Shown here piece by piece: positions 1-64,000 of a stretch of DNA of 64,000 nt (positions are counted from its first letter, which is position 1; each line of letters begins with the position of its first letter). Below the pieces are notes generated by a model that worked only from the letters and a program-made list of their open reading frames with translations, made no database searches and was not told the DNA's origin. The stretch is from Turneriella parva DSM 21527 (GTDB lineage: Bacteria > Spirochaetota > Leptospiria > Turneriellales > Turneriellaceae), in the NCBI RefSeq assembly GCF_000266885.1, contig NC_018020.1, positions 3,844,001 through 3,908,000 of the forward strand. The letters run 5' to 3'. A program made the position numbers and the translations under genes.

Positions 1-381
1 TTCGACATTAATGGACCGCTGAAAGGTCCGCAACCCTCAAGTTTCATGGGCAGCGGGGCCGACGTTATAAAGGCCCCTATGCAGCAATACCGTGTCAAAA
101 TGCTCATCGCGATGCAACGCGACGGAGCTTTCGTGCATCGCAACGAGTTCTTGCACCCGCGCGGCTTTATGCTGCTCGATGATGCGCTCGAATTCTGCAG
201 CCTTGACATGCAAGATAAGATCAAGAGCGGGTCATATTTTCGTGCGCAGATCTACGGTTTCGACCTCGTGCGCTACCGCAACCTCTGCACGCAGAATATG
301 TATATCGCCTACCGCGTCGCGATTCAGAATGTGAACCGGGCGCTCATCGACAAAGATTTTGAATCCCTGACATATATTTGA
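1..381 (+). CDS. Hypothetical protein, 3' part (5' end outside window)
   Basis: The frame is open from base 1 to the TGA/TAA-free run ending at 381, so the gene probably starts upstream; an internal ATG at 46 would give 111 residues. The visible protein is mixed alpha/beta in character, with no signal peptide or membrane segment, and contains several aromatic residues near its end (FRAQIYGFDLVRYRN). I do not recognise a family. It lies 32 bases before the receiver-cyclase gene on the same strand and may be cotranscribed with it. The coding call rests on the open frame and codon use like its neighbours. Confidence 0.55.
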   Translation, partial: FDINGPLKGPQPSSFMGSGADVIKAPMQQYRVKMLIAMQRDGAFVHRNEFLHPRGFMLLDDALEFCSLDMQDKIKSGSYFRAQIYGFDLVRYRNLCTQNMYIAYRVAIQNVNRALIDKDFESLTYI

Positions 382-413
382 CCCGCTGAAACTGAAATCA
401 CCTCTGACGGCGA

Positions 414-1484
414 ATGGCAGCAGCCAAAGCCCGTGTTTTACTGATCGAAGACGACGAAGTTCAGGGCGAGATTCTGCGAACCCTGCTCACGCAAGAGGGC
501 TACGAAGTCGACTATTTCGCGAACGGCCAGACGAGCCTTGCTGTCATTGACGAGCGCAATTACGATCTTGCGTTTATCGACATTTACCTGCCCGACATTT
601 CAGGCCTTGATATTCTCGACCAGCTGCGGTCGCGCCCGCACTACTCGACCACCCCGATTCTCATGATGACGGCCGACGCCACCGAAGACACGTCGGTGCT
701 CGCCCTTGTGAAAGAAGCTGACGAGGTTCTGATCAAACCTCTGCGGCATGCTGAATTTCTCGTCAAGGCACGCCTGTGGCTCGAACGGCACAGTGAACGT
801 GTGCGCCTGCGCGAGGCCAACGAGCGTCTCGAGGCGCAGAGTAAAATTCTGGCGCAATACTTTTCTGACGACGTCATTCAGAAAATTCAGTCGTCGGGCT
901 CAGTGATGGAGCCGGAAATTATCGAGGCGAGCGTGATGTTTTTTGACCTGCGCAACTTCACTTCACTTTCTGAATCCCTCGACCCGAAGAATGTCGCCAA
1001 TCTGCTGAATATACTCTTTACCGATCTGATGGATCTTATTTTCTCACATGGCGGCTCAGTGAATAAGTTCATCGGCGACGCCATAATGGCGACCTTCGGC
1101 GCTCCGCTGAGCCAGGGCAACGATGCACTCAACGCCGTAAAATGCGCCATGGCGATTACAGAATCGATGGCGCTTTTCAACCAGGTGAGACCCGAATACC
1201 TTAACCACGACATCGGCTTTGGCATCGGCATCGCATCGGGGCGCGTTTTTTCGGGCACGGTCGGGTCTTTTCGCCGCCTCGAATATACGGTTCTGGGCGA
1301 CGTCGTCAATGTCGCGAGCAGACTCGAGGGCCTCAACAAGGCCGCAAAAACGCATCTGCTGATCGATGGCGCCACGCAGGCGAAAATCGCCGACCACGTG
1401 GTGAGCCGGCGTATTCGTTTTCAGCAACGCATTCGTGGCAAGTCGGTTGAAGTCGAAATTTTCGAACCGCTGCGCTTTAAATAG
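414..1484 (+). CDS. Response regulator with class III adenylate cyclase output domain
   Basis: This 356-residue cytoplasmic protein would make cAMP in response to phosphorylation. Residues 7-122 are a receiver domain with the acidic pair at D13-D14, phospho-acceptor D56 and conserved K108. A helical linker (about 120-155) leads to a class III cyclase catalytic domain (about 170-320). Metal-binding aspartates are D178 (FFDLRNFT) and D222 (FIGDAIMATFG). K218 and D296 occupy the purine-selecting positions in the pattern usual for adenylate rather than guanylate cyclases, and N299 and R303 are the transition-state residues. All catalytic residues are present, so activity is likely. The cognate histidine kinase is not in the window. 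hisD begins two bases after its stop. Confidence 0.9.
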   Translation: MAAAKARVLLIEDDEVQGEILRTLLTQEGYEVDYFANGQTSLAVIDERNYDLAFIDIYLPDISGLDILDQLRSRPHYSTTPILMMTADATEDTSVLALVKEADEVLIKPLRHAEFLVKARLWLERHSERVRLREANERLEAQSKILAQYFSDDVIQKIQSSGSVMEPEIIEASVMFFDLRNFTSLSESLDPKNVANLLNILFTDLMDLIFSHGGSVNKFIGDAIMATFGAPLSQGNDALNAVKCAMAITESMALFNQVRPEYLNHDIGFGIGIASGRVFSGTVGSFRRLEYTVLGDVVNVASRLEGLNKAAKTHLLIDGATQAKIADHVVSRRIRFQQRIRGKSVEVEIFEPLRFK

Positions 1485-1486
1485 AT

Positions 1487-2821
1487 ATGTCTGCGCTTCT
1501 CAAGACTGACCACTACGCGACACTAACAGCCGCAGAAAAGGCTGCACTTTTTTCGCACAGCGCTCTCAACCTCAATGATATTCGTTCAAACACGATAGAA
1601 CCGCTAGCGGCTGAATTTCAGCAGAACGCCTACACCGCCCTGAAGAATGCACTGCAGCGGTTCGAAGGTAATGTGCCTGAAATGCTGGTGCTGGGTGAAA
1701 GCGACATGGCAGCTGCCGCGGCACGCGTCGCGAAAACGCAGCAAGAGACGCTCGCAGCGTTTCGCCTCGCGGCTGCCAATATTGAGAACTTTCACGAGTT
1801 GCAGCGGCAGCGAAATTTTTCAGCCGATATCGCCGGCAATGAGCTGGGGGTGCGGTTTGTGCCGTTTGACCGCGTCGCGCTCTATGTGCCGGGGGGCAAA
1901 GCGCTCTACCCCTCGACGGTTCTGATGGGTGTTATACCGGCGCGCATCGCCGGGGTCAGAGACATCACAGTTATGACCCCACCCGACCCGCAAACCGGCA
2001 GGGTATCTGATATCGTGCTCGCGATGGCGCATGCGGCCGGCGCGACGCGCGTGCTGCAGGCCGGCGGTGCGCAGGCAATATTTGCTGCCGCCTACGGTGT
2101 GAGCGAGCTGGGCCTTGAAGCTGCAGATTTCATCTATGGGCCCGGCAATGTTTATGTTTCAGCCGCAAAAATTCATGTGGCGGGTGAAAACCGCTGCGGC
2201 ATCGATTCGTTTGCCGGGCCGAGCGAAGTTATTGTCATCGCCGACGATTCGGCGAATGCTCGCTACGTGGCCCACGATCTCATGGCGCAGGCCGAACACG
2301 ATGAAAACGCGCAGGCAATTCTGCTGACCACCTCAACTGAGCTCGGTACACGGGTGAGCGCCGAAATTGAACGTTCACTCGCAGCACGCAGCGATGACGA
2401 AAAGCGCAAACAAATTACACTCGATGCAATTCGGCGAAATGGCCGCGTGATTATCGTCGACTCGCTTGAAGACGCGGTGGATATCTCGAACCGTTACGCG
2501 CCCGAACACCTTGAAATACAGACTGAACGCAACGACGAAATTCTGGCGCAGATTCGCTGCGCCGGCAGCATCTTCGTCGGCGACCATGCACCGGTCGCTG
2601 CCGGCGACTACTATACCGGCACGAACCATATTCTGCCGACTGCGGGCGCCGCGCGCTATGCGTCAGGGGTGAGCGTCTACACCTTTTACCGGCGCATTAC
2701 CTGGCAGAAGGTCACCCGATCGGGGCTTGAGGCTGGCAAAGATGCGATTTCAGCTATGTCGCGCGCCGAAGGCCTTTTCGCCGAGCACGGCTATTCGGTA
2801 CTCACGCGTTTTGAAGAGTAG
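1487..2821 (+). CDS. hisD: Histidinol dehydrogenase
   Basis: Catalyses the last two steps of histidine synthesis, oxidising L-histidinol to L-histidine with NAD and zinc. The 444-residue length is normal for the family. Family signatures are clear: the VALYVPGGKALYPS nucleotide-binding stretch, FAGPSEVIVIAD, the metal-binding region around LMAQAEHDENAQ, the catalytic E340-H341 pair in APEHLEI, and GDHAPVAAGDY near the C-terminus. The gene begins two bases after the cyclase stop codon, so it is probably translated from the same mRNA. No other his gene is nearby, so the pathway is scattered in this genome. A terminator-like stem-loop inside a dispersed repeat lies about 135 bases downstream. 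Confidence 0.97.
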   Translation: MSALLKTDHYATLTAAEKAALFSHSALNLNDIRSNTIEPLAAEFQQNAYTALKNALQRFEGNVPEMLVLGESDMAAAAARVAKTQQETLAAFRLAAANIENFHELQRQRNFSADIAGNELGVRFVPFDRVALYVPGGKALYPSTVLMGVIPARIAGVRDITVMTPPDPQTGRVSDIVLAMAHAAGATRVLQAGGAQAIFAAAYGVSELGLEAADFIYGPGNVYVSAAKIHVAGENRCGIDSFAGPSEVIVIADDSANARYVAHDLMAQAEHDENAQAILLTTSTELGTRVSAEIERSLAARSDDEKRKQITLDAIRRNGRVIIVDSLEDAVDISNRYAPEHLEIQTERNDEILAQIRCAGSIFVGDHAPVAAGDYYTGTNHILPTAGAARYASGVSVYTFYRRITWQKVTRSGLEAGKDAISAMSRAEGLFAEHGYSVLTRFEE

Positions 2822-2889
2822 CAGTTTTCTAGAGTCGGAGACTGATAGCAGGCTTTCGGCAAAGAGAAATCCTGAATTCAGGGCTGCAC

Positions 2890-3038
2890 GACAGGTCGCA
2901 AAACGGCACAATTCAGTAAAAGTTCCGCGATTTTCGTAGCGAAAATCGCTTTATGAACGGGCCTCTGCCCGCTTTTCCTGGATAGCGCCGTTTTGCCGAC
3001 AGGTTAAGATTTCAATTGCGGCGACCTGCCGCGCAGCC
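2890..3038 (+). repeat. Dispersed hairpin-rich intergenic repeat, copy 1
   Basis: The element runs from a GGTCGCAAAACGG arm to a GCCGTTTTGC arm (2987-2996) and encloses two hairpins. The first is a perfect 10-bp stem (GCGATTTTCG at 2927-2936 with CGAAAATCGC at 2940-2949). The second is CGGGC/GCCCG followed by CTTTT (2958-2976). A GCGACCTGCCGCGCAGCCCC tail (about 3022-3041) abuts the pyrB stop codon. Related copies occur near 26.7-26.9 kb and, in opposite orientation, near 7.4 kb. In this copy the terminator-like stem-loop faces the same way as hisD. Confidence 0.8.
2958..2976 (+). terminator. Terminator-like stem-loop downstream of hisD
   Basis: CGGGC and GCCCG form a five-pair GC-rich stem with a CTCT loop, followed by C and a run of four T. 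It sits inside the dispersed repeat between hisD and the convergent pyrB. The T-run is short, so termination would be weak or partial. Confidence 0.4.
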
Positions 3039-3040
3039 CC

Positions 3041-3973
3041 TCAGGGCAGCTCAACCTGCAACAGCCCCAGAATCAGCGCCATGCGCACGTAAAGACCGTT
3101 ATTAGCCTGTTCAAAATAGACCGCTGACCGGTGTGAGTCGAGATCAGTTGCCACTTCACTGAGCCTGGGCAGCGGATGCATCACGATTATATCTTCGCGG
3201 CAGCGGCCAATGAGCTCGCGGTCGACGATGTACGCATCTTTGAAGCGTTCGTATTCGCGGTGGTCGGTAAAACGCTCTTCTTGAATGCGCGTGATGTACC
3301 CCACGTTGACGCTGCGTAACGCTTCGATATCCTCCGTTTTTTCGTAGCTGACGCCCGCCTTGTCGAGCAGGTCTGCGTACTTCTGCGGCAGCTGCAGCTC
3401 ATTCGGGGCGATAAAAACCATATGCACACCATAATGGCTGAGCAGCTGTATCAGCGAGTGGATCGTACGCCCGAACTTGATGTCGCCGACAAAGGCCACC
3501 GATGTCTTGGCGCGTTCAAGATAGCCGTGACGGTGAATCGTATAGAGGTCGAGCAGGCCCTGCGTCGGGTGTTCACCCGCACCGTCACCCGCGTTGATCA
3601 CCGGAATTTTGATGCTACGGGCAGCAAGCGACGAAGCCCCTTCAACTGAATGCCTGATAGCGCAGATGTCGCTGTAAGATTCGACCATTTTGAGCGTGTC
3701 AAAAAGCGTTTCGCCCTTCGCCAAAGACGAAAACTGCACTCCCACAGTTGAAATCACCCGGCCGCCGAGCCTGTGCATCGCAGCTTCAAACGACAGCCGG
3801 GTGCGCGTTGACGGCTCAAAAAAGAGCGTTGCGAGAATGTAATCGTCGAGCAGCTTCAGGTTCTTTTTTGACCCGAGCAGGCCTTCGAGCCGGCGCGACG
3901 TTTCAAGAATTTCGGCCAGGTCTTGCGGCGAAAACTGCTGCGCCGAAAGTATAGACTGGCCTTTCCAACTCAC
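3041..3973 (-). CDS. pyrB: Aspartate carbamoyltransferase catalytic chain
   Basis: Condenses carbamoyl phosphate and aspartate to N-carbamoyl-aspartate, the committed step of pyrimidine synthesis. The 310-residue length matches the family. The carbamoyl-phosphate loop FFEPSTRTRLSFE lies around residue 50-63, HPTQGLLDLYTI near 137, and the aspartate-domain HPLPR near 268. The ATG at 3973 has the usual N-terminal spacing to the active site. No regulatory pyrI chain and no other pyr gene adjoins it, so it probably works as an unregulated trimer or with a distant partner. It is transcribed convergently with hisD and divergently from the lipoprotein gene at 4066. Confidence 0.97.
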   Translation of the reverse strand: MSWKGQSILSAQQFSPQDLAEILETSRRLEGLLGSKKNLKLLDDYILATLFFEPSTRTRLSFEAAMHRLGGRVISTVGVQFSSLAKGETLFDTLKMVESYSDICAIRHSVEGASSLAARSIKIPVINAGDGAGEHPTQGLLDLYTIHRHGYLERAKTSVAFVGDIKFGRTIHSLIQLLSHYGVHMVFIAPNELQLPQKYADLLDKAGVSYEKTEDIEALRSVNVGYITRIQEERFTDHREYERFKDAYIVDRELIGRCREDIIVMHPLPRLSEVATDLDSHRSAVYFEQANNGLYVRMALILGLLQVELP

Positions 3974-4065
3974 GGGTTATGGCTCATGAAAATGCATCGC
4001 GACGTCAAGCCATAGCACTTTTCAGTTGCGCTTTTCGCCGCGTCTGCAACCCCAGATGCGGATTT

Positions 4066-5013
4066 ATGAAACGCCTGACGGCCACAACGTTGCTCCTTAT
4101 TTTTGCCCTCGCCTGCCGCAAAAGCCCGCATCCTTCGGGCGGCGAACTTGAAAAGCTGATCGGGTCGCCGGTTGAGAAAATACTCCTGCAGAAAAAATAC
4201 CAGCTCGATGCATCGGCTTCGCTCGAAGACATTACCCTCTATGAAACTGCGCAGAAAACGCACCTCGCGGTTCTGACCCCGGCCGATAAAGGTTACACGC
4301 TGCTGCGCCACCACGAATTCGGTTCGGCCCTGATTGAACCTAAGGTCTTCTTTATAGCAACCGGCAACAAGAAGTCGCACATTCTGCTCACGTATGGCAG
4401 CGGTAAAAAAACCATTGCGCTCTTTGATGCGACGGCGTTCATACAAACTTTTGAAGGAGATGCCTTCGATACGGCGAGCGTCAAGATGACAAAGGTCGAA
4501 GAAAAACCCAATGACGAAATTCTAAACCTCGGGCAAAACGCATACCGCTTCAACGGCATGCAGTGGCTACCGTGGCAGGCAGACGAAATCTGGCCTTTTC
4601 TCGAAGTTTTTGAAGTGGCCGGCGAACAGAGCGTGATTGAAATCTCGAACCGCGGGCAATTCGGCACGCGCGCGCTGGTCACGCTGGCTTTTCCCGAAGT
4701 GAAGGCGAGCGACCTCGCGAGCCGGCTGAGGCTCACCAAAGAAATACCGACCGTCAGCCTCTACAAACCCGGCGCGTCAGTGCACAAGAACGGCGGCGGC
4801 AATGTCGCTCTGCCCCACCCGCTGGTTGAGATTCGCAAAGACTCATGGAGCAAGAACGCGCGCATTAAGTTGCCGCTCTTCATGTCAGGCATTCGTGAAA
4901 TTACAATGCGCGCCGTCTATTCTCAGCGCGGGCAGAACCTGAACTGGCCAGCCGCAGCCGGCCCCGGCATCGTCAAAGACGGGCAGGGTTATTTCGCGGC
5001 TCAGCGAAAGTAG
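4066..5013 (+). CDS. Putative lipoprotein of unknown function
   Basis: A 315-residue exported lipoprotein. The ATG at 4066 is preferred over an upstream in-frame ATG at 3979 because it gives a clean signal peptide, MKRLTATTLLLIFALAC, with the lipidated cysteine at position 17. The mature part has no recognised domain. It has repeated short beta-like stretches and ends in a basic tail. The 93 bases between this start and the pyrB start hold the divergent promoters. It is followed by a large palindrome and then a second lipoprotein gene on the same strand. Confidence 0.75.
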   Translation: MKRLTATTLLLIFALACRKSPHPSGGELEKLIGSPVEKILLQKKYQLDASASLEDITLYETAQKTHLAVLTPADKGYTLLRHHEFGSALIEPKVFFIATGNKKSHILLTYGSGKKTIALFDATAFIQTFEGDAFDTASVKMTKVEEKPNDEILNLGQNAYRFNGMQWLPWQADEIWPFLEVFEVAGEQSVIEISNRGQFGTRALVTLAFPEVKASDLASRLRLTKEIPTVSLYKPGASVHKNGGGNVALPHPLVEIRKDSWSKNARIKLPLFMSGIREITMRAVYSQRGQNLNWPAAAGPGIVKDGQGYFAAQRK

Positions 5014-5024
5014 CGCGCCAACGC

Positions 5025-5236
5025 GTGACCAGGCGGGAACTCGCGAAGCATAACACAAAAGGCGCATTTTCTTGGCGATGCGAATTGCGATGCCGCCAAG
5101 GGCGGCAAATCAGCGCAAATTCAGGCGGCTTTGCGCCCCGCGCATAGCGAATCGCTTCGATTCGCGGAGGAATTTGCGTTGATTAGCAGTTCGCATGGGC
5201 AAGAAAATGCGCGTCAGCGAGTTCCCGCCTGATCAC
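5025..5236. repeat. Large nested inverted repeat between two lipoprotein genes
   Basis: Successive pairs of arms fold the whole stretch back on itself. The outer arms are 5025-5044 and 5217-5236 (GTGACCAGGCGGGAACTCGC type, one mismatch). Next come GCGCATTTTCTTG (5062-5074) with its complement at 5199-5211, AATCAGCGCAAATTC (5108-5122) with GAATTTGCGTTGATT (5170-5184), and a central hairpin GCGAATCG-CTT-CGATTCGC (5147-5165). No open reading frame of note lies inside. It resembles a miniature inverted-repeat element or a long structured RNA; neither can be decided from one copy. Confidence 0.75.
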
Positions 5237-5292
5237 AACGCGGTGGGCCTTATTTTTGGCCAGTTTTGGCCGGGGCAAACCGAAAATTAACT

Positions 5293-5808
5293 ATGAGGAT
5301 TTCAGGTTTTCTGGTGTTGGCAGCGCTATGCGTATCATGCGGCCATTCGCCGGGGCGCTTCGCTTTCACCGTAGCCGACCATTCGAACCTGCCGGCATTG
5401 GAACAAAAATTTTTTCAGCCACAGCGTTTTGTCACGTACAAGACTAAACCCGTTTTTGAGCGCGACGACGTGCTCTGGTATGCTTACCGCCCGTCTTCAC
5501 CCAAGACCGACCGCTACTATGGTATCTCGCTGCAAAAGAAAAGCCTCGGCTATCAAGAAGTTGATCTGCGTAACCGCATGATTGCCGAAGGCCAGGGTAT
5601 GCTGATCGATCATTACAAGAGCCTCGATGAGGGCGAATACCGGCTCAAAATTGCGTTGAATAATCAGGTTATCGACCAGATCGACTTTATTATCGTCGGT
5701 GATAGTTCAGTTGAAACCATCGACTATGAAACGAGTGAGGTTGAAGAGAGCGATACGTCGGCGCCGGTTGCAGCGGTCGCAGCCCCTTCAACCGGCGTCG
5801 GCCTCTGA
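5293..5808 (+). CDS. Putative lipoprotein of unknown function
   Basis: A 171-residue exported lipoprotein. The ATG at 5293 gives the signal peptide MRISGFLVLAALCVSC with the lipidated cysteine at residue 16; upstream in-frame start codons would extend it without purpose. The mature domain (about 17-140) is beta-rich with many aromatics (FERDDVLWYAYRP, KSLGYQEVDLRN), followed by an acidic stretch and an Ala/Pro-rich C-terminal tail. I recognise no family. It converges on the caspase-like gene, with one base between the two stop codons. Confidence 0.75.
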   Translation: MRISGFLVLAALCVSCGHSPGRFAFTVADHSNLPALEQKFFQPQRFVTYKTKPVFERDDVLWYAYRPSSPKTDRYYGISLQKKSLGYQEVDLRNRMIAEGQGMLIDHYKSLDEGEYRLKIALNNQVIDQIDFIIVGDSSVETIDYETSEVEESDTSAPVAAVAAPSTGVGL

Positions 5809-5809
5809 C

Positions 5810-7309
5810 CTATTTTTTGGCGACGAGCCGCTTCAATACAATGTCCAGATTGGTGATCTTGTCGGCTTCTACCGTAATTTCCTGATCGTATTGTTTGATG
5901 ACTGCGCGGGCAGAACCGCGCAGAAACACCGTGTATTTGCCAGGCTTTACTTCAGTGAACGCAAAAGACCCGTCTTTGCGGCTGGTTGAGGTAGGCTGTT
6001 TGAAGTTCGGCAAGGGTTTGATAAAGACGATGAAGCCTTCTGCCCCCTGATCGAACGTTTCGAGGTAGACTTTGCCCGCGATCGCCCCTTTACCGGCGAG
6101 CCCGCAGGTAATGGTTTCGGTAGTCGTCTGGTTGGGCTCGATACCCGTCTTCACTACCTGATCGCTGTAACCGCCGGCTTTGATCGTGACGTTGTGCACG
6201 CCGCTTGGCACTTTGCTGACAGTGATCTGTGCAGTTTTGCCCCAGGCTCCGTAGTCGACGTATTGCAGATTAAAATCGTACTCCTCATTGTCGATAAAGA
6301 CCTGAATGCCGCCCGCTAGCTGGGCCTTGGTATAGGTCGTCTTGATGACGAGCGTGCCCGTTTTTTTATTCGTGGGGTTCTGTGGCTCTTCGGGGGTAAT
6401 CGGCGGTGCAACCTCGGGCTCAGGTACCACCACCGGCACGGGCGGCAACACCGGCGCCGGCGGGGGCGGCGCCACTGCAGCGGCGACAAAGAAGAAGCCA
6501 GAAGCATCGCCGCTGATCTGCGGCACCTGTTTGTGGTTGGCCTTCTGCGCCATTTTGGTGGTTTCGTTTCGCGCCTTGAAGAAGGCCTCATAGGCGGTGA
6601 TGCTCTTATCACCATTCAGGTCTGCGTCGAGTATTGCCTTGCTGAAATAATACGTGAAGATGCCATGTTCAATCGGTTTGCCGAGTTCGATTGCGGTCTC
6701 GTTGTCGTCAGACGACGAAATCACCACCTTGTTCTGAAAGTGTACGCCTTCGAGGTCTTGCAACACAGCATAATCTTGCCCATCGGGTATCGGCACATTG
6801 CCTGCGCCGCGCGTCGCAGCGCCTTTTTTCGCTATGCCACCTGAAAAGCAGCAGTCGAGAATAATGACGGCTTTCTTGGTCTTGAGTTTGCCGAACCACT
6901 CTGAGAGCTCGTCGTCAGAGACGTGGGGCCGCTGAAACATGATGATGAAGTTGCGCATGCCATTCTTGGCTGCGGGGTCGCGCATGAACTGGCCGTGGCC
7001 TGCAAAAAAGAAGAAGACCTGATCACCGTCTTTGACCTGTTTGCCCAGCCAGTCGACAATCGCCGAACGCAGATTCTCGCGCGTCACCTGGTTGGCAAGC
7101 AGCACGCGGATATTCTGCTGCTCGAAATTACCCGTCTGTGCGATAGACTTTTTCATAACTTCTGCGTCTTTCTCGCAGAGGCCCAGCGGGCTGATCTCAG
7201 AGCCTTTATAGTTGGTACCAACAATCAGCGCAAATTTACGCGCCGCAAAAAGATTGCCAGAGGCAAACACCGAACCCAAAACAAGGCCCGCCAAGATGAA
7301 TTTTCGCAT
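5810..7309 (-). CDS. Exported caspase-like protein (peptidase C14) with EF-hand loop and C-terminal PEGA/carboxypeptidase-regulatory-like domains
   Basis: A 499-residue secreted protein; start ATG 7309 gives MRKFILAGLVLGSVFASG as signal peptide. Residues about 24-260 are a caspase-fold domain with the catalytic histidine in FFAGHG (H105) and cysteine in LDCCFSGG (C154). A canonical EF-hand calcium loop, DADLNGDKSITAYE, follows at about 228-241, suggesting calcium-dependent activation. A proline-rich linker (about 275-325) leads to two beta-sandwich domains: a PEGA-like one (about 325-405) and a carboxypeptidase-regulatory-like one (KDGSFAFTEVKPGKYTV) at the end. The substrate is unknown. The promoter lies in the repeat-rich region at 7310-7797. 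Confidence 0.85.
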   Translation of the reverse strand: MRKFILAGLVLGSVFASGNLFAARKFALIVGTNYKGSEISPLGLCEKDAEVMKKSIAQTGNFEQQNIRVLLANQVTRENLRSAIVDWLGKQVKDGDQVFFFFAGHGQFMRDPAAKNGMRNFIIMFQRPHVSDDELSEWFGKLKTKKAVIILDCCFSGGIAKKGAATRGAGNVPIPDGQDYAVLQDLEGVHFQNKVVISSSDDNETAIELGKPIEHGIFTYYFSKAILDADLNGDKSITAYEAFFKARNETTKMAQKANHKQVPQISGDASGFFFVAAAVAPPPPAPVLPPVPVVVPEPEVAPPITPEEPQNPTNKKTGTLVIKTTYTKAQLAGGIQVFIDNEEYDFNLQYVDYGAWGKTAQITVSKVPSGVHNVTIKAGGYSDQVVKTGIEPNQTTTETITCGLAGKGAIAGKVYLETFDQGAEGFIVFIKPLPNFKQPTSTSRKDGSFAFTEVKPGKYTVFLRGSARAVIKQYDQEITVEADKITNLDIVLKRLVAKK

Positions 7310-7384
7310 ATTGCTTAGACGCACGACCCGGTCGTGGCGGATAGTTTTTTTCCAATTGGGCCATGCCGCGGGCCGCCAGATTCG

Positions 7385-7515
7385 CTTCGGAATCAGGTGA
7401 GCAAAATGGTAAGATTCGGAAAAGCGGGCGAAGCCCGTTCATGGAGCAATTTTCGCAGAAAATTGCGGAACTTTTTCGAATTTTGTCATTTTGCGGCCTG
7501 CGGCGTGGCCTGAGC
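7385..7515 (-). repeat. Dispersed hairpin-rich intergenic repeat, copy 3 (inverted orientation)
   Basis: Read on the minus strand this stretch matches copies 1 and 2. It has a GCCGCAAAATGAC arm, AAAAGTTCCGCAATTTTC, a hairpin of AATTTTC/GAAAATT, then ATGAACGGGCTTCGCCCGC followed by TTTTCC. The CGGGC/GCCCG stem-loop faces the minus strand, between the SpoIIE gene (upstream) and the caspase-like gene (downstream), so it could end the SpoIIE transcript. Its right part grades into the 116-bp tandem array. Confidence 0.7.
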
Positions 7516-7801
7516 TGATGAGAACTTTTCTTGAATTCTGCCCTTATGCGACCTGAGACGCGGCCCCGTCGCAGAAAATTGCGGAACTTTTCCGAATTTT
7601 GTCATTTTGCGGCCCGTGGCGTGCCCTGAGCTGATGAGAACTTTTCTTGAATTCTGCCCTTATGCGACCTGAGACGCGGCCCCGTCGCAGAAAATTGCGG
7701 AACTTTTCCGAATTTTGTCATTTTGCGGCCCGTGGCGTGCCCTGAGCTGATGAGAACTTTTCTTGAATTCTGCCCCTATGCGACCTGAGACGCGGCCCTA
7801 C
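7454..7801. repeat. Tandem array of three 116-bp units
   Basis: The sequence starting CGCAGAAAATTGCGGAAC begins at 7454, 7570 and 7686, exactly 116 bases apart. Units 2 and 3 differ by only one or two bases; unit 1 differs at several. Each unit is itself two related halves: the AACTTTTCCGAATTTTG half and the AACTTTTCTTGAATTCTG half align over about 50 bases, so the array behaves like six ~58-bp half-units. The last unit ends at the SpoIIE stop codon (7798-7800). The near-identity of the copies points to recent expansion. Confidence 0.9.
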
Positions 7802-10011
7802 CCCTTCAACAACTGCTCCAACCTCTCCGCATTCTTGCGTATTTCTTCATTCTCAGGCTCATGCACGAGCGCCTTCTCGATCGCAAAGCGTGCGAGGGCA
7901 TATTTACCGAGATTGAGACAGGCAATCGCGAGGTTATTGAACGCCAGAGCGTAATTCGACCTGAGGCTGATCGCCTCGCGCGCGTGGCGTTCGGCGATTT
8001 CGAAGCGTTTCTGCATGATTGCGATCGAACTCAGAAAATAAAAAACCTCGGCGTTCTGCCGGCTGAGGTCGGCGTACGCATGAAAGTAGCGCTCGGCGGT
8101 TTCGATGCGTCCGAGGTCGAAATTCACCGCCCCGGCTGTCTTGAGCGAAAGCAAATTCTTGCCATAGAGTTTGATGGCTTCGTCGAGCAATTTCACTCCA
8201 TTCTGGCGGTCGCCCTGCTCGATCTGCTGGTACGCGCGCGCTGCCATCTGCAGAAAGCGTGAATATTCGCGGTTCACTTCTGCCATGAGAATCGAAATGT
8301 CGTCGTTAGGTTTATTGCCTTCGGCGAAACGAAACACTTCGGCGACGATGAAGGGTACGGCTTCGGCGGCCGGCAGCGGGCGCGCGCTCTGCAAGATGGC
8401 GTCGAAGCGTTCTATGCCCAACTCTTCGCCGCTGCTGTTGCGTATTTCAATGAGGCCGTCGGTATAGAGAAACAGCCTGTCGCCGGCAAAGAGTCGCTCT
8501 TCTTTTTCGCCGTAACTTTCATTCGCTTCGGGCATTGCCCCGACAAAGAGTCCATCGGTATCGAGTGATTCGATTTCACCCGACTCGGCGCGCAGAATTT
8601 TTGCCTGCTGGTGCGAGGCGTTGCCATAGTAGAAATGGTGGGTCTCATCGATGGTGAGGTAGAAGGCAGTCAGGTAATCTTGTGTCGTGACGATCTTCAG
8701 CAGCTGGTCGTTGACATCGCGAAACGTCTGCGCTGGCGAGTGCGAGCTTTGCGCCGAGCGAGCAAACGTCACCTTTGCCATGGTCGTGATGAGCGCAGCC
8801 GGCACGCCGTGGCCAGAGACGTCGGCGATGAGAACTCCCAGCCGGTTGCCGTGCGCAGGAAAAACATCGTAGTAGTCACCCGAAACTTTTTCCATCGGCT
8901 TGTAATAGCCATAGAATTTCAGACCGTTCCACTCGTCGATGCTCGCGGGTATAATACCTTTCTGAATCTCTGACGCGAAATCGAGTTCCATCTGAATCAG
9001 TTTGTCTTTTGCATGCAGAGCTTCGTTGGCATTCGTGAGCTCGGCGGTGCGCTCATCGACCTTGCGCTCGAGGTTGTGCTGGTAATCGCGAATCGTGGTC
9101 GTAGCAGTATTGAGGCCCGTGGCGACGTTGATGAATTCGGTGTCGAGCGCCTGCGGAAACAGCATCACGTCTTTGCCGTCACGAATGCTCACCGAAGCTG
9201 CCTCGATTTCGCGCAAAGACTGCAAGACGATTGAAAAGAGCATGTACGCCATAATCGCCGCGATCGCGATCGCAAAGATCGAAAAGCGAATCATCACGGG
9301 AAATTCAACGTTGTAGTAGACCATAAAGTTCGAGACAAACAAGGTCGCGACCATGATCATAATAAAAAAGAGAATCTTCGAGCGCACCGTCGAGAGCGAT
9401 ATCTCTTTGAACTCCACCTTTTTTTCGTACATGATCTGCTTCACGCGCGTGCGCATCTCGCCGGTGACGAGTTCGGTAATCACGGCCGCAAAGCCGGCAT
9501 GTATGAAACCGGCGATAACAGCAATCACGCCGACCTGAATCAGGTTCACAAAGCTGTAGTTCTGCCAGCGGTTGAGGTAGACGACAACACCGGCGACGAT
9601 CATGACGACCATCGCCACCGACATGTACGCATTTTCACGCGGCAGGTAGCACAGCATGCGGTGCAGCTCGCGGTACTGGTCGGCGTTGAGATCGCGGCGA
9701 ATGTCGATTTTTAACCAGGTTTCGCCGCGCACGATTGCGCGGTTCAAAAGGCGCATGCCGCGGGTGAGACCTGAAAAACCGATCTTGTGCAAGATACCGA
9801 AATAGAGCCCGTGGATCACGGTGGTAAGACCCGCAATCGCACCGACGACCAGAATCAGCTTATCGATGGCTGGCAGCTTGATCGCGTAACTGTAGTAAAG
9901 AACGAACACAAATGTGATGATACCTGCATAGAGGGCGCTCGAGGCTGCAGAGGCGCCAAACGAGAGAATATTGGCAACAATGTAAAAAGTCGGTAAAAAC
10001 AGCCGCCGCAT
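7798..10011 (-). CDS. Membrane-bound SpoIIE/RsbU-type serine phosphatase with TPR tail
   Basis: A 737-residue inner-membrane PP2C phosphatase expected to dephosphorylate an anti-sigma-antagonist (STAS) protein. About six hydrophobic segments fill residues 5-265, followed by a HAMP-like stretch and a coiled coil (about 265-350). The SpoIIE catalytic domain (about 350-560) shows SGDYYDVFP, LIADVSGHGVPAALI, LFLYTDGLIE and PNDDISIL, carrying the metal-binding aspartates. Three or more TPR-like helical pairs end the protein (about 575-735). A STAS protein at 49334-49693 is a candidate substrate elsewhere in the window. On the minus strand AGTATA at 10047-10052 reads TATACT, a possible -10 box. Confidence 0.9.
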   Translation of the reverse strand: MRRLFLPTFYIVANILSFGASAASSALYAGIITFVFVLYYSYAIKLPAIDKLILVVGAIAGLTTVIHGLYFGILHKIGFSGLTRGMRLLNRAIVRGETWLKIDIRRDLNADQYRELHRMLCYLPRENAYMSVAMVVMIVAGVVVYLNRWQNYSFVNLIQVGVIAVIAGFIHAGFAAVITELVTGEMRTRVKQIMYEKKVEFKEISLSTVRSKILFFIMIMVATLFVSNFMVYYNVEFPVMIRFSIFAIAIAAIMAYMLFSIVLQSLREIEAASVSIRDGKDVMLFPQALDTEFINVATGLNTATTTIRDYQHNLERKVDERTAELTNANEALHAKDKLIQMELDFASEIQKGIIPASIDEWNGLKFYGYYKPMEKVSGDYYDVFPAHGNRLGVLIADVSGHGVPAALITTMAKVTFARSAQSSHSPAQTFRDVNDQLLKIVTTQDYLTAFYLTIDETHHFYYGNASHQQAKILRAESGEIESLDTDGLFVGAMPEANESYGEKEERLFAGDRLFLYTDGLIEIRNSSGEELGIERFDAILQSARPLPAAEAVPFIVAEVFRFAEGNKPNDDISILMAEVNREYSRFLQMAARAYQQIEQGDRQNGVKLLDEAIKLYGKNLLSLKTAGAVNFDLGRIETAERYFHAYADLSRQNAEVFYFLSSIAIMQKRFEIAERHAREAISLRSNYALAFNNLAIACLNLGKYALARFAIEKALVHEPENEEIRKNAERLEQLLKG

Positions 10012-10084
10012 TCTCTTTTGAAGATCGGAAAGTTAGACGTGGCGGCAGTATAAAAAACGGCAGACTGCGGGTACGCCGCTGATG

Positions 10085-10102
10085 CTTCGTCAATTGACGA
10101 AG
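10085..10102. promoter_or_regulatory. Perfect 18-bp palindrome, candidate operator (site 1)
   Basis: CTTCGTCAATTGACGAAG is a perfect palindrome in the 116-base gap between the divergent SpoIIE (start 10011) and M14 peptidase (start 10128) genes. The same 16-bp core with one central change recurs at 11175-11190 in front of the olsF-like gene. Two near-identical palindromes upstream of adjacent genes suggest a common DNA-binding regulator. Confidence 0.55.
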
Positions 10103-10127
10103 TGTTTCCCGCACACCTTTTGCCCTC

Positions 10128-11141
10128 ATGTCTGCCACCAGCGAAATTTTGCACTTTGATCGCTGGGAAAGGCGCCTGCTGCGCTTCGTGCGCCGCCATG
10201 AAGGCCTGGTGCGCATTCGCCAGCTCGACTTTTCGACCCCGACCCGGCACGGCCAGCGCTGGCCCATCTATATGCTCGAAATCGGTAAACCCGCAGCCTT
10301 CAGGCGCCACACCGTTTCGCTTGTTTCCGGGGTGCACGGGCTCGAAACGATCGCGATTCGCATTCACCTCGATATACTCAAGAATATGCTGAACCCGAAA
10401 AGTGCCTGGTATTCAGAACGCCTGCTGAAGGGCAAGTTTGGCATTAACTCGATTCCGATTCTGAATCCCGCGGGGGTTGCGGCAGAGACGCGGGCCAATG
10501 GCCGGGGCGTTGACCTCAACCGCAATTCGGGCATAGATGCCGAAGCCGGATCTATCCCGTTTTTCGGCGGCCACCATATTTCACCGGCGCTGCCCTATTA
10601 CCGCGGCCGGGCGCTGCAGCGCGAATCTCGCGCGCTTTTCAGGTTTTTGAGCGACTACGCGCTGAAGGGCCGGCGGCAAGTACACACGGCGGTCGATCTG
10701 CATTCGGGTTATGGCTCACAGAATTATCTCTGGTGGCCCTATTCGTTCAGCAAAAAGCCGGTTTACCAGAAGGCGGTTTTCGAAGACATGGGCGCGCGCC
10801 TGAAGGCCAGGCATGCCGATTACCGCATTGAGCCGATGGCGGCAAGTTACCAGACCCACGGCGATCTGTGGGATAGAGCCCTCATCGAGTTTGAAGCCGC
10901 GCAGGCAAAGCTGAGCGCGCGAAAAAAGTCGCTGTTTCTGCCCCTGACCCTTGAAATTGGCACGTGGCGTGAACTGCGCAAGAACCCGGTACGTCTGCTG
11001 AAGAAACAGAACATATTTAATCCCCCTGAAAAGAGCCGCAAAGACTATCTGCGTAAGCACCGCCAACTTTTGTGGGATATAGTGCACCTGCATGGCCGCC
11101 GGGCAGCACGAAAGGCCGCGCTGAAACTGCATATCGGTTGA
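10128..11141 (+). CDS. M14-family zinc carboxypeptidase-like protein
   Basis: A 337-residue protein predicted to be a zinc metallocarboxypeptidase. The zinc ligands are visible as HGLE (about residue 66-69) and the later histidine in AVDLHSGYG. NPAGVAAETRANGRGVDLNRN is the substrate-binding region typical of M14 enzymes, and LTLEIGTW near residue 280 holds the catalytic glutamate. There is no signal peptide, so it is probably cytoplasmic. Its substrate could be a peptide or an acyl-amino acid. It is preceded by a perfect palindrome and followed after 61 bases by the olsF-like gene, which has the same palindrome. Confidence 0.8.
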   Translation: MSATSEILHFDRWERRLLRFVRRHEGLVRIRQLDFSTPTRHGQRWPIYMLEIGKPAAFRRHTVSLVSGVHGLETIAIRIHLDILKNMLNPKSAWYSERLLKGKFGINSIPILNPAGVAAETRANGRGVDLNRNSGIDAEAGSIPFFGGHHISPALPYYRGRALQRESRALFRFLSDYALKGRRQVHTAVDLHSGYGSQNYLWWPYSFSKKPVYQKAVFEDMGARLKARHADYRIEPMAASYQTHGDLWDRALIEFEAAQAKLSARKKSLFLPLTLEIGTWRELRKNPVRLLKKQNIFNPPEKSRKDYLRKHRQLLWDIVHLHGRRAARKAALKLHIG

Positions 11142-11170
11142 CGCCGCAGGCAGAAAGCTACAGGCGTCCT

Positions 11171-11194
11171 TTAATTCGTCATTTGACGAATTAA
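11171..11194. promoter_or_regulatory. Near-perfect 24-bp palindrome, candidate operator (site 2)
   Basis: Arms TTAATTCGTCA (11171-11181) and TGACGAATTAA (11184-11194) are exact complements around TT. The centre TTCGTCATTTGACGAA matches site 1 at 10087-10100 except for one base. It ends only eight bases before the ATG of the olsF-like gene, so a bound protein would block transcription start or translation initiation. Confidence 0.6.
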
Positions 11195-11202
11195 CAAAAC
11201 TT

Positions 11203-12882
11203 ATGAGTATCAGCAGCGCACTCTACACCCCCGAATTCCAGAACCTGAAAGAGTCCCTTTTCAGGCGCAAGAGTCTCCCGTTTGCCGACCTTGTCGAGCG
11301 GGTACGCGACGAGCTCGACCTCGAAATCATGGTGAGCCTCAGGGACAGGGAAAAAATACCCGCTGAGGGCAGATTGCTCATCGCGGCAAACCATCCTCTG
11401 GCGTTTTTAGACCTTATCGCGGTCTATTCGACAGTACACGGCATCAGACGCGACATCACGGTTGTCGCCGATTCGCTTTCAGAATTTACGGGGGACGACG
11501 GCACAGTCGTCGTCAATAGCGGCAAACAGCAGCCCTACGCCACACTCAAGAAAATTCAAAAAGCGCTGAATGAAGAACGGGCGGTGATTTACTTTCCCGC
11601 TAAAACCCGGCATTGGCGGCTGAGACAGATCAGCGACGGGGACTGGTCGAAGGCAGTTGCGCAGATGGCGACGCTCTGGCAGGTACCCGTCGTGGCGATG
11701 CACATTGCAGCGCGTAATCGCCTCTCTCACTATTTCTGGACAGCGGTTTCAGGACTCTATTCAGATATCTCGCTTGATTCAGAGATCAAAAGCCAGAAGC
11801 ATTCGTCGATTGCGCTGACGGTCTCGCACCCGATTTTGCCCGAGGCATTCGCGGGTATAAAAGCCGGGGCTGCAGCAAAACTTCTGCGCCGGCACGTCTA
11901 CCAGATCGGCCGCGGCAAACCCGGCACCTTTCGCACGACCAAGAATATCGTTCACCCAACCGACAAGAAACAGATTCTGAATGACATCATGCAGGCCGAA
12001 GTACTCGGCGAGACCGAAGACAAGATCAGTATTCTGCTGGTTCGTTACGAAACCGCCCCAGCGCTCATGCGTGAGATCGGCCGCCTGCGTGAGCTGACGT
12101 TTCGAAAAGTCGGCGAAGGTACGCTCAGAAAAATCGATCTCGACGAATTTGACGAACATTACCTGCACATCGTGCTGTGGGACGCCGCAGAACTCGAGGT
12201 AGTCGGCGCATACCGCCTCGCTGCCGGCGACGAAATTTACCGCCAGCGCGGCACATCGGGGTTCTACACTTCTACTCTCTTTCGCTTCAACGAAGAATTT
12301 GAAAAGTACCTGCCGCAGTCGCTCGAGCTCGGCCGCAGTTTCGTGCAACCGGCTTACTGGAACAGCCAGGCACTCGACTACCTCTGGCATGGAATCGGCG
12401 CTTTCATGGCGAAAAACCCGCAATACAACTACCTGTTTGGGCCGGTATCGGTGAGCGCGTCGTATTCTGTCGAAGCACGCGAGATGCTGGTCTGGTTTTA
12501 CAGCCGCTGGTTCGGCAAGACTGACGGCCCGGTGCGGGCGAAGCACCGTTTCGCCTACCGCGCGGGCCATCTGCAGCAGATCGAAAAGGCCTTTAAAGCT
12601 GAAGATTACAAACAGAGCTTTAAGGAGCTCAAACAGAACCTCAAGCATTACGGCTATAGCGTACCGACGCTGTACAAACAGTATACAGAACTCTGCGACG
12701 AAGGTGGGGTCAGTTTTTTCGACTTTGGCATCGACAAAGATTTCAATAACAGCCTCGATGGCTTTATTTTTCTCGATATCTCAAAAATTAAAGAGGCCAA
12801 ACTCGAGCGTTACGTCTACAGCAAACGCGCTAAAGAAGAATGGACAGCCGACCGTGAGCGAGTTGCCAGTCTGACAGTCTGA
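11203..12882 (+). CDS. olsF: OlsF-like bifunctional ornithine-lipid acyltransferase
   Basis: A 559-residue protein with two acyltransferase halves, as in OlsF enzymes that make ornithine lipids. The N-terminal half (about 40-270) is PlsC-like, with the NHPLAFLD motif (histidine-aspartate pair) and the later YFPAKT and VPVVAMHI blocks. The C-terminal half (about 285-540) is OlsB/GNAT-like, with ELGRSFVQPAYWN and YLFGPVSVSASYS. Known OlsF enzymes acylate ornithine and then the lyso-lipid; that this one does so is inferred. An aminolipid would give a phosphate-free membrane lipid. The gene ends 53 bases inside the convergent ABC gene. A nearly perfect palindrome lies just before the start. Confidence 0.75.
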   Translation: MSISSALYTPEFQNLKESLFRRKSLPFADLVERVRDELDLEIMVSLRDREKIPAEGRLLIAANHPLAFLDLIAVYSTVHGIRRDITVVADSLSEFTGDDGTVVVNSGKQQPYATLKKIQKALNEERAVIYFPAKTRHWRLRQISDGDWSKAVAQMATLWQVPVVAMHIAARNRLSHYFWTAVSGLYSDISLDSEIKSQKHSSIALTVSHPILPEAFAGIKAGAAAKLLRRHVYQIGRGKPGTFRTTKNIVHPTDKKQILNDIMQAEVLGETEDKISILLVRYETAPALMREIGRLRELTFRKVGEGTLRKIDLDEFDEHYLHIVLWDAAELEVVGAYRLAAGDEIYRQRGTSGFYTSTLFRFNEEFEKYLPQSLELGRSFVQPAYWNSQALDYLWHGIGAFMAKNPQYNYLFGPVSVSASYSVEAREMLVWFYSRWFGKTDGPVRAKHRFAYRAGHLQQIEKAFKAEDYKQSFKELKQNLKHYGYSVPTLYKQYTELCDEGGVSFFDFGIDKDFNNSLDGFIFLDISKIKEAKLERYVYSKRAKEEWTADRERVASLTV

Positions 12883-14260
12883 ACTTAAGACCGTTGCGAA
12901 TATCGAGAATTCGCTCATTGGCAGCGATGACAACTGCAGCTTCTGCCGGCAAAGCGTTCAGATAGTCGAGCGCCTGAGAAAAAAACCGATCGCTGAGAGC
13001 CATGAAACCCTCGTCGATGAGGTAGACAGGTGCGGCTTCGAGAAATGCTCTCGCCAGCAGCACCCGTGTTTTTTCACCCTCTGAAAGCGTCTGAAAATGG
13101 CGCGGTAAAAATTCTTTCAAATGAAACGCTGCGACCACGGCGTCGCAGGCTTCGGGCAGAGTTTCGGGAAAACTATAGAGCGAACCTGAAAGCCTTGAAG
13201 CGAGCACATTGGCAACAGTCATCTCTGGCAAAAAGTAATCAAAATGCGCAGCGGCAACGAGCTGAACCCGCCGCCAAAGCTGCGGCCTCGTTTCATGCTC
13301 GAGTGCATGCAAGAAACCGAGCGTGCCGCTTTGCCAGGCAGGCCTGAAATCGCCATGCAGAATGCGCAGCAGCGTGGTCTTACCCGAGCCATTCGGCCCG
13401 GTGAGTAGTATACGATCGCCTGAACGCAAGGTAAACGAAACCCCTTTGAAAATCGGTTGAAAATCGTGATAGAAATCAGCGTTGTCGCATTTCACTAAGT
13501 CTACGGGATCTGGTACACCCGGCGCTGCGACACGAATGTCAGCCCCGGTCGCCTGCGCACGCGGCACAATCTCAAACTCGGTTACAACCCCGCTGCGCAC
13601 CTGCCATGTGCGTGTCGCCAACTGCAGCTGCCGCGCGGGAGCACCGTGGCCGGTGAACAGCACGGCGGCAGATGGTGATAGCCCAGATATCCAGCTGATA
13701 ACTTCGCCGGCAATGCGATCAGACAGGCTATTGAAAACTTCATCGAGCAGGTAAAGCCTCCGCTCGAACATGTCGGCGCGTGCAATAGCCGCGAGGCGCA
13801 TTTCGCCGAGCGACATCGTTTTGAGTTTGCGGGACGCGAGCGCCTGCAGATGCCAGCGCCCGATCACGGCGTCTACCCGGTGTATGTCTTGCGGCGCGGG
13901 GTCGCGGTAGAGAAAATCATCGCCATCACTATGGCCAAGCAATAAGTCACGTACCGTCTGCTGCGCATAGATTTTCTGCAGTCGCAGCTGCTCTTCGCGG
14001 CCCACGAGGGCAACATAACGCCTCAGGTGAAACAGTGACTCATGCGGCGCAAGCCACGGAAATTTTCGCTCACCCTGGTTTTGCCACGGATGCAATCTGC
14101 CGGCGAAGAGTGAAAGCAGCGAAGATTTGCCTGCGCCGTTTTCCCCTGAGACATAGATACGATCACCCGAATGAATTTTGAGGTTCAGATCAGTCAGAAC
14201 AACTTTACCGGCGCGCGCGACGGATGCACCTTCTACTGAGGCGATCAGGTTCGGGCCCAT
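12830..14260 (-). CDS. ModF-like protein with two ABC ATPase domains
   Basis: A 476-residue protein without membrane segments carrying two ABC domains. Domain 1 has Walker A SGENGAGKSS (about residue 40), a degenerate signature MSLGEMRLA and LYLLDEVF. Domain 2 has LTGPNGSGKTT, LSEGEKTRV and VYLIDEGF. Length and layout match the ModF/PhrA group, of uncertain function, rather than translation-factor ABC-F proteins: there is no linker arm and the Walker B ends in DE(V/G)F. It overlaps the hydrolase gene upstream by 16 bases, and its 3' end overlaps the convergent olsF-like gene by 53 bases. Confidence 0.75.
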   Translation of the reverse strand: MGPNLIASVEGASVARAGKVVLTDLNLKIHSGDRIYVSGENGAGKSSLLSLFAGRLHPWQNQGERKFPWLAPHESLFHLRRYVALVGREEQLRLQKIYAQQTVRDLLLGHSDGDDFLYRDPAPQDIHRVDAVIGRWHLQALASRKLKTMSLGEMRLAAIARADMFERRLYLLDEVFNSLSDRIAGEVISWISGLSPSAAVLFTGHGAPARQLQLATRTWQVRSGVVTEFEIVPRAQATGADIRVAAPGVPDPVDLVKCDNADFYHDFQPIFKGVSFTLRSGDRILLTGPNGSGKTTLLRILHGDFRPAWQSGTLGFLHALEHETRPQLWRRVQLVAAAHFDYFLPEMTVANVLASRLSGSLYSFPETLPEACDAVVAAFHLKEFLPRHFQTLSEGEKTRVLLARAFLEAAPVYLIDEGFMALSDRFFSQALDYLNALPAEAAVVIAANERILDIRNGLKFRLSDWQLAHGRLSILL

Positions 14261-15288
14261 CGAAAATACCAGGCAAACCCTAATACCAACCGCCAGACAT
14301 CGGGCAGCTGTTTCAGCGAGACCGCGGTGTCTGCATGGCCGATAAACGGCGAAACCACCAGCCGCGCGCGCTGCATCAGCGGGTAGAGTTCTGTTGATTC
14401 ACGCGCGGGTATCACGTCATCACTTTCGCCGTGCAGCAGAAAAACCGGCGCTCTGACTTCGGCAGCGACTTCAGCCACATTATAAGCGGCCAGGGTATCG
14501 CTCATGACTGTAAGCAACTGCGTGCCCAGCTCACGGCGAAAGGGCTTATCGTTTTCAATTTTTTGCAAGATCCGGCGCTGCCCCGCAGTCAAACGCTTCA
14601 TTTCTGCCAGCGCCATGTTTGTGGGTGAGAAGCCCGCAAGGTTTTCGTTACGCGATGCCGTACCGTTCCAGTTGTCGTGCGCCGCGGCCAGATAATAGCG
14701 CTTGAGCCCCTTGCCGATCTTGAGCCGGGGTAGAAAATTGGCCAGAATAATCAGCCGAGCATACGCGTCGGCGTCATCGGTGTGCATGAGGTAATGCAGC
14801 GAACGTTCAATGCGCGAGAAAGCGCCCAGAGCGCAGATTGCAGAAATGCGGCCCGCGATGCGAGGGTCAGCTGCAGCCTTCAGGCAAATCGCCCCCGAAA
14901 AAGAAGGAGCGAACAGCGCCACACGGCCGTTCGAGCATAAATCCGCATTATCGCAAATGGATTCAACGAGGCCGATAAACACCTCAATACTTTCACCTGT
15001 TACCTGCAGGTTGCGTATATCGGGAATTTCAGGACAGATAACGCGAAACCCCGCCTCTGCGAGTGCCGCCGCCGCTTTCATCTGCCTTGGGTCAGAGATG
15101 CCCAAAGGCGACATGCCGTGCAGAAAGACGATCGTGTCGGTAACGGTATTTCGCGGTTCGTAAAGATCAGCTGCGAAACGTTTCTTGCGCAGGTTAAGCG
15201 TAAGGTTTTTGCGCCGTGCGAGTGAACGCACCGAGCCGCTGCGCTGCTGCGCCAGAATAAAGCGCAGAGCCGACCCGAAGCCTGTCAA
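14245..15288 (-). CDS. Alpha/beta hydrolase
   Basis: A 347-residue alpha/beta-hydrolase-fold protein. IVFLHGM is the oxyanion-hole region, APSFSGA holds the probable nucleophile serine, GESDDVIP the acid and GHADT the histidine. The start is a TTG at 15288 overlapping the preceding stop codon in TTGA, which suggests translational coupling; no in-frame ATG occurs before the HGM motif. No signal peptide is present. The substrate cannot be told. It forms an operon with the DUF6580 gene before it and the ModF-like ABC gene after it. Confidence 0.75.
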   Translation of the reverse strand: MTGFGSALRFILAQQRSGSVRSLARRKNLTLNLRKKRFAADLYEPRNTVTDTIVFLHGMSPLGISDPRQMKAAAALAEAGFRVICPEIPDIRNLQVTGESIEVFIGLVESICDNADLCSNGRVALFAPSFSGAICLKAAADPRIAGRISAICALGAFSRIERSLHYLMHTDDADAYARLIILANFLPRLKIGKGLKRYYLAAAHDNWNGTASRNENLAGFSPTNMALAEMKRLTAGQRRILQKIENDKPFRRELGTQLLTVMSDTLAAYNVAEVAAEVRAPVFLLHGESDDVIPARESTELYPLMQRARLVVSPFIGHADTAVSLKQLPDVWRLVLGFAWYFRWART

Positions 15289-15806
15289 ACTGCTGGCGCA
15301 GACAGACGGCGCTCGGGCGCCGTCACGAAAATGTGGTGCATCGAAAAGAGCACGGCGGTGAAGACCATATCACCGGCGAGTGAATTCTGAAAAAAGGGCA
15401 GAGCCATCGCGAAACATTCACCAAGCCCCTGAAGATTTTTGGCATAGAGGTCTTGCATTATAAAGACGCCGAGGTTTGTGACGACAAAAAAGAGCACGCT
15501 ACCCGCCATCGTTATGGCGACAATTCTCAGTACCGAACGGTTCTCACGCAAAAGGTTGCCCAAAAACGCCGCAAGCAGCATCGAGGCGTAAACAAACGGC
15601 AGAGTCGAATGCATGCCCAAGAAGAAGTCTGAGACAACCATCGCCAGAAGCGCAACTGTGAAGCCGATATAGCGGTTCGCAAAGACTGCCGACCCGAAGA
15701 GAGCCACTGCCATGACTGGGCTGAAATTGGGTGGGTGTGGCAAAAAACGGGTAATCGCAACGGCCAGAATAAGCCCGGTGGCGATGAACAAATTGCGCAT
15801 TGACAT
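15285..15806 (-). CDS. DUF6580-type integral membrane protein
   Basis: A 173-residue inner-membrane protein with about five hydrophobic helices. RFLPHPPNFSPVMAVALFG near the N-terminus is the characteristic motif of the DUF6580 group, small membrane proteins that resemble the substrate-binding subunits of ECF transporters. The next gene downstream but one encodes a double-ABC protein, so a role in uptake together with that ATPase is possible but unproven. It is the first gene of the three-gene minus-strand operon ending at 12830. Confidence 0.7.
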   Translation of the reverse strand: MSMRNLFIATGLILAVAITRFLPHPPNFSPVMAVALFGSAVFANRYIGFTVALLAMVVSDFFLGMHSTLPFVYASMLLAAFLGNLLRENRSVLRIVAITMAGSVLFFVVTNLGVFIMQDLYAKNLQGLGECFAMALPFFQNSLAGDMVFTAVLFSMHHIFVTAPERRLSAPAV

Positions 15807-16000
15807 GCAGCTCGATCGCGCCGGCGATTCGCAACGTCAAGGCGAATTGAAAATGGCCGCGGCTCCGCCATGCCCGTGCATAACCTAGAGCGAGCTGCCG
15901 TGCAGCTCTTTGAGAATTCGTAGACAGCGAGTCTCACGTGTAGAAACTGCCGTCACCTGAAAGGGTGAATTCGGCCTCTGGGCCGGGTTGAATGATAACT

Positions 16001-16074
16001 GGGGTTGTAGCTCAGTTGGTTAGAGCATCCGCCTGTCACGCGGAAGGCCACGGGTTCAAGTCCCGCCAACCCCG
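16001..16074 (+). tRNA. tRNA-Asp (anticodon GTC)
   Basis: A 74-base cloverleaf. The acceptor stem is GGGGTTG with CAACCCC and discriminator G. The D-loop contains AGTTGG, the anticodon stem TCCGC/GCGGA encloses the loop CTGTCAC (anticodon GTC), and the T-arm contains GGTTCAAGTCC. The 3' CCA is not encoded. It stands alone between divergent neighbours, with no other tRNA nearby. Confidence 0.97.
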
Positions 16075-16151
16075 CAATTTTTCGACCGCTTTGAATAACC
16101 TGACAATCCTAAACCCGCTTTCCCGCCTGTCTGCGACAGGTCTTATGTCAC

Positions 16152-16928
16152 ATGGCAAATGAGCTGACCAAAGGTCTGCAGTACCTCACGGTGCTCGGCC
16201 CCGGCAAGGTTATCGTGCTCTTGTCGACGATGCCGGGCGACAAGCTCAACTACCTTTCGCGCCATATTGAACACAAGAAAATTCTGAAGGTGCTCTCGCA
16301 TACCTCGGTGCGCCAGGTTTCGGCGATCGTGCGCCAGAGTAACGTCGAGGCGCTGGTGACGCTGATGAATTCGCTCGAGGCCGATGCGACGATTGAACTC
16401 ATGAACCGGCTCGATCTGGCGACGATTGTACTTTTTCTGACGAACCTCGATACCGAGAGGCTCGTGAAAATTGTCGCGGGCGTCGGTGTCGAGCGCATGC
16501 TCGAGCTCTTGAAAGCAACGGGCAGCGAGCGAGCGCTCGTGCTCACGCAGCAGATTCCCGCCGAGAACCTCGTGGGCCTCATCAAAAAAGTACCGATGTC
16601 GCAGCTCGCCCCCCTCGCCAATCAGCTGAGACCTGAATTTTTGCGCGACCTCGTGCGTACCGATTCGGCCGACCACATGGCCGCCCTTGTCAATGCAGTA
16701 GGATCTAAAAACGTTCTGCAACTTGTGCACCACTTGGGCGAAAAAGACGTTCTGCATCTGGCACAGCATTTTAAAGCCCAGAAATTGAAGAACCTGATCT
16801 ACATGATACATGCCATGAAGTTAAAGCCGCAAAAGGTGGCGAAGACTCCGAAAAAGAAAAAGGCTGTGGCGAAGAAGAAACTCCCAAGAAAGAAAAAGTC
16901 TGCACCGAAGCGAAAGCCGCCTGTCTGA
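16152..16928 (+). CDS. Helical-repeat protein with lysine-rich, histone-like C-terminal tail
   Basis: A 258-residue soluble protein of unknown function. Residues 1-225 are a chain of amphipathic helices of about 12-16 residues with a recurring pattern of L, V and polar ends (VEALVTLMNSLE, TIELMNRLD, TERLVKIVAGVG, VERMLELLKATG, ENLVGLIKKVP), like the superhelical N-domain of MgtE or FliG but without their other domains. Residues about 229-258 are almost entirely K, R, P and A (KTPKKKKAVAKKKLPRKK), resembling histone H1 tails and suggesting binding to DNA or RNA. There is no signal peptide. It follows tRNA-Asp on the same strand by 77 bases. Confidence 0.8.
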   Translation: MANELTKGLQYLTVLGPGKVIVLLSTMPGDKLNYLSRHIEHKKILKVLSHTSVRQVSAIVRQSNVEALVTLMNSLEADATIELMNRLDLATIVLFLTNLDTERLVKIVAGVGVERMLELLKATGSERALVLTQQIPAENLVGLIKKVPMSQLAPLANQLRPEFLRDLVRTDSADHMAALVNAVGSKNVLQLVHHLGEKDVLHLAQHFKAQKLKNLIYMIHAMKLKPQKVAKTPKKKKAVAKKKLPRKKKSAPKRKPPV

Positions 16929-17008
16929 AAGGCCCCATGCGCAGCAGCACTTATAATCCCCAAAAAATCGCGACGCGCTGACCCAATCTCTGCGTGCGCT
17001 CATGGGTC

Positions 17009-18142
17009 ATGACTGACTTTGCCGCGCTGCGCCGCGAATTCGATGTGGCACCCAATCTTGTCTGGCTGAACAACTGCGGGGTGAGCATACCGCCGCTGGG
17101 CCCGACGCGTGAAGTCAAGAACTACCTCGACGCCTTCATGCGCGAAGGCATTCTGCAGTCTTATAAACCCCACGGGCAGATTAAGCGCAACATACAGTCG
17201 CGCTTTGCAGAGCTCTTGGGTGGGTCGGCGCATGAATATGCGATACTCAACAACACCGCAGAGGGCATGACCTTTATCGCGCAGAGCCTGCCGCTCGAGC
17301 GCGGCGACAAGATTCTGCTGGTCGAGCGCGAATACCCGAGCAATGTCTATCCGTTTTTGCAGCTGAAGCGGCAGGGTGTTGAAATCGCCTTTGTCTCGCC
17401 GGGTAAATCAACCGCCGAATTTCTCGAAAATATTCGCGCCGAGCTCACGACCAATGTGCGCGCCATGTCGCTGTCGGCTGTCGATTGGCTGACGGGGCTC
17501 AAATTTGACCTCGCGGCGATTGGCCGTCTGCTCAGAAGCCGGGGCGTCGCATTCATTCTCGACGCAGCCCAGGGCGCCGGCCATGTCGACATCGACGTTA
17601 AGGCGTTGGGTGTCGACGCCATGGCGTTCTCATGTTGGAAATGGCTGCTCGGCCCTTTGGGTTCAGGCGGGTTATTTATCGACGACGAATTTTTGAAGAA
17701 GCTCGACATTCGCGTGGCGGGCACCTCTTCTGTCAAAAACGACGACGTCTATCTGCCGCACCGCGAAGACTACAAAGAAAGCGTCGAGCGCTTCATGCTG
17801 TCGACGGCGCCCTATATGAACTGGATTTTTCTGTCAGAGTCACTCGATTTTTTGCACCGTATTGGTTTTGATGTGGTGCAGGCGCGACTCTTTGAACTCG
17901 CTGATGCGGTATCAAAGCTGCTGGGCGATCATGGCTTCGAGGTCTTACGCGACAGTTTCGGCGCTGAAAAAAGCGCCATCGTCTGCGCGCGCCGAGGGGA
18001 CGACATGGGCGCAATGTATGTGAAGCTGATGCAGGCAGGCGTGCAGTGTGCGCTGCGCGAAGGCTATCTGCGCTTCTCGCCACACCTGAATGTCTTTGAA
18101 GAAGACCTGGGCCGTTTCAAGAAGATACTTGCGGAAATTTAA
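17009..18142 (+). CDS. Class V aminotransferase (cysteine desulfurase / isopenicillin-N epimerase-like)
   Basis: A 377-residue PLP enzyme. ATG 17009 is preferred to an upstream GTG (16994). [12 protein letters not shown] and [16 protein letters not shown] give the PLP-binding aspartate region, and the Schiff-base lysine lies in [19 protein letters not shown]. The sequence resembles isopenicillin-N-epimerase-like and selenocysteine-lyase-like members rather than housekeeping IscS. There is no conserved catalytic cysteine loop near the C-terminus, so desulfurase activity is uncertain. It converges on bioB and the two coding ends overlap by 26 bases. Confidence 0.85.
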
Positions 18143-19160
18143 GCAGATCTTTCACCCGCTGCGGCGAATAACCGACGCCAGCATTTGCAGCCAGGGTGAA
18201 GGGTTCTCCGGCGGCGGTTTCAGCGTGGTACCCGGCGTCTTCAATCAGCTGCAATGTTTCGGCGAGATTCGAGCCCTGCACGTTGAGGTATCCCGAAGCG
18301 AACAGGGAATTCGCAACCATAAGCGCCGCTCCCTGTAATGAGCGCAGGTGTCCCTCGCGGCCGGCGGCGATGCGAATTTCAGAAGCGGCATTCAGCAATC
18401 TGAACACGATCAATACCCGAAGGCAATATTCAGGCGTCAAAGTCTGCGCATTTTCGATCGCATGCCCCGGCACCGGAATAAAAAAGTTCACCGGTATTGA
18501 AGCGACTCTGAGTCTCGCCAGCTCTTGCGCCGCTTCGACGAGGTGCTGCGGCTTTTCGCCCAGGCCGACAATGACTCCTGAGCAAAGGCCAACGCCTGCG
18601 TTGCTCAGATTTTCGAGTGTCTCTACCCGGTCGCGGTAGGTATGCGTCGTGCAGATTTCACCGTAATGCTCTTCTGCGGTATTCAGGTTATGGTTATAGC
18701 GATCAAGCCCTGCAGCAGACAAAACTTCTGCCTTCTTCTTGTCGATGAGCCCCGCAGAAAGGCAAACGCGCAGGCCGAGGTCGGCGTTGATTCTGCGAAT
18801 AAGTTCTGCAAGTTCTTCGGTGCGTTTGGCCGAAGGCCCCGTGCCTGCTGTCACCATGCAGAACCGGTAGGCGCCCGCAGCCTTCGCGGCTTCAGCCTCG
18901 GCATAGATCGCCTCGTTGGCTTTTAAGCTATAGGGTTCGATGCCTGAATTTGCGTCTTTGCGCTGCGCGCAATAGCCGCAGTCTTCGGCGCAGCGCCCGT
19001 TCTGAATATTATCGAGAATGTGAATGCGCACCGCTTTACCGAAATGGCGTTCGCGCACTTCTGCGGCTTCAGCGAGCGCCGCATAGAGCGGCACCCTGCC
19101 CTCAAGAATGTCGAGCGCGTGCGCCGCCGTCGCGGGCGCAATTTCACGGTTCGTAGTCAT
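18117..19160 (-). CDS. bioB: Biotin synthase
   Basis: A radical-SAM enzyme inserting sulfur into dethiobiotin, the last step of biotin synthesis. The 4Fe-4S motif CAEDCGYC lies in [16 protein letters not shown] near residue 50, and the downstream [11 protein letters not shown] and [13 protein letters not shown] blocks match the family. The ATG at 19160 is chosen because GGAG sits about eight bases upstream; a longer TTG start (19184) is unlikely. It overlaps the end of bioA by 17 bases and is the last gene of the bioFDAB run. Its 3' end overlaps the aminotransferase gene. Confidence 0.97.
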
Positions 19161-20409
19161 CGATAATTTCTCCGATACAATCAAAGGTCTTTTCCAGTGC
19201 AGAATCTGAAATGTTATAGGGCGGCGTCACGTAGATAACATTGCCGAGTGGCCTGAGGATTACCCCCTTAGCCAAAGCCTGCCGCCGCATTTCGGCTGCG
19301 TGCTGAAACGTGTAACCGGCTGTGCCCTGCGTCACGAGGTTGCCCGCACTGACCGCACCCAGGCTGCGCGCACCCTGCAACTTACCCTCAAACGCGGTCT
19401 CAAGATGGCGCCAACGGCGCTGCATTTTCTGCTGCAGCGCCGTTACCTGCGGCAAGAATCTGTTGTCTGCGCAGAGGGCCAGCGACGCCGCAGCAGCAGC
19501 ACAGCCAAGCGGGTTGCCGCTCATCGTATGCCCGTGATAAAAGTTTTTTTCGGGTTCGGGCGACGCAAATGCGCGGTGCACACGCTCATTCACCAGGGTC
19601 ACGGCGAGCGGCAAAGCCCCGCCGGTAAGTCCCTTCGCGAGTGCGAGCAGATCGGGCGAAATGCCTGCGTGCTCAAAAGCGAACATTCTACCAGTGCGCC
19701 CGAGGCCTGTAAAGACTTCGTCAAACAAAAGCAGCAGGTCATAACTTTTGCAGATACGGTCGAGCGCGGCAAGAAGCTGCGGCTCTTGAAAATGCATACC
19801 GCCTGCGGCCGCGATCAGAGGTTCGATAATAATGCCGGCAACAATGTCGCGGTTTTGCCTCACCCAGCTTTCAATTTCATCGAGCACACCGAGGTCTGTA
19901 TCTGTTTGAGGATAACGAAACGATTGGGTCTGAAACAGCAAAGGTTCGAACGCGCGGTTAAAGACTGAATCGCCACCGGCACTCATCGCCCCAACGGTAT
20001 CACCGTGGTAAGCCGGCTCAAATTTGATGAAGACGTTGCGCTTTTTCTGCCCTTCGTTATGCCAGTATTGCACTGCGAGCTTCAACATCACCTCGACTGC
20101 AGTCGAGCCATTGTCAGAAAAAAACGTGTGCGTGAAACGGCCCGCAGTCAGGCGCATGAGCGCGCGATCGACGGCTTCGGCGCTTTCATGAATAAACCCG
20201 GCAAAAATGACATGGTCGAGTTCGGCGAGCTGCTGCGTTATCGCCCCGGCAATCTGCGGGTGGTTATGGCCGTGAATCACTGTCCACCATGACGCAATGG
20301 CATCGACGTAGCGGCGACCCTCGCTATCGAACACATATTCGCGCTGCCCGCGGGTAATTTTCAGGGGCTCGGGCGCGCCCTGTTGCTTTGTGAACGGATG
20401 CCAGATCAT
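19144..20409 (-). CDS. bioA: Adenosylmethionine-8-amino-7-oxononanoate aminotransferase
   Basis: Transfers the amino group of S-adenosylmethionine to KAPA, giving DAPA. The 421-residue length is normal. MIWHPFTKQ at the start, [44 protein letters not shown], the PLP aspartate in [16 protein letters not shown] and the lysine in [11 protein letters not shown] are all characteristic. It overlaps bioD by four bases upstream and bioB downstream, so all four bio genes are likely translationally coupled. Confidence 0.97.
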
Positions 20410-21062
20410 GCGAGGTATTGCCTCAGGGTTTCTGCCGCATCGAAGCCGGCTGCAAGCTGCCGCATCGCTGCAGCATCGAGGTGGCCTGATTCATTGAGCA
20501 GCAGCTCGCCCAAATACCCGGCGCCGGCCAGCTGTAGTACTGTGCGTATGTTGTCTTCTTTCAGCGGCCCCGCTTTGCCGACGAAAATAAATCCGCACAC
20601 GCTTAACCCAGCCTGGGTCAACGCCGCATGCGACAGCAGCGAATGGTTGATTGTGCCGAGCCCGGTCGATGCCACGAGCACTACCGGAAACCGCAAATCG
20701 CGTAACAGGTCGAGGTTAGTGTAATTTCGCGTGAGCGGCACCATCAGCCCACCCGCAAGCTCAACGACGAGTGCCCGGCCGCTATTTTTGATTTGCTGCA
20801 CCAGATGGTGCGGTTCAATTATTGTGTTCGCGAGCTCTGCCGCATAATGCGGCGAAGCAGCGGTGCTGAAGCTGTATATTTCAGATAATGCCTGATCTTG
20901 TTGCAGACCGGCGAGGTCGGCAACTACGGCCCGGTCGCTCGTGTCGCCTGTCTGCACGGGTTTCAGATAGCGAGCGCCATGCCGCGCATATTTCGCCATG
21001 ATGAGCGCGCTCGCGAGCGTCTTGCCGACATCGGTTCCGGTACCGGCGACGACGAGGGCCAT
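20406..21062 (-). CDS. bioD: Dethiobiotin synthetase
   Basis: Closes the ureido ring of DAPA with CO2 and ATP. The 218-residue protein opens with the P-loop VVAGTGTDVGKTLAS (T/GTDVGKT motif), has LKPVQTGD for the substrate lysine region, and VVELAGGLMVPL for the magnesium-binding switch. It starts one base after the stop of bioF and ends overlapping bioA by four bases. Confidence 0.95.
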   Translation of the reverse strand: MALVVAGTGTDVGKTLASALIMAKYARHGARYLKPVQTGDTSDRAVVADLAGLQQDQALSEIYSFSTAASPHYAAELANTIIEPHHLVQQIKNSGRALVVELAGGLMVPLTRNYTNLDLLRDLRFPVVLVASTGLGTINHSLLSHAALTQAGLSVCGFIFVGKAGPLKEDNIRTVLQLAGAGYLGELLLNESGHLDAAAMRQLAAGFDAAETLRQYLA

Positions 21063-21063
21063 G

Positions 21064-22158
21064 CTATGCAGCCCCTATGAGGCCCGCTATCTGCGCCGCC
21101 TGTTCAGCCGTCAGGTTCGAATTCAGTGAAAGTCTCACGCGCGATTCTTTCACTGTGGGCGGCCTGATCGCACGCGTGTGAAAGCCTGCGGCCGCGAACC
21201 GGCCTGCGAGTTCGAGCGCGGCCGCCTCACTCTCGCAGATGAGCGGCACAATGTGCGATGAGGATTTCATGCGTGCAGCATCTTTCACGGCGTTTCGAAT
21301 CGTCGCGCTCACCTGCTGCAGCCTTTCACGCTCTCCCTGCATACCCTTGACGAGTTCAATCGCCACTGCTGCAGCATGCAGAATTGCCGGCATGGGAGCC
21401 GTCGAAAAGACAAACGTGCGTGCATTGTGCAGAAGATAGCTTCTCGAAGCGTCGCTGCAGACTATCGCCGCACCCTCGAGCCCCAAAGCCTTACCAAAAG
21501 TGATGACGCGAAAATCGGCCTCACGGGGAGAAAGCCCGCAACCCGCGTCGCCATAGACACCGATGCCGTGCGCGTCGTCGATATAGAGCAGCGCGTCGAA
21601 TTTCGTTTTCAAGTCGATGAGTGCGCCCGCCGGCGCCATGTCACCATCCATACTGAAGAGTGATTCGGTGATGATGATAGCCTTGGTTGCTCTGTGTTTG
21701 GCAAGCAACTCGCCCAGATGCTGCATGTCGTTGTGTCTGAAGTATACTTTTTGAGCGCCTGATAGCCTTACGCCGTCGACGAGCGAGGCATGCGCGAGCC
21801 TGTCGATGAATGCCACGTATGAAGAATCGCAGATGGCAGAAAGGGCGCCAACATTCGCCGCATATCCATTAGCGAAAAAAAGCGCCGCTTCGCCCCCGAG
21901 CCATTCGGCGGTCTGCCGTTCAACCTGCGCAAAAATACCGCGATGCCCCCGCACGAGCCGGCTTGCGGTCGACCCACCGCCATAGAGGTCTACCCCCGTC
22001 TTCAGTGCATCTTTAATTCGCCTGTGCTTTGCTAGGCCCAGATAGTCGTTCGAACAGAGGTCGATTAAATTTTCGGGGGGCGCTTCAAGCGAACGCAGCC
22101 TGTTGGTTTTTTCAGCATGGAGCAGAAAATTTTCGACCTGTTTTGTGAAAGCCTGCAT
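21064..22158 (-). CDS. bioF: 8-amino-7-oxononanoate synthase
   Basis: Condenses pimeloyl-CoA or pimeloyl-ACP with alanine to give KAPA. The 364-residue protein (ATG 22158 preferred to TTG 22173) has LCSNDYLGLA, GGGSTASRLVRGHRG, the PLP-site IDDAHGIGVYG and the catalytic lysine in VITFGKALGLEGAA. It is the first bio gene of the run bioF-bioD-bioA-bioB. It follows the alpha/beta-hydrolase gene by 63 bases with no clear terminator, so it may share a transcript with the acyl-CoA ligase and hydrolase upstream. Confidence 0.95.
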   Translation of the reverse strand: MQAFTKQVENFLLHAEKTNRLRSLEAPPENLIDLCSNDYLGLAKHRRIKDALKTGVDLYGGGSTASRLVRGHRGIFAQVERQTAEWLGGEAALFFANGYAANVGALSAICDSSYVAFIDRLAHASLVDGVRLSGAQKVYFRHNDMQHLGELLAKHRATKAIIITESLFSMDGDMAPAGALIDLKTKFDALLYIDDAHGIGVYGDAGCGLSPREADFRVITFGKALGLEGAAIVCSDASRSYLLHNARTFVFSTAPMPAILHAAAVAIELVKGMQGERERLQQVSATIRNAVKDAARMKSSSHIVPLICESEAAALELAGRFAAAGFHTRAIRPPTVKESRVRLSLNSNLTAEQAAQIAGLIGAA

Positions 22159-22221
22159 GCGCGTCGCGGGCAATCTGCACGACGAAGACAGGCCTAAAAA
22201 GCAATTTAATGGGCCGAATGG

Positions 22222-23220
22222 CTATTCCAGGGCGTCGCGTTTGTTGATCCAGTCTGTAGCTTTGGGCCAGACTTCGCGTGGCGCCGCTTTGCCGCAGACT
22301 AGATCCATATGGCCATAGCTGGTTGAGCTGCCGTATTCTTTACCGAACACAATGAGCTTACGCTCGCAGGTGAGCTGGTCCATCGTCCATTCGACGCCGT
22401 CGAGCGCGCACAGCCAGTCGCGATCACCCGCAAGCATGAGTGTCGGCACGGTAATGCGCCGGTCGTCCGCACGGTGCGGAAAGCCGCCCGAGAGCCGGGG
22501 CATACCTTCGGCTGCTGAGATGAGCTTGATCTGGTTCCATTCGTTAACCGAAATCGGTTCGATCATGTTTTCCAGCACCTTGTGCGCGATTTCAGCGTCC
22601 ATGTTTTCCGGGTTCCAGAGAAAGCGGTTCCAGAAGGTGTTGAGGCTCGCGAACGGAATCATCGGCTTGTAGAATGTCTTCAGCGGAAAGTACTGCATCG
22701 CACTGATATAGTCGAGCAATGACCTGAAGTGGTTAATCGTCGAATAGGTGTAATTGAGCGCCGTGGCAAAGGTCGTGAGGCTCTGCAGATTCGATGCCTT
22801 GTGGCGAATCTGGTAAAAGAACCCGAGAATACCGCCCATGCTGTGCCCGACCCAGTGCATCTTTTCGGTGCCGTGCTGCTTCTTCACGTATTCGACAACC
22901 GTCGGCAGATCGCAGAGCAAGAAGTCGTCGATCGACCACTGTTTTCCCCTGCCCGTCTGCGGGCCGTCGCTACCGGTTCTGCCCCGCAGGTTCATCGCAT
23001 AGACCGCGTACCCCTGCTCGGCCAGGTGGCGCGCGTATGAGAGCTCGGGCACGCCGAAATCCCACACATTGTGGTTTGAGGCGATGCCGTGAAGCAGCAT
23101 CACGGGGTACTGGCGCGTGATCTTTTCGGGCAAATAGCTGTAGACGGCGATATTCCAGTGGTCGGGCGTCTGTAGTTTCACGTGCCCGGTCTTGATTTTC
23201 ATTTGTTCTGCGGTTGCCAT
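22222..23220 (-). CDS. Alpha/beta hydrolase, lipase-like
   Basis: A 332-residue hydrolase. VMLLHGIASNHNVWD is the oxyanion-hole region, VGHSMGGILG the nucleophile elbow, and LAGDRDWLCA followed by YGHMDLV supply acid and histidine. It has the character of acid lipase or polyhydroxyalkanoate-type hydrolases (NLRGRTGSDGP). No signal peptide. It starts two bases after the stop codon of the acyl-CoA ligase gene, so the two proteins very likely act together on fatty-acyl substrates. It precedes bioF; a role in freeing a pimeloyl precursor, as BioH does in other bacteria, is conceivable but not shown. Confidence 0.8.
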   Translation of the reverse strand: MATAEQMKIKTGHVKLQTPDHWNIAVYSYLPEKITRQYPVMLLHGIASNHNVWDFGVPELSYARHLAEQGYAVYAMNLRGRTGSDGPQTGRGKQWSIDDFLLCDLPTVVEYVKKQHGTEKMHWVGHSMGGILGFFYQIRHKASNLQSLTTFATALNYTYSTINHFRSLLDYISAMQYFPLKTFYKPMIPFASLNTFWNRFLWNPENMDAEIAHKVLENMIEPISVNEWNQIKLISAAEGMPRLSGGFPHRADDRRITVPTLMLAGDRDWLCALDGVEWTMDQLTCERKLIVFGKEYGSSTSYGHMDLVCGKAAPREVWPKATDWINKRDALE

Positions 23221-23222
23221 GA

Positions 23223-25106
23223 TTATTCCTTAAACATGCTATCGATGAGCGGTGCATACTTTGCGTGCACGACGTTGCGCTTTATCTTCATGAGCGCCGT
23301 CAGCTCGTCGCCGACGCGCAGCTTATCTGGCAAGAAGCGCAAGTGCGAAATGCGTTCATAGCTCTTGAAACCGTTCTGCTCATTGATCAGTTCGTGGCAG
23401 ATTTCTCTGAAAATGGTCACGAGCTCGCCATAGGTGTTGAGGTCATTTTTCAGGTCGAACTCCGACACCTGATAACCGGCATCGAGCAGCCGGTCATAGT
23501 CTGGCCAGATGAGCACGCCGAGATTTTTCTGGTCTTGCCCGACCACTACCGCCTGTTCAATCAGCGGATGCTGCGCGAGCAGAGTTTCCATCGGCACAGG
23601 TTCGAGGTTTTCACCGGAGCGCAGCACGATTGTGTCTTTTGCGCGGCCGCGAATCGAGAGCGCACCGCTGCGCGTGAAGACGCCGATGTCACCTGTGTTC
23701 ATCCAGCCGTTTTGTAGAACCTTAAGCGTCGCGTCGCCATTCTTGTAATAGCCCTGCATGACGCCGGGGCCTTTGACGAATATCACGCCCGGCTCACCTG
23801 GCGGCATGATGCGCCCGTCTTCGCCGCGAATTTCAACCGTCGTGCGGTCGGGTACAAAGCCGACCGTGCCCATAATCACTTTGCCGGGCTGGCGCATTGA
23901 AATGAGCGGCGAGGTTTCTGTCATGCCATAACCTTCGTAGACGGGAATGCCAATCGCGTTAAAAAATTCATCGATGTGCAGCGGCAGCGCTCCGCCGCCT
24001 GAGATGGTACCACGCAGCTCACCGCCGAGCATCGCTCGAACACGCACGAGAAAAATTGAATCCATGTAGACGTCGGGGCCCTTGAGGCCTGCAAGCGAAA
24101 AGACCGACACGGCCTTCTCAAATAAGTTACTCAGAAAGTTCTTTTCGCCGGTTTCAGCCGACTGCCCCGCAACAACATTCTGCGCGCGGTGCAGGCGCTG
24201 CTTGATGCCATAAGACAAATCGAACAGCTCGCGGTTGAATGCCTCGGTTTTGTCGATGCGCTCGCGCAGCTTCTGGTAGATCTGCTCCCACAGGCGAGGG
24301 GCAGATGCCATGATCGTCGGCTTCGCGCGAATGAAGTCTTCCATCAGGTCTTTTTTGTTTGAATAGTAATAATGCGCGCCTGAGAAAATCACCGAATAGA
24401 GCATGAAGCGCTCATAGATGTGCCAGACGGGCAGAATGGAGAGAATGCGGTCGCGCGGCGACATCTGCAGAATTTTTGGGGCAATCTCGAGCTGGTAGAG
24501 CATGTTTGCATGCGACAGCATGACACCCTTCGGTTCGCCGGTCGTGCCCGAGGTATAGATAATCGTAAAGAGGTCGCCCTGCAGAATTTTCTGGCGCAGT
24601 GCTTCGAGCTCTTTGAGCTCCTCATCAGTCGCGAGTGGCAGATCATGGAGCAGACGCGGCAGTACATTCAGCTTCTCGTCGGCGGCTGTTTTTTCGGGAA
24701 ACAGCGGATCCATGATGTAGACTTTTGTGCCCCGCTTCTTGAGAACTCCGCCGATTTTTTTAAAGAGGCGCAGGTGCTCGACGAAACAGATTTCTGCCTC
24801 GCAGTGGTTCAAAATAAACTCGAGTTCTTGCGGCGTTGAATCAGAACCGCGCGGCACGACAATCGCGCCGGCCATCTGTATTGCCATGTCGGTCACCAGC
24901 CATTCGGCAGAGTTGTCGCCAAAGATCGCGACCCGGTCGCCGGGTTTGACATTCGCGCGAATCAGGTGGATTGCGAGAGCCTGAGCGCGTTCGTACAGCA
25001 CGCTGAACCTCGTCGGCATGAAAAACTTATGCGAGTCTTTTGAATAAAAACCCTGGTCGGGGTACTTCTGCGCGCTCGCGGCAAAAACTTCGGGCAAATT
25101 CTGCAT
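23223..25106 (-). CDS. Long-chain acyl-CoA synthetase (AMP-forming)
   Basis: A 627-residue adenylate-forming enzyme that activates fatty acids to acyl-CoA. ATG 25106 is preferred to an upstream TTG. The P-loop FTIIYTSGTTGEPKGVMLSH, YGMTETSPL, the GWMNTGDIG hinge region and RAKDTIVLRSGENLEP are all present. It resembles the FAA1/FadD15 group (no membrane anchor). The catalytic lysine near the end, in LTALMKIKRNVV, is followed by a short tail. The alpha/beta hydrolase begins two bases downstream. Confidence 0.92.
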   Translation of the reverse strand: MQNLPEVFAASAQKYPDQGFYSKDSHKFFMPTRFSVLYERAQALAIHLIRANVKPGDRVAIFGDNSAEWLVTDMAIQMAGAIVVPRGSDSTPQELEFILNHCEAEICFVEHLRLFKKIGGVLKKRGTKVYIMDPLFPEKTAADEKLNVLPRLLHDLPLATDEELKELEALRQKILQGDLFTIIYTSGTTGEPKGVMLSHANMLYQLEIAPKILQMSPRDRILSILPVWHIYERFMLYSVIFSGAHYYYSNKKDLMEDFIRAKPTIMASAPRLWEQIYQKLRERIDKTEAFNRELFDLSYGIKQRLHRAQNVVAGQSAETGEKNFLSNLFEKAVSVFSLAGLKGPDVYMDSIFLVRVRAMLGGELRGTISGGGALPLHIDEFFNAIGIPVYEGYGMTETSPLISMRQPGKVIMGTVGFVPDRTTVEIRGEDGRIMPPGEPGVIFVKGPGVMQGYYKNGDATLKVLQNGWMNTGDIGVFTRSGALSIRGRAKDTIVLRSGENLEPVPMETLLAQHPLIEQAVVVGQDQKNLGVLIWPDYDRLLDAGYQVSEFDLKNDLNTYGELVTIFREICHELINEQNGFKSYERISHLRFLPDKLRVGDELTALMKIKRNVVHAKYAPLIDSMFKE

Positions 25107-25207
25107 AGGCTTAAGGTAAAAGATCAACACGACTCATCGCGTCGATGAGAAATACAAATGAGTTACACTTGTTTACAGAAACCCGAGCGAAAACCCACGC
25201 CCCGCCA

Positions 25208-26659
25208 TCAGAAGAGCGGGTGCGCGGAGAGTGAAAGCGATTTGGGCGCTGAATATGTCTGTGCTCCGCTGAACGCGAACCTGCCCGCATGCGCCGGCTT
25301 ATCTTGCCAGCGCAGCACAAAGTTCTGCGAATGGCTGGCAACGGCAAAGCCACGAAGATTGTGCGCCTGACTCGGGTCGGCGATCGCGAGCCAATGCAGT
25401 TCGCGCGGCTCGAGGTGCGCGGCGAGTGCCACATCTGCGAGCATTGTGATGCCGAGTCGCGCCGGCGTCGCGTATTGATTGAGATACGTGTTGGTTGCGA
25501 TGCCAGCCGCATCGCCCGAAACGAGCGCGAGTGGGTTACCGGGTGAACCATAGAAGCGCAGATCGGTCACAGTGCTGCCGCTGAATGCCAAACGCTCGCG
25601 GTTTGAAACACCACCAAATGACGCATAGCTGTCGACGAGGCCGCCATTCACGTCGATTACTCCCTCGCTGAAACGCAAGACATCGCTTGTCGCTTCATTA
25701 CCACCGAGGCCGTCGCGCGCGGTATCGGTACCCGAGTACTCTGCGGCGATGTGGCGAAACTTGACGCACTTATTGCCGGTGCAGGGTTCTGCCACGACGG
25801 CGTTGCCGTGCACGAGCACACTCTCACCCGTGAAATAATTCACCGACGAGGTATACCTTACCCCTGCTTCGCGTGAAGAGAATTCATAGGTTCTGCGCAG
25901 GTTAATCTGAAAACCGAAGAGTTCGACGTTGGTGCGAAAATCGAGCAGCAGGTTATGCCGCTGCCGGTTCCACATGATAATCACGTCACCGGCATTGTCG
26001 CGCGTCTGAGCGACCCCACCCGAGGTGCCGATCACGCGGGTGCGAATGCGCGCGCGGTAGTCATAGGGTTCGATGCAGGTCTCTTCATAGGTTTCGATCA
26101 CAAACGGAATTTTCGCGCCATTGCGAATCGCGTAACCGTTGTATTCGAAATAATTTTCAAGCCCCGTATACTTATAGAATTCGAAGAGTTGCTGCACCCG
26201 GCGCATAACGGGCTCTGACACCGTTATGGTGAATTCACGCCCTGCCAGGTCGCAGCCCTCAAGCCTGTTGCGGCAGAACGCGCGAATATCGGGCAGAGCC
26301 AGATCGAGAAAGAGTGCGCGCAGTTCGAGCTGCACCTGCGTGAACTGTATACCGCAGAGGCGACGCGTATGCGCGTCGAGCGACGTTGCACCCGGTGCAT
26401 AGTCCATATAGCAGCGGCCCAGGTCGATCGTGCCGTCGGTTGTGCCGGTCAGCACGGGCAAAGGCAGTGAAAAATCTTGTGGCAGGTGCTGGTTTGTGTA
26501 AACTTCGCCCGGCCCCACGTACGCTGCGCCGCCGCCACCTGTTGCGACGCCGGCGTCGCGGATTTCTATATCCGCCGCTTTATCGATTGCACCCTTGCCG
26601 TTGACGCAGCCTGTGCTCAAAATCGCGACCAGGCCGACCACCACCCACAAAGCCTTCAT
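25208..26659 (-). CDS. Large lipoprotein of unknown function
   Basis: A 483-residue exported lipoprotein with signal peptide MKALWVVVGLVAILSTGC and lipidated C18. A Gly-rich stretch (VATGGGGAAYVG) follows the anchor, then a long beta-rich body with several cysteine pairs (LGRCYMDY, CRNRLEGCDL, EPCTGNKCV) that could form disulfides. I recognise no domain. It is transcribed away from the dispersed repeat and the EAL gene, and ends about 100 bases before the acyl-CoA ligase gene. Confidence 0.75.
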   Translation of the reverse strand: MKALWVVVGLVAILSTGCVNGKGAIDKAADIEIRDAGVATGGGGAAYVGPGEVYTNQHLPQDFSLPLPVLTGTTDGTIDLGRCYMDYAPGATSLDAHTRRLCGIQFTQVQLELRALFLDLALPDIRAFCRNRLEGCDLAGREFTITVSEPVMRRVQQLFEFYKYTGLENYFEYNGYAIRNGAKIPFVIETYEETCIEPYDYRARIRTRVIGTSGGVAQTRDNAGDVIIMWNRQRHNLLLDFRTNVELFGFQINLRRTYEFSSREAGVRYTSSVNYFTGESVLVHGNAVVAEPCTGNKCVKFRHIAAEYSGTDTARDGLGGNEATSDVLRFSEGVIDVNGGLVDSYASFGGVSNRERLAFSGSTVTDLRFYGSPGNPLALVSGDAAGIATNTYLNQYATPARLGITMLADVALAAHLEPRELHWLAIADPSQAHNLRGFAVASHSQNFVLRWQDKPAHAGRFAFSGAQTYSAPKSLSLSAHPLF

Positions 26660-26703
26660 GAGTTAATCTGACGGGGCAGACTCAGATTTTCCAGCATTTT
26701 TTT

Positions 26704-26901
26704 GAATATGGCGACCTGCCGCGCAGCCCCGATAGGGGCTAGTCGGCAGGTCGCAAAACGACGAATTTCAGAAAAAGTTCCGCGATTTTCGAAGCGTAAA
26801 TCGCTCTATGAACGGGCTTAGGCCCGCTTTTCCCGAATTTCGTCGTTTTGCTTGGGCTCTAAAATTTCGAATATCGCGACCTACCGCGCAGCCCCGATAG
26901 G
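26704..26901 (+). repeat. Dispersed hairpin-rich intergenic repeat, copy 2, with 33-bp flanking direct repeat
   Basis: Core structure matches copy 1. Arms are GGTCGCAAAACGACGAATTTC (26749-26769) and GAATTTCGTCGTTTTGC (26835-26851), with an inner GCGATTTTCG/CGTAAATCGC hairpin and an ACGGGC-TTAG-GCCCGC stem with TTTT. At the left, GCGACCTGCCG (26711-26721) pairs with CGGCAGGTCGC (26743-26753). The 33 bases starting GAATATGGCGACCTGCCG at 26704 recur at 26869-26901 with two changes. It fills most of the 304-base gap between divergent genes, so here it is not downstream of any gene. Confidence 0.8.
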
Positions 26902-26963
26902 ATAAAAAACCAAGTTCGCCTTGACGCATGAAATTCAGATTCTGATTTGCTTCCCTCGATAGC

Positions 26964-27728
26964 ATGAAAGAAGCATTCACGAAACTGGCCTGCCGCGAAT
27001 GCCTCAATGGCGCGGGGCTCGACTTCGAATTCAAGATGGCATTTCAGCCCGTGATCGATGCCGAGACGCGCACAATCTATTCGCATGAGGCACTGGTGCG
27101 CGGCCCGAACGGTGAGGGTGCCGCAACGGTGCTCGCACGGGTCAACGAAGAGAACCGCTATCGCTTCGACCAAAGCTGCCGCGTGAAGGCAATCGAAGCG
27201 GCTTCTCGCCTTGGCCTTGACACCTACCTCAATATCAATTTTATTCCCGGCGCGATCTATAACCCTCTGACCTGCATTCGCACGACGCTCGAAGCCGCTG
27301 AGGAGTTCTCATTCGACCAAAGCAAAATTATCTTTGAGGTCACTGAAGGCGAACGTGTCACCGACCATGCGCATCTGAAATCAATATTCGCGGAATACAA
27401 AAAGCAGGGCTTTCAGACAGCTATCGACGACTTCGGCGCCGGGTACTCGGGGCTGAATCTTTTGGCGGAATTTCAACCTGACGTCATAAAACTCGACATG
27501 GCACTCATTCGCAACATCGACGCAGACCGTGTGCGCAGCATTATCGTCGATGCGATCTGCCGTGTCTGTGAAGAACTCGGCATACGCGTGGTCGCCGAAG
27601 GCATCGAAACACGGGCCGAATTCGATCATTTACGCCAAAAAGGACTGCGCTATTTTCAGGGGTATTATTTCGCCAAGCCGGTTTTTGATGGTCTTGTGCG
27701 CGACATACCGGCGCTGAAGGTCATATAA
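26964..27728 (+). CDS. Stand-alone EAL-domain c-di-GMP phosphodiesterase
   Basis: A 254-residue protein consisting of one EAL domain that should hydrolyse c-di-GMP to pGpG. The catalytic set is complete: EALVRG (about 43-48), N in LNINF, E in FEVTEGE, DD in IDDFGAGYSGL (loop 6), K in VIKLDMAL, E in VVAEGIET and Q in YFQGYYFAKP. A short N-terminal extension with two cysteines (CRECLNGAG) precedes it. No sensor domain is attached, so it is probably controlled by a partner or expression. Its sequence (PVIDAETRTIYSHEALVRGPNG) is closest to EAL domains found with BLUF sensors, as in YcgF/BlrP1-type proteins. Confidence 0.9.
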   Translation: MKEAFTKLACRECLNGAGLDFEFKMAFQPVIDAETRTIYSHEALVRGPNGEGAATVLARVNEENRYRFDQSCRVKAIEAASRLGLDTYLNINFIPGAIYNPLTCIRTTLEAAEEFSFDQSKIIFEVTEGERVTDHAHLKSIFAEYKKQGFQTAIDDFGAGYSGLNLLAEFQPDVIKLDMALIRNIDADRVRSIIVDAICRVCEELGIRVVAEGIETRAEFDHLRQKGLRYFQGYYFAKPVFDGLVRDIPALKVI

Positions 27729-27815
27729 TTCGAATCTGCCGGCTGCCGCAAAGCCAAAGCGGCTCAAAACGGCGAATCACTTTACGCCGCCCGCAAATAA
27801 CGGTTTCAGGCCCAA

Positions 27816-28769
27816 GTGGCTGTGGCTCCGAAAAATAAGACGAAGAAGCGAACGCGGCTTGCCGAGATGGGGCCTGAAATTGAGATTCGCAACGAAGAGC
27901 CTGTCGTCGACAAGACCCTGGCCAAGAACCCCTACACCGAATCGAGCATACAGTGGTACCTCGAAGAAATCAATAAAATACCGCTGCTGACGCGCGAAGA
28001 AGAAGACCGGTTGGCGCGCGGCGCGATTGCAGGCGATGCCAAATCGAAAGAGCGTCTTATCACTGCGAACCTGCGCTTCGTGGTGCAGGTCGCGAAGAAA
28101 TACCAGAAATTCGGCATCAGCCTGCTTGACCTGATCAATGAAGGTAACCTCGGCCTCATCAAAGCGGCTGAGCGCTTCGACCCCGACATGGGGTACCACT
28201 TTATCAGCTACGCCGTCTGGTGGATTCGCCAGGCGATTATTCTCGCGATTAACCAGAAGGCCGCGATGATACGCCTGCCGATGAACCGCACGATCGATGT
28301 GGCGCGCATCGACTCGATTCAAAAAGAACTCGAGAATGAACTCGGCGAAGAGCCGACGCTGACGCAGATTGCCGACCGGCTCGATATGCCAGAGGCAGAA
28401 GTGCGGTGGCTGAAGCAAATTTCGTCAGACTATGTCTCGCTCGACATGCCGGCCAACGCCGACTCTGAAAACACTCAGATATCGCAGGTTCGCGACGACA
28501 AATATATTTCGCCCGAAGACCAGGTGATGCAGGGCGCGCTGCACGATTCGCTGCACCAGATCTTGAATGAGTTAACGGCGAGCGAGCGTGAAATCATCGA
28601 GCACCGCTATGGCCTCAACGGCAAGAAGACGCTGTCGCTCACGCAGGCCGGCAAAAAATTCAATCTTTCAAAAGAGCGTGTACGGCAGATTGAAAAGCTC
28701 ACGCTGCTAAAGCTGCAAAAGTATGGCAAGCAGCGCCATCTCGAAGACTTTCTCGACAAAGAAGACTAA
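27816..28769 (+). CDS. RNA polymerase sigma-70 family factor (RpoD/RpoS-like, short form)
   Basis: A 317-residue sigma factor beginning with GTG at 27816. Region 1.2 (ESSIQWYLEEINKIPLLT), region 2 (NLRFVVQVAKKYQK... LLDLINEGNLGLIKAAERFDP), the -10-melting YHFISYAVWWIRQAI, region 3 and region 4.2 with SLTQAGKKFNLSKERVRQIEK are all intact. It lacks the long region 1.1 and the non-conserved insert of RpoD, so it is a group 2 (RpoS-like) or short primary-like factor. It is followed after three bases by a membrane gene and then topA, an unusual operon. Confidence 0.92.
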   Translation: MAVAPKNKTKKRTRLAEMGPEIEIRNEEPVVDKTLAKNPYTESSIQWYLEEINKIPLLTREEEDRLARGAIAGDAKSKERLITANLRFVVQVAKKYQKFGISLLDLINEGNLGLIKAAERFDPDMGYHFISYAVWWIRQAIILAINQKAAMIRLPMNRTIDVARIDSIQKELENELGEEPTLTQIADRLDMPEAEVRWLKQISSDYVSLDMPANADSENTQISQVRDDKYISPEDQVMQGALHDSLHQILNELTASEREIIEHRYGLNGKKTLSLTQAGKKFNLSKERVRQIEKLTLLKLQKYGKQRHLEDFLDKED

Positions 28770-28772
28770 CCC

Positions 28773-29717
28773 ATGCCTGCCCGGCGCGTGCGCTATTCAA
28801 CGCTGCTGTGGCCTGCGCTCTATTCTCCCGCAAAAATTCTGGCGCTTTGCCTCGCGGCAATGCTCGCAGCACTGGCGCTCACCTATGCTGCGCATTCGCT
28901 GACGCAGCCTGATCAGGCACTCTATACCCGTGCCTCTGAACGCGCCCGCGCGGCGCTGCAGATGAAACTCGCCGGCGTCGACAGCTGGCGCTGGCAGCAG
29001 AATTTTGCCTGCCTGCAGATGCCCGACGATTGCCTCAAGATATTGCTGCGCTTCAACCAAAGCGAGGTTAAGCCAGCACAGCATCGCCTGATGCTTGAAG
29101 CGCCGAAGCCCTGCGCAATTTGCCATCTGGCCGAACTCAGCCATAAAGCTGAGGTTGTTGCTGTTTTTCCCGAATTGCCGGCGCGTGAGGCCGTGTGGTG
29201 GCCCGCGATCACCACCTTCATTCTCAGCTGCGCCTGCCTCTTATTCTGCGGGCTGCGCTTTGCTGCGGCACGCCGGCAAGGCCAGAATGCCGGTAGTTGT
29301 GTCGCAGCGCTGAAACTTTTGCCGGGGGCGCCTGTTGAGGCCAGAAAATGGCTAAAAAAACAGCTGCGCTCGCTGCTCAGCGCAAGCTACGTCGAACGCG
29401 AAGAGTTGCGTTTGAGGTGGATCTCCCCCCCTGAGAAATTTGCGCTCTGGCTCGAATCTGAGCGGCAGGCACTAACGAAATTTGCCGCCCATTTGCGCCT
29501 GGTGGCAGTGCACGGCAGTGCCAGTGAGGCAGCAGCCATACCCATCGAAATGCTGCGTATTGTGTACCGTTTTCTGACCTTGCCCTCGGCTGCGCCGCGA
29601 CTCATCGACGAGAAACTTTTTACCAATAAAGAAGAAAAAATAATTAATATGCGACGGCTTGTCGCAAAAAACAAATCGGGCGCCTCGCTACGTTTTGTAG
29701 TCTGGGAGAGCGATTAG
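28773..29717 (+). CDS. Membrane protein with periplasmic CxxCH motif
   Basis: A 314-residue protein with hydrophobic segments at about 22-42 and 141-163. Between them is a ~95-residue loop, likely periplasmic, that contains PCAICHLAEL, a classic single c-type heme attachment motif (CxxCH), and two further cysteines (FACLQMPDDC). The C-terminal ~150 residues are cytoplasmic, basic and without a recognised fold. If heme is bound, this would be a redox or gas sensor. The gene sits three bases after a sigma factor and directly before topA (TAG ATG), so co-expression is likely. Confidence 0.7.
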   Translation: MPARRVRYSTLLWPALYSPAKILALCLAAMLAALALTYAAHSLTQPDQALYTRASERARAALQMKLAGVDSWRWQQNFACLQMPDDCLKILLRFNQSEVKPAQHRLMLEAPKPCAICHLAELSHKAEVVAVFPELPAREAVWWPAITTFILSCACLLFCGLRFAAARRQGQNAGSCVAALKLLPGAPVEARKWLKKQLRSLLSASYVEREELRLRWISPPEKFALWLESERQALTKFAAHLRLVAVHGSASEAAAIPIEMLRIVYRFLTLPSAAPRLIDEKLFTNKEEKIINMRRLVAKNKSGASLRFVVWESD

Positions 29718-31982
29718 ATGTCTGAAGAGAAAAAAACTCCGGTGAAGAAGAAAAAACCTGCGAAGGCGGCAAAACCTGCGCTGGTGATTGTCGAGTCTCC
29801 CGCAAAGACCAAATCGATCGGCAAATTTCTCGGCAGCAAATACCGCGTCGAATCGTCGAAGGGCCATCTAATCGACCTGCCCCGGTCGAGCATGGGCATC
29901 AATATCCAGAACAACTTTGAGCCGCTTTACATAACCATTCGCGGCAAGGGCAAGACTCTCGGTGAGCTGCGTAAGGCGGCAAAAAATTCTTCGCAGGTGT
30001 TACTGGCAACCGACCCCGACCGCGAGGGCGAAGCGATCAGCTGGCACCTGGGGCGCGCACTCTCTGAGGTGAACCCCAAAATTAGCCGCATCGAATTCAA
30101 TGAAATCACGAAAGATGCAGTGCTGAAAGCCGTTGAGCACCCGCGCGACATCGACATGCTGCGCGTCGACTCGCAGCAGGCTCGCCGCGTGCTCGATCGC
30201 CTGGTCGGTTACGAAATCTCACCGGTTCTGCAGAAGAAGTTTGGCTCGCGCCGTTTTTCTGCGGGCCGCGTTCAGTCTGCCGCGCTGAAAATTCTCTGCG
30301 ACCGCGAGATTGAAATCGAAAGCTTCATCGCCGAAGAGTTCTGGGAATTCGACGCGCATTTTTCAGGGACGAACAGCAAGCCCAAAGACAAAGAGACTCT
30401 GTTTCGCCTTGCTCAGGTCGATGGCAAAAAGGTAGCGGTCACCAACAAAGCCGATGCAGACGCGCTGGCAGCGCGCGCCGAAGCAGCTGAGTTTAAGCTC
30501 GCCTCGCGCAAAACATCCGAACGGCGCATCAAGCCCCTCGCACCGTATATCACGAGCCGTCTGCAGCAAGACGCATCAACCCGACTCGGATTTCGTGCGC
30601 AAAAAACCATGTCGATCGCGCAATCTCTCTATGAAGGGGTCGAGCTCGGCAAAGAAGGTTCGCAGGGTTTAATTACCTACATGCGTACCGACTCGACGCG
30701 CATTTCGGCAACGGGTCTTGAGCAGGCGCGCACCTATATTGGTCAGGCATTCGATGCCGCGTACCTGCCCGAGGCGCCGGTACAGTACAGCAAGAAAGCG
30801 GAGAACACGCAAGATGCGCACGAAGCGATCAGGCCGACCGACGTGAGCCGCACGCCCGAAAGCGTCGAGAAATACCTCGACCGCGACCAGTACCGCCTCT
30901 ACGCGCTCATCTGGCGCCGGTTCGTTGCGTCGCAGATGACTTCGGGCGTGGATGAGCTGGTTACTCTTGAAGTACACGGAGGTACAAAGTCGACGCCGGG
31001 CACGAGGCCCTCTGAGGCGACGACTGAATTACACGGAGGTACAAAGTCGGCGCCGGGCAATTCAGATGACTCCCTGGTTTTCCGTTATTCAAGCTCGCGC
31101 CAGGTTTTCCCCGGTTTTCGTGCGATCTACCCGCTCGGCGAAGAGAAGGTAGGCTATGTTCCCACATTCGCCGAAGGCGAAGCATTGAAGCTCGTCGACC
31201 TCATCAAACAACAGAAATTCACGCAGCCCCCGCCGCGTTATACTGAAGCCTCGCTCATCAAGGCGATGGAAGAATCGGGTATTGGCCGGCCCGCAACCTA
31301 TGTGCCGACCATAGGCACACTCGACAAGCGCGCATATATCGAACGCAAAGGCCGCCAGCTAATACCCACGAAGCTAGGGCGCGTGGTGAATGACATTATG
31401 GCGGCGCATTTTCCCGAAATTGTCGATCTGAAATTCACTGCCAATATGGAAGAGAAGCTCGACAGCATCGCAGCCGGAGAGAACGACTGGCGCCATATGC
31501 TCGGTGACTTCTACCCGAATTTTCACACTACCGTCGAACGCGCGGGTGACGAAATAGCCGACCAGACGCATTTGGTTAGAATTCCGCTCGATCGCGATTG
31601 CCCAAAATGCGGCAACAAGCTGATGCAGAAGCTCGGCAAAAACGGCTATTTTATCGGCTGCAGCAATTTTCAGGGCGGCTGCCGTTTTTCAGAGAGTATT
31701 CCGCTGGGCACCTGCCCCGTCTGCGGCGGCAGCGTTGTTAAGAAGAAGGGCAAAAAGGGCCGGGGTTTCTTCGGGTGCGCAAACTATGCCACGACCGGCT
31801 GCGAATTTACAATGCTTGAGACCCCTGCGAAACGCACCTGCCCCAAATGCGACTCGATCATGGGCCAAAAGGTGCGCAAAACAGGCATAACGCTCACCTG
31901 CCAGAATCCGGAATGTAAACACGTCATCGAAGAGACGGCCGAAGACATGCCGGCAGACAACACAGGCGAAGGCGCAACCTAA
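29718..31982 (+). CDS. topA: DNA topoisomerase I (type IA)
   Basis: Relaxes negative supercoils through a 5'-phosphotyrosine. The 754-residue protein has the Toprim motif at VIVESPAKT (E26), TDPDREGEAISWHL, the catalytic tyrosine in LITYMRTDSTR (about Y321), and three C-terminal four-cysteine zinc ribbons (CPKCGNK, CPVCGGS, CPKCDSI). Residues about 417-450 carry an insertion in which HGGTKSxPG occurs twice, coded by a 30-base direct repeat (30973-31002 and 31030-31059). The gene starts immediately after its upstream neighbour's stop codon. The end overlaps the convergent TetR gene by four bases. Confidence 0.97.
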   Translation: MSEEKKTPVKKKKPAKAAKPALVIVESPAKTKSIGKFLGSKYRVESSKGHLIDLPRSSMGINIQNNFEPLYITIRGKGKTLGELRKAAKNSSQVLLATDPDREGEAISWHLGRALSEVNPKISRIEFNEITKDAVLKAVEHPRDIDMLRVDSQQARRVLDRLVGYEISPVLQKKFGSRRFSAGRVQSAALKILCDREIEIESFIAEEFWEFDAHFSGTNSKPKDKETLFRLAQVDGKKVAVTNKADADALAARAEAAEFKLASRKTSERRIKPLAPYITSRLQQDASTRLGFRAQKTMSIAQSLYEGVELGKEGSQGLITYMRTDSTRISATGLEQARTYIGQAFDAAYLPEAPVQYSKKAENTQDAHEAIRPTDVSRTPESVEKYLDRDQYRLYALIWRRFVASQMTSGVDELVTLEVHGGTKSTPGTRPSEATTELHGGTKSAPGNSDDSLVFRYSSSRQVFPGFRAIYPLGEEKVGYVPTFAEGEALKLVDLIKQQKFTQPPPRYTEASLIKAMEESGIGRPATYVPTIGTLDKRAYIERKGRQLIPTKLGRVVNDIMAAHFPEIVDLKFTANMEEKLDSIAAGENDWRHMLGDFYPNFHTTVERAGDEIADQTHLVRIPLDRDCPKCGNKLMQKLGKNGYFIGCSNFQGGCRFSESIPLGTCPVCGGSVVKKKGKKGRGFFGCANYATTGCEFTMLETPAKRTCPKCDSIMGQKVRKTGITLTCQNPECKHVIEETAEDMPADNTGEGAT
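30973..31059 (+). repeat. In-frame direct repeat inside topA
   Basis: The 30 bases starting TACACGGAGGTACAAAGTCG are present at 30973-31002 and 31030-31059 with one mismatch and an offset of 57 bases, a multiple of three. Both copies encode HGGTKS(T/A)PG in the same frame. They lie in a surface loop region where most topoisomerases have a shorter loop. Confidence 0.85.
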
Positions 31983-32569
31983 AGCGCGGCGTACAGCCGG
32001 CGCAGCGCCTGGTAATACGAGACGTGTAAGTTCGCAGGGCGCGTGCCGCTGTGCGAAAGTATAAAGCTGTAGAGCGTATGCACTGAAAGAGAATACTTCT
32101 CGAGCCTGCCGGTCGCCGGCGGGTTTCTCTCGAACGCCGCTTCGACAAAGCCAAAGATATCGCCGCCATAGAGCGAAGTGTACCGCGCAGCGATTTCGGG
32201 CGGCGACGAATAGACGAGCGAAAACAGCAGCGCAAAGAACTCCGGGTACTCGCGGTTAAACCACGAAACTGCGCGAAACATGTCGCGCATTTCAGCGAGC
32301 AGACTACCCTTGCGGCCGATGCGGTACCTGAGCCGCCGAATCATGTAGAGGTGCGTCGCACGCAGGCATACCCAGTACAGATTCTCTTTGCTGCCAAAGT
32401 GGTGGTAGATGCTCGGCTGCTCAAGACCTGCTTCTTGTGAAATTTCCCTCACCGATGTACCGTAGAAACCCTTGCGGGAAAATGCGACGGCTGCACCGAC
32501 CAGAATACGCTCTTTCGAATCGCGCCATGGGTAGATCTTCCATGCAGGTTTTGACGAATCGGTGCGCAT
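31979..32569 (-). CDS. TetR-family transcriptional regulator
   Basis: A 196-residue regulator (ATG 32569 preferred to an upstream GTG). The N-terminal DNA-binding domain runs RILVGAAVAFSRKGFYGTSVREISQEAGLEQPSIYHHFGSKENL, a typical TetR helix-turn-helix with the YHHFGSKE signature. The C-terminal ligand domain is not assignable. It is divergent from the SET-domain gene (32690). The intergenic region holds CAAAAA and TTTTTG arms (about 32609-32628), a possible self-operator, but weakly supported. It ends inside the topA stop codon. Confidence 0.88.
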   Translation of the reverse strand: MRTDSSKPAWKIYPWRDSKERILVGAAVAFSRKGFYGTSVREISQEAGLEQPSIYHHFGSKENLYWVCLRATHLYMIRRLRYRIGRKGSLLAEMRDMFRAVSWFNREYPEFFALLFSLVYSSPPEIAARYTSLYGGDIFGFVEAAFERNPPATGRLEKYSLSVHTLYSFILSHSGTRPANLHVSYYQALRRLYAAL

Positions 32570-32689
32570 AGAAAGCGCGGCAACTACCACAAATCACTCT
32601 CTGACTGAAAGCCAAAAACAAAATTTTTGATTGTATGTTTGATAGGTTTATGAAGGGCGGCTCACCATTTGTTTCATGTTGAGGAATAT

Positions 32690-33295
32690 ATGCCAGTAAC
32701 AGCCGCCCTCGCGGAGCCTCCTTTAGAAGTCAGGCCCACCCGCTTCGGCAAGGGCGTTTTCGCCCGCAAAACCTTCAGGCCCGGGGAAAAAATTCTGCAA
32801 TTTCGCGGCAGAATTTATACCCGGCGCGAATACCTCGGTAAAGTCAATTTTGAGAAATGCCACTACATGCAGATCAGCGACGATCTGTTTCTCGGCCCCA
32901 CAACCTCACCAGACAATTTCGTCAACCACTGCTGCGAACCCAATGCCGGCCTGAAGGTCGAGAACAACAAGGCCTTTCTTGTCGCAGTCGACACAATTTC
33001 AGCGGGAGTGGAAATTACATTCGACTATTCGACATCGATGGCCGAAGACCACTGGGAAATGGACTGCGCCTGCGGAGCGCCGACGTGCCGTGGCCGGGTT
33101 CGCGATTTCAAATATCTGGCACCACCACTGCAGCAAAAATATATCGACCTCGGTATAGCACCCGAATTTGTACTGCGTTCTGCCGGGCTTGAGAATCCGC
33201 ATGATTTGTTTCATGCGGCAGCCTATAGCGGCGGCAATCTGTCGCACAGCGGCATGGGTTCGACTACGCTCACCGCAAGCCATGCGAGTGCGTAG
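32690..33295 (+). CDS. SET-domain protein (first of a pair)
   Basis: A 201-residue protein with a SET fold, which elsewhere is a lysine methyltransferase. ATG 32690 is chosen because GAGGAA precedes it by four bases. Features: RFGKGVFARKTFRPGEKIL (SET-N), NHCCEPNAGL (the NHS-like S-adenosylmethionine/pseudoknot motif, here NHCCEPN), ITFDYSTSM, and the post-SET cysteines CACGAPTCRG. The C-terminus is Ser/Gly-rich. The substrate is unknown; ribosomal or DNA-binding proteins are possible. A second SET gene starts 19 bases downstream. Confidence 0.88.
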   Translation: MPVTAALAEPPLEVRPTRFGKGVFARKTFRPGEKILQFRGRIYTRREYLGKVNFEKCHYMQISDDLFLGPTTSPDNFVNHCCEPNAGLKVENNKAFLVAVDTISAGVEITFDYSTSMAEDHWEMDCACGAPTCRGRVRDFKYLAPPLQQKYIDLGIAPEFVLRSAGLENPHDLFHAAAYSGGNLSHSGMGSTTLTASHASA

Positions 33296-33314
33296 CGCAT
33301 TCAATCCGTGAAAT

Positions 33315-33815
33315 ATGCTCAATCCCAAGATTGAAGTTCGCGGCAGCGACATCGAAGGTCGTGGGCTGTTCGCGCGCGAGCCGATCGCTGCCGGTGAGTT
33401 TATCTGGCAGAAAGATGACGGTGAACGCGCCTACTCGCAGGCAGAGATCGATGCGATGGCACCAGAGCAGCGCAAAAATTTCTATAACTATAGCTACCAG
33501 ACCGGCCCCGATGAATTCTACGGTACACCCGAGGGTAAGGCTGGCGACGATGCCGATTACATGAACCACAGCTGCGACCCCAATACCTGGTTCGAACCCG
33601 ATAACTCGATGACGGCCCGGCGCGATATAGCCAAGGGCGAAGAAATCACCTATGACTATGCAACGAGCGAAGCACGCGCAGACTTCACGCTGCAGTGCCG
33701 CTGCGGCTCGCCGGTTTGCCGCCATACAGTACGAGGCGACGACATGCGCCGCATCGCCGAACTGCAGCAACGCTATGCCGGTCACGCGATGGCGCATACC
33801 ATCGCCATTACCTAA
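33315..33815 (+). CDS. SET-domain protein (second of a pair)
   Basis: A 166-residue single-domain SET protein. EGRGLFAREPIAAGEFI, MNHSCDPNTWF (canonical NHS..PN), ITYDYATSEA and post-SET CRCGSPVCR are all present. It is only distantly similar to its neighbour (they share the fold and motifs, not close sequence), so this is probably an old duplication or two separate recruitments. Start codon ATG 33315. A probable terminator follows at 33842. Confidence 0.9.
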   Translation: MLNPKIEVRGSDIEGRGLFAREPIAAGEFIWQKDDGERAYSQAEIDAMAPEQRKNFYNYSYQTGPDEFYGTPEGKAGDDADYMNHSCDPNTWFEPDNSMTARRDIAKGEEITYDYATSEARADFTLQCRCGSPVCRHTVRGDDMRRIAELQQRYAGHAMAHTIAIT

Positions 33816-33841
33816 GAAGGCCGCCTGCCGTCGGCAGCGTT

Positions 33842-33862
33842 CGGCAGATTGCCGGTTTTTTT
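33842..33862 (+). terminator. Rho-independent terminator after the SET gene pair
   Basis: CGGCA (33842-33846) and TGCCG (33850-33854) form a stem with a GAT loop, followed by G and seven T (33856-33862). It lies 27 bases after the second SET gene, before the DUF3556 gene on the same strand. Confidence 0.7.
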
Positions 33863-33900
33863 GCTCGACCTTGCAGTTCAGCTGGTGCACGTAGCTTTTC

Positions 33901-35550
33901 ATGGGCCTCATTAAACCGACCGCACCTCCGTACGACCCGATTGCCTGGCAAAACCTACCGTTTGCCGAAAAAGCCGAGCAGGCCTGCAAGGCCTGGGCCG
34001 TTCAGGGTTATGGCACGCCGATCGGCGCATATTTTCTGTATGTCTTCAAGATAGTTTTCTACATCTATATGTGGAGCTTCTTCTGCAGTTTCAGCCCCGG
34101 TGCATCGGGTCTCGCAAAGATCGGCGAATGGGCCTTCACACCAATCGCTTTCCAGAAGGCAATCTTGTGGAGCATGCTCTTTGAAGTGCTCGGTCTCGGC
34201 TGCGGCAGCGGGCCACTGACCGGCAGGTACTTTCCCCCATTAGGTGGATTTCTTTATTTTCTGAGACCTGACACGACGAAGCTGGCGCTCTACCCTGGCC
34301 TGCCGATTCTCGGTGGCATCAGGCGTGGCATCGTAGACGTGCTGCTCTATGCTGCGCTGATTGCCGCGCTCGTCTACGCACTCATTTCACCACAGCCCGG
34401 CTTCGATGAGTTCGCGGCAATTGCCGTGCTTTTACCGGTGAACGCGCTGGCAGACCGAACACTCTTTCTCGCCGCACGCGGTGAACATTACTGGACAACC
34501 ACGATGTGTTTTTTGTTTGCCAGCAACTGGCTCGCCGGAGCCAAAGCCGTGCAGCTCGCGCTCTGGTTTTGGGCCGGTTTTTCAAAACTCAACCGCCATT
34601 TTCCGTACGTCGTGGGGGTAATGAATTCAAACAGCCCGTTTACGCGATTCGCCTTCATGCGCCGGTTCATGTACAAGAACTACCCGCATGACGTGAATCC
34701 ATCCACCTTTGCCCGCATCGCCGGCCACTGGGGCACCGCTGTAGAACTGGGTATCCCAATCATTCTGATGCTCTCACCGACCGGCAGCTATGGCCACATT
34801 GCCGGCATGGCGCTGATGGTTGGCCTGCATGTCTATATCACGAGCAATGTGCCGATGGGGGTGCCTATCGAATGGAACTTCATGGTTGTCTACGGCGCGT
34901 TTTACCTCTTCTGGTACAATGCGGATGTCTCACTCATGAGCTTGCCGTTGCCGCTCGCGGTTTTTCTCGCCGTGATGCTGATAGCGCTGCCGCTGATTGG
35001 CAATATCTGGCCGCGCACACTTTCGTTCTTGCTCTCTATGCGCTACTACGCCGGCAACTGGGCAACGAGTGTTTGGCTGTTCAAAAAGGGCAGCCACAAG
35101 AAACTCGAAAAGCTGACGGCCAGTGCACGCTGGGTACCCGACCAGCTGCGGCTTTTTTACAATGAGGCCGATACGATTGCGATTCTGAGCAAGGTGATGG
35201 CCTTCAGGCTGATGCACCTGCACGGGCGCGCGTTTTCGGCGCTCATGCCTTCTGCCGTCGCAAACTTCAATGACTATGAATATGCTGAAGGCGAAGTCGT
35301 CGCGGGCCAGGTATTGGGTTACAACTTCGGCGACGGGCACCTGCATGATGAAAAGCTCGCTGCAGCCGTGCAGGCGCAATGTGGCTTTGAACCCGGCGAA
35401 GTGCGCTGTATCTTTATCGAATCAGAACCGCTGTTCGAAGCAAAACTCGCATACCGCATTCATGATCTGGCGACGGGCAATATCGAAAGCGGGCACATAG
35501 ACGCCGCTCCGCTGCGCGAACGCCAGCCATGGATCACCGGTAAACCGTGA
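33901..35550 (+). CDS. DUF3556-like integral membrane protein
   Basis: A 549-residue membrane protein. About nine hydrophobic segments occupy residues 40-385, with the GVMNSNSPFTRFAFMRR, VYITSNVPMGVPIEWN and VGLHVYI blocks typical of the DUF3556 family known from mycobacteria. The C-terminal 150 residues are hydrophilic (PSAVANFNDYEYAEGEVVAGQVLGYNFGDGHLHDE) and cytoplasmic or periplasmic. Its family has no established function. It overlaps the next gene by four bases (GTGA), so it is probably coupled to the oxidoreductase, perhaps acting on a shared lipid or carotenoid-like substrate. Confidence 0.75.
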   Translation: MGLIKPTAPPYDPIAWQNLPFAEKAEQACKAWAVQGYGTPIGAYFLYVFKIVFYIYMWSFFCSFSPGASGLAKIGEWAFTPIAFQKAILWSMLFEVLGLGCGSGPLTGRYFPPLGGFLYFLRPDTTKLALYPGLPILGGIRRGIVDVLLYAALIAALVYALISPQPGFDEFAAIAVLLPVNALADRTLFLAARGEHYWTTTMCFLFASNWLAGAKAVQLALWFWAGFSKLNRHFPYVVGVMNSNSPFTRFAFMRRFMYKNYPHDVNPSTFARIAGHWGTAVELGIPIILMLSPTGSYGHIAGMALMVGLHVYITSNVPMGVPIEWNFMVVYGAFYLFWYNADVSLMSLPLPLAVFLAVMLIALPLIGNIWPRTLSFLLSMRYYAGNWATSVWLFKKGSHKKLEKLTASARWVPDQLRLFYNEADTIAILSKVMAFRLMHLHGRAFSALMPSAVANFNDYEYAEGEVVAGQVLGYNFGDGHLHDEKLAAAVQAQCGFEPGEVRCIFIESEPLFEAKLAYRIHDLATGNIESGHIDAAPLRERQPWITGKP

Positions 35551-36989
35551 CGGCAGACGCAGTCGTCATCGGTTCGGGGCCGAACGGCCTTGCGGCTGCC
35601 ATACGCCTTGCTGAAGCGGGCGTCTCTGTGCACGTGATCGAAGCTGCCGATGAAATTGGGGGCGGCACACGCACAGCCGAACTGACGCTCAAGGGCTACC
35701 AGCACGACGTGTGCTCTTCGGTGCATCCGATGGGGGTCGTTTCGCCCTTTTTCAAGAGCCTGCCGCTCGAAAGGCATGGGCTGAAGTTCATCTACCCCGA
35801 AGCGTCGGTTGCACACCCGCTCGATAACGGCGGCGTTGCGCTGCTGCTGCCAGGTGTCAGAGACACGGCCGAGCGACTCGGTATCGATGCGCGCAAATAC
35901 AAGAACCTGGTCGAACCTTTTGTCGCAGCGGCAGATGCCCTGTTTGCCGATGCGCTGCACCCGACCGGGTTTCCCAGACACCCGCTCTTGATGGCGCGCT
36001 TTGGCTTAAAAGCCATACGCAGCGCCGAAGCCCTCTGGAAATGCTTCAAGACCGATGAAGCACGTGCGCTCATCGCGGGCTGCGCCGCTCATTCAATTCT
36101 GCCGCTGGATAAGCCGATCACAGCCGCAGTCGCGCTCATTTTTCTCATCGCCGGCCACGTCAAACCATGGCCGATTGCCGCAGGTGGCTCGCAGGCAATT
36201 ACGAATGCACTCGCTTCGTATCTGAGATCACTCGGCGGCACTATCGAAACGGGGCGCCGCATTACGGGGCCGAAAGATTTGCCCGAAGCGCGGGCATATC
36301 TGTTCGATACAAGCCCGAACCTTCTGGCAAGCGGCTTTTTAGGCGTTTTGCCGCAGGGTTACGTCAATCGGCTGAATAAGTTTCGTTACGGGCCGGGTGT
36401 GTTTAAAGTCGACTATGCGCTGTCACAGTCGATACCCTGGACAAACAGAGAGTGTCTGAAAGCTTCGACCGTGCACCTCGGTGGTCGATGCGAAGAGATT
36501 GCGGCCAGCGAAGCCGAAATCTGGCAGGGTAGAGATCCTCAAAAACCTTTTGTGCTTTTAACTCAACAGAGTGAATTCGACGGTTCGCGTGCCCCGAAGG
36601 GCAAGCACACTCTGTGGGCGTATTGCCATGTGCCGAACGGTTCGCGCGCCGATTTGGCAGAAACGATTGAAAACCAGATTGAGCGCTTTGCCCCTGGCTT
36701 CAAGAAGACGATTCTGAAACGGCATGCAATGCACACCGCAGATTTCGAGGCGTATAATGCCAACTATGTCGGTGGGGCGATTACGGGGGGGGTCGCCGAT
36801 TTATGGCAATTTGTGACGCGGCCGGTCGCGCGACTCAACCCCTACACGACGCCGAACCCCAAAATTTTTCTCTGTTCGGCATCGACACCACCGGGTGGTG
36901 GCGTGCACGGCATGTGCGGCTTTCACGCTGCGAATGCCGCACTCTCGCGACTCGCAAAACTGCCGCGCTCACCACTGGCGATACTTTGA
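35547..36989 (+). CDS. Phytoene-dehydrogenase-related FAD oxidoreductase
   Basis: A 480-residue flavoprotein. The N-terminal Rossmann fold AVVIGSGPNGLAAAIRLAEAG and VIEAADEIGGGTRTAEL bind FAD; the C-terminal segment FLCSASTPPGGGVHGMCG closes the FAD site. It belongs to the amine-oxidase/CrtI superfamily, in the group related to mammalian PYROXD2 rather than true carotenoid desaturases. Start is GTG at 35547 within the DUF3556 stop codon. No other carotenoid genes are near, so carotenoid synthesis is not implied. Confidence 0.85.
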   Translation: MTADAVVIGSGPNGLAAAIRLAEAGVSVHVIEAADEIGGGTRTAELTLKGYQHDVCSSVHPMGVVSPFFKSLPLERHGLKFIYPEASVAHPLDNGGVALLLPGVRDTAERLGIDARKYKNLVEPFVAAADALFADALHPTGFPRHPLLMARFGLKAIRSAEALWKCFKTDEARALIAGCAAHSILPLDKPITAAVALIFLIAGHVKPWPIAAGGSQAITNALASYLRSLGGTIETGRRITGPKDLPEARAYLFDTSPNLLASGFLGVLPQGYVNRLNKFRYGPGVFKVDYALSQSIPWTNRECLKASTVHLGGRCEEIAASEAEIWQGRDPQKPFVLLTQQSEFDGSRAPKGKHTLWAYCHVPNGSRADLAETIENQIERFAPGFKKTILKRHAMHTADFEAYNANYVGGAITGGVADLWQFVTRPVARLNPYTTPNPKIFLCSASTPPGGGVHGMCGFHAANAALSRLAKLPRSPLAIL

Positions 36990-37021
36990 TTCTCATTCTT
37001 CACCGAATTGAATGATGAGAA

Positions 37022-37417
37022 TCAGAAATCGTCGAAAAGGCGAAGATTACAGGCTTTTGCAATCTTCGCAAAAATCTTGTCGTGTGTAAACAACCGGGCC
37101 TTTTGATCGAGTGCGACCTGCGCAATATGCGCATCGGGTGTTGAGACGGTGATGCCTTCGGTTTGCAATCGCGCGCGCAAATCGCCGACGCGAAACCAAT
37201 GACTGAGAGATGAGTCAGCGAGGGATAGGTCACCCAAGAATGCCTTGAGCCTCACATTCTGATCGTTCTTACGCGCACCGCTGACAAGCTCGGCCGCAAT
37301 CACGGGCGTCATCAGCACAAGGCCATGTTCGAGCAGCCGGTCTACCGCTTCACATAACGCAGCATCTCTGCCGGCAAAATAGTCGACCCAGATGCAGGTA
37401 TCAACGACGACGTTCAC
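37022..37417 (-). CDS. vapC: VapC-type PIN-domain toxin
   Basis: A 131-residue PIN ribonuclease. Acidic residues of the active site are in VVDTCIW, AAELVSGARK, TPDAHIAQ and FTHDKIF. VapC toxins cut tRNA or rRNA. The GTG start at 37417 overlaps the antitoxin end by 17 bases, as is common; an upstream TTG would add eight residues. Codon use is like the neighbours. Confidence 0.88.
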   Translation of the reverse strand: MNVVVDTCIWVDYFAGRDAALCEAVDRLLEHGLVLMTPVIAAELVSGARKNDQNVRLKAFLGDLSLADSSLSHWFRVGDLRARLQTEGITVSTPDAHIAQVALDQKARLFTHDKIFAKIAKACNLRLFDDF

Positions 37418-37634
37418 GGCTGGTCTCGATATCGATATCAAGCGTCAGCTTGCCCTTCAGTGATCGCCCGGTTTCGAACGCACGCCGGCGGCGCAGCATT
37501 TCAAGGCCGAGAATCAGCGTTTCGGTAATGCCTTTGCCGCTGATCTGCTGCGCTTCGATGAGCAGCTTATGTGGCAGGTTTGCCGTCACGCGCCGGGTGG
37601 CTGTGGCTGATTTTTGAAGGACTGCCGCGTTCAT
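37401..37634 (-). CDS. vapB: VapB-like antitoxin
   Basis: A 77-residue protein. The N-terminal half (ATRRVTANLPHKLLIEAQQISGKGITETLILGLEMLRR) fits a ribbon-helix-helix DNA-binding domain; the C-terminal part is likely the toxin-binding tail. It overlaps vapC. A perfect TTCATAC/GTATGAA palindrome overlaps its start codon and is the probable autoregulatory operator. Confidence 0.85.
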   Translation of the reverse strand: MNAAVLQKSATATRRVTANLPHKLLIEAQQISGKGITETLILGLEMLRRRRAFETGRSLKGKLTLDIDIETSRERRR

Positions 37635-37647
37635 ACGCCTGTATGAA
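37630..37647. promoter_or_regulatory. Probable VapB operator
   Basis: TTCATAC (37630-37636) and GTATGAA (37641-37647) are perfect complements with a four-base spacer. They overlap the vapB ATG. TGTCAA at 37664-37669 reads TTGACA on the minus strand and could be the -35 box. Binding of VapB-VapC here would block initiation. Confidence 0.55.
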
Positions 37648-37687
37648 TGCCGATATGACCTTCTGTCAAGAATTTTATGAAAAATGC

Positions 37688-39559
37688 TTAGCCCGCTTTT
37701 TCGAGTAGCTCAAGAAAGCGCGCTGTTTTGGCCTCAATCTGCCGCCCGATTTCTTCGATTAGCCGACCGAGTTCAGCCGTCTTTTCGAATGGAAGGCCCG
37801 GAGCGGCCAGCGTAGCAGAAGCCTCAGCAAGCCGCGCTTCAAGCAATGGAATTTCTTTTTCGAGGGCATCGCGCTCTTTGGTTTCAGCAAACGTGAGTTG
37901 CGGCGGTTTGGCCGTGCGGCTGCGCTCGCGCGGCTCTTTCGCTTTTTTCTCAGCCGTTTTCTCGCGGTCTAAGGCTTCTTTTTCAGCCAGGTACATCGAA
38001 TAATTCCCGTTGAAATCTTTGACTTCACCCTCTTCCCCTGGACGAAAATCGTTATCGAGCACGAAAAGGTGAGTCGTCAGCTTATCCATAAAGTAGCGGT
38101 CGTGCGAGACAATGAGTAAACAACCCTGAAAGGCCAGCAAGTAATCTTCGAGCACGTTGATCGTCGCGATGTCGAGGTCGTTTGTCGGTTCATCGAGAAT
38201 CAGAAAATTCGGGTTCTGCATCAAGATCGTCAGCAGATAGAGCCGGCGCTTTTCGCCGCCAGACAAGGTCGCAGCCTGCTGCCTGTGCGTCGATGGGGGA
38301 AACAGAAACTGCTCGAGCAACTGCGCCGCGGTGAGAACTTTTCCCTTCGCCAGCGTAACAGCCTCTGCAACATTGCGCACGGCTTCGAGAATGGTCATGC
38401 CTTCGGGAAAATTGCCGCCAGTTTGCCGGTAATAGCCAAAGACTGTGGAGAGGCCTATATCCACCTTGCCTGAATCGGGCTTTTCGAGGCCAGTGATGAG
38501 GTTCAGAAAAGTCGATTTGCCGGCGCCGTTGCGGCCGATGATGCCGATGCGGTCGCCGCGTACGAATTTGTATTCGAAGTTGTGTATGAGCTTGCGGCCA
38601 CCAAACGATTTGCTGAGCGCGGTAATCTCGAGAATCTTGCCGCCGACGCGGTTCATCTCGAGCACGAGAGCCTGCAGCTCTTCTTTTTTCTGCTGGGTCG
38701 CGGCTGCCTTCACAGCCTCGAAAGCATCGACGCGGTACTTTGCTTTCGTCGTGCGCGCCTTCGGCTGCTTGCGAATCCATTCGAGTTCACGGCGCATTTT
38801 ATTCTGCGCCTTTTCTATCGCGATCGCTTCTGCCTCTTCGCGTTCAGCTTTTTTCTCCAGAAAATAAGAGTAATTGCCCTTATAGCTGTAGAGCTGGCCG
38901 TTATCGAGTTCAAGAATTTCATCGCAGACGGTTTCCAGAAAGTAGCGGTCGTGCGTGACGAGCAAGAGTGTGATTTTTTCGCGCTGCAGATAGCTCTCAA
39001 GCCACTCGATCATGTCCAGGTCGAGGTGGTTCGTCGGCTCGTCGAGTATCAAAATTTCAGCTTCGTCGATGAGTGCATGCGCGAGCGCCACCCGCTTGCG
39101 CTCACCGCCAGAAAGTGACCCGACCCTGGCCGCAGTGTCGCGAATGCCGAGCCTGGTAAAAATACCGGTGATCTTACGTTCGTAATCCCATGCATTGGCG
39201 CTTTCGACTTCAGCAATCGCCGCATCGATGCCTTTGCCCGTGCGCATCGCCTCGTCATAGCGCGCTATCACACGCATGACGCTCTTGCGTACATCAAAGA
39301 CGGTCTCGGCAATCGTCATATTCGGGTCTAGTTCGTCGGATTGATCGAGATACGAAAGCCTGATACCGTTGCGCAAAACCACTCGCCCCTTATCGGGTGT
39401 CTCTCGACCGACCAGAATCTGCATCAGTGTCGACTTTCCCGCGCCGTTGCGCGCAATCAGCGCTTTTTTTTCACCCGCATCGAGCCCGAATGAAATATCC
39501 TGAAATAGTGTTTTGGCGCCATAAACCTTGGTGAGTTTTTCTGCAGAGAGATAGTTCAC
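37688..39559 (-). CDS. ABC-F ATPase of the Uup type
   Basis: A 623-residue soluble ABC-F protein of the kind that acts on ribosomes. The GTG at 39559 gives the family-typical MNYLSAEKLTKVYG start; an upstream ATG (39586) is less likely. Domain 1 has IARNGAGKST, LSGGERKRVALA and LDEPTNHLD; an arm/linker region is at about 230-300; domain 2 has IGRNGAGKST, LSGGEKRRLYLL and LDEPTNDLD. A C-terminal coiled coil of about 100 residues (LEKEIPLLEARLAEA) as in Uup is present. It is divergent from tldD across 78 bases. Confidence 0.9.
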   Translation of the reverse strand: MNYLSAEKLTKVYGAKTLFQDISFGLDAGEKKALIARNGAGKSTLMQILVGRETPDKGRVVLRNGIRLSYLDQSDELDPNMTIAETVFDVRKSVMRVIARYDEAMRTGKGIDAAIAEVESANAWDYERKITGIFTRLGIRDTAARVGSLSGGERKRVALAHALIDEAEILILDEPTNHLDLDMIEWLESYLQREKITLLLVTHDRYFLETVCDEILELDNGQLYSYKGNYSYFLEKKAEREEAEAIAIEKAQNKMRRELEWIRKQPKARTTKAKYRVDAFEAVKAAATQQKKEELQALVLEMNRVGGKILEITALSKSFGGRKLIHNFEYKFVRGDRIGIIGRNGAGKSTFLNLITGLEKPDSGKVDIGLSTVFGYYRQTGGNFPEGMTILEAVRNVAEAVTLAKGKVLTAAQLLEQFLFPPSTHRQQAATLSGGEKRRLYLLTILMQNPNFLILDEPTNDLDIATINVLEDYLLAFQGCLLIVSHDRYFMDKLTTHLFVLDNDFRPGEEGEVKDFNGNYSMYLAEKEALDREKTAEKKAKEPRERSRTAKPPQLTFAETKERDALEKEIPLLEARLAEASATLAAPGLPFEKTAELGRLIEEIGRQIEAKTARFLELLEKAG

Positions 39560-39637
39560 CGATTGACCCCAGTTTTGCGCATGCATGCCAGATTCAGAAA
39601 ACGATTCACTCCGCACATTGCTTCAAGGGTCTGCCTC

Positions 39638-41026
39638 ATGAATCAAACAGTCGCCGAAGATATTCTCTCAGCTGCGCTCAGCCAGGGCGCCGACTTCGCC
39701 GACCTGTACGAAGAAGAGACGCGCAACGCAGCGGTGAGCCTGCGCGACCACAAGATTGAAAACGCAACCGCGGGCATCGAATACGGCATCGGCCTGCGCC
39801 TCATCTATGGCACAGACGTCGTTTATGGCTATACGAGCAGCGATTCGAAAGATGCTCTGAGTAAGCTTCTGGCAGCGCTGGTTGCAGCCCGCGCGGCAAC
39901 TGCGCGACTCCCGGGCAACGCCAGGGCGGCTTTGAAGCCCATTCATCAAGCCCCGGCGATACAGAATATTCTGCGCCGTCCCGCTGACGCCGGGCAAGCA
40001 GCAAAGCTGCCTTTGCTCATGCGCGCCGACAAACAAGGTTATGCCGTGTCTCCGCTGGTGCAGCAGGTTTCTGCCTCGCTCGTAGATTCGACAAAGCATA
40101 TTCAAATTGCGAACAGCGAGGGTCTTTTTATCTCTGATTCGCGCACCCGCACACGCTTTTCGGTCTCAGTCACGGCAGAAAAAGCCGGTGAGCGGTTTGT
40201 CGCCGGTGAGTCACCGGGCGCGCTGCAGGGCTTTGAATTTTTCGACAACCTCGACATCGAATCGCTGACCCGGGAGGCGGCAGAACGCGCGGTGCGCATG
40301 CTCGACGCCGGTTATATTGAGGGCAAGAAGATGCCGATCATTCTCGGCCCCGGCTTTGGCGGAGTCATCTTTCACGAAGCCTGTGGCCACCCGCTGGAGA
40401 CCGAAGCGCTGCGCAAAAAGGCGACGCCGTTTGCCGGCAAACAGGGCCAACTCATCGCGCACCCGGCGGTCACAGCGATCGACGACGGCACCATTTTCGG
40501 CAGCTGGGGTTCGGTGGCCATCGATGACGAAGGCATGCCGACTGAGAAGACAGTTCTGATTGAAAACGGCATCTTGAAGAACTATATCTCTGATCGTGTG
40601 GGGTCGATAGAATGCAATGTACGGCGCACGGGTTCGGCGCGCCGTGAATCTTACCAGTACGCGCCGGTATCGCGCATGCGCAATACCTACATCGCCGCCG
40701 GTTCGAGTTCACTCGCCGAAATGCTTGCAGGCATCGACGACGGCCTCTATGCACCCAAACTCGGCGGTGGTTCAGTCAACCCGGCGACGGGTGAGTTCAA
40801 TTTTGCTGTCGAAGAGGGTTACCGCATTCGCAGCGGTAAAATCGCCGAAGGCGTGCGCGGCGCAACTCTCATCGGCAAAGGCCATGAAATTCTGCCGCTG
40901 ATCTCGATGGTCGGCTCAGACCTGGAGATCACCGCCGGCATGTGCGGCGCGTCGTCGGGCAGCGTACCCGTGACCGTCGGCCAACCGACCCTGAAGGTCG
41001 ATGAGATACTTGTGGGGGGTAGATGA
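39638..41026 (+). CDS. tldD: TldD metalloprotease subunit
   Basis: A 462-residue member of the TldD family. ATG 39638 begins MNQTVAEDILSAAL; a longer in-frame start would add 25 residues. The zinc-binding FHEACGHPLE (HExxxH, TldD-specific), GSVAIDDEGMPT, and RMRNTYIAAG are conserved. TldD and TldE form a heterodimer that degrades unfolded peptides or matures modified peptides. The tldE gene follows after 180 bases. Confidence 0.92.
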   Translation: MNQTVAEDILSAALSQGADFADLYEEETRNAAVSLRDHKIENATAGIEYGIGLRLIYGTDVVYGYTSSDSKDALSKLLAALVAARAATARLPGNARAALKPIHQAPAIQNILRRPADAGQAAKLPLLMRADKQGYAVSPLVQQVSASLVDSTKHIQIANSEGLFISDSRTRTRFSVSVTAEKAGERFVAGESPGALQGFEFFDNLDIESLTREAAERAVRMLDAGYIEGKKMPIILGPGFGGVIFHEACGHPLETEALRKKATPFAGKQGQLIAHPAVTAIDDGTIFGSWGSVAIDDEGMPTEKTVLIENGILKNYISDRVGSIECNVRRTGSARRESYQYAPVSRMRNTYIAAGSSSLAEMLAGIDDGLYAPKLGGGSVNPATGEFNFAVEEGYRIRSGKIAEGVRGATLIGKGHEILPLISMVGSDLEITAGMCGASSGSVPVTVGQPTLKVDEILVGGR

Positions 41027-41206
41027 ACAGGATGTTCTGTACTCCGACGCGGCCATGGTTGGCATCTTTGCGGAGGAGCGAATGATCAGGATGATCACAG
41101 GCTTCGCGGCTGCCATGGATGGCATCTATGCCGCGAAGGCGTTGACCTTGCTGATGGCTTGCACCGAATTCTGCGCATTCGCGATGATCCAATATCCGAG
41201 GTTTAG

Positions 41207-42535
41207 ATGAATATTCAATCAGCCATTACCACCCTCGCCGAGCTCGCGGCTGCCTCGAAAGCTCAGGCGTTTGACATCGTCGGCTATGACTCGTTCAGCG
41301 AAAGCGTCGAAGTGTTTGAACAGAAGATCAGCAATACCGAGATTCAGAGTTCAGCAGCGCTCGGCGTCAGGGTGTTTTGTGATCACCGGCCGGGCATCGC
41401 GTTCACTGAGAGGCTGACACCTGAAGCGCTCAAGATCTGTCTTTCTGATGCGATATCGCACACACAGCTGACTGGCGCCGTCGAATATTCAGTCGCCGAA
41501 CCGCAACCTGCGTCAGAGAAGAAATTCGATCATCTATCCCCCGATTTCGAGCGCGTAGCGCTCAGCGATCTCGCCGATTTTTCGCGCCGGCTCGAAAGCG
41601 AAACCCGGGCGCGTGATGCGCGCATTGAAAACGTGCCCTATACCGGCGCGGGCCGCTCGAGTGCGACATCGTATTTTATGAACTCAAAGGGCATAACCTA
41701 CGAACAGACGCACCAGGAGTTTTCGGCCTACACCGCGGCCGTCGCCGCCGCAGGCGATCAGAAAAAAATGGGTTTTTACAGCAATAGCCGCCCTTCTTTT
41801 TCTGAACTTCTGCCACTGGACTTTGCTGGTATCGCCGCACGGCGAACACTCGAACAGCTCGGCGCTGCGCCGGTTAAGTCAGGCGAATACACGGTGCTGT
41901 TCAGCAACAGAGTGGCGGGACAGATTCTTTCTATATATCAATCCTCATTTTTTGCTGACGCAGCGCAGCGCGGCCAGTCTCGCCTCAAGGGCAGGCTCGG
42001 CGAACGCATCGCATCGCCGCTATTGACCATTACCTCAGCTGCGCATGATCTGAAACTGAAAGGCTCGCGCGCCCGCGATGCGGAGGGTACACCGACACGC
42101 GATATCGCAGTCGTCGAGGCCGGGGTATTCACGAATTTTCTCTACAATCTCGAATCTGCCGGCAAAGACAAGAGGGTTTCAACCGGTAACGCAGTCAGAT
42201 CGATTGGGTCAAAGGCTTCGACGGGCTTTAAGAATCTTGTCGTTTCGCCGGGCAATGAACCGGCGCCCGCTCTGCTCTCTGGACGCGTGCTGCTGATTGA
42301 CAAACTCGAAGGGGCAGCCGGCTGCTCGGCGGTTTCAGGGGAGATGTCGATAGGTGCGCAGGGGTTCTTGTACGAAGGCGGCGTGCGGGTGCAGCCGGTT
42401 GACCGCATCACACTCAGCGCGAATATTTTTGATATGCTGCAGAATATCGAGGCGATCTCAAACGAATATAATGACCAGTACGGTTCGGTTTGCGTGCCCG
42501 ATCTGCTCATCGGTAAAATATCGGTTGCGGGCTAA
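41207..42535 (+). CDS. tldE: TldE/PmbA, partner of TldD
   Basis: A 442-residue member of the TldE (PmbA) family, lacking the HExxxH metal motif, as expected for the non-catalytic partner. The NIFDMLQNIEAISNE C-terminal motif and GDAEGTPTRDIAVVEAGVFTNFL-like region are typical. It sits 180 bases behind tldD, longer than usual for this pair. folB begins three bases after its stop. Confidence 0.88.
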   Translation: MNIQSAITTLAELAAASKAQAFDIVGYDSFSESVEVFEQKISNTEIQSSAALGVRVFCDHRPGIAFTERLTPEALKICLSDAISHTQLTGAVEYSVAEPQPASEKKFDHLSPDFERVALSDLADFSRRLESETRARDARIENVPYTGAGRSSATSYFMNSKGITYEQTHQEFSAYTAAVAAAGDQKKMGFYSNSRPSFSELLPLDFAGIAARRTLEQLGAAPVKSGEYTVLFSNRVAGQILSIYQSSFFADAAQRGQSRLKGRLGERIASPLLTITSAAHDLKLKGSRARDAEGTPTRDIAVVEAGVFTNFLYNLESAGKDKRVSTGNAVRSIGSKASTGFKNLVVSPGNEPAPALLSGRVLLIDKLEGAAGCSAVSGEMSIGAQGFLYEGGVRVQPVDRITLSANIFDMLQNIEAISNEYNDQYGSVCVPDLLIGKISVAG

Positions 42536-42538
42536 AAT

Positions 42539-42898
42539 ATGAAACTGAAGCCTCTAACCATTGCGGTCGAACGCCTGAAAGTCACGCTTTCGGTGGGTAT
42601 TTACGAAACCGAGAAACGCAAACCGCAGACTGTTTTTATCTCGGCGCGGCTCGTTTTGAGCGGCACGCGCTACGACGTCGATGACATGAAGAATTCGGTC
42701 GACTACGACGTGCTTTGCAACGAAATCAAGCGCATAGCGGCGCTGAGGCACTATGAACTCATAGAGAATCTGGCGCTACAGATCGGGCAGGCACTCAAAA
42801 ACCTTGCCCGCGCCAAAAGTGTCAGTGTGAGAATCGACAAACCGCTCGCCGCAGCCAAGAACGGCGCTGAGACTATATATGTCGCAGTCGACTGTTGA
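42539..42898 (+). CDS. folB: Dihydroneopterin aldolase-like protein
   Basis: A 119-residue protein resembling FolB, which cleaves dihydroneopterin to 6-hydroxymethyl-dihydropterin in folate synthesis. VTLSVGIYETEKRKPQ, SVDYDVLCNEI and HYELIENLALQIG match the family's conserved blocks; the catalytic lysine is probably in DKPLAAAK. It follows tldE by three bases and probably shares its transcript. No other folate gene is nearby. Confidence 0.8.
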   Translation: MKLKPLTIAVERLKVTLSVGIYETEKRKPQTVFISARLVLSGTRYDVDDMKNSVDYDVLCNEIKRIAALRHYELIENLALQIGQALKNLARAKSVSVRIDKPLAAAKNGAETIYVAVDC

Positions 42899-42933
42899 AC
42901 TTTCAAACCAGCAGGTTCCCTTTTCAAAACCCG

Positions 42934-43938
42934 CTAGTCTTCAGCATCGGGCGCCGAAACCTGGCCCAGTAGCTTTTCGCGAAAGTAGCGCACTGCGTTG
43001 AGGGCAGTCTTGCGCTTTTCATCGGCGAGCGCTGCGGCGTCACCTTCGGTGAAGAGAAACATGTCTTTCTCGTTCTTGAGTAAATGAAATAAGGCGAATG
43101 CCCCGTGGGGGACTGCTATCTTATTCGTCAGATTGACTGAAAACGCAGTGCTCGCGCTGATCTTTTTGGCGAAATAAACCGGGTCGAAATACCGAAGGTT
43201 CTCTTTAATTTGCTGCTTCACCTTCTTGCTGCCGCGTGCCGCGTCATTGATTTCTCGCGCATAATCGGCGTCTGAAATATTCTGGGTTTCATCGAGATGT
43301 AAAAACGCAGGGTTTTCGAGAAACAGCGCATCGCCGCGCTGCATATAGGCCGCAACAAAGAGCGCCTGCGCTGCGCCGACCCCCTGCCCGATGATTCCCA
43401 TGCGCGAGGTATCGATTTCTTTTCTGAGCCTTGCCACCTCGAGCGCGCGAAACGCATCGAGATAGATTTTATTGGCGTAATACTCCGCCGGGTCGAGCAG
43501 CCGCTCGCCGAAATACCCATAACTCTGCTCGCGTTCGTCTTTCTTTTTGACAGGGTTTAACTTGTCTTCGCTCTGCACCGGGCGCGGCGCTTCATGCCCG
43601 CGCATGCGCACGACGAGCTGCGCAATGCCGGCATTCATGAGACCCTTGTACGCCACGGTCTCTTTGCCATAATCAGGAAAAATGACGACCAGAGGCGGTT
43701 TGCCGATGAGTTTGCGCGGCGCGATGAACTGCGCGCTCATATGGTACTTGTCTACACTCTGAAAGTCTACCGCCAGGTTCTGCTCGGTGAAGAGCTTGCG
43801 GCTTACCTTCTTCTTGGTCTGTACCTCCAGCGGTACTTTTTTCAGGCGCGCGAGCTGCGCCGCCCAGAATTTGTCGAGGTCTTTGGGCGCAAGGGAAACA
43901 TCCGCCTCTGCGCTGTAACATTCGTCGAAGAGAGCCAT
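42934..43938 (-). CDS. Acetyl-xylan-esterase-fold protein lacking the catalytic triad
   Basis: A 334-residue protein related to cephalosporin-C deacetylase/acetyl-xylan esterases. The N-terminal FDECYSAEADVSLAPKDLDKFW, GERLLDPAEYYANKIYLDAFRAL and central fold positions match. The nucleophile elbow that should be GxSxG reads IGQGVGA (serine replaced), the acid position (usually LMDTVCPP) reads LTNKIAVP, and no histidine is seen where the family has YGHE-type motif. It therefore looks like a pseudoenzyme, perhaps a binding or scaffold protein. It is divergent from the ferritin-like gene. Confidence 0.7.
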   Translation of the reverse strand: MALFDECYSAEADVSLAPKDLDKFWAAQLARLKKVPLEVQTKKKVSRKLFTEQNLAVDFQSVDKYHMSAQFIAPRKLIGKPPLVVIFPDYGKETVAYKGLMNAGIAQLVVRMRGHEAPRPVQSEDKLNPVKKKDEREQSYGYFGERLLDPAEYYANKIYLDAFRALEVARLRKEIDTSRMGIIGQGVGAAQALFVAAYMQRGDALFLENPAFLHLDETQNISDADYAREINDAARGSKKVKQQIKENLRYFDPVYFAKKISASTAFSVNLTNKIAVPHGAFALFHLLKNEKDMFLFTEGDAAALADEKRKTALNAVRYFREKLLGQVSAPDAED

Positions 43939-44084
43939 TGCCGAAACGAATTGTTAACCGCGACACTGCGTACATTATTTTGCACACACGGGTATTGGTG
44001 CCGACGCCGGCAGACGAAGCCGCACCGACACGGTGGCGGCGACAAAAACAGTTCACGGCCGCAGTCCACCTGCAAAACGCGCAT

Positions 44085-44843
44085 ATGCCTGCGGTTTCCC
44101 TGACGCTGCCCAAAGACCGCGAACTTTTTGCGTTTATCTTCGCGCGGTTCATCGACGGCGAACTGACGGGCATCGCCGAGGGGCGCGCCATGCAGTATGC
44201 CCCTGACCTGAAAAGCGCAGACTTTCTGGCGAGACAGATTCGCGATGAAATTCGCCATGCGCGGCTCTACAAAGGCCTGCTCGCTTATGTGAGCCCTGAG
44301 CGCCCCTCACCCCGGCAATCGTGGCTGTTGAAGCAAGTTACCACGCCAGTCAGCGGCCGCCTCTGGATTGAGCACTGTTTTCTCGATAAAGCGGTGGGTG
44401 AGCGCTGGGTGCACTACCTCATGCAAATGCTGATCGCCAATACGAAAGATGCGCGCATCGTGAAAACACTGCGCGCGATCGCACGCGATGAAGTGACGCA
44501 CATCGCATTCGGCGAGGCACAGGTGAAGACCAGCCTTGCGGCCAACCGGTTTATGGCTGCTTATCTCTGGGGCCTCTATCTGCGCGTCGACTACGCACTT
44601 GCGCTGGTGCACCGATTGACAAGGGCGCTCGTGCGCCGCAGATATTCGATTGAAGCCACAGAGCTGCTCGACATGTTTTTCAGAGATTACCGTGAGCTGG
44701 CTCTTCAAGAGGTTGCGGGCCTTCTGGGCGTGCCCCCGCAGCGATCAATCTGGCGCTTGCTGAAAAGCCAGATCATCTATTGGGCGCGCTGGCCCTTTGT
44801 GGGCTGGAGGCAGAATCCAGAGCGGGCATTCAGGGCCAGTTAG
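44085..44843 (+). CDS. Ferritin-like (diiron) protein
   Basis: A 252-residue protein with a four-helix diiron fold. Two ExxH-type metal motifs are visible: RDEIRHARLY and ARDEVTHIAFGE; additional glutamates lie in DGELTGIAEGRA and IEHCFLD. ATG 44085 is preferred to an in-frame TTG at 43938 that would add 49 residues. The fold is shared by ferritins, rubrerythrins and fatty-acid or amine oxygenases; which activity applies is unknown. The C-terminal end is basic and hydrophobic (RALVRRRYS, IYWARWPFVGW). Confidence 0.7.
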   Translation: MPAVSLTLPKDRELFAFIFARFIDGELTGIAEGRAMQYAPDLKSADFLARQIRDEIRHARLYKGLLAYVSPERPSPRQSWLLKQVTTPVSGRLWIEHCFLDKAVGERWVHYLMQMLIANTKDARIVKTLRAIARDEVTHIAFGEAQVKTSLAANRFMAAYLWGLYLRVDYALALVHRLTRALVRRRYSIEATELLDMFFRDYRELALQEVAGLLGVPPQRSIWRLLKSQIIYWARWPFVGWRQNPERAFRAS

Positions 44844-44908
44844 GCCCATTGCTGTTCTGCGAAACTGCAAGAGATTGCCGCGTCGTCGAAAAAATAGAAT
44901 ACTAACCC

Positions 44909-45550
44909 ATGAGCAAAGCCCTCGACTATCTGCTGAAAGCCCGGCCCGACGCGATGCAGGCCTATTTCACTTTTCTCAAAAAGGCGGGTGAACACCTCGA
45001 CCCGAAAACCGCCGCGCTCATCTCTGTCATCACCAAGGTACACGCGAAGACCGCGAATGGCGTTCGCCAATACCTGCCGCGTGCGCTTAAGGCGGGTGCA
45101 ACCGCCGACGAAGTCATCGACGCCCTGCTGATGGCGATGCCCGCGCTCGGTTTCAGCAAAATTGTCTGGGCGATCGACGTGATCATCGAAATGAACCTGC
45201 CTGAGTTTGCGCATGTCGGCAAGCCTGCGACCCCAAGCAGCGCGACCGAAACCTGGCACGAAGTCGCTCCGCTCGCTTCTCTGCAAGAGGGGGATGCAAA
45301 ATACTTTCAGGCCGGCGCGCGTAAGGCCATTTTGACGCTGAACTCAGGCAAAATTGTCGTCTACGATGCGCATTGCCCGCACAAAGGCAATGCGATACCT
45401 GAAAGTGGCATTGCCGAAGGCAGCATCGTCTGCCCGTTTCACGAATGGAAGTTCGATCTGAAATCTGGCGAGTGCACCGCGGGCGGCAACAAGCCACTCA
45501 CAGTACTGCCCTCAAAAATTGAGAACGGTATTGTTCTTGTGAAAGGCTAG
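44909..45550 (+). CDS. Carboxymuconolactone-decarboxylase-like / Rieske fusion protein
   Basis: A 213-residue fusion. Residues 1-105 look like a CMD/AhpD-type all-helical domain (ALISVITKVHAKTANGVRQYLPRALKAGATADEVIDALLMAMPALG) but lack the CxxC active site of AhpD. Residues about 112-213 are a Rieske domain, with the 2Fe-2S ligands in CPHKG and CPFHEW and the typical LKSGECTAGGNKPL. It could accept electrons or bind an aromatic substrate; the function cannot be named. It lies 65 bases after the ferritin-like gene on the same strand. Confidence 0.82.
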   Translation: MSKALDYLLKARPDAMQAYFTFLKKAGEHLDPKTAALISVITKVHAKTANGVRQYLPRALKAGATADEVIDALLMAMPALGFSKIVWAIDVIIEMNLPEFAHVGKPATPSSATETWHEVAPLASLQEGDAKYFQAGARKAILTLNSGKIVVYDAHCPHKGNAIPESGIAEGSIVCPFHEWKFDLKSGECTAGGNKPLTVLPSKIENGIVLVKG

Positions 45551-45568
45551 CGGGTTCCGTAAAAATCT

Positions 45569-45657
45569 CCGAAAAAGTGAATAGCCTGCGAAGCGGAGAA
45601 CTTCGCTCGCGTCGTGGCTTTGAAACAAGGCGACTTTGCTGCTTTACACTTTTTCGG
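45569..45657. repeat. Inverted repeat between converging genes
   Basis: CCGAAAAAGTG (45569-45579) and CACTTTTTCGG (45647-45657) are perfect complements 67 bases apart, with an inner GCGAAG/CTTCGC stem. It lies between the 3' ends of the CMD-Rieske gene and prfC and may end transcription in both directions. Confidence 0.5.
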
Positions 45658-45675
45658 CTCCGGTCGCCTGCTATA

Positions 45676-47247
45676 CTAAATGACAATCGGGTGCATGTGC
45701 AGTACCACGTCGGGGTTCTGCTCTTGAAATGACCTGAGCCTGAACTGGCTCTCAAACAACAACACCGGATTACCGAGTTCATCGTAGACTATTTTGTCGA
45801 AGCGCCCGGCTTTTTCGGCATCTTCTTTACTAATCCAGCGGGAGCACTCGAAGGGCAATGGTTCGAGCCGAACGGGTGCACCGTATTCGTCTTCGAGCCG
45901 GTACTTGAAGACGTCGAACTGCAGCTGGCCGATAACGCCGATGAGCGGCGTCTGCTCAGTCAGATTAAAGAGCTGCACCACACCCTCGTCGGCAAGTTCG
46001 GTAATACCCTTGCGAAACTGCTTGGTCTTGCCCGTGTCTGTCAGCACAATGCGCGCATAAACGTCGGGGGCAAAACGCGGCAACGGGTGAAACGTCGGCG
46101 GGTTTCCCTCGCAAAGAATATCACCGAGCCGGTAGAGCCCCGGACTGATGATACCAATGATGTCGCCGGGGTACGCCGTATCGATTGTCGTACGTTCTTG
46201 CCCGAAAAATGCCACGGGGTTTGCGAGCTTCACCTCTTTGCCCAGACGCGGTACATTCACAGACATACCGCGCTCAAACTTGCCGCTTGTGACGCGCAAG
46301 AATGCAACCCGGTCACGGTGAAGCTTATTCATGTTTGCCTGCATTTTGAATACAAACCCCGTAAAGCGGTTCTCGTCGGGCTTCAGTGTTTCACCGTTAT
46401 CGAGCACAATCGGTCGGGGTGCGGGTGCCAGATCGGTGAGGTTCGCGAGCAAATGCTCAACACCGAAGTTTGTCACCGCGCTGCCGAATAGTACCGGCGT
46501 CATTTCACCGCGTAAGAATTTCTCTTTATCGAATGCCGGCAACGCTTCACCCGCTATCGCCACGTCTTCGCAGAACTTATCGTGCTCGGCTTCGCCCATG
46601 AGCTCGCGTACCTGAGGGTCTTCAATGCCGCTGAGTGCCTCTGGTGCCCGGTGCGCACCGCCGGTTGTGCGTTCAAAGCGGTGCAGCTTCTTGCCATAAA
46701 GGTCGAAATAGCCCTTAAAGTCGCGGCCCGACCCCATCGGCCAGACAAGCGGCACAGCGGAGATTCCGAGTACTTTTTCAACGTTGTCTAAGAGTTCAAA
46801 GGCCTCGAGCGCCGGCATATCCATTTTGTTGATGAAGGTGATGATCGGTAGATTGCGTTCACGGCAGATTTTAAAAAGTTTTATCGTCTGCGGTTCGACG
46901 CCGCGCGAGGCATCGAGCAGCATGATCGCCGAGTCGACGGCCATCAGCGTACGGTACGTGTCTTCGCTGAAATCCTGGTGGCCGGGGGTGTCGAGCAGGT
47001 TCATCACATGCCCTTCATAATTGAACTGCAGCGCCGCTGTTGAAACCGAAATACCGCGCTCTTGTTCAAGCGCCATGAAGTCTGACTTGGTCGACTTTCG
47101 GTCTTTCTTTGCGCGCACATGCCCCGCAAGATGAATCGCCCCGCCGTAAAGCAGCAGTTTCTCTGTGAGCGTGGTCTTACCCGCATCGGGGTGTGCGATA
47201 ATCGCAAACGCCCTGCGTTTTGAAATTTCGTCTGTCAGCTCGGCCAC
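45676..47247 (-). CDS. prfC: Peptide chain release factor 3
   Basis: A 523-residue GTPase that recycles class I release factors. GTG 47247 gives MAELTDEISKRRAFAIIAHPDAGKTTLTEKLL, matching the RF3 N-terminus; the open frame continues upstream but without family similarity. G1 AHPDAGKTTL, G2 RGISVSTAAL, G3 DTPGHQDF and G4 NKMD are all intact. RF3-specific RFAPDVYARIVLTDTGK and FPQLQFDVFKYRLEDEYG-like stretch occur at the end. Its length equals E. coli PrfC. The start lies 72 bases from the divergent exported-protein gene. Confidence 0.95.
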   Translation of the reverse strand: MAELTDEISKRRAFAIIAHPDAGKTTLTEKLLLYGGAIHLAGHVRAKKDRKSTKSDFMALEQERGISVSTAALQFNYEGHVMNLLDTPGHQDFSEDTYRTLMAVDSAIMLLDASRGVEPQTIKLFKICRERNLPIITFINKMDMPALEAFELLDNVEKVLGISAVPLVWPMGSGRDFKGYFDLYGKKLHRFERTTGGAHRAPEALSGIEDPQVRELMGEAEHDKFCEDVAIAGEALPAFDKEKFLRGEMTPVLFGSAVTNFGVEHLLANLTDLAPAPRPIVLDNGETLKPDENRFTGFVFKMQANMNKLHRDRVAFLRVTSGKFERGMSVNVPRLGKEVKLANPVAFFGQERTTIDTAYPGDIIGIISPGLYRLGDILCEGNPPTFHPLPRFAPDVYARIVLTDTGKTKQFRKGITELADEGVVQLFNLTEQTPLIGVIGQLQFDVFKYRLEDEYGAPVRLEPLPFECSRWISKEDAEKAGRFDKIVYDELGNPVLLFESQFRLRSFQEQNPDVVLHMHPIVI

Positions 47248-47319
47248 AGCAGGCTCATTATCAATTGCAGACAGGGCGTAAATGAGCTTACGGCGCAGAG
47301 CGCCGCAGAAATGCGATCC

Positions 47320-48252
47320 ATGCGCATCGCACCTCTCGCCCTTGTGGTCACAACTCTTGCCCTCGCGGGGCCCGGCGCGGCCGCTCCGCAGGTCAAATCG
47401 GCCTCTGGCGCCATTCGCAGCTTCACCGAAACCACCAACCGCATCGCGTGCGCCAATCTGCGCAAAGACATCAAAACCTGCGCGGTCAAGGTTACCAGCG
47501 CGACCCGAAACTCGACGGGCCCAGAGGGCGCAATCTGGGCATTCACCGGCAATGTTTCTGCACCTCTGGCACTCAAAGGCGAAGCACGCGATATAATGAG
47601 GATCTCGCTCGAACGCAATTTTATTCAGGTGATGCAACCGATCGCCGAAGGCTTTACGGTAGTTGCCTACTACCGCGAAGACGCGGCCGGCTTTACCCCG
47701 GTGAACACAGATGTCTTCGCCGCCGCAGCGCTGAACCCGGTCGATAAGGTTGTGGCGCGTTACGACGCCGATTTTGCAGCAGCTGAAGGTCTCGCATACC
47801 AGCTACCCGCAGTGTGGTCGGTTCAAGGCGTCAGCCCTGGAACCGAAGACGAAATGAACCTGAAGTTTACTCTATCCTCATCGTCGACTTACAGCGTTGA
47901 GGCGCAAGACCTCGATGATGCTGCGCTAAAAGACCTGAGCATCACCGCATGTACTGTCACCGCGACGGCTGGCGCCACTGCCTGCGACGCGGCGGCGATT
48001 GCGCTGCCGGCCGGCAAATCTGAACTGAAGCTTCGTCTCGCGGCGCGCCGCAAAATCAAGAGCAACCAACCTGCCTTTAAAATGGTGGTAAGGCGCCGCT
48101 CAGACAACGTGGCAGTTTTGCAGCTGGCAATACCTTTTAAACCCCAGCCGAATTACTTTCTCTTTGGTATCACGGGTTTTCTGTTCGGGGGTCTCATTGC
48201 CGTCATGGTACTGTTCTTGAAAAAGAACCCCCGAGCGGCCTCTCCGGTATGA
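47320..48252 (+). CDS. Exported protein with C-terminal membrane anchor, unknown function
   Basis: A 310-residue protein with signal peptide MRIAPLALVVTTLALAGPGA (ATG 47320 preferred to an earlier in-frame ATG at 47311). The long exported part has two cysteine-containing stretches (IACANLRKDIKTCAV, ITACTVTATAGATACDA), and a hydrophobic helix near the end (YFLFGITGFLFGGLIAVMVLF) followed by KKNPRAASPV, giving a type I topology with most mass outside the inner membrane. I recognise no domain. Confidence 0.7.
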   Translation: MRIAPLALVVTTLALAGPGAAAPQVKSASGAIRSFTETTNRIACANLRKDIKTCAVKVTSATRNSTGPEGAIWAFTGNVSAPLALKGEARDIMRISLERNFIQVMQPIAEGFTVVAYYREDAAGFTPVNTDVFAAAALNPVDKVVARYDADFAAAEGLAYQLPAVWSVQGVSPGTEDEMNLKFTLSSSSTYSVEAQDLDDAALKDLSITACTVTATAGATACDAAAIALPAGKSELKLRLAARRKIKSNQPAFKMVVRRRSDNVAVLQLAIPFKPQPNYFLFGITGFLFGGLIAVMVLFLKKNPRAASPV

Positions 48253-48306
48253 CAAATTGCTTTTTCAGGTACCTGCAGATGGTTCTGAAAGCTTACGTAA
48301 GGTTGT

Positions 48307-49185
48307 CTAATACCGCGAACGCAGCTTGTCTGAACCCACGAGCACAACGACACGCGCGCGGCGCAGGTTTTCACGGCTGCCCGCATGCGCCGTCAGGCGC
48401 GCCGCATCTTCGTCACTGATCACGAGCGCGTTTCCCTTGAAGCGCGCAGCGTCGAGCGCCGAAACCTTCAATGGCCTTTTACCTGCCCGGCGGCGCGCAT
48501 CGGCCACCGTTTCGTCGCTGACAAAGCCTGCAACGCCCCGCCGCACCGCAGTCGTGCGCGTCAGGTAAGCCGCCCCATAAATCTGCCGGCCCGAACTCGT
48601 ATAGATACCGGCGTCGAGTGTCGGCTCGAATGGCAGGTGGCGCGCATCGATAATAAGCCCGGTATAGAGCAAGGGTTCAAGATCAGAACTGTCATATTCG
48701 GCGATACCTGGGCGCTGGTCATAGAGTGTGACATCGCTTTTGCTTTTTTCATTCAGTGTTTCTGTGTTGTACGCCAATGGCAAATATGCGAGCAAAGAGC
48801 CCTTGCCCCGCAGCGGAATGTCGAGCGTAGCCGATGCCCGGTTTTCGGCGAGCTGATAGGTCGAAACCTTGAGCGATGCCCAGTACTCTGCGAGATCGGT
48901 GCCCGCGAGTTGGTCAGCAGCAGATTCACCATCGACCAGATTCTGAATCAGCTTATCTGCAACCTGGCTGAGTTTTTTCAGCAGCTCGTTTCTCAGCTCA
49001 CGCCGCAGCTCGGCATTGCTCGTACCCAGCCTTGCACCGGTTACATCGAGCACGGCGTTCAGATAAATCTTATTATTGGGCCAGTCAACGACCGCCTCGA
49101 CACGCACCGGCTTCTGCGAGGCAGCGAAAGCCGCAGGCAGCAAGAGACAGAAGATCAGGGCGATAAGATGACGAAGCTGCTTCAC
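48307..49185 (-). CDS. Exported protein resembling LPP20/FlgT-like proteins
   Basis: A 292-residue protein with signal peptide MKQLRHLIALIFCLLLPAAFA. The YTGLIIDARHLPFEPTLDAGIYTSSGRQIYG stretch resembles a segment common in LPP20- and FlgT-like periplasmic proteins. The C-terminal part holds RKRPLKVSALDAA. Similarity is by eye and does not assign a function. It starts 148 bases from the STAS gene stop on the same strand, separated by direct repeats. Confidence 0.65.
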   Translation of the reverse strand: MKQLRHLIALIFCLLLPAAFAASQKPVRVEAVVDWPNNKIYLNAVLDVTGARLGTSNAELRRELRNELLKKLSQVADKLIQNLVDGESAADQLAGTDLAEYWASLKVSTYQLAENRASATLDIPLRGKGSLLAYLPLAYNTETLNEKSKSDVTLYDQRPGIAEYDSSDLEPLLYTGLIIDARHLPFEPTLDAGIYTSSGRQIYGAAYLTRTTAVRRGVAGFVSDETVADARRRAGKRPLKVSALDAARFKGNALVISDEDAARLTAHAGSRENLRRARVVVLVGSDKLRSRY

Positions 49186-49272
49186 ATTCTATTTTCGATA
49201 GAAATGCAACAAAACTTGTCGCCTTTTTGTATTGAAGAGGTCGATGGGTGAACGACCAACGCCCCAATGAAT

Positions 49273-49336
49273 TCAGTCGTCGAAGACGACCTAATCGCCG
49301 GCGTAGCCGGTCAATCAGTCGTCGAGCGACGACCTA
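49273..49336. repeat. Duplicated 3' end of the STAS gene
   Basis: The 20-base TCAGTCGTCGA plus GACGACCTAATCG pattern occurs twice: once over the last codons and stop of the STAS gene (49315-49340) and again just downstream (49273-49297). Each copy is also a small hairpin (GTCGTC/GACGAC at 49276-49290 and GTCGTCG/CGACGAC at 49318-49333). A CCGGC/GCCGG hairpin lies between them. Confidence 0.6.
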
Positions 49337-49693
49337 ATCGGCTATTGAATCGAGGGCGTCGTCTTGGTTCTTATAGATATCGAAAACCGAACCCAACTTG
49401 GTGATTTCGAGCAGGTGGTCGACGTCTGAGCTGATCGCACACAGGCCAAAGCGCCCGTTGCGGCGTTCAATCTCTTTATAGATATTCAGCAAAATACCGA
49501 GAGCGGCCGAATTGATAAACGGCACCTTTTTCATATCGACGATGATTTTCGGGACTTTCGCCTCGTGCATGCACGATTCGAGTTCGTCGGCCAGATCGAA
49601 CTCCATTCCTGATTTGATTGCACCGTCGATCTCGACGATGCTGATTTCGCCCTTTTTCTTGACTTTTATCTTGATGCCTGACTTAGCGGCCAT
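49334..49693 (-). CDS. STAS-domain anti-sigma factor antagonist
   Basis: A 119-residue SpoIIAA/RsbV-like protein. VPFINSAALGILLNIYKEI holds the serine that is phosphorylated by an anti-sigma kinase and dephosphorylated by an RsbU/SpoIIE phosphatase; such a phosphatase is encoded at 7798-10011. The N-terminus is basic (KIKVKKKGEISIVEI). The partner kinase and sigma factor are not next to it. Start ATG 49693. Confidence 0.9.
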   Translation of the reverse strand: MAAKSGIKIKVKKKGEISIVEIDGAIKSGMEFDLADELESCMHEAKVPKIIVDMKKVPFINSAALGILLNIYKEIERRNGRFGLCAISSDVDHLLEITKLGSVFDIYKNQDDALDSIAD

Positions 49694-49770
49694 TGGTCTA
49701 TATTATTGCTTTTGCGTGTCAGGCAAGTATTTTTTGATTTTCGGGTGAAAAGTTCACCGATATTGGCCCT

Positions 49771-50574
49771 ATGCGCTTCAGAGCAATTGTGCAGGCCCGA
49801 ATGGCAAGCGAACGCCTGCCCGGCAAAGTGCTGCAGACAATCGGCAGCCTGAGCATTCTGGAGCACATCGCGCGGCGTTTCGCCACGCTCGAAGGCGCCA
49901 ATGTCGCGCTGCATTTCGCGATCGCGCGCGAAGAGGCAAGCCCCCTGCCCACATATCTCAGCGAACGGGGCTGGAACTTCACCGAAGGCGATGTTTACGA
50001 CGTTCTGCAGAGATACCTCGATGCGAGCTCTGACCTGGACGATACAGATTATGTGATACGCGTCACGGGCGATAACCCATTTACCGATAAAGACGAACTG
50101 GCGCGGCTGATCATGAAGCTTAAATCACGTCCGGTCGACTACGCACACACCGCCGATTTGCCTCTCGGCATGGGCTCAGAAATCATCAGGGTAAACGCCC
50201 TGCGCTCGATTCGCCTGCGGGCAGAACCCGCGACCCCCGGGGGCGCGTCGGAGATCTTGCCGCACCACCGCGAGCATGTCACGATGTTTGTGCGCGAAAA
50301 CCCGCACCTATACGAAATCTATTCTCAACCGCTCGATGAAACCTTTTCTGAAGAACTGGCGAAAGCCCGTGTGCGCGGCATTCGCATGACAGTCGACGAA
50401 CCGCAAGACCTTGAAGTCGCCCGTAAGGTCTATCTGCATTTCGAACGGCTGGCAAAACCCCTGTTCGGGGCGGCTGAAGTGATTCAGCTCGCGAAGAACA
50501 GCCCCGAAATGTTCGCCAGCAACGCGAATATCGCGCAGAGGCCGGCGACTTCGGTCGACGCCCGCGCTAACTGA
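49771..50574 (+). CDS. SpsF-like nucleotidyltransferase
   Basis: A 267-residue cytidylyltransferase-type protein. RAIVQARMASERLPGKVLQTIGSLSILEHI is the nucleotide-binding start of the SpsF/CMP-KDO synthetase family, and VIRVTGDNPFTD supplies the metal-binding aspartate. SpsF-like enzymes activate sugars for surface polysaccharides, but no such genes lie next to it, so the substrate is open. Its end overlaps the convergent cyclase by eight bases. Confidence 0.82.
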   Translation: MRFRAIVQARMASERLPGKVLQTIGSLSILEHIARRFATLEGANVALHFAIAREEASPLPTYLSERGWNFTEGDVYDVLQRYLDASSDLDDTDYVIRVTGDNPFTDKDELARLIMKLKSRPVDYAHTADLPLGMGSEIIRVNALRSIRLRAEPATPGGASEILPHHREHVTMFVRENPHLYEIYSQPLDETFSEELAKARVRGIRMTVDEPQDLEVARKVYLHFERLAKPLFGAAEVIQLAKNSPEMFASNANIAQRPATSVDARAN

Positions 50575-53011
50575 CCTGCGTTCTGAGCTTCTCGGCGTCT
50601 GCCGGGTTCACGAGGCCAATCAGTTCATAGATACGTACCGGCTCATTCTTTCCCTTCACACGAATATCGTCGAGCTCGCGGGTATAAACGCGGTCTTTGA
50701 CCTTTTCATACGTGGTCTGCGAAATGATGATGCGAGTGCCGTATTGTTTGTTCGTACCTTCAAGACGTGAACCGAGGTTAATCGTGTCGCCCATCACGGT
50801 ATAGTCCATACGGTGAGAAGAGCCCATATTGCCGACAACCGCCGGCCCAGAATTGAGGCCAATACCGATATCGATAATCGGGTATCCCTTTGCGGCCCAA
50901 TTGTCTTGCAGCTTTTTGAGCTCCTCAAGTTGCACGATGGCCGTGATACAGGCGTAATACGCGTGGTCTTCGTTCGGCACCGGCGCGCCCCAGAATGCCA
51001 TGATCGCGTCGCCCATGTATTTGTCGATCGTGCCCTTGTAACCGATGACGAGGTCGGTCATTGTCGACAGGTATTCGTTCAAGAGGTGAACGAGGTCTTC
51101 TGGCGAAAGGCTTTCAGACATCGTCGTGAAGCCGCGAATATCTGAGAAAAATACGGTGAGCTCTTTCTTTTCACCACCGAGCTTCAGCGATTCGGGGTTC
51201 GCGAGAAGTTCGTTCACAATATCTTTCGCGACGAATTTTGAGAACGTGCTGCGAATATATTTTACGTTTTCTTCTTCGGTCAAAACTTTATAGCCGATGA
51301 CCGCAATCAGAATCACCACGACTTCGACGTATGGCACGAGAAAGAAGTGGACATATTTGAAATACTTGAACACAATCACGGCTTCGACGAGAAAGACCGC
51401 CGACAAGACACCCACAGCAACGAGAACTACGCCGATGTTAAAGCGTGGTATCAAAAAGCCCAGAATTGCCGCAAACAGAAACATCAGCAGGTAATTGACG
51501 ATTGCCGGTGGATATGTCACGAAATCCTGCATGAGAATGGTGTTCAGAGCGCTGGCGTGGTGTTCAATACCGGCCGTGACCGTGCTGAAGGGCGAGGGGT
51601 GCATATCCCGCGTGGTCGCTGAACCTGTCGCATAATACATCGCTGTCAGCAAGATCTTGTTTCGGTATTCTTCGGTATTTAACGTCTTCTCTTTTAGGTT
51701 TGCCTGTTCTGCGAGCTCGACCATTTTCGTCGAAGGAAACGTGTAAGGGCCACCGATAAAGTTAATCGCCATCATGCCTGTTTCGTTGATGGGTATTCTG
51801 ACCGAGCGCTGCGCGTTCGGTTTGGTCATGATGTCTTTTTCGTTGTCTTCGCCAAACTTGATGCCGAAGCTAACCTTTTTGTCTGGTATGTTCTTGATGA
51901 TGACGTATTCGCCGAGTTTAACTTCGACATCTTTGGTCACGTCAACACCGTAATAACGGCAGGCCAGCAGCAGCGAGATCGAAGGATACAGGCGGTTCTG
52001 CCATTTGAACACCATTGGCATCACGTAGTTCGCCGAAGACCCGTCATATTTGACATTCGCCGCACCCAACCCCTTCGTCGCGCGGCTGACCGCAGGAATC
52101 GGCGGAAAAGGGAATGACACCCATTCGAGATACGGGTCTTTCAGGTATTCGTTCTCTACGATATTCTGGTCGGGAATACGAAATTTATTGAGCTCGGCAA
52201 TGCGGGCTTTCATATCGGGCGTCTGCAGCATCGCCGGGTCAAAGCTGGGGTCAACTTCCATGCCATAGTCGACAACCACGTTGCCCGATTTCTTGATCCG
52301 TTCGCTCCAGTAGGCAGAGCGCGCCTTCAGCTCTGCGTTCGACAGGTTAATCCCCTGCCCCTTGGCGAATAGCTCGGGCGCTTTGTCGCGCAGGCTTTCA
52401 ACCGTATGCAACAGACCATAGTTGTCTTTGAAATAATCCATGAAGAAAATATCGAACATGACCGTGTTGGCGCCAGAATCTTCGAGCGCTTTCAACTGGT
52501 CTGAGTAATGCTTCCAGCTGAAGGGGTAGCCGCCATATGCCTGCACGGTTTCAGTCTCGATGCCAATAATATGAATCGCGGGGTGCAGACTCTTCATGGG
52601 AATTTTCACCATTTGGTCGCCGACCTGGCCGTACTTCTGTGTTTCAGCGGCCATCTTGAACCTGAGGTTAATGCCATACTCTTCGAGCGGCTTCAGCATA
52701 AAATCATAGCGCTGGTAAATGAAGCAAAACCAGCCCGAAATCGATAGCGCGAGGTAGAGCCCCATGAACTTGTTGCGGTCGAGGCCAAAAAAGCCGAGCA
52801 CGTTGAGCAAGATGTAGATAAGACCGATAAAACCGATCGTCGAAAAGATCAGTGCTATATTGTACGTCTCGTGCAGCATGACGTTCAGACGCAGGTTGTC
52901 TTTTGGCGTCACCAGCATGCCAATAATGCTCGCAAAGCCTATGAGGCTGACCACGTAAAACACGAGCGACATTGGTTTAGTTAATGAGGATTTATCAATT
53001 TGCAAAGCCAT
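50567..53011 (-). CDS. Membrane adenylate cyclase with CHASE2 sensor
   Basis: An 814-residue membrane cyclase; ATG 53011 (MALQIDKSSLTKP) is preferred to upstream options. Three hydrophobic segments near the N-terminus are followed by a CHASE2 extracytoplasmic sensor (about 110-440, with HPAIHIIGIETETVQAYGG and GANTVMFDIFFMDY), three more transmembrane helices (about 480-560) and a class III cyclase domain (about 605-790). Catalytic DIRGFTTM and YMGDAIMAFWG hold the metal aspartates; K in TIDKYMGD and D in VMGDTINLGSR give the adenylate-selecting pair. Domain order matches known CHASE2-cyclases. Confidence 0.92.
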   Translation of the reverse strand: MALQIDKSSLTKPMSLVFYVVSLIGFASIIGMLVTPKDNLRLNVMLHETYNIALIFSTIGFIGLIYILLNVLGFFGLDRNKFMGLYLALSISGWFCFIYQRYDFMLKPLEEYGINLRFKMAAETQKYGQVGDQMVKIPMKSLHPAIHIIGIETETVQAYGGYPFSWKHYSDQLKALEDSGANTVMFDIFFMDYFKDNYGLLHTVESLRDKAPELFAKGQGINLSNAELKARSAYWSERIKKSGNVVVDYGMEVDPSFDPAMLQTPDMKARIAELNKFRIPDQNIVENEYLKDPYLEWVSFPFPPIPAVSRATKGLGAANVKYDGSSANYVMPMVFKWQNRLYPSISLLLACRYYGVDVTKDVEVKLGEYVIIKNIPDKKVSFGIKFGEDNEKDIMTKPNAQRSVRIPINETGMMAINFIGGPYTFPSTKMVELAEQANLKEKTLNTEEYRNKILLTAMYYATGSATTRDMHPSPFSTVTAGIEHHASALNTILMQDFVTYPPAIVNYLLMFLFAAILGFLIPRFNIGVVLVAVGVLSAVFLVEAVIVFKYFKYVHFFLVPYVEVVVILIAVIGYKVLTEEENVKYIRSTFSKFVAKDIVNELLANPESLKLGGEKKELTVFFSDIRGFTTMSESLSPEDLVHLLNEYLSTMTDLVIGYKGTIDKYMGDAIMAFWGAPVPNEDHAYYACITAIVQLEELKKLQDNWAAKGYPIIDIGIGLNSGPAVVGNMGSSHRMDYTVMGDTINLGSRLEGTNKQYGTRIIISQTTYEKVKDRVYTRELDDIRVKGKNEPVRIYELIGLVNPADAEKLRTQVS

Positions 53012-53107
53012 GGGCGGCGCTAACAAATCTATCCGCCGTGGCAAGACTAAATCATATACCTCAGCTGAAATCGGTTTGCCCCGCCGCTCGCGGGTAAAAT
53101 CTGGCGC

Positions 53108-54175
53108 ATGGCAAGACATTCTTTCAAGGCAATTACCGGCTTCGAGGAATCGCGGCGTGAAAAGCTACCCTTGAACGAGCTTGAAAAAATACGCCTCGCA
53201 GCGCCGCACGTGCGCGCCGCGTTCATCGAATCGGGCATGCCGATCGCGGTGCGGCAGTTCAGCTGCTCGGTGAGTCCCTACCCGACAATCTACGGCTTTC
53301 ACAATGCGTACGACGGCCTTTACCCGTACCTGTGGTTCAATAACCGGGCGACGCTCGTGCAGTTTCTCGAAGACGGACAATTGAAACTTCTCTTATTTAA
53401 TCCAATTTTTCCCGATCTTTCGGCGCAGGCACCATTCTACCAGAACCTCAGAAAACGTGTGCCCCAGTTCATGGAAGGCCTGCTGGCAAAGATTCACAAG
53501 TCGGTCGAAGAGCAGCTGGCCGAACTCGGTTTTTCAGTCGGTGACATCAACTATGTCAGTTACGATCACCTGCACGTGCAAGACATGCGCCCGCTCATGG
53601 GCGTGCGCGACAACAAAGGAGGATGGCTGATCGAACCGAAGTTTCCGAATGCAAAGTATATCTACCCCAAAGCCGAATGGGAGGCGACGATCAATCTGCA
53701 TCCCTCGGTATCTGAATGGTATGTGCCGAACGGCCTTGCGAAAGTCTCTCACGAAAACCTGATTTTGACAGAAGGCGACCTCTTGCTCGGGCCCGGCGTC
53801 GCGCTGATACAAACGCCAGGCCATACACCCGGCAACCACAGCCTCTACCTCAACACCGATGCGGGCACGATGACCTTCAGCGAAAACGGCGTGGGTGTCG
53901 ACGCGTATAACCCCGAAAACAGCCGCATCAACTCGGTGCGCGAACGCGCCCGCGAACGCGGGTGGGAGGTTGTGTTAAACGCCAACACACTCGACCTGCG
54001 CCTGCTGCAATATAACTCCATGGTGAAAGAAAAGATGCTGTCGGGCCCTGCGGCAAACCCCGAATTCTGCAACCACCACCCCACGTCAGAATTCACCACC
54101 TGGTTCGCCGCGCCGGGGCTTAGGCCCTCACTCGAGCACGGTGATGTGAGGCATGGGAATTTTCAACAGAAGTGA
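53108..54175 (+). CDS. Metallo-beta-lactamase-fold hydrolase
   Basis: A 355-residue protein. YDHLHVQDM supplies the HxHxD zinc motif and TPGHTPGNHSL the later histidine. The usual third-metal aspartate is replaced by FSENG, so metal use may differ. Residues about 1-90 form an extra N-terminal region of unknown fold. A CNHH stretch near the end (PEFCNHHPTSE) holds further histidines. The start is 97 bases from the divergent CHASE2 cyclase. A palindromic region follows the stop codon. Confidence 0.75.
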   Translation: MARHSFKAITGFEESRREKLPLNELEKIRLAAPHVRAAFIESGMPIAVRQFSCSVSPYPTIYGFHNAYDGLYPYLWFNNRATLVQFLEDGQLKLLLFNPIFPDLSAQAPFYQNLRKRVPQFMEGLLAKIHKSVEEQLAELGFSVGDINYVSYDHLHVQDMRPLMGVRDNKGGWLIEPKFPNAKYIYPKAEWEATINLHPSVSEWYVPNGLAKVSHENLILTEGDLLLGPGVALIQTPGHTPGNHSLYLNTDAGTMTFSENGVGVDAYNPENSRINSVRERARERGWEVVLNANTLDLRLLQYNSMVKEKMLSGPAANPEFCNHHPTSEFTTWFAAPGLRPSLEHGDVRHGNFQQK

Positions 54176-54214
54176 CCTCACCCCCCTGCCCCAAATTCAC
54201 GCCGCACAAGAATT

Positions 54215-54343
54215 CCCCGACGCCAAAGCGTGCAAGCGTCGGCGAGCCTCATGATTCGCCTGCGGCGAATCACTGCTAAAGCGCTTCGCTGCTCGCCGCC
54301 GCTTTTCGGGCATTGCCCGAATGCGCACGCTTTGGCATCGGGG
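54215..54343. repeat. Nested inverted repeat between converging genes
   Basis: CCCCGACGCCAAAGCGTGC (54215-54233) pairs with GCACGCTTTGGCATCGGGG (54325-54343, one mismatch). Inner arms GGCGAGC (54241-54247) and GCTCGCC (54291-54297) and a GATTCGCC/GGCGAATC hairpin (54253-54271) complete a cruciform-like structure. No gene lies within. Confidence 0.7.
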
Positions 54344-54346
54344 CTC

Positions 54347-54375
54347 GTCGCATTCAACCTGCGGTTGAATGCGAC
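54347..54375 (-). terminator. 13-bp perfect hairpin at the end of cysA
   Basis: GTCGCATTCAACC (54347-54359) and GGTTGAATGCGAC (54363-54375) form a perfect 13-pair stem with a TGC loop, ending one base before the cysA stop codon. Without a T-run it is not a canonical terminator, but the position suggests a bidirectional end signal. Confidence 0.5.
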
Positions 54376-55386
54376 TTAGATTACAAAATCCCCATCAAAA
54401 GTCTGAACGTTTCGAATACGGTAAAAAACCGACAGACCGAGGTTTAACCCAAGCGCTTTGCCCGTTTCATAGGGAATCTCGGCCTCAACGAGCTGCTGCG
54501 TCTTCGCATCGATCAGCGTCACGCGTGTGTACGGCCCCAGCGGTTGCACACCTTCAATGACCGCCGCAAAATCGGTTGGAAACTTCTGCGCCGTATCGAT
54601 CTCAATTTCATGCGGGCGCACATATCCCTTGCCCTGCACTCCTTCAATGCGGCCGTGAAAGAGGTTCACATTGCCCATGAACTGGTAAACAAAAGGCGTC
54701 TTCGGGTTGCGGTAGACCTCGTCAGGCGTGCCCACCTGCTCTACCTGCCCTTTATTCAGAATCACGACACGGTCGGCGACTTCGAGCGCCTCTTCTTGAT
54801 CGTGTGTCACGAAGATGCTCGTGATATGAATCTCGTCGTGCAGCTTACGCAGCCAGCGGCGCAGCTCTTTGCGTACCTGCGCATCGAGCGCACCGAAGGG
54901 TTCGTCGAGCAGCAGAACCCTGGGCTCAACCGCCAAAGCACGTGCGAGCGCAACGCGCTGCCTCTGCCCGCCCGACAACTGGTGCGGATAGCGATCTTCA
55001 AGGTTCGCGAGCTGCACGAGCCCGAGAAGCTTCAGCACCCGCTCGCGAATTTCGGCTTTTGACGGCCGGTCTTTCTTCTTACGTACCTTCAGACCAAACG
55101 CGACATTATCGAAAATCGTCATGTGCTTGAAGAGCGCATAATGCTGAAAAACGAACCCAACGTTGCGTTCTTTCGCGGTGAGAGTCTGCACGTCTTTGCC
55201 GTCGAACCGAATGACGCCTTCTTCGGAAAATTCGAGCCCAGCGATAATTCTGAGCAGCGTCGTCTTGCCGCAGCCCGACGGCCCGAGCAGTGCGAGCAGC
55301 TCGCCGTGGTTTGCCTCGAGCGTCACGTTATCGAGGGCCTTGAAGTTCTTGAAGATCTTCGAAAGTTTTTCTATCTGAATTTGCAT
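54376..55386 (-). CDS. cysA: Sulfate/thiosulfate ABC transporter ATPase
   Basis: A 336-residue ATPase driving sulfate import with CysT and CysW. Walker [15 protein letters not shown] (about 30-43), signature [16 protein letters not shown], Walker [13 protein letters not shown] and the switch histidine [15 protein letters not shown] are intact. A C-terminal TOBE-like extension carries [16 protein letters not shown], as in CysA. It is the last gene of the six-gene sulfate operon. The stop codon directly precedes a perfect hairpin. Confidence 0.95.
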
Positions 55387-55391
55387 GGTTC

Positions 55392-56255
55392 CTACCCGGC
55401 GGCGACTTTTGATACTCTGGCGCTTCGTTGTGAGAGTTTGACTTTTAGCTCGACCAGTGACTTGACGAGCAATGTCGCCAGCGCCAGAAACGCCAGCAAC
55501 GAAGCAACGGCAAAGGCTGCTGTAAAATTGTACTCGTTATAAAGAATTTCGACGTGCAGCGGCATGGTATTCGTTTCCCCGCGGATATGCCCCGATACAA
55601 CCGATACCGCACCGAATTCTCCCATCGCGCGAGCGTTGCAGAGAATTACGCCATAGATGAGCCCCCACTTGATGTTGGGCAGCGTCACCATAAAGAACAT
55701 CTTCAGGGGACTCGCACCGAGCATCAGCGCCGCCTCTTCTTCGGTCTTGCCCTGCTCTTCCATCAGCGGAATCAGTTCACGTGCGACAAATGGAAAGGTG
55801 ACGAAAATTGTCGCGAGAATAATGCCCGGTATTGCAAAGATGATTTTGATGCCGCTTGCCTGCAGCGCTGGCCCGAACCAGCCTTGCAAGCCGAAGATCA
55901 GCACATAGATAAGGCCCGAAATGACTGGCGAAATCGCGAACGGCAGGTCGATCAGCGAGATCAGAAAACTCTTGCCCCAGAAATCGAATTTTGTCACACA
56001 ATAAGCGGCGATGACGCCAAATGCGAGATTGAGCGGCACCGAAACACCGGCTGCAATCAGCGTGAGTTTGATCGAGTCGAGCGCAATGGGGTCTTGAAGT
56101 GCCTCGGCGTAGAAATCCCAGCCTTTATTGAACGCCTGGGTAAAAATTTCGTATAGGGGTAAAAGAAGCAGAAGCGTGAGAAATCCGACGGCAAAGATGA
56201 TAAACGACACCTGTAGCCAACGTGGGTCGCGTATGTGTGATGGTGTGGAGTTCAT
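55392..56255 (-). CDS. cysW: Sulfate/thiosulfate ABC transporter permease CysW
   Basis: A 287-residue inner-membrane permease with about six transmembrane segments. The ABC-contact loop ([35 protein letters not shown]) is the EAA motif; [25 protein letters not shown] is the CysW signature. It overlaps cysT by four bases and precedes cysA by five. Confidence 0.95.
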
Positions 56256-57076
56256 CGGGCCTTTCTCTTCTGTCTGATCTGTAGAAAATTCAGCGCAACC
56301 AGCAGCGCAAACGAGATCATGAGCATGATCGCTGCAACCGCGGTGGCACCCTGCACATTATGCTGTTCGAGTTTGGTGACAATAATGAGCGGCGCAATTT
56401 CACTCTTGAAGGGAATATTGCCCGCGATAAAAATGACGCTGCCGTACTCACCGAGTGCGCGCGAAAAAGCCATTATGGTACCCGAAAGCAGCGCAGGTAT
56501 CAGCGACGGTAGAATCACCAGCCTGATCGTCTGCAGACGCGTCGCGCCGAGGCTGCCGGCTGCCTCTTCGATTTCGCGCTCGAAATCTTCGAGTACCGGC
56601 TGCACCGAGCGCACGACGAAGGGCAAGCCGATAAAGATGAGTGCGATGGTGATTCCGACGGGATTATAGGCTGCTTTGATTCCCGCCTTCAGTAACGGCG
56701 CGCCGAGGCTGCCATTTTCTGCATAGACCGTGCACAGCGCGATACCGGCGACGGCAGTCGGCAGCGCGAACGGCAGGTCAACGAGCGTATCGAGCAGGCG
56801 CTTGCCAAAAAAGTCGTAGCGCGTCAGCACCCAGGCAATCACAAACCCGGCGAAAAGGTTGATGAGCGCTGCAATCAGCGCCGTCGTGAAGCTCAGGCGA
56901 AGCGATACGAGAGTACGGTGCGCAAAGGCATGCTCGACGAATTCACCCCAGCCTAACGAGAAACTCTTGGCGAACATACCGCCGAGCGGAATCAAGACGA
57001 TTACCGAGAGATAAATGACTGTCCAGGCAAAAGTCAACCTGAAGCCCGGGAGAATCGATCTTTCGCGAAACGTCAT
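56252..57076 (-). CDS. cysT: Sulfate/thiosulfate ABC transporter permease CysT
   Basis: A 274-residue permease with six hydrophobic segments. Family features are [22 protein letters not shown], the EAA loop [23 protein letters not shown] and [21 protein letters not shown]. It forms the channel with CysW. The gene follows the lipoprotein sulfate-binding gene by six bases. Confidence 0.95.
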
Positions 57077-57082
57077 ACTGGT

Positions 57083-58075
57083 TTATTTCCCATAGATCTG
57101 ATCAAAAACACCGCCGTCAGCGAAGTGTAATTTGTTGACTCTTGCCCAGCCACCGAAGACAGCTTCGACATTCGCGAGCTTCAGAGGGCTGATGAATGCC
57201 TGCTGCTTTGCTATGGCAGCATTCGTGGGCCGAAAATAATGCCGCCCGGCGAGGTTTTGCCCCTCATCGGAATAAAGATGCTGCAGATAAGCGGTTGCCA
57301 GTTCAGTAGTGCCATTTGCTCGCGCATTTTCGCTGACGAGAGCCACGCTAGGTTCTGCCAGAATACTGAATGACGGGGTCACGATTTCAAGCCCTGTACC
57401 CATCTCTTTTACGGCGAGATATGCCTCGTTCTCCCACGCGATGAGCACGTCACCGATCTTGCGCTGCGTAAAGGTAGTCGTGGCGCCGCGCGCACCGGTA
57501 TCGAGAACTGCCACGTTTTTAAAAAGTGCTGCGATAAACTCTCTGGCTTTCGCGTCTGAATTGCCATTTGTCTTCAGCGCATAGGCGTATGCCGCGAGAT
57601 AGTTATAGCGGGCGCCACCCGAAGTTTTCGGGTTGGGCGTAACGACCGAAACTCCGGGGCGTACCAGATCATTCCAGTCGCGAATTTGTTTAGGATTTCC
57701 CGCCCTCACGAGAAAGACAATCGTCGAAGTGTAAGGCGCGCTGTTCTTCGGCAAGTGTTTCTGCCAGTCTGCGGGCAGCAGCTTCGCCTCTGCTGCGATC
57801 GTGTCGATGTCAGCCGATAGCGCCAGCGTCACGACATCGGCCTTGAGGCCGTCGATCACCGAACGTGCCTGTTTACCGCTGCCGCCATGCGACATACGAA
57901 AGCTGATATCTTCGCCCGGGTGCCCGTGCTTCCAGTGAGCGGCAAAGGCTGCATTGAACTCGCGGTAAAACTCGCGCGTGGGATCATAAGAAACGTTTAG
58001 AATTTCGCGCGCAGACTTCTTGCCCGAGCAGGCAAAAGAGGCCAAAAGGCTTAAGGCTAACAGATTTTTTTTCAT
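57083..58075 (-). CDS. Sulfate-binding lipoprotein
   Basis: A 330-residue solute-binding protein of the Sbp/CysP type. MKKNLLALSLLASFAC (ATG 58075) is a lipoprotein signal with the cysteine at position 16, so this copy is membrane-tethered. [53 protein letters not shown] and DVLIAWENEAYLA are the classical sulfate-pocket motifs. It resembles the soluble copy upstream (58165-59151) over its whole length, so the two arose by duplication. They may differ in tethering or in sulfate versus thiosulfate preference. Confidence 0.92.
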   Translation of the reverse strand: MKKNLLALSLLASFACSGKKSAREILNVSYDPTREFYREFNAAFAAHWKHGHPGEDISFRMSHGGSGKQARSVIDGLKADVVTLALSADIDTIAAEAKLLPADWQKHLPKNSAPYTSTIVFLVRAGNPKQIRDWNDLVRPGVSVVTPNPKTSGGARYNYLAAYAYALKTNGNSDAKAREFIAALFKNVAVLDTGARGATTTFTQRKIGDVLIAWENEAYLAVKEMGTGLEIVTPSFSILAEPSVALVSENARANGTTELATAYLQHLYSDEGQNLAGRHYFRPTNAAIAKQQAFISPLKLANVEAVFGGWARVNKLHFADGGVFDQIYGK

Positions 58076-58134
58076 TATAGCGAACACCAAATCTTGCGCC
58101 TAAAACACAGCGTCAATGCGTTGCAGCAATAAGC

Positions 58135-58159
58135 TTCAGGGTGGCCGGGCCACCCTGAA
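58135..58159 (-). promoter_or_regulatory. Intercistronic stem-loop between the two sulfate-binding genes
   Basis: TTCAGGGTGGC (58135-58145) and GCCACCCTGAA (58149-58159) form a perfect 11-bp stem with a three-base loop, six bases after the stop codon of the soluble binding protein. Such stem-loops often protect upstream mRNA and lower downstream expression, giving an excess of binding protein over transporter. Confidence 0.55.
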
Positions 58160-58164
58160 TACAT

Positions 58165-59151
58165 TCATTTTGCGTAGATCTGGTCGAAAGTGCCGCCGTC
58201 TGCGAAGTGCGTTTTAAACGCGTTCTTCCAGCCGCCATAAAAGCCGTCGACGGTAATCAGCTTAAGGTTCTTGAAGTGCTTAAAGCGTGCCGCAGCCTTC
58301 GGGTTGCGCGGGCGATAGAAGTGCTTAGCCGCGATATTCTGCCCCTCTGGCGACTCAAGGTAGTCGAGGTAAGCTTTCGCGAGTTCGGCATTTCCTTTAC
58401 GATTGGCATTGACATCGACGACTGAAATCGACGGCTCGGCCAGAATACTGAACGAAGGCACGACGATCTCATATTCGTTTGCAAGGTCACGGCTCACGAG
58501 AAACGCTTCATTTTCCCAGGCGATATAGACATCACCGATCTTGCGCTGCGTGAACGTAATCGTGGCCCCGCGGGCACCGCTGTCCAGGACTTTGACATTC
58601 TTATAGAGTGCCGTGACGAACGCTTTCGGGTCCTGCTTTTTTTCCTGAGCATAGGCCCATGCAGCAAGGTAGTTCCACTGCGCTCCACCCGATGTTTTTG
58701 GGTTCGGCGTAATGACGCCGAGTCCGGGTTTTATCAGATCATCCCAGTCTTTGATCCCCTTGGGATTTCCTTTGCGCACGAGAAATACAATCGCCGAAGT
58801 GTACGGTGCGCTGTTGTTCGGGCGGCGCTTCTGCCAGTCTTCGGGCAAAAGCTTCGCCTTTGCAATCACATCGACGTCGTTTGCCAGAGCGAGCGTGACC
58901 ACATCGGCATCGAGCCCGTCGACAACCGACCGGGCCTGCTTGCCGCTGCCCCCGTGCGACTGTTTAAACTTAATGTTGTCGTTCGGGTTCTTCTGTTTCC
59001 AGTGCCGCAGAAAAGCCGCGTTAAATTCGCGATAGAGTTCGCGCGTCGGGTCGTACGATACGTTGAGCAGCTCATAGTCTTTCGCCTCTGCGAATGATGC
59101 CAGCGCTAAGGCTGCAAAAAGACCCGCTTTGATGTAATTGCTAGTTTTCAT
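58165..59151 (-). CDS. sbp: Periplasmic sulfate-binding protein
   Basis: A 328-residue secreted binding protein. ATG 59151 is preceded by GAGGATAAAGAA and gives the signal [82 protein letters not shown] and [12 protein letters not shown] are the sulfate-site motifs. It is the second gene of the operon after the outer-membrane barrel and the likely freely diffusing receptor for the CysTWA transporter. A perfect stem-loop follows its stop codon. Confidence 0.94.
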
Positions 59152-59173
59152 TTCTTTATCCTCATTTTTGTTA

Positions 59174-60817
59174 TTAATTTGCTTTTTCGAGCAGTACTGC
59201 AGATACTTCAAGGTAGGCGAAATGTGAGTCGCCGCCCCGCAGAAATTTGGTCGTGTACGAACCTGGCTTGAAGTAAGCGTAACCAACATTCACCTTCAGG
59301 TGCGGAAACGGATAGCGGATACGCAGGTTATATTCGTCGCCAATCTTCGTATCTGTGTTCACGTTGCCGGCTGCCGACGCGGTGTTCAGAATACCTGAAT
59401 TGTTCCAGCGGTCTTTAGGGCTCGCGACCCAGTACTGTGCATAGGCTGTGTCGATTTTGAGTTTCTCGAACGGTTCGAATTCGAGCACAATTTTCGGCGT
59501 GTTCAGGTTCTCGAGCTGAAAATAGTCGTGCGAAGACCAGGGCCGGGCGAACCCGAACAGGCGGTTAAAGCGGTTTTGCGTCTGGTCGTTGCGATCCAAA
59601 TCGCCCGAAACATAGCCGTAAAACGCACCGAGGCGCGGTTTCCAGCTGTGGTTAAACGTATACCCAAGTTCAGCCGTCGCATAAAACGCGTTTTGATTGC
59701 GCTCTTGAGCATTCGCCCGCAACGCGTCGGTACCCCATTGGTTGGTATACGACACATCGTAGTCAAAGCCCGACTTGCCGAGCACGGCGTATGCCCGAAT
59801 GCCGGCGGTGTGTATATTCTGAAAGTCGCGCTGCAAAAGCTCGGGGTTTTCTTTTGTCGGCGATTGCCCGTCTTGCTGCAAACCGAGGTAGTACGGCTGA
59901 ATTGTCGCAACCTGCGACCATTCTTGAATCGACAGAATAGCTCCGTAGAACCACTGCTTACCCTGCGGTTGGTCGAGTTTGTCAAGGTAGCGTACCAAAG
60001 GCTGAAACGCGAGCAGTTCGAGATACCAGTTATTCTTTTCTTGCCCTATTGTTGTGCGCACACCCTGAAACGTGTTCGTCGTGTTGCGCCATTCGTTAAG
60101 ACCAATCAGGCGACGGTCTAAAAACTCGAATGCCTGACGACCAACGCGCACATGCAGTGGTCGGTCATAGCCGAAAAGATTCTTGAAATAGAGCTCTCCG
60201 AATGCCTGAATGGGTTCAACCGAGTTAAAATCACGGTCATCGCGGGCATAAGGCGGTTGCCGCTGGTTCTTGGTCGGGTCGTCGGCGGGGTTCCAGAATG
60301 GATAACGCCTCGCGTCTTCAACTTCGACAGTCACCCTGAAGGGGTCGAGAATGTTTTCAACTTTCAGAAACAAACGGGTTCTCAATAGCACCGGCGTATC
60401 GGTTTCGGGCTGAACGCCATTCGGCCCTGTCACCGCCGTTGCGTTGGGGCGCCGCAAGTCGTTGTAGCGGTATTCATGGCGGTAACGGTAGTCGAGACCG
60501 GCAACAAGCCAGTCGACATTCTTAAAAACACCAATGCCGGTCTCGTTGAGGCGCACGACGTATTCAGGCTTTGTACCATCGATACGCTTTGTGCCATAAC
60601 TGCGGCGTTCGACATAGTAGCTGTCTCTGACCTCTATCGTCGCTGCGTTCTTTTCTGCGTCAGACACTTCGGGGGGGATCTCTTCGATATCACTGCCGGC
60701 GACCTCAGTGGCAGCCTGCGCCTTTACCCCCGCCGGCTTATTCTGCGCTGTCAGCGACTGCGCCATAATGACACCTAAAACGGCGAAGGCACCTATTCGT
60801 TTTAAAATCTTTTTCAT
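59174..60817 (-). CDS. Outer-membrane beta-barrel channel (alginate-export/porin-like)
   Basis: A 547-residue protein with signal [24 protein letters not shown] (ATG 60817, preceded by AGGAGAATAAA). A ~60-residue periplasmic segment is followed by about 16-18 amphipathic beta-strands separated by short turns ([63 protein letters not shown]). The strand pattern and [18 protein letters not shown] resemble alginate-export-type barrels. It is the first gene of the sulfate operon, so it is probably a channel letting sulfate or a sulfonate across the outer membrane. The last strand is short of a typical terminal Phe, ending in LEKAN. Confidence 0.82.
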
Positions 60818-61151
60818 TTTATTCTCCTCTTGATGCGGGAAGGGAGTCACTCTGCTGACAGACGCGCCCCGGCTTGCCCGGGGCAGTTCAGAAAATATAT
60901 CAGTTCTGAATTATCCCGGATAAACCGATGGATTCAGAACGACAGCACCCGGCGAAGGTGAGAAGGGCTTTGGGGCGAAACTTAATGGCCACGGATACTT
61001 GTCTGCTATAACAGACATACTGTCAACTAAAACGAATATTTTTCTGTTAAAGCAAACCTACAGATCTGTTACCCCGGCCGGGCAACGCTCGCTCCAGAGG
61101 GCACGCCTTTTGGCTTTATAGACTGACGCGGGTTTTGAACCTTGTTTCTCC
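60818..61151. promoter_or_regulatory. Divergent regulatory region of the sulfur island
   Basis: This 334-base gap holds no gene. It contains TTCAGAA (60887-60893), TTCTGAA (60904-60910) and TTCAGAA (60933-60939), then a perfect TGTCTG-CTATAA-CAGACA inverted repeat (61000-61017) and a related TTCTGTTAAAGCAAAC (61042-61057). TTGACA on the minus strand lies at about 61020-61025. These are the likely promoters and operators of the barrel-sulfate operon and of the XRE-cupin gene. Confidence 0.6.
61000..61057. promoter_or_regulatory. Candidate operator pair for the XRE-cupin regulator
   Basis: Site A (61000-61017) is a perfect inverted repeat with arms TGTCTG and CAGACA around CTATAA. Site B (61042-61057), TTCTGTTAAAGCAAAC, matches the reverse complement of site A (GTCTGTTATAGCAGAC) at 12-13 of 16 positions. 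The two sites are about 42 bases apart, close to four helical turns, which suits a dimeric regulator. Confidence 0.5.
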
Positions 61152-61799
61152 ATGAAAGACAAGCAGCCGCGACCCGGCGCAACCAAAGCACAGAAGAAAC
61201 CAAAACAGGCCGCAGGCGAAAAATCGGGTGCGACAGAAAATCTGACAGGCGTCGTCGCAGAAAACGTCAAACGCATGCGGTCTGATCTCGATCTTTCACT
61301 CGACAAGCTGGCGAACCTCTCTGGCGTTTCAAAGGCGATGCTCAGCCAGATCGAGCAGTCGCGCAGCGCACCGTCGATAAATGTGCTCTGGAAAATTGCC
61401 CGGGCGCTCGACGTGCCGTTTGCGGCACTCATCAGCAGGCGAACCGACGCGCAGCTGCAGGTCATTCGCAAGGCCGACAGCAAAATTCTTTCATCGCAAA
61501 AAGGCAACTTTATTTCCAAGGCGCTGTTTCCACTCGATGTGCCGCGCCGGGTCGAATTCTACGAACTCAATTTCAAAGCAGGCTGTGTCGAAAAGGCGAT
61601 CGCTCACCCACCCGGCACGGCGGAAAACATCGCCATCGCCGAGGGTGAACTCGAAATCGAAGTCAATGGCCAGAAGATCCTGCTCAAAGAGGGCGATTCA
61701 ATCTATTTTGTCGCCGATGCGGCGCACGTCTACCGCAACACCGGCGCAAGAGAATGCCGCGCCTATCTCGTGATGACATACGCCGAGAAACGGGTTTAA
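61152..61799 (+). CDS. XRE-family HTH regulator with cupin domain (SutR-like)
   Basis: A 215-residue regulator. A basic tail (1-35) precedes an XRE helix-turn-helix at about 37-90 (VAENVKRMRSDLDLSLDKLANLSGVSKAMLSQIEQ) and a C-terminal cupin at about 130-205 (VEKAIAHPPGTAENIAIAEGELEIEVNGQKILLKEGDSIYFVADAAHVYRN). Some regulators of this make-up, such as E. coli SutR (YdcN), control sulfur use, which fits the flanking sulfate genes. It is divergent from the outer-membrane barrel gene. The inducer is unknown. Confidence 0.88.
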   Translation: MKDKQPRPGATKAQKKPKQAAGEKSGATENLTGVVAENVKRMRSDLDLSLDKLANLSGVSKAMLSQIEQSRSAPSINVLWKIARALDVPFAALISRRTDAQLQVIRKADSKILSSQKGNFISKALFPLDVPRRVEFYELNFKAGCVEKAIAHPPGTAENIAIAEGELEIEVNGQKILLKEGDSIYFVADAAHVYRNTGARECRAYLVMTYAEKRV

Positions 61800-61820
61800 G
61801 GGTCTTTTGCGAAATAACAG

Positions 61821-62219
61821 TTAATCATCGAAGCGAGCGTAGATATACGTGCCGAGAAAAATTCCGGCGACTATGAAGAGCCCTGACATCGCGCCATAAC
61901 CCAGAATCGCGAGCGCCGGCCCCGGGCACGCACCGGTGAGTGCCCAGCCAGCGCCTGAAAGAAGCCCGCCAATGACGTGGCTCTTTGATACTTTTTCGAT
62001 GCTCCAGTCAGTCTCGCCGCCCAGAAGCGGCCTGCCACCCCATTTTTTCCACAACTGAACACAGATGAAAGATACCGGTACCGCAACACCAAGCACGCCA
62101 TACATGTGAAACGACTTCAATAGAAACATGTCCCGAATGACGTCATAGCTCGATACGCCCGCACGAATCAGCACGTAGCCGAATGCGACGCCGAGCACCA
62201 GAAATACCGCGCGCAGCAT
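61821..62219 (-). CDS. YeeE/YedE-family membrane protein, small half
   Basis: A 132-residue membrane protein with about four helices. The LLSGAGWALTGACPGPALAILGYG segment carries the ACPGP motif of the family. Members such as TsuA transport thiosulfate. The ATG shares its first A with the TAA stop codon of the upstream gene, so the two are translationally coupled and likely form one transporter. Confidence 0.82.
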   Translation of the reverse strand: MLRAVFLVLGVAFGYVLIRAGVSSYDVIRDMFLLKSFHMYGVLGVAVPVSFICVQLWKKWGGRPLLGGETDWSIEKVSKSHVIGGLLSGAGWALTGACPGPALAILGYGAMSGLFIVAGIFLGTYIYARFDD

Positions 62220-62716
62220 TAGTTTACCCCCGAAATCTGCGCGATCGCAAAAGTGACCGCGACACCGGCCACGAGAAAACCACAGGTTGCGACCAGGCTC
62301 GCCAGCGAACCTTTTGAAAGGCCCGATATCGAATTACCCGAAGTGCAGCCTTTGGCCATGCGCGAGCCATAGCCCCAGAAAAAACCCCCGGCAATCAGCA
62401 CTGCCGCCTTGACGGCGAGGCTTGTACCCCATATCTCATTGAATTTGCCGAGCTCAAAGGTCGGCTGCCAGCCGACCGTCGTGACTGCGGCCAGCGCGCC
62501 GCCCGCAATCAGACCGAGGGTAAAGAACGTACGAAATCCGAATGGGCCACCGAGGTCTGGCCTTTGAAAGAATTTTAGTTTCGAGAAGATCGAGCAGACG
62601 CTGGCGTAGCCTCGCGTCACGGATAAGAATTTACCCGTCAGAACGACGAGTGCGACAGAGACGGCGGCTATCGCAAGCCCCCCGAGCCAGAATGGCCAGA
62701 TGTATTCTGTAGTCAT
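62219..62716 (-). CDS. YeeE/YedE-family membrane protein, large half
   Basis: A 165-residue membrane protein with about five helices. WGYGSRMAKGCTSGNSISGLSKGSLASL is the characteristic YeeE/YedE motif, containing the cysteine used to pass thiosulfate in TsuA-type proteins. A strong GGAGGATC ribosome site precedes ATG 62716. With the downstream 132-residue gene it forms a split two-half transporter. Its place at the end of the sulfate island supports import of reduced sulfur. Confidence 0.85.
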   Translation of the reverse strand: MTTEYIWPFWLGGLAIAAVSVALVVLTGKFLSVTRGYASVCSIFSKLKFFQRPDLGGPFGFRTFFTLGLIAGGALAAVTTVGWQPTFELGKFNEIWGTSLAVKAAVLIAGGFFWGYGSRMAKGCTSGNSISGLSKGSLASLVATCGFLVAGVAVTFAIAQISGVN

Positions 62717-62873
62717 TGAGTTGATCCTCCGCGTTTGGGTTCAGGCCCGAGCAAACCACCCCGGCCGTTTGAACGCAGAGTAAAGTTGAGCGCAAGTTCC
62801 CGCTGTAAAGCGAGTTTGCCTGCGCGGCGATGTTTTATCCTTTGCGACATGTCTCTCGCACGAATTTTTGTGC

Positions 62874-63908
62874 ATGGCAGCAAACACCCTGATTGGCACC
62901 GACCCGGTCGAACCTGGCATTCGTTTGGGTGGATTTTTCAAAAAACTGGTTCTCGCGATTATTAAAGACGAACGCGATATCGATTTGCTCACCTGCCTCA
63001 TTAAACTCAGCATTCTGCTACCGGGCAGCGCGGCACTCATTCTGCTTTTTCCCGAATACCGAACCTACCTGGCGGTCGCGCACATTGCGCTGTTTCTCTT
63101 TTATCTGGGGCCGTACACGCTGATGCTGCACAATATTTCACACCGTCCGCTGTTTCACTATTCGCTGCGTTTTCTGAACTTCTGGCCGCAGGCAGTGCTC
63201 GGCGTCTTCTTCGGCATGACTCCTTATACCTACTTCTCGCACCACCTGGGCATGCACCACCCGGAAAATAACCTCAAAGAAGATCTGAGTTCGACGCTCA
63301 AATACCGTCGCGACAGTTTTCTCCATTTTTTGCACTATTATATCTCTTTTGCCACGATCGGTATATTTACGCTCGCCAACTATTTCATCAGGCGGGGCCG
63401 CTGGCCGCTGTTTCGCAAAGCGATGCTCGGCGAGTTCTCGTGGTTTGCGCTGATGGCCGCCTGCCTCTGGCTCAACACCGAAGTGACGCTGATAGTGTTT
63501 ATAATCCCATGGGGATTAACACGTTTTCTGCTCATGGCCGGCAACTGGACACAGCACGCATTCGTCGACACGTCTGACCCCGCAAACCCCTACCTCAACA
63601 GCATCACGTTCATTGACTCGCCTTACAACAAGAGGTGCTTCAACGACGGCTACCACATCGGCCACCATGTGAACATGAACCGCCATTTTCTCGATATGCC
63701 TGCTGACTTTATCGACAATCTCGCGACCTACCGCGAAACCCGCTCGATCGTCTTTCGCAAACTCGACTATTTCATGATCTGGCTGCTGCTGATGGCTAAA
63801 CAATACAAGATTCTGAGCCGATTTTTTGTCGACCTCTCTGACAAGAAGCTGTCACGCGACGAAATCATCGCGCTGATGAAAAGCCGCATGACGCCGTTAA
63901 AGGCCTGA
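62874..63908 (+). CDS. Membrane fatty-acid desaturase
   Basis: A 344-residue integral membrane diiron desaturase; ATG 62874 is preferred to an upstream TTG. The three histidine boxes are HNISHR (HxxxH), HHLGMHH (HxxxHH) and YHIGHHV (HxxHH), with four to six hydrophobic helices. The spacing resembles fatty-acid desaturase-type proteins rather than carotenoid hydroxylases. Substrate and bond position cannot be told from the sequence. Confidence 0.88.
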   Translation: MAANTLIGTDPVEPGIRLGGFFKKLVLAIIKDERDIDLLTCLIKLSILLPGSAALILLFPEYRTYLAVAHIALFLFYLGPYTLMLHNISHRPLFHYSLRFLNFWPQAVLGVFFGMTPYTYFSHHLGMHHPENNLKEDLSSTLKYRRDSFLHFLHYYISFATIGIFTLANYFIRRGRWPLFRKAMLGEFSWFALMAACLWLNTEVTLIVFIIPWGLTRFLLMAGNWTQHAFVDTSDPANPYLNSITFIDSPYNKRCFNDGYHIGHHVNMNRHFLDMPADFIDNLATYRETRSIVFRKLDYFMIWLLLMAKQYKILSRFFVDLSDKKLSRDEIIALMKSRMTPLKA

Positions 63909-63921
63909 AAGAGATGGCAGC

Positions 63922-64000
63922 ATGCTGCCGGTATTTTTACAGATTTCGCCGAAAGATCTTGAACTGGCGGGCTTTGACGCGGGCTCGGTCTGGTACCTCG
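63922..64000 (+). CDS. Start of a protein continuing beyond the window
   Basis: ATG 63922 opens a frame that runs to the window end, beginning MLPVFLQISPKDLELAGFDA. Only 26 residues are visible; no function can be given. The start is 13 bases after the desaturase stop on the same strand, and cotranscription is likely. Confidence 0.45.
   Translation, partial: MLPVFLQISPKDLELAGFDAGSVWYL

Follow-up and report, generated by a model that had tools for sequence, protein, structure and literature searches.

Two neighbouring genes of Turneriella parva are preceded by nearly the same palindrome, which raises the question of what regulator reads it and which other genes that regulator controls. The window analyzed here, the whole stretch of 64,000 nucleotides around this locus, is G000:C1:3844001-3908000, where G000 denotes T. 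parva.

Two palindromes before adjacent genes

The first target encodes an M14-family zinc carboxypeptidase-like protein (10128..11141, + strand; PF00246, 43.9 bits). The second is olsF, for a bifunctional ornithine lipid synthase-like protein (11203..12882, + strand; NF052615 OlsF and PF13444) whose score against NF052615 is 572.6 bits, under the cut-off of 620, with an alignment that is nearly full-length. A gene for a SpoIIE-type phosphatase with TPR (7798..10011, − strand; PF07228, 135.8 bits) diverges from the M14 gene. Site 1, CTTCGTCAATTGACGAAG, is an 18-bp perfect palindrome at 10085-10102 (16-bp core at 10086-10101) in the intergenic region that separates the divergent M14 and SpoIIE genes. 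It lies 26 bp upstream of the M14 ATG and starts 75 bp from the ATG of the SpoIIE gene, which may be a third target of this operator judging from its position only. Site 2, TTAATTCGTCATTTGACGAATTAA, is a 24-bp palindrome at 11171-11194, and its 16-bp core (11175-11190) ends 12 bp before the olsF ATG at 11203. The 32-bp spans matched by our site model R3, to which no strand is assigned, are 10078..10109 for operator 1 (30.4 bits, E 5e-5 in the window) and 11167..11198 for operator 2 (38.2 bits, E 3.4e-7 in the window). The first-pass annotation had described such a pair, and the sequence bears it out: both palindromes are even, their cores differ at one base, and the second ends 8 bases before the olsF ATG. 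An intrinsic terminator was considered and rejected, as a T-run is absent downstream and site 1 sits between divergent genes.

The pair is also rare. Besides both sites, the 64-kb window holds a single match with three mismatches; counting up to three mismatches, there are five strand-matches versus 1.23 expected. The window contains five perfect hairpins with arms of at least 10 bp, site 2 among them, where 0.6 are expected. The genome-wide search that the annotation had proposed returned exactly two perfect copies, 1.1 kb apart, in the whole 4,409,302-bp T. parva genome, far from the hundreds of intragenic copies that it had named as the mark of a generic repeat. With reversed control patterns the same genome yielded no more than one match, and the few copies with one or two mismatches are some intergenic palindromes and some coding matches.

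Conservation and form of the operator family

Model R3, which was built from 34 sites, places this operator family at gene starts in 12/13 Turneriellaceae genomes, with a consensus that is a 28-bp imperfect inverted repeat, roughly CATTATTTCGTYAWTTRNCGAAATAATG. The site before M14 is kept in three species (T. parva, G008 as TTCGTTAATTGACGAA and G011 as TTCGTCCATTGACGAA), and the site before olsF in five: T. parva, G011 (TTAATTCGTCACTTGCCGAATTAA), G007 (weaker), G008 (in a TTAG..CTAA form) and G004, which belongs to another genus than Turneriella, the other relatives being from the same genus and family. A third T. parva locus, also found in two relatives, has divergent genes for a carotenoid oxygenase (RPE65 family, 397 bits) and an FMN oxidoreductase; the carotenoid oxygenase site is present in three to four species, and ppk follows this locus as the next gene in G007 and G011. 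The outer arms vary across loci and species yet stay paired, with covariation in nine sites, and the core letters are conserved beyond mere pairing. At exbB, a TonB receptor, olsF and a porin of G008, TTAG..CTAA replaces TTCG..CGAA, a paired letter change (G008:C19:7828, 10063). At the M14 site of the closest relative (G011:C435:186-225) the arms reach 22 bp with a single G-T mismatch, well beyond what a dimer would cover; quasi-palindrome repair is one conceivable source of this length.

Matches to the pattern in the family are intergenic or at gene starts, while those outside it are all intragenic, including the class-wide exact matches in G021, G025, G033, G045, G046 and G017, which we took as chance. 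Most of the 35 genomes outside the family are without an R3 match, and the remaining matches are mostly weak and within genes; the single strong one, in G033, lies within a called gene.

Two readings would deny these palindromes a role as protein-binding DNA. The nine-site covariation prompted us to consider RNA hairpins at mRNA 5′ ends that control translation, a reading that also draws on the strong folds, on arms reaching 22 bp in which both sides have changed, and on the several sites that touch an ATG (that of the carotenoid oxygenase lies inside the right arm). However, among 32 sites with known gene direction the asymmetric consensus occurs in both orientations to the gene (22 vs 10), and gene-sense mismatches are split between G-U (29) and A-C (33), showing no RNA bias. 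Such a wobble balance and dual orientation are unexpected for an RNA element, and the conservation of core letters goes beyond what pairing would require; we therefore prefer a double-stranded DNA operator, rejected the translational switch and regard it as very improbable. The partly variable arms might instead suggest chance palindromes or a dispersed repeat, but with two exact genome copies and conservation at orthologous promoters across species and genera, this idea deserves next to no credence.

Genes that carry the sites

Regulon content was assessed with a narrower model, R1, made from nine sites at only M14, olsF, carotenoid oxygenase and EAL genes, and containing no pst, pit, porin or exbB site. 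Searched against the 13 family genomes and then pst loci, R1 found new sites at pstS, pstC, the Pit phosphate permease (two genera), a Porin_O_P phosphate porin (38.4 bits), exbB-exbD-tonB operons, a TonB-dependent receptor, a GT4 (Agt-like) glycosyltransferase and the gene directly after phoU. The last of these, which has the site in four genomes, encodes a second SpoIIE phosphatase and is followed by a calcineurin-like, PlcP-like phosphoesterase. The broader R3 added ppk in three genera, further TonB receptors and another Porin_O_P. Because R3 includes pst-type sites, its own pst matches are partly circular, whereas those of R1 are not, and the independent part of the regulon argument is R1. 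The pstS of the pst operon has an upstream site in 6/6 genomes having that gene. A second pstS paralog (T. parva genome 202092) has weak matches of 15-17 bits at its start in three genomes.

Judged by gene content, the sites delineate a putative phosphate-starvation regulon, as they precede pst, pit, ppk, phosphate porin and lipid-remodelling genes. olsF fits this theme since ornithine lipid, a membrane lipid, contains no phosphorus, and induction of ornithine lipids by phosphate limitation is widespread (e.g. PMC12186959). PlcP, whose gene commonly shares an operon with that of a glycosyltransferase, serves lipid remodelling in phosphorus deficiency and has PHO boxes upstream in proteobacteria (PMC4796936); the T. 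parva enzymes are presumed to be PlcP and Agt from fold family and context. The classical Pho genes do not include M14, EAL, TauE or carotenoid oxygenase. The first-pass annotation had suggested a shared regulator of lipid/peptide metabolism: the shared regulator is well supported, but the pst, pit, ppk and porin targets make the theme one of phosphate starvation. Its guess that the regulon might lie mostly elsewhere was apt.

A candidate regulator and its competitors

In T. parva, a gene for a 119-aa ArsR-family protein (contig 1, 4256925-4257284, minus strand) is divergent from pstS. Its product matches PF01022 (48 bits, cut-off 22) and NF033788 (81.6 bits, cut-off 55), indicating an ArsR-type winged-helix domain, and its PDB relatives are SmtB, CzrA and HlyU. 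Orthologs with a nearly invariant HTH recognition region are present in 10/13 family genomes and in none outside the family. In G000, G007, G010 and G012, arsR sits beside pst, divergent from pstS, and the intergenic region that it shares with pstS (or with the porin gene) holds strong sites. A site directly at the arsR start is found in G012 only and is weak (15.4 bits). The ortholog was not found in G001, G008 and G011, drafts of 83-84% completeness, though sites are present there; G008 and G011 are also without a neighbouring pstS, and since the G008 pst contig begins inside the operon, an assembly gap is a plausible cause of the missing arsR.

Most known ArsR/SmtB proteins respond to metals, sulfur or redox, with few genes under their control. 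Their operators (SmtB, CzrA) are 12-2-12 inverted repeats that overlap promoters and are bound by a small winged-helix dimer, a shape with which the Turneriella sites agree. The 10 candidate orthologs have no conserved cysteine, and the signature of a metal or thiol sensor (Cys in α3, or an α5 site) is absent from them, though some ArsR proteins do without one. What chiefly ties this type of palindrome to the ArsR family on independent grounds comes from outside Turneriellaceae, where 3/20 R3 matches fall right on the start of another ArsR-family gene (G041, G037 and G035; chance expectation 0.0025, p about 2e-9), all three of which exceed the NF033788 cut-off.

On sequence evidence, we consider it probable that a Turneriellaceae Pho regulon uses the palindromes as double-stranded DNA operators, with the pstS-divergent ArsR/SmtB-family dimer as the protein most likely to bind and repress them. 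We infer the identity of this protein, its binding, the repression and the phosphate signal as follows. In plentiful phosphate the winged-helix dimer would bind the operators and repress transcription, repression being proposed from the overlap of the sites with promoters and gene starts (the latter at carotenoid oxygenase, EAL, GT4, SpoIIE2 and olsF). Phosphate shortage would release ArsR and so turn on Pi uptake (pst, pit, Porin_O_P and ExbBD/TonB receptors), polyphosphate metabolism (ppk) and phospholipid replacement (olsF, the PlcP-like phosphoesterase and the Agt-like glycosyltransferase). Read in gene orientation, a TTKAC/TATAC (TT[TG]AC) box follows the 16-bp core at 7-9 nt in 14/45 sites versus 2 expected, indicating a fixed promoter geometry, and in two species the site at TauE is flanked by TTGAC(A/G) and a −10-like box. 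The simplest reading would be that an ArsR dimer represses by steric hindrance; activation may apply instead, and a box at fixed distance could also fit an activator placed like PhoB.

Such an activator, a PhoB/OmpR-type response regulator acting upstream of the −10 through PHO-box-like sites, would suit the classical Pho genes among the targets, the fixed box and the GTCA-N7-GTTA direct repeats in some sites. Weak matches of this kind prompted us to consider a PHO box with 11-bp direct repeats, which we rejected: the 34-site alignment is an inverted repeat in which tandem 11-bp direct repeats are absent, and a search of the 99.99%-complete T. parva genome for OmpR/PhoB-type DNA-binding domains found two, neither of them a PhoB candidate. 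The sole full OmpR-type regulator lies in a hem operon, flanked by genes for a histidine kinase and a hemE-like protein, an arrangement like that of Leptospira HemKR, and scores 124.9 against a PhoB cut-off of 296. We hold activation of this type to be quite improbable. The second domain is an 85-aa KdpE fragment (T. parva genome 333208-333465), a DNA-binding domain alone beside a large KdpD. Another protein might bind the same operators of the same phosphate regulon, leaving the pst-linked ArsR just a local role, as the sites in the three genomes where its ortholog was not found, the weakness of its promoter site and the want of a metal or thiol ligand site to suggest phosphate sensing could indicate; its synteny with pstS in four species, the three ArsR-linked palindromes outside the family and the absence of PhoB make this rather unlikely. 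We lean cautiously towards the wider proposal that a whole phosphate-starvation regulon, including membrane-lipid replacement, is under a cysteine-free ArsR-family repressor to which a signal relays phosphate status, a non-homologous replacement of PhoB in a spirochete family.

The targets resemble those of the PhoB/PhoR Pho regulon (pst-phoU, pit, ppk, phosphate porins, plcP-agt and ornithine lipid synthesis), but Turneriella differs in having no PhoB found and an even inverted repeat of about 28 bp that overlaps gene starts, in place of 11-bp direct repeats. A literature search found no description of an ArsR-run Pho regulon; the nearest case is ArsR1 of Agrobacterium tumefaciens 5A, an arsenite-responsive repressor of the ArsR family whose binding site lies between pstS1 and phoB1 and which keeps a pst/pho locus repressed (PMC7965956). 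ArsR1 occurs alongside PhoB, and its target is a secondary pst locus close to ars genes, whereas the Turneriella candidate has neither an arsenic operon context nor any cysteine, and its sites extend throughout the regulon. Among spirochetes, HemR of Leptospira acts on exbBD-type genes (PMC11426443), but its box, the direct repeat TGACA-N6-TGACA, and its hem targets differ. The same search found neither a Pho regulon described for this group of spirochetes nor a PHO box for Leptospira, and phosphate sensing in PhoB-less spirochetes thus appears to be undescribed before. With an operator, more than a dozen regulon targets and a candidate regulator named, each step is directly testable, and the proposal, if true, would extend the ArsR family from metal/redox sensing to a global nutrient response. 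SpoIIE-type phosphatase genes recurrently adjoin the sites (window 7798-10011, L110:1903-3252 and L169:6037-8154): one is divergent from M14, four genomes have one after phoU, and G005 has a further case. This recurrence hints that partner switching may be tied to phosphate signalling.
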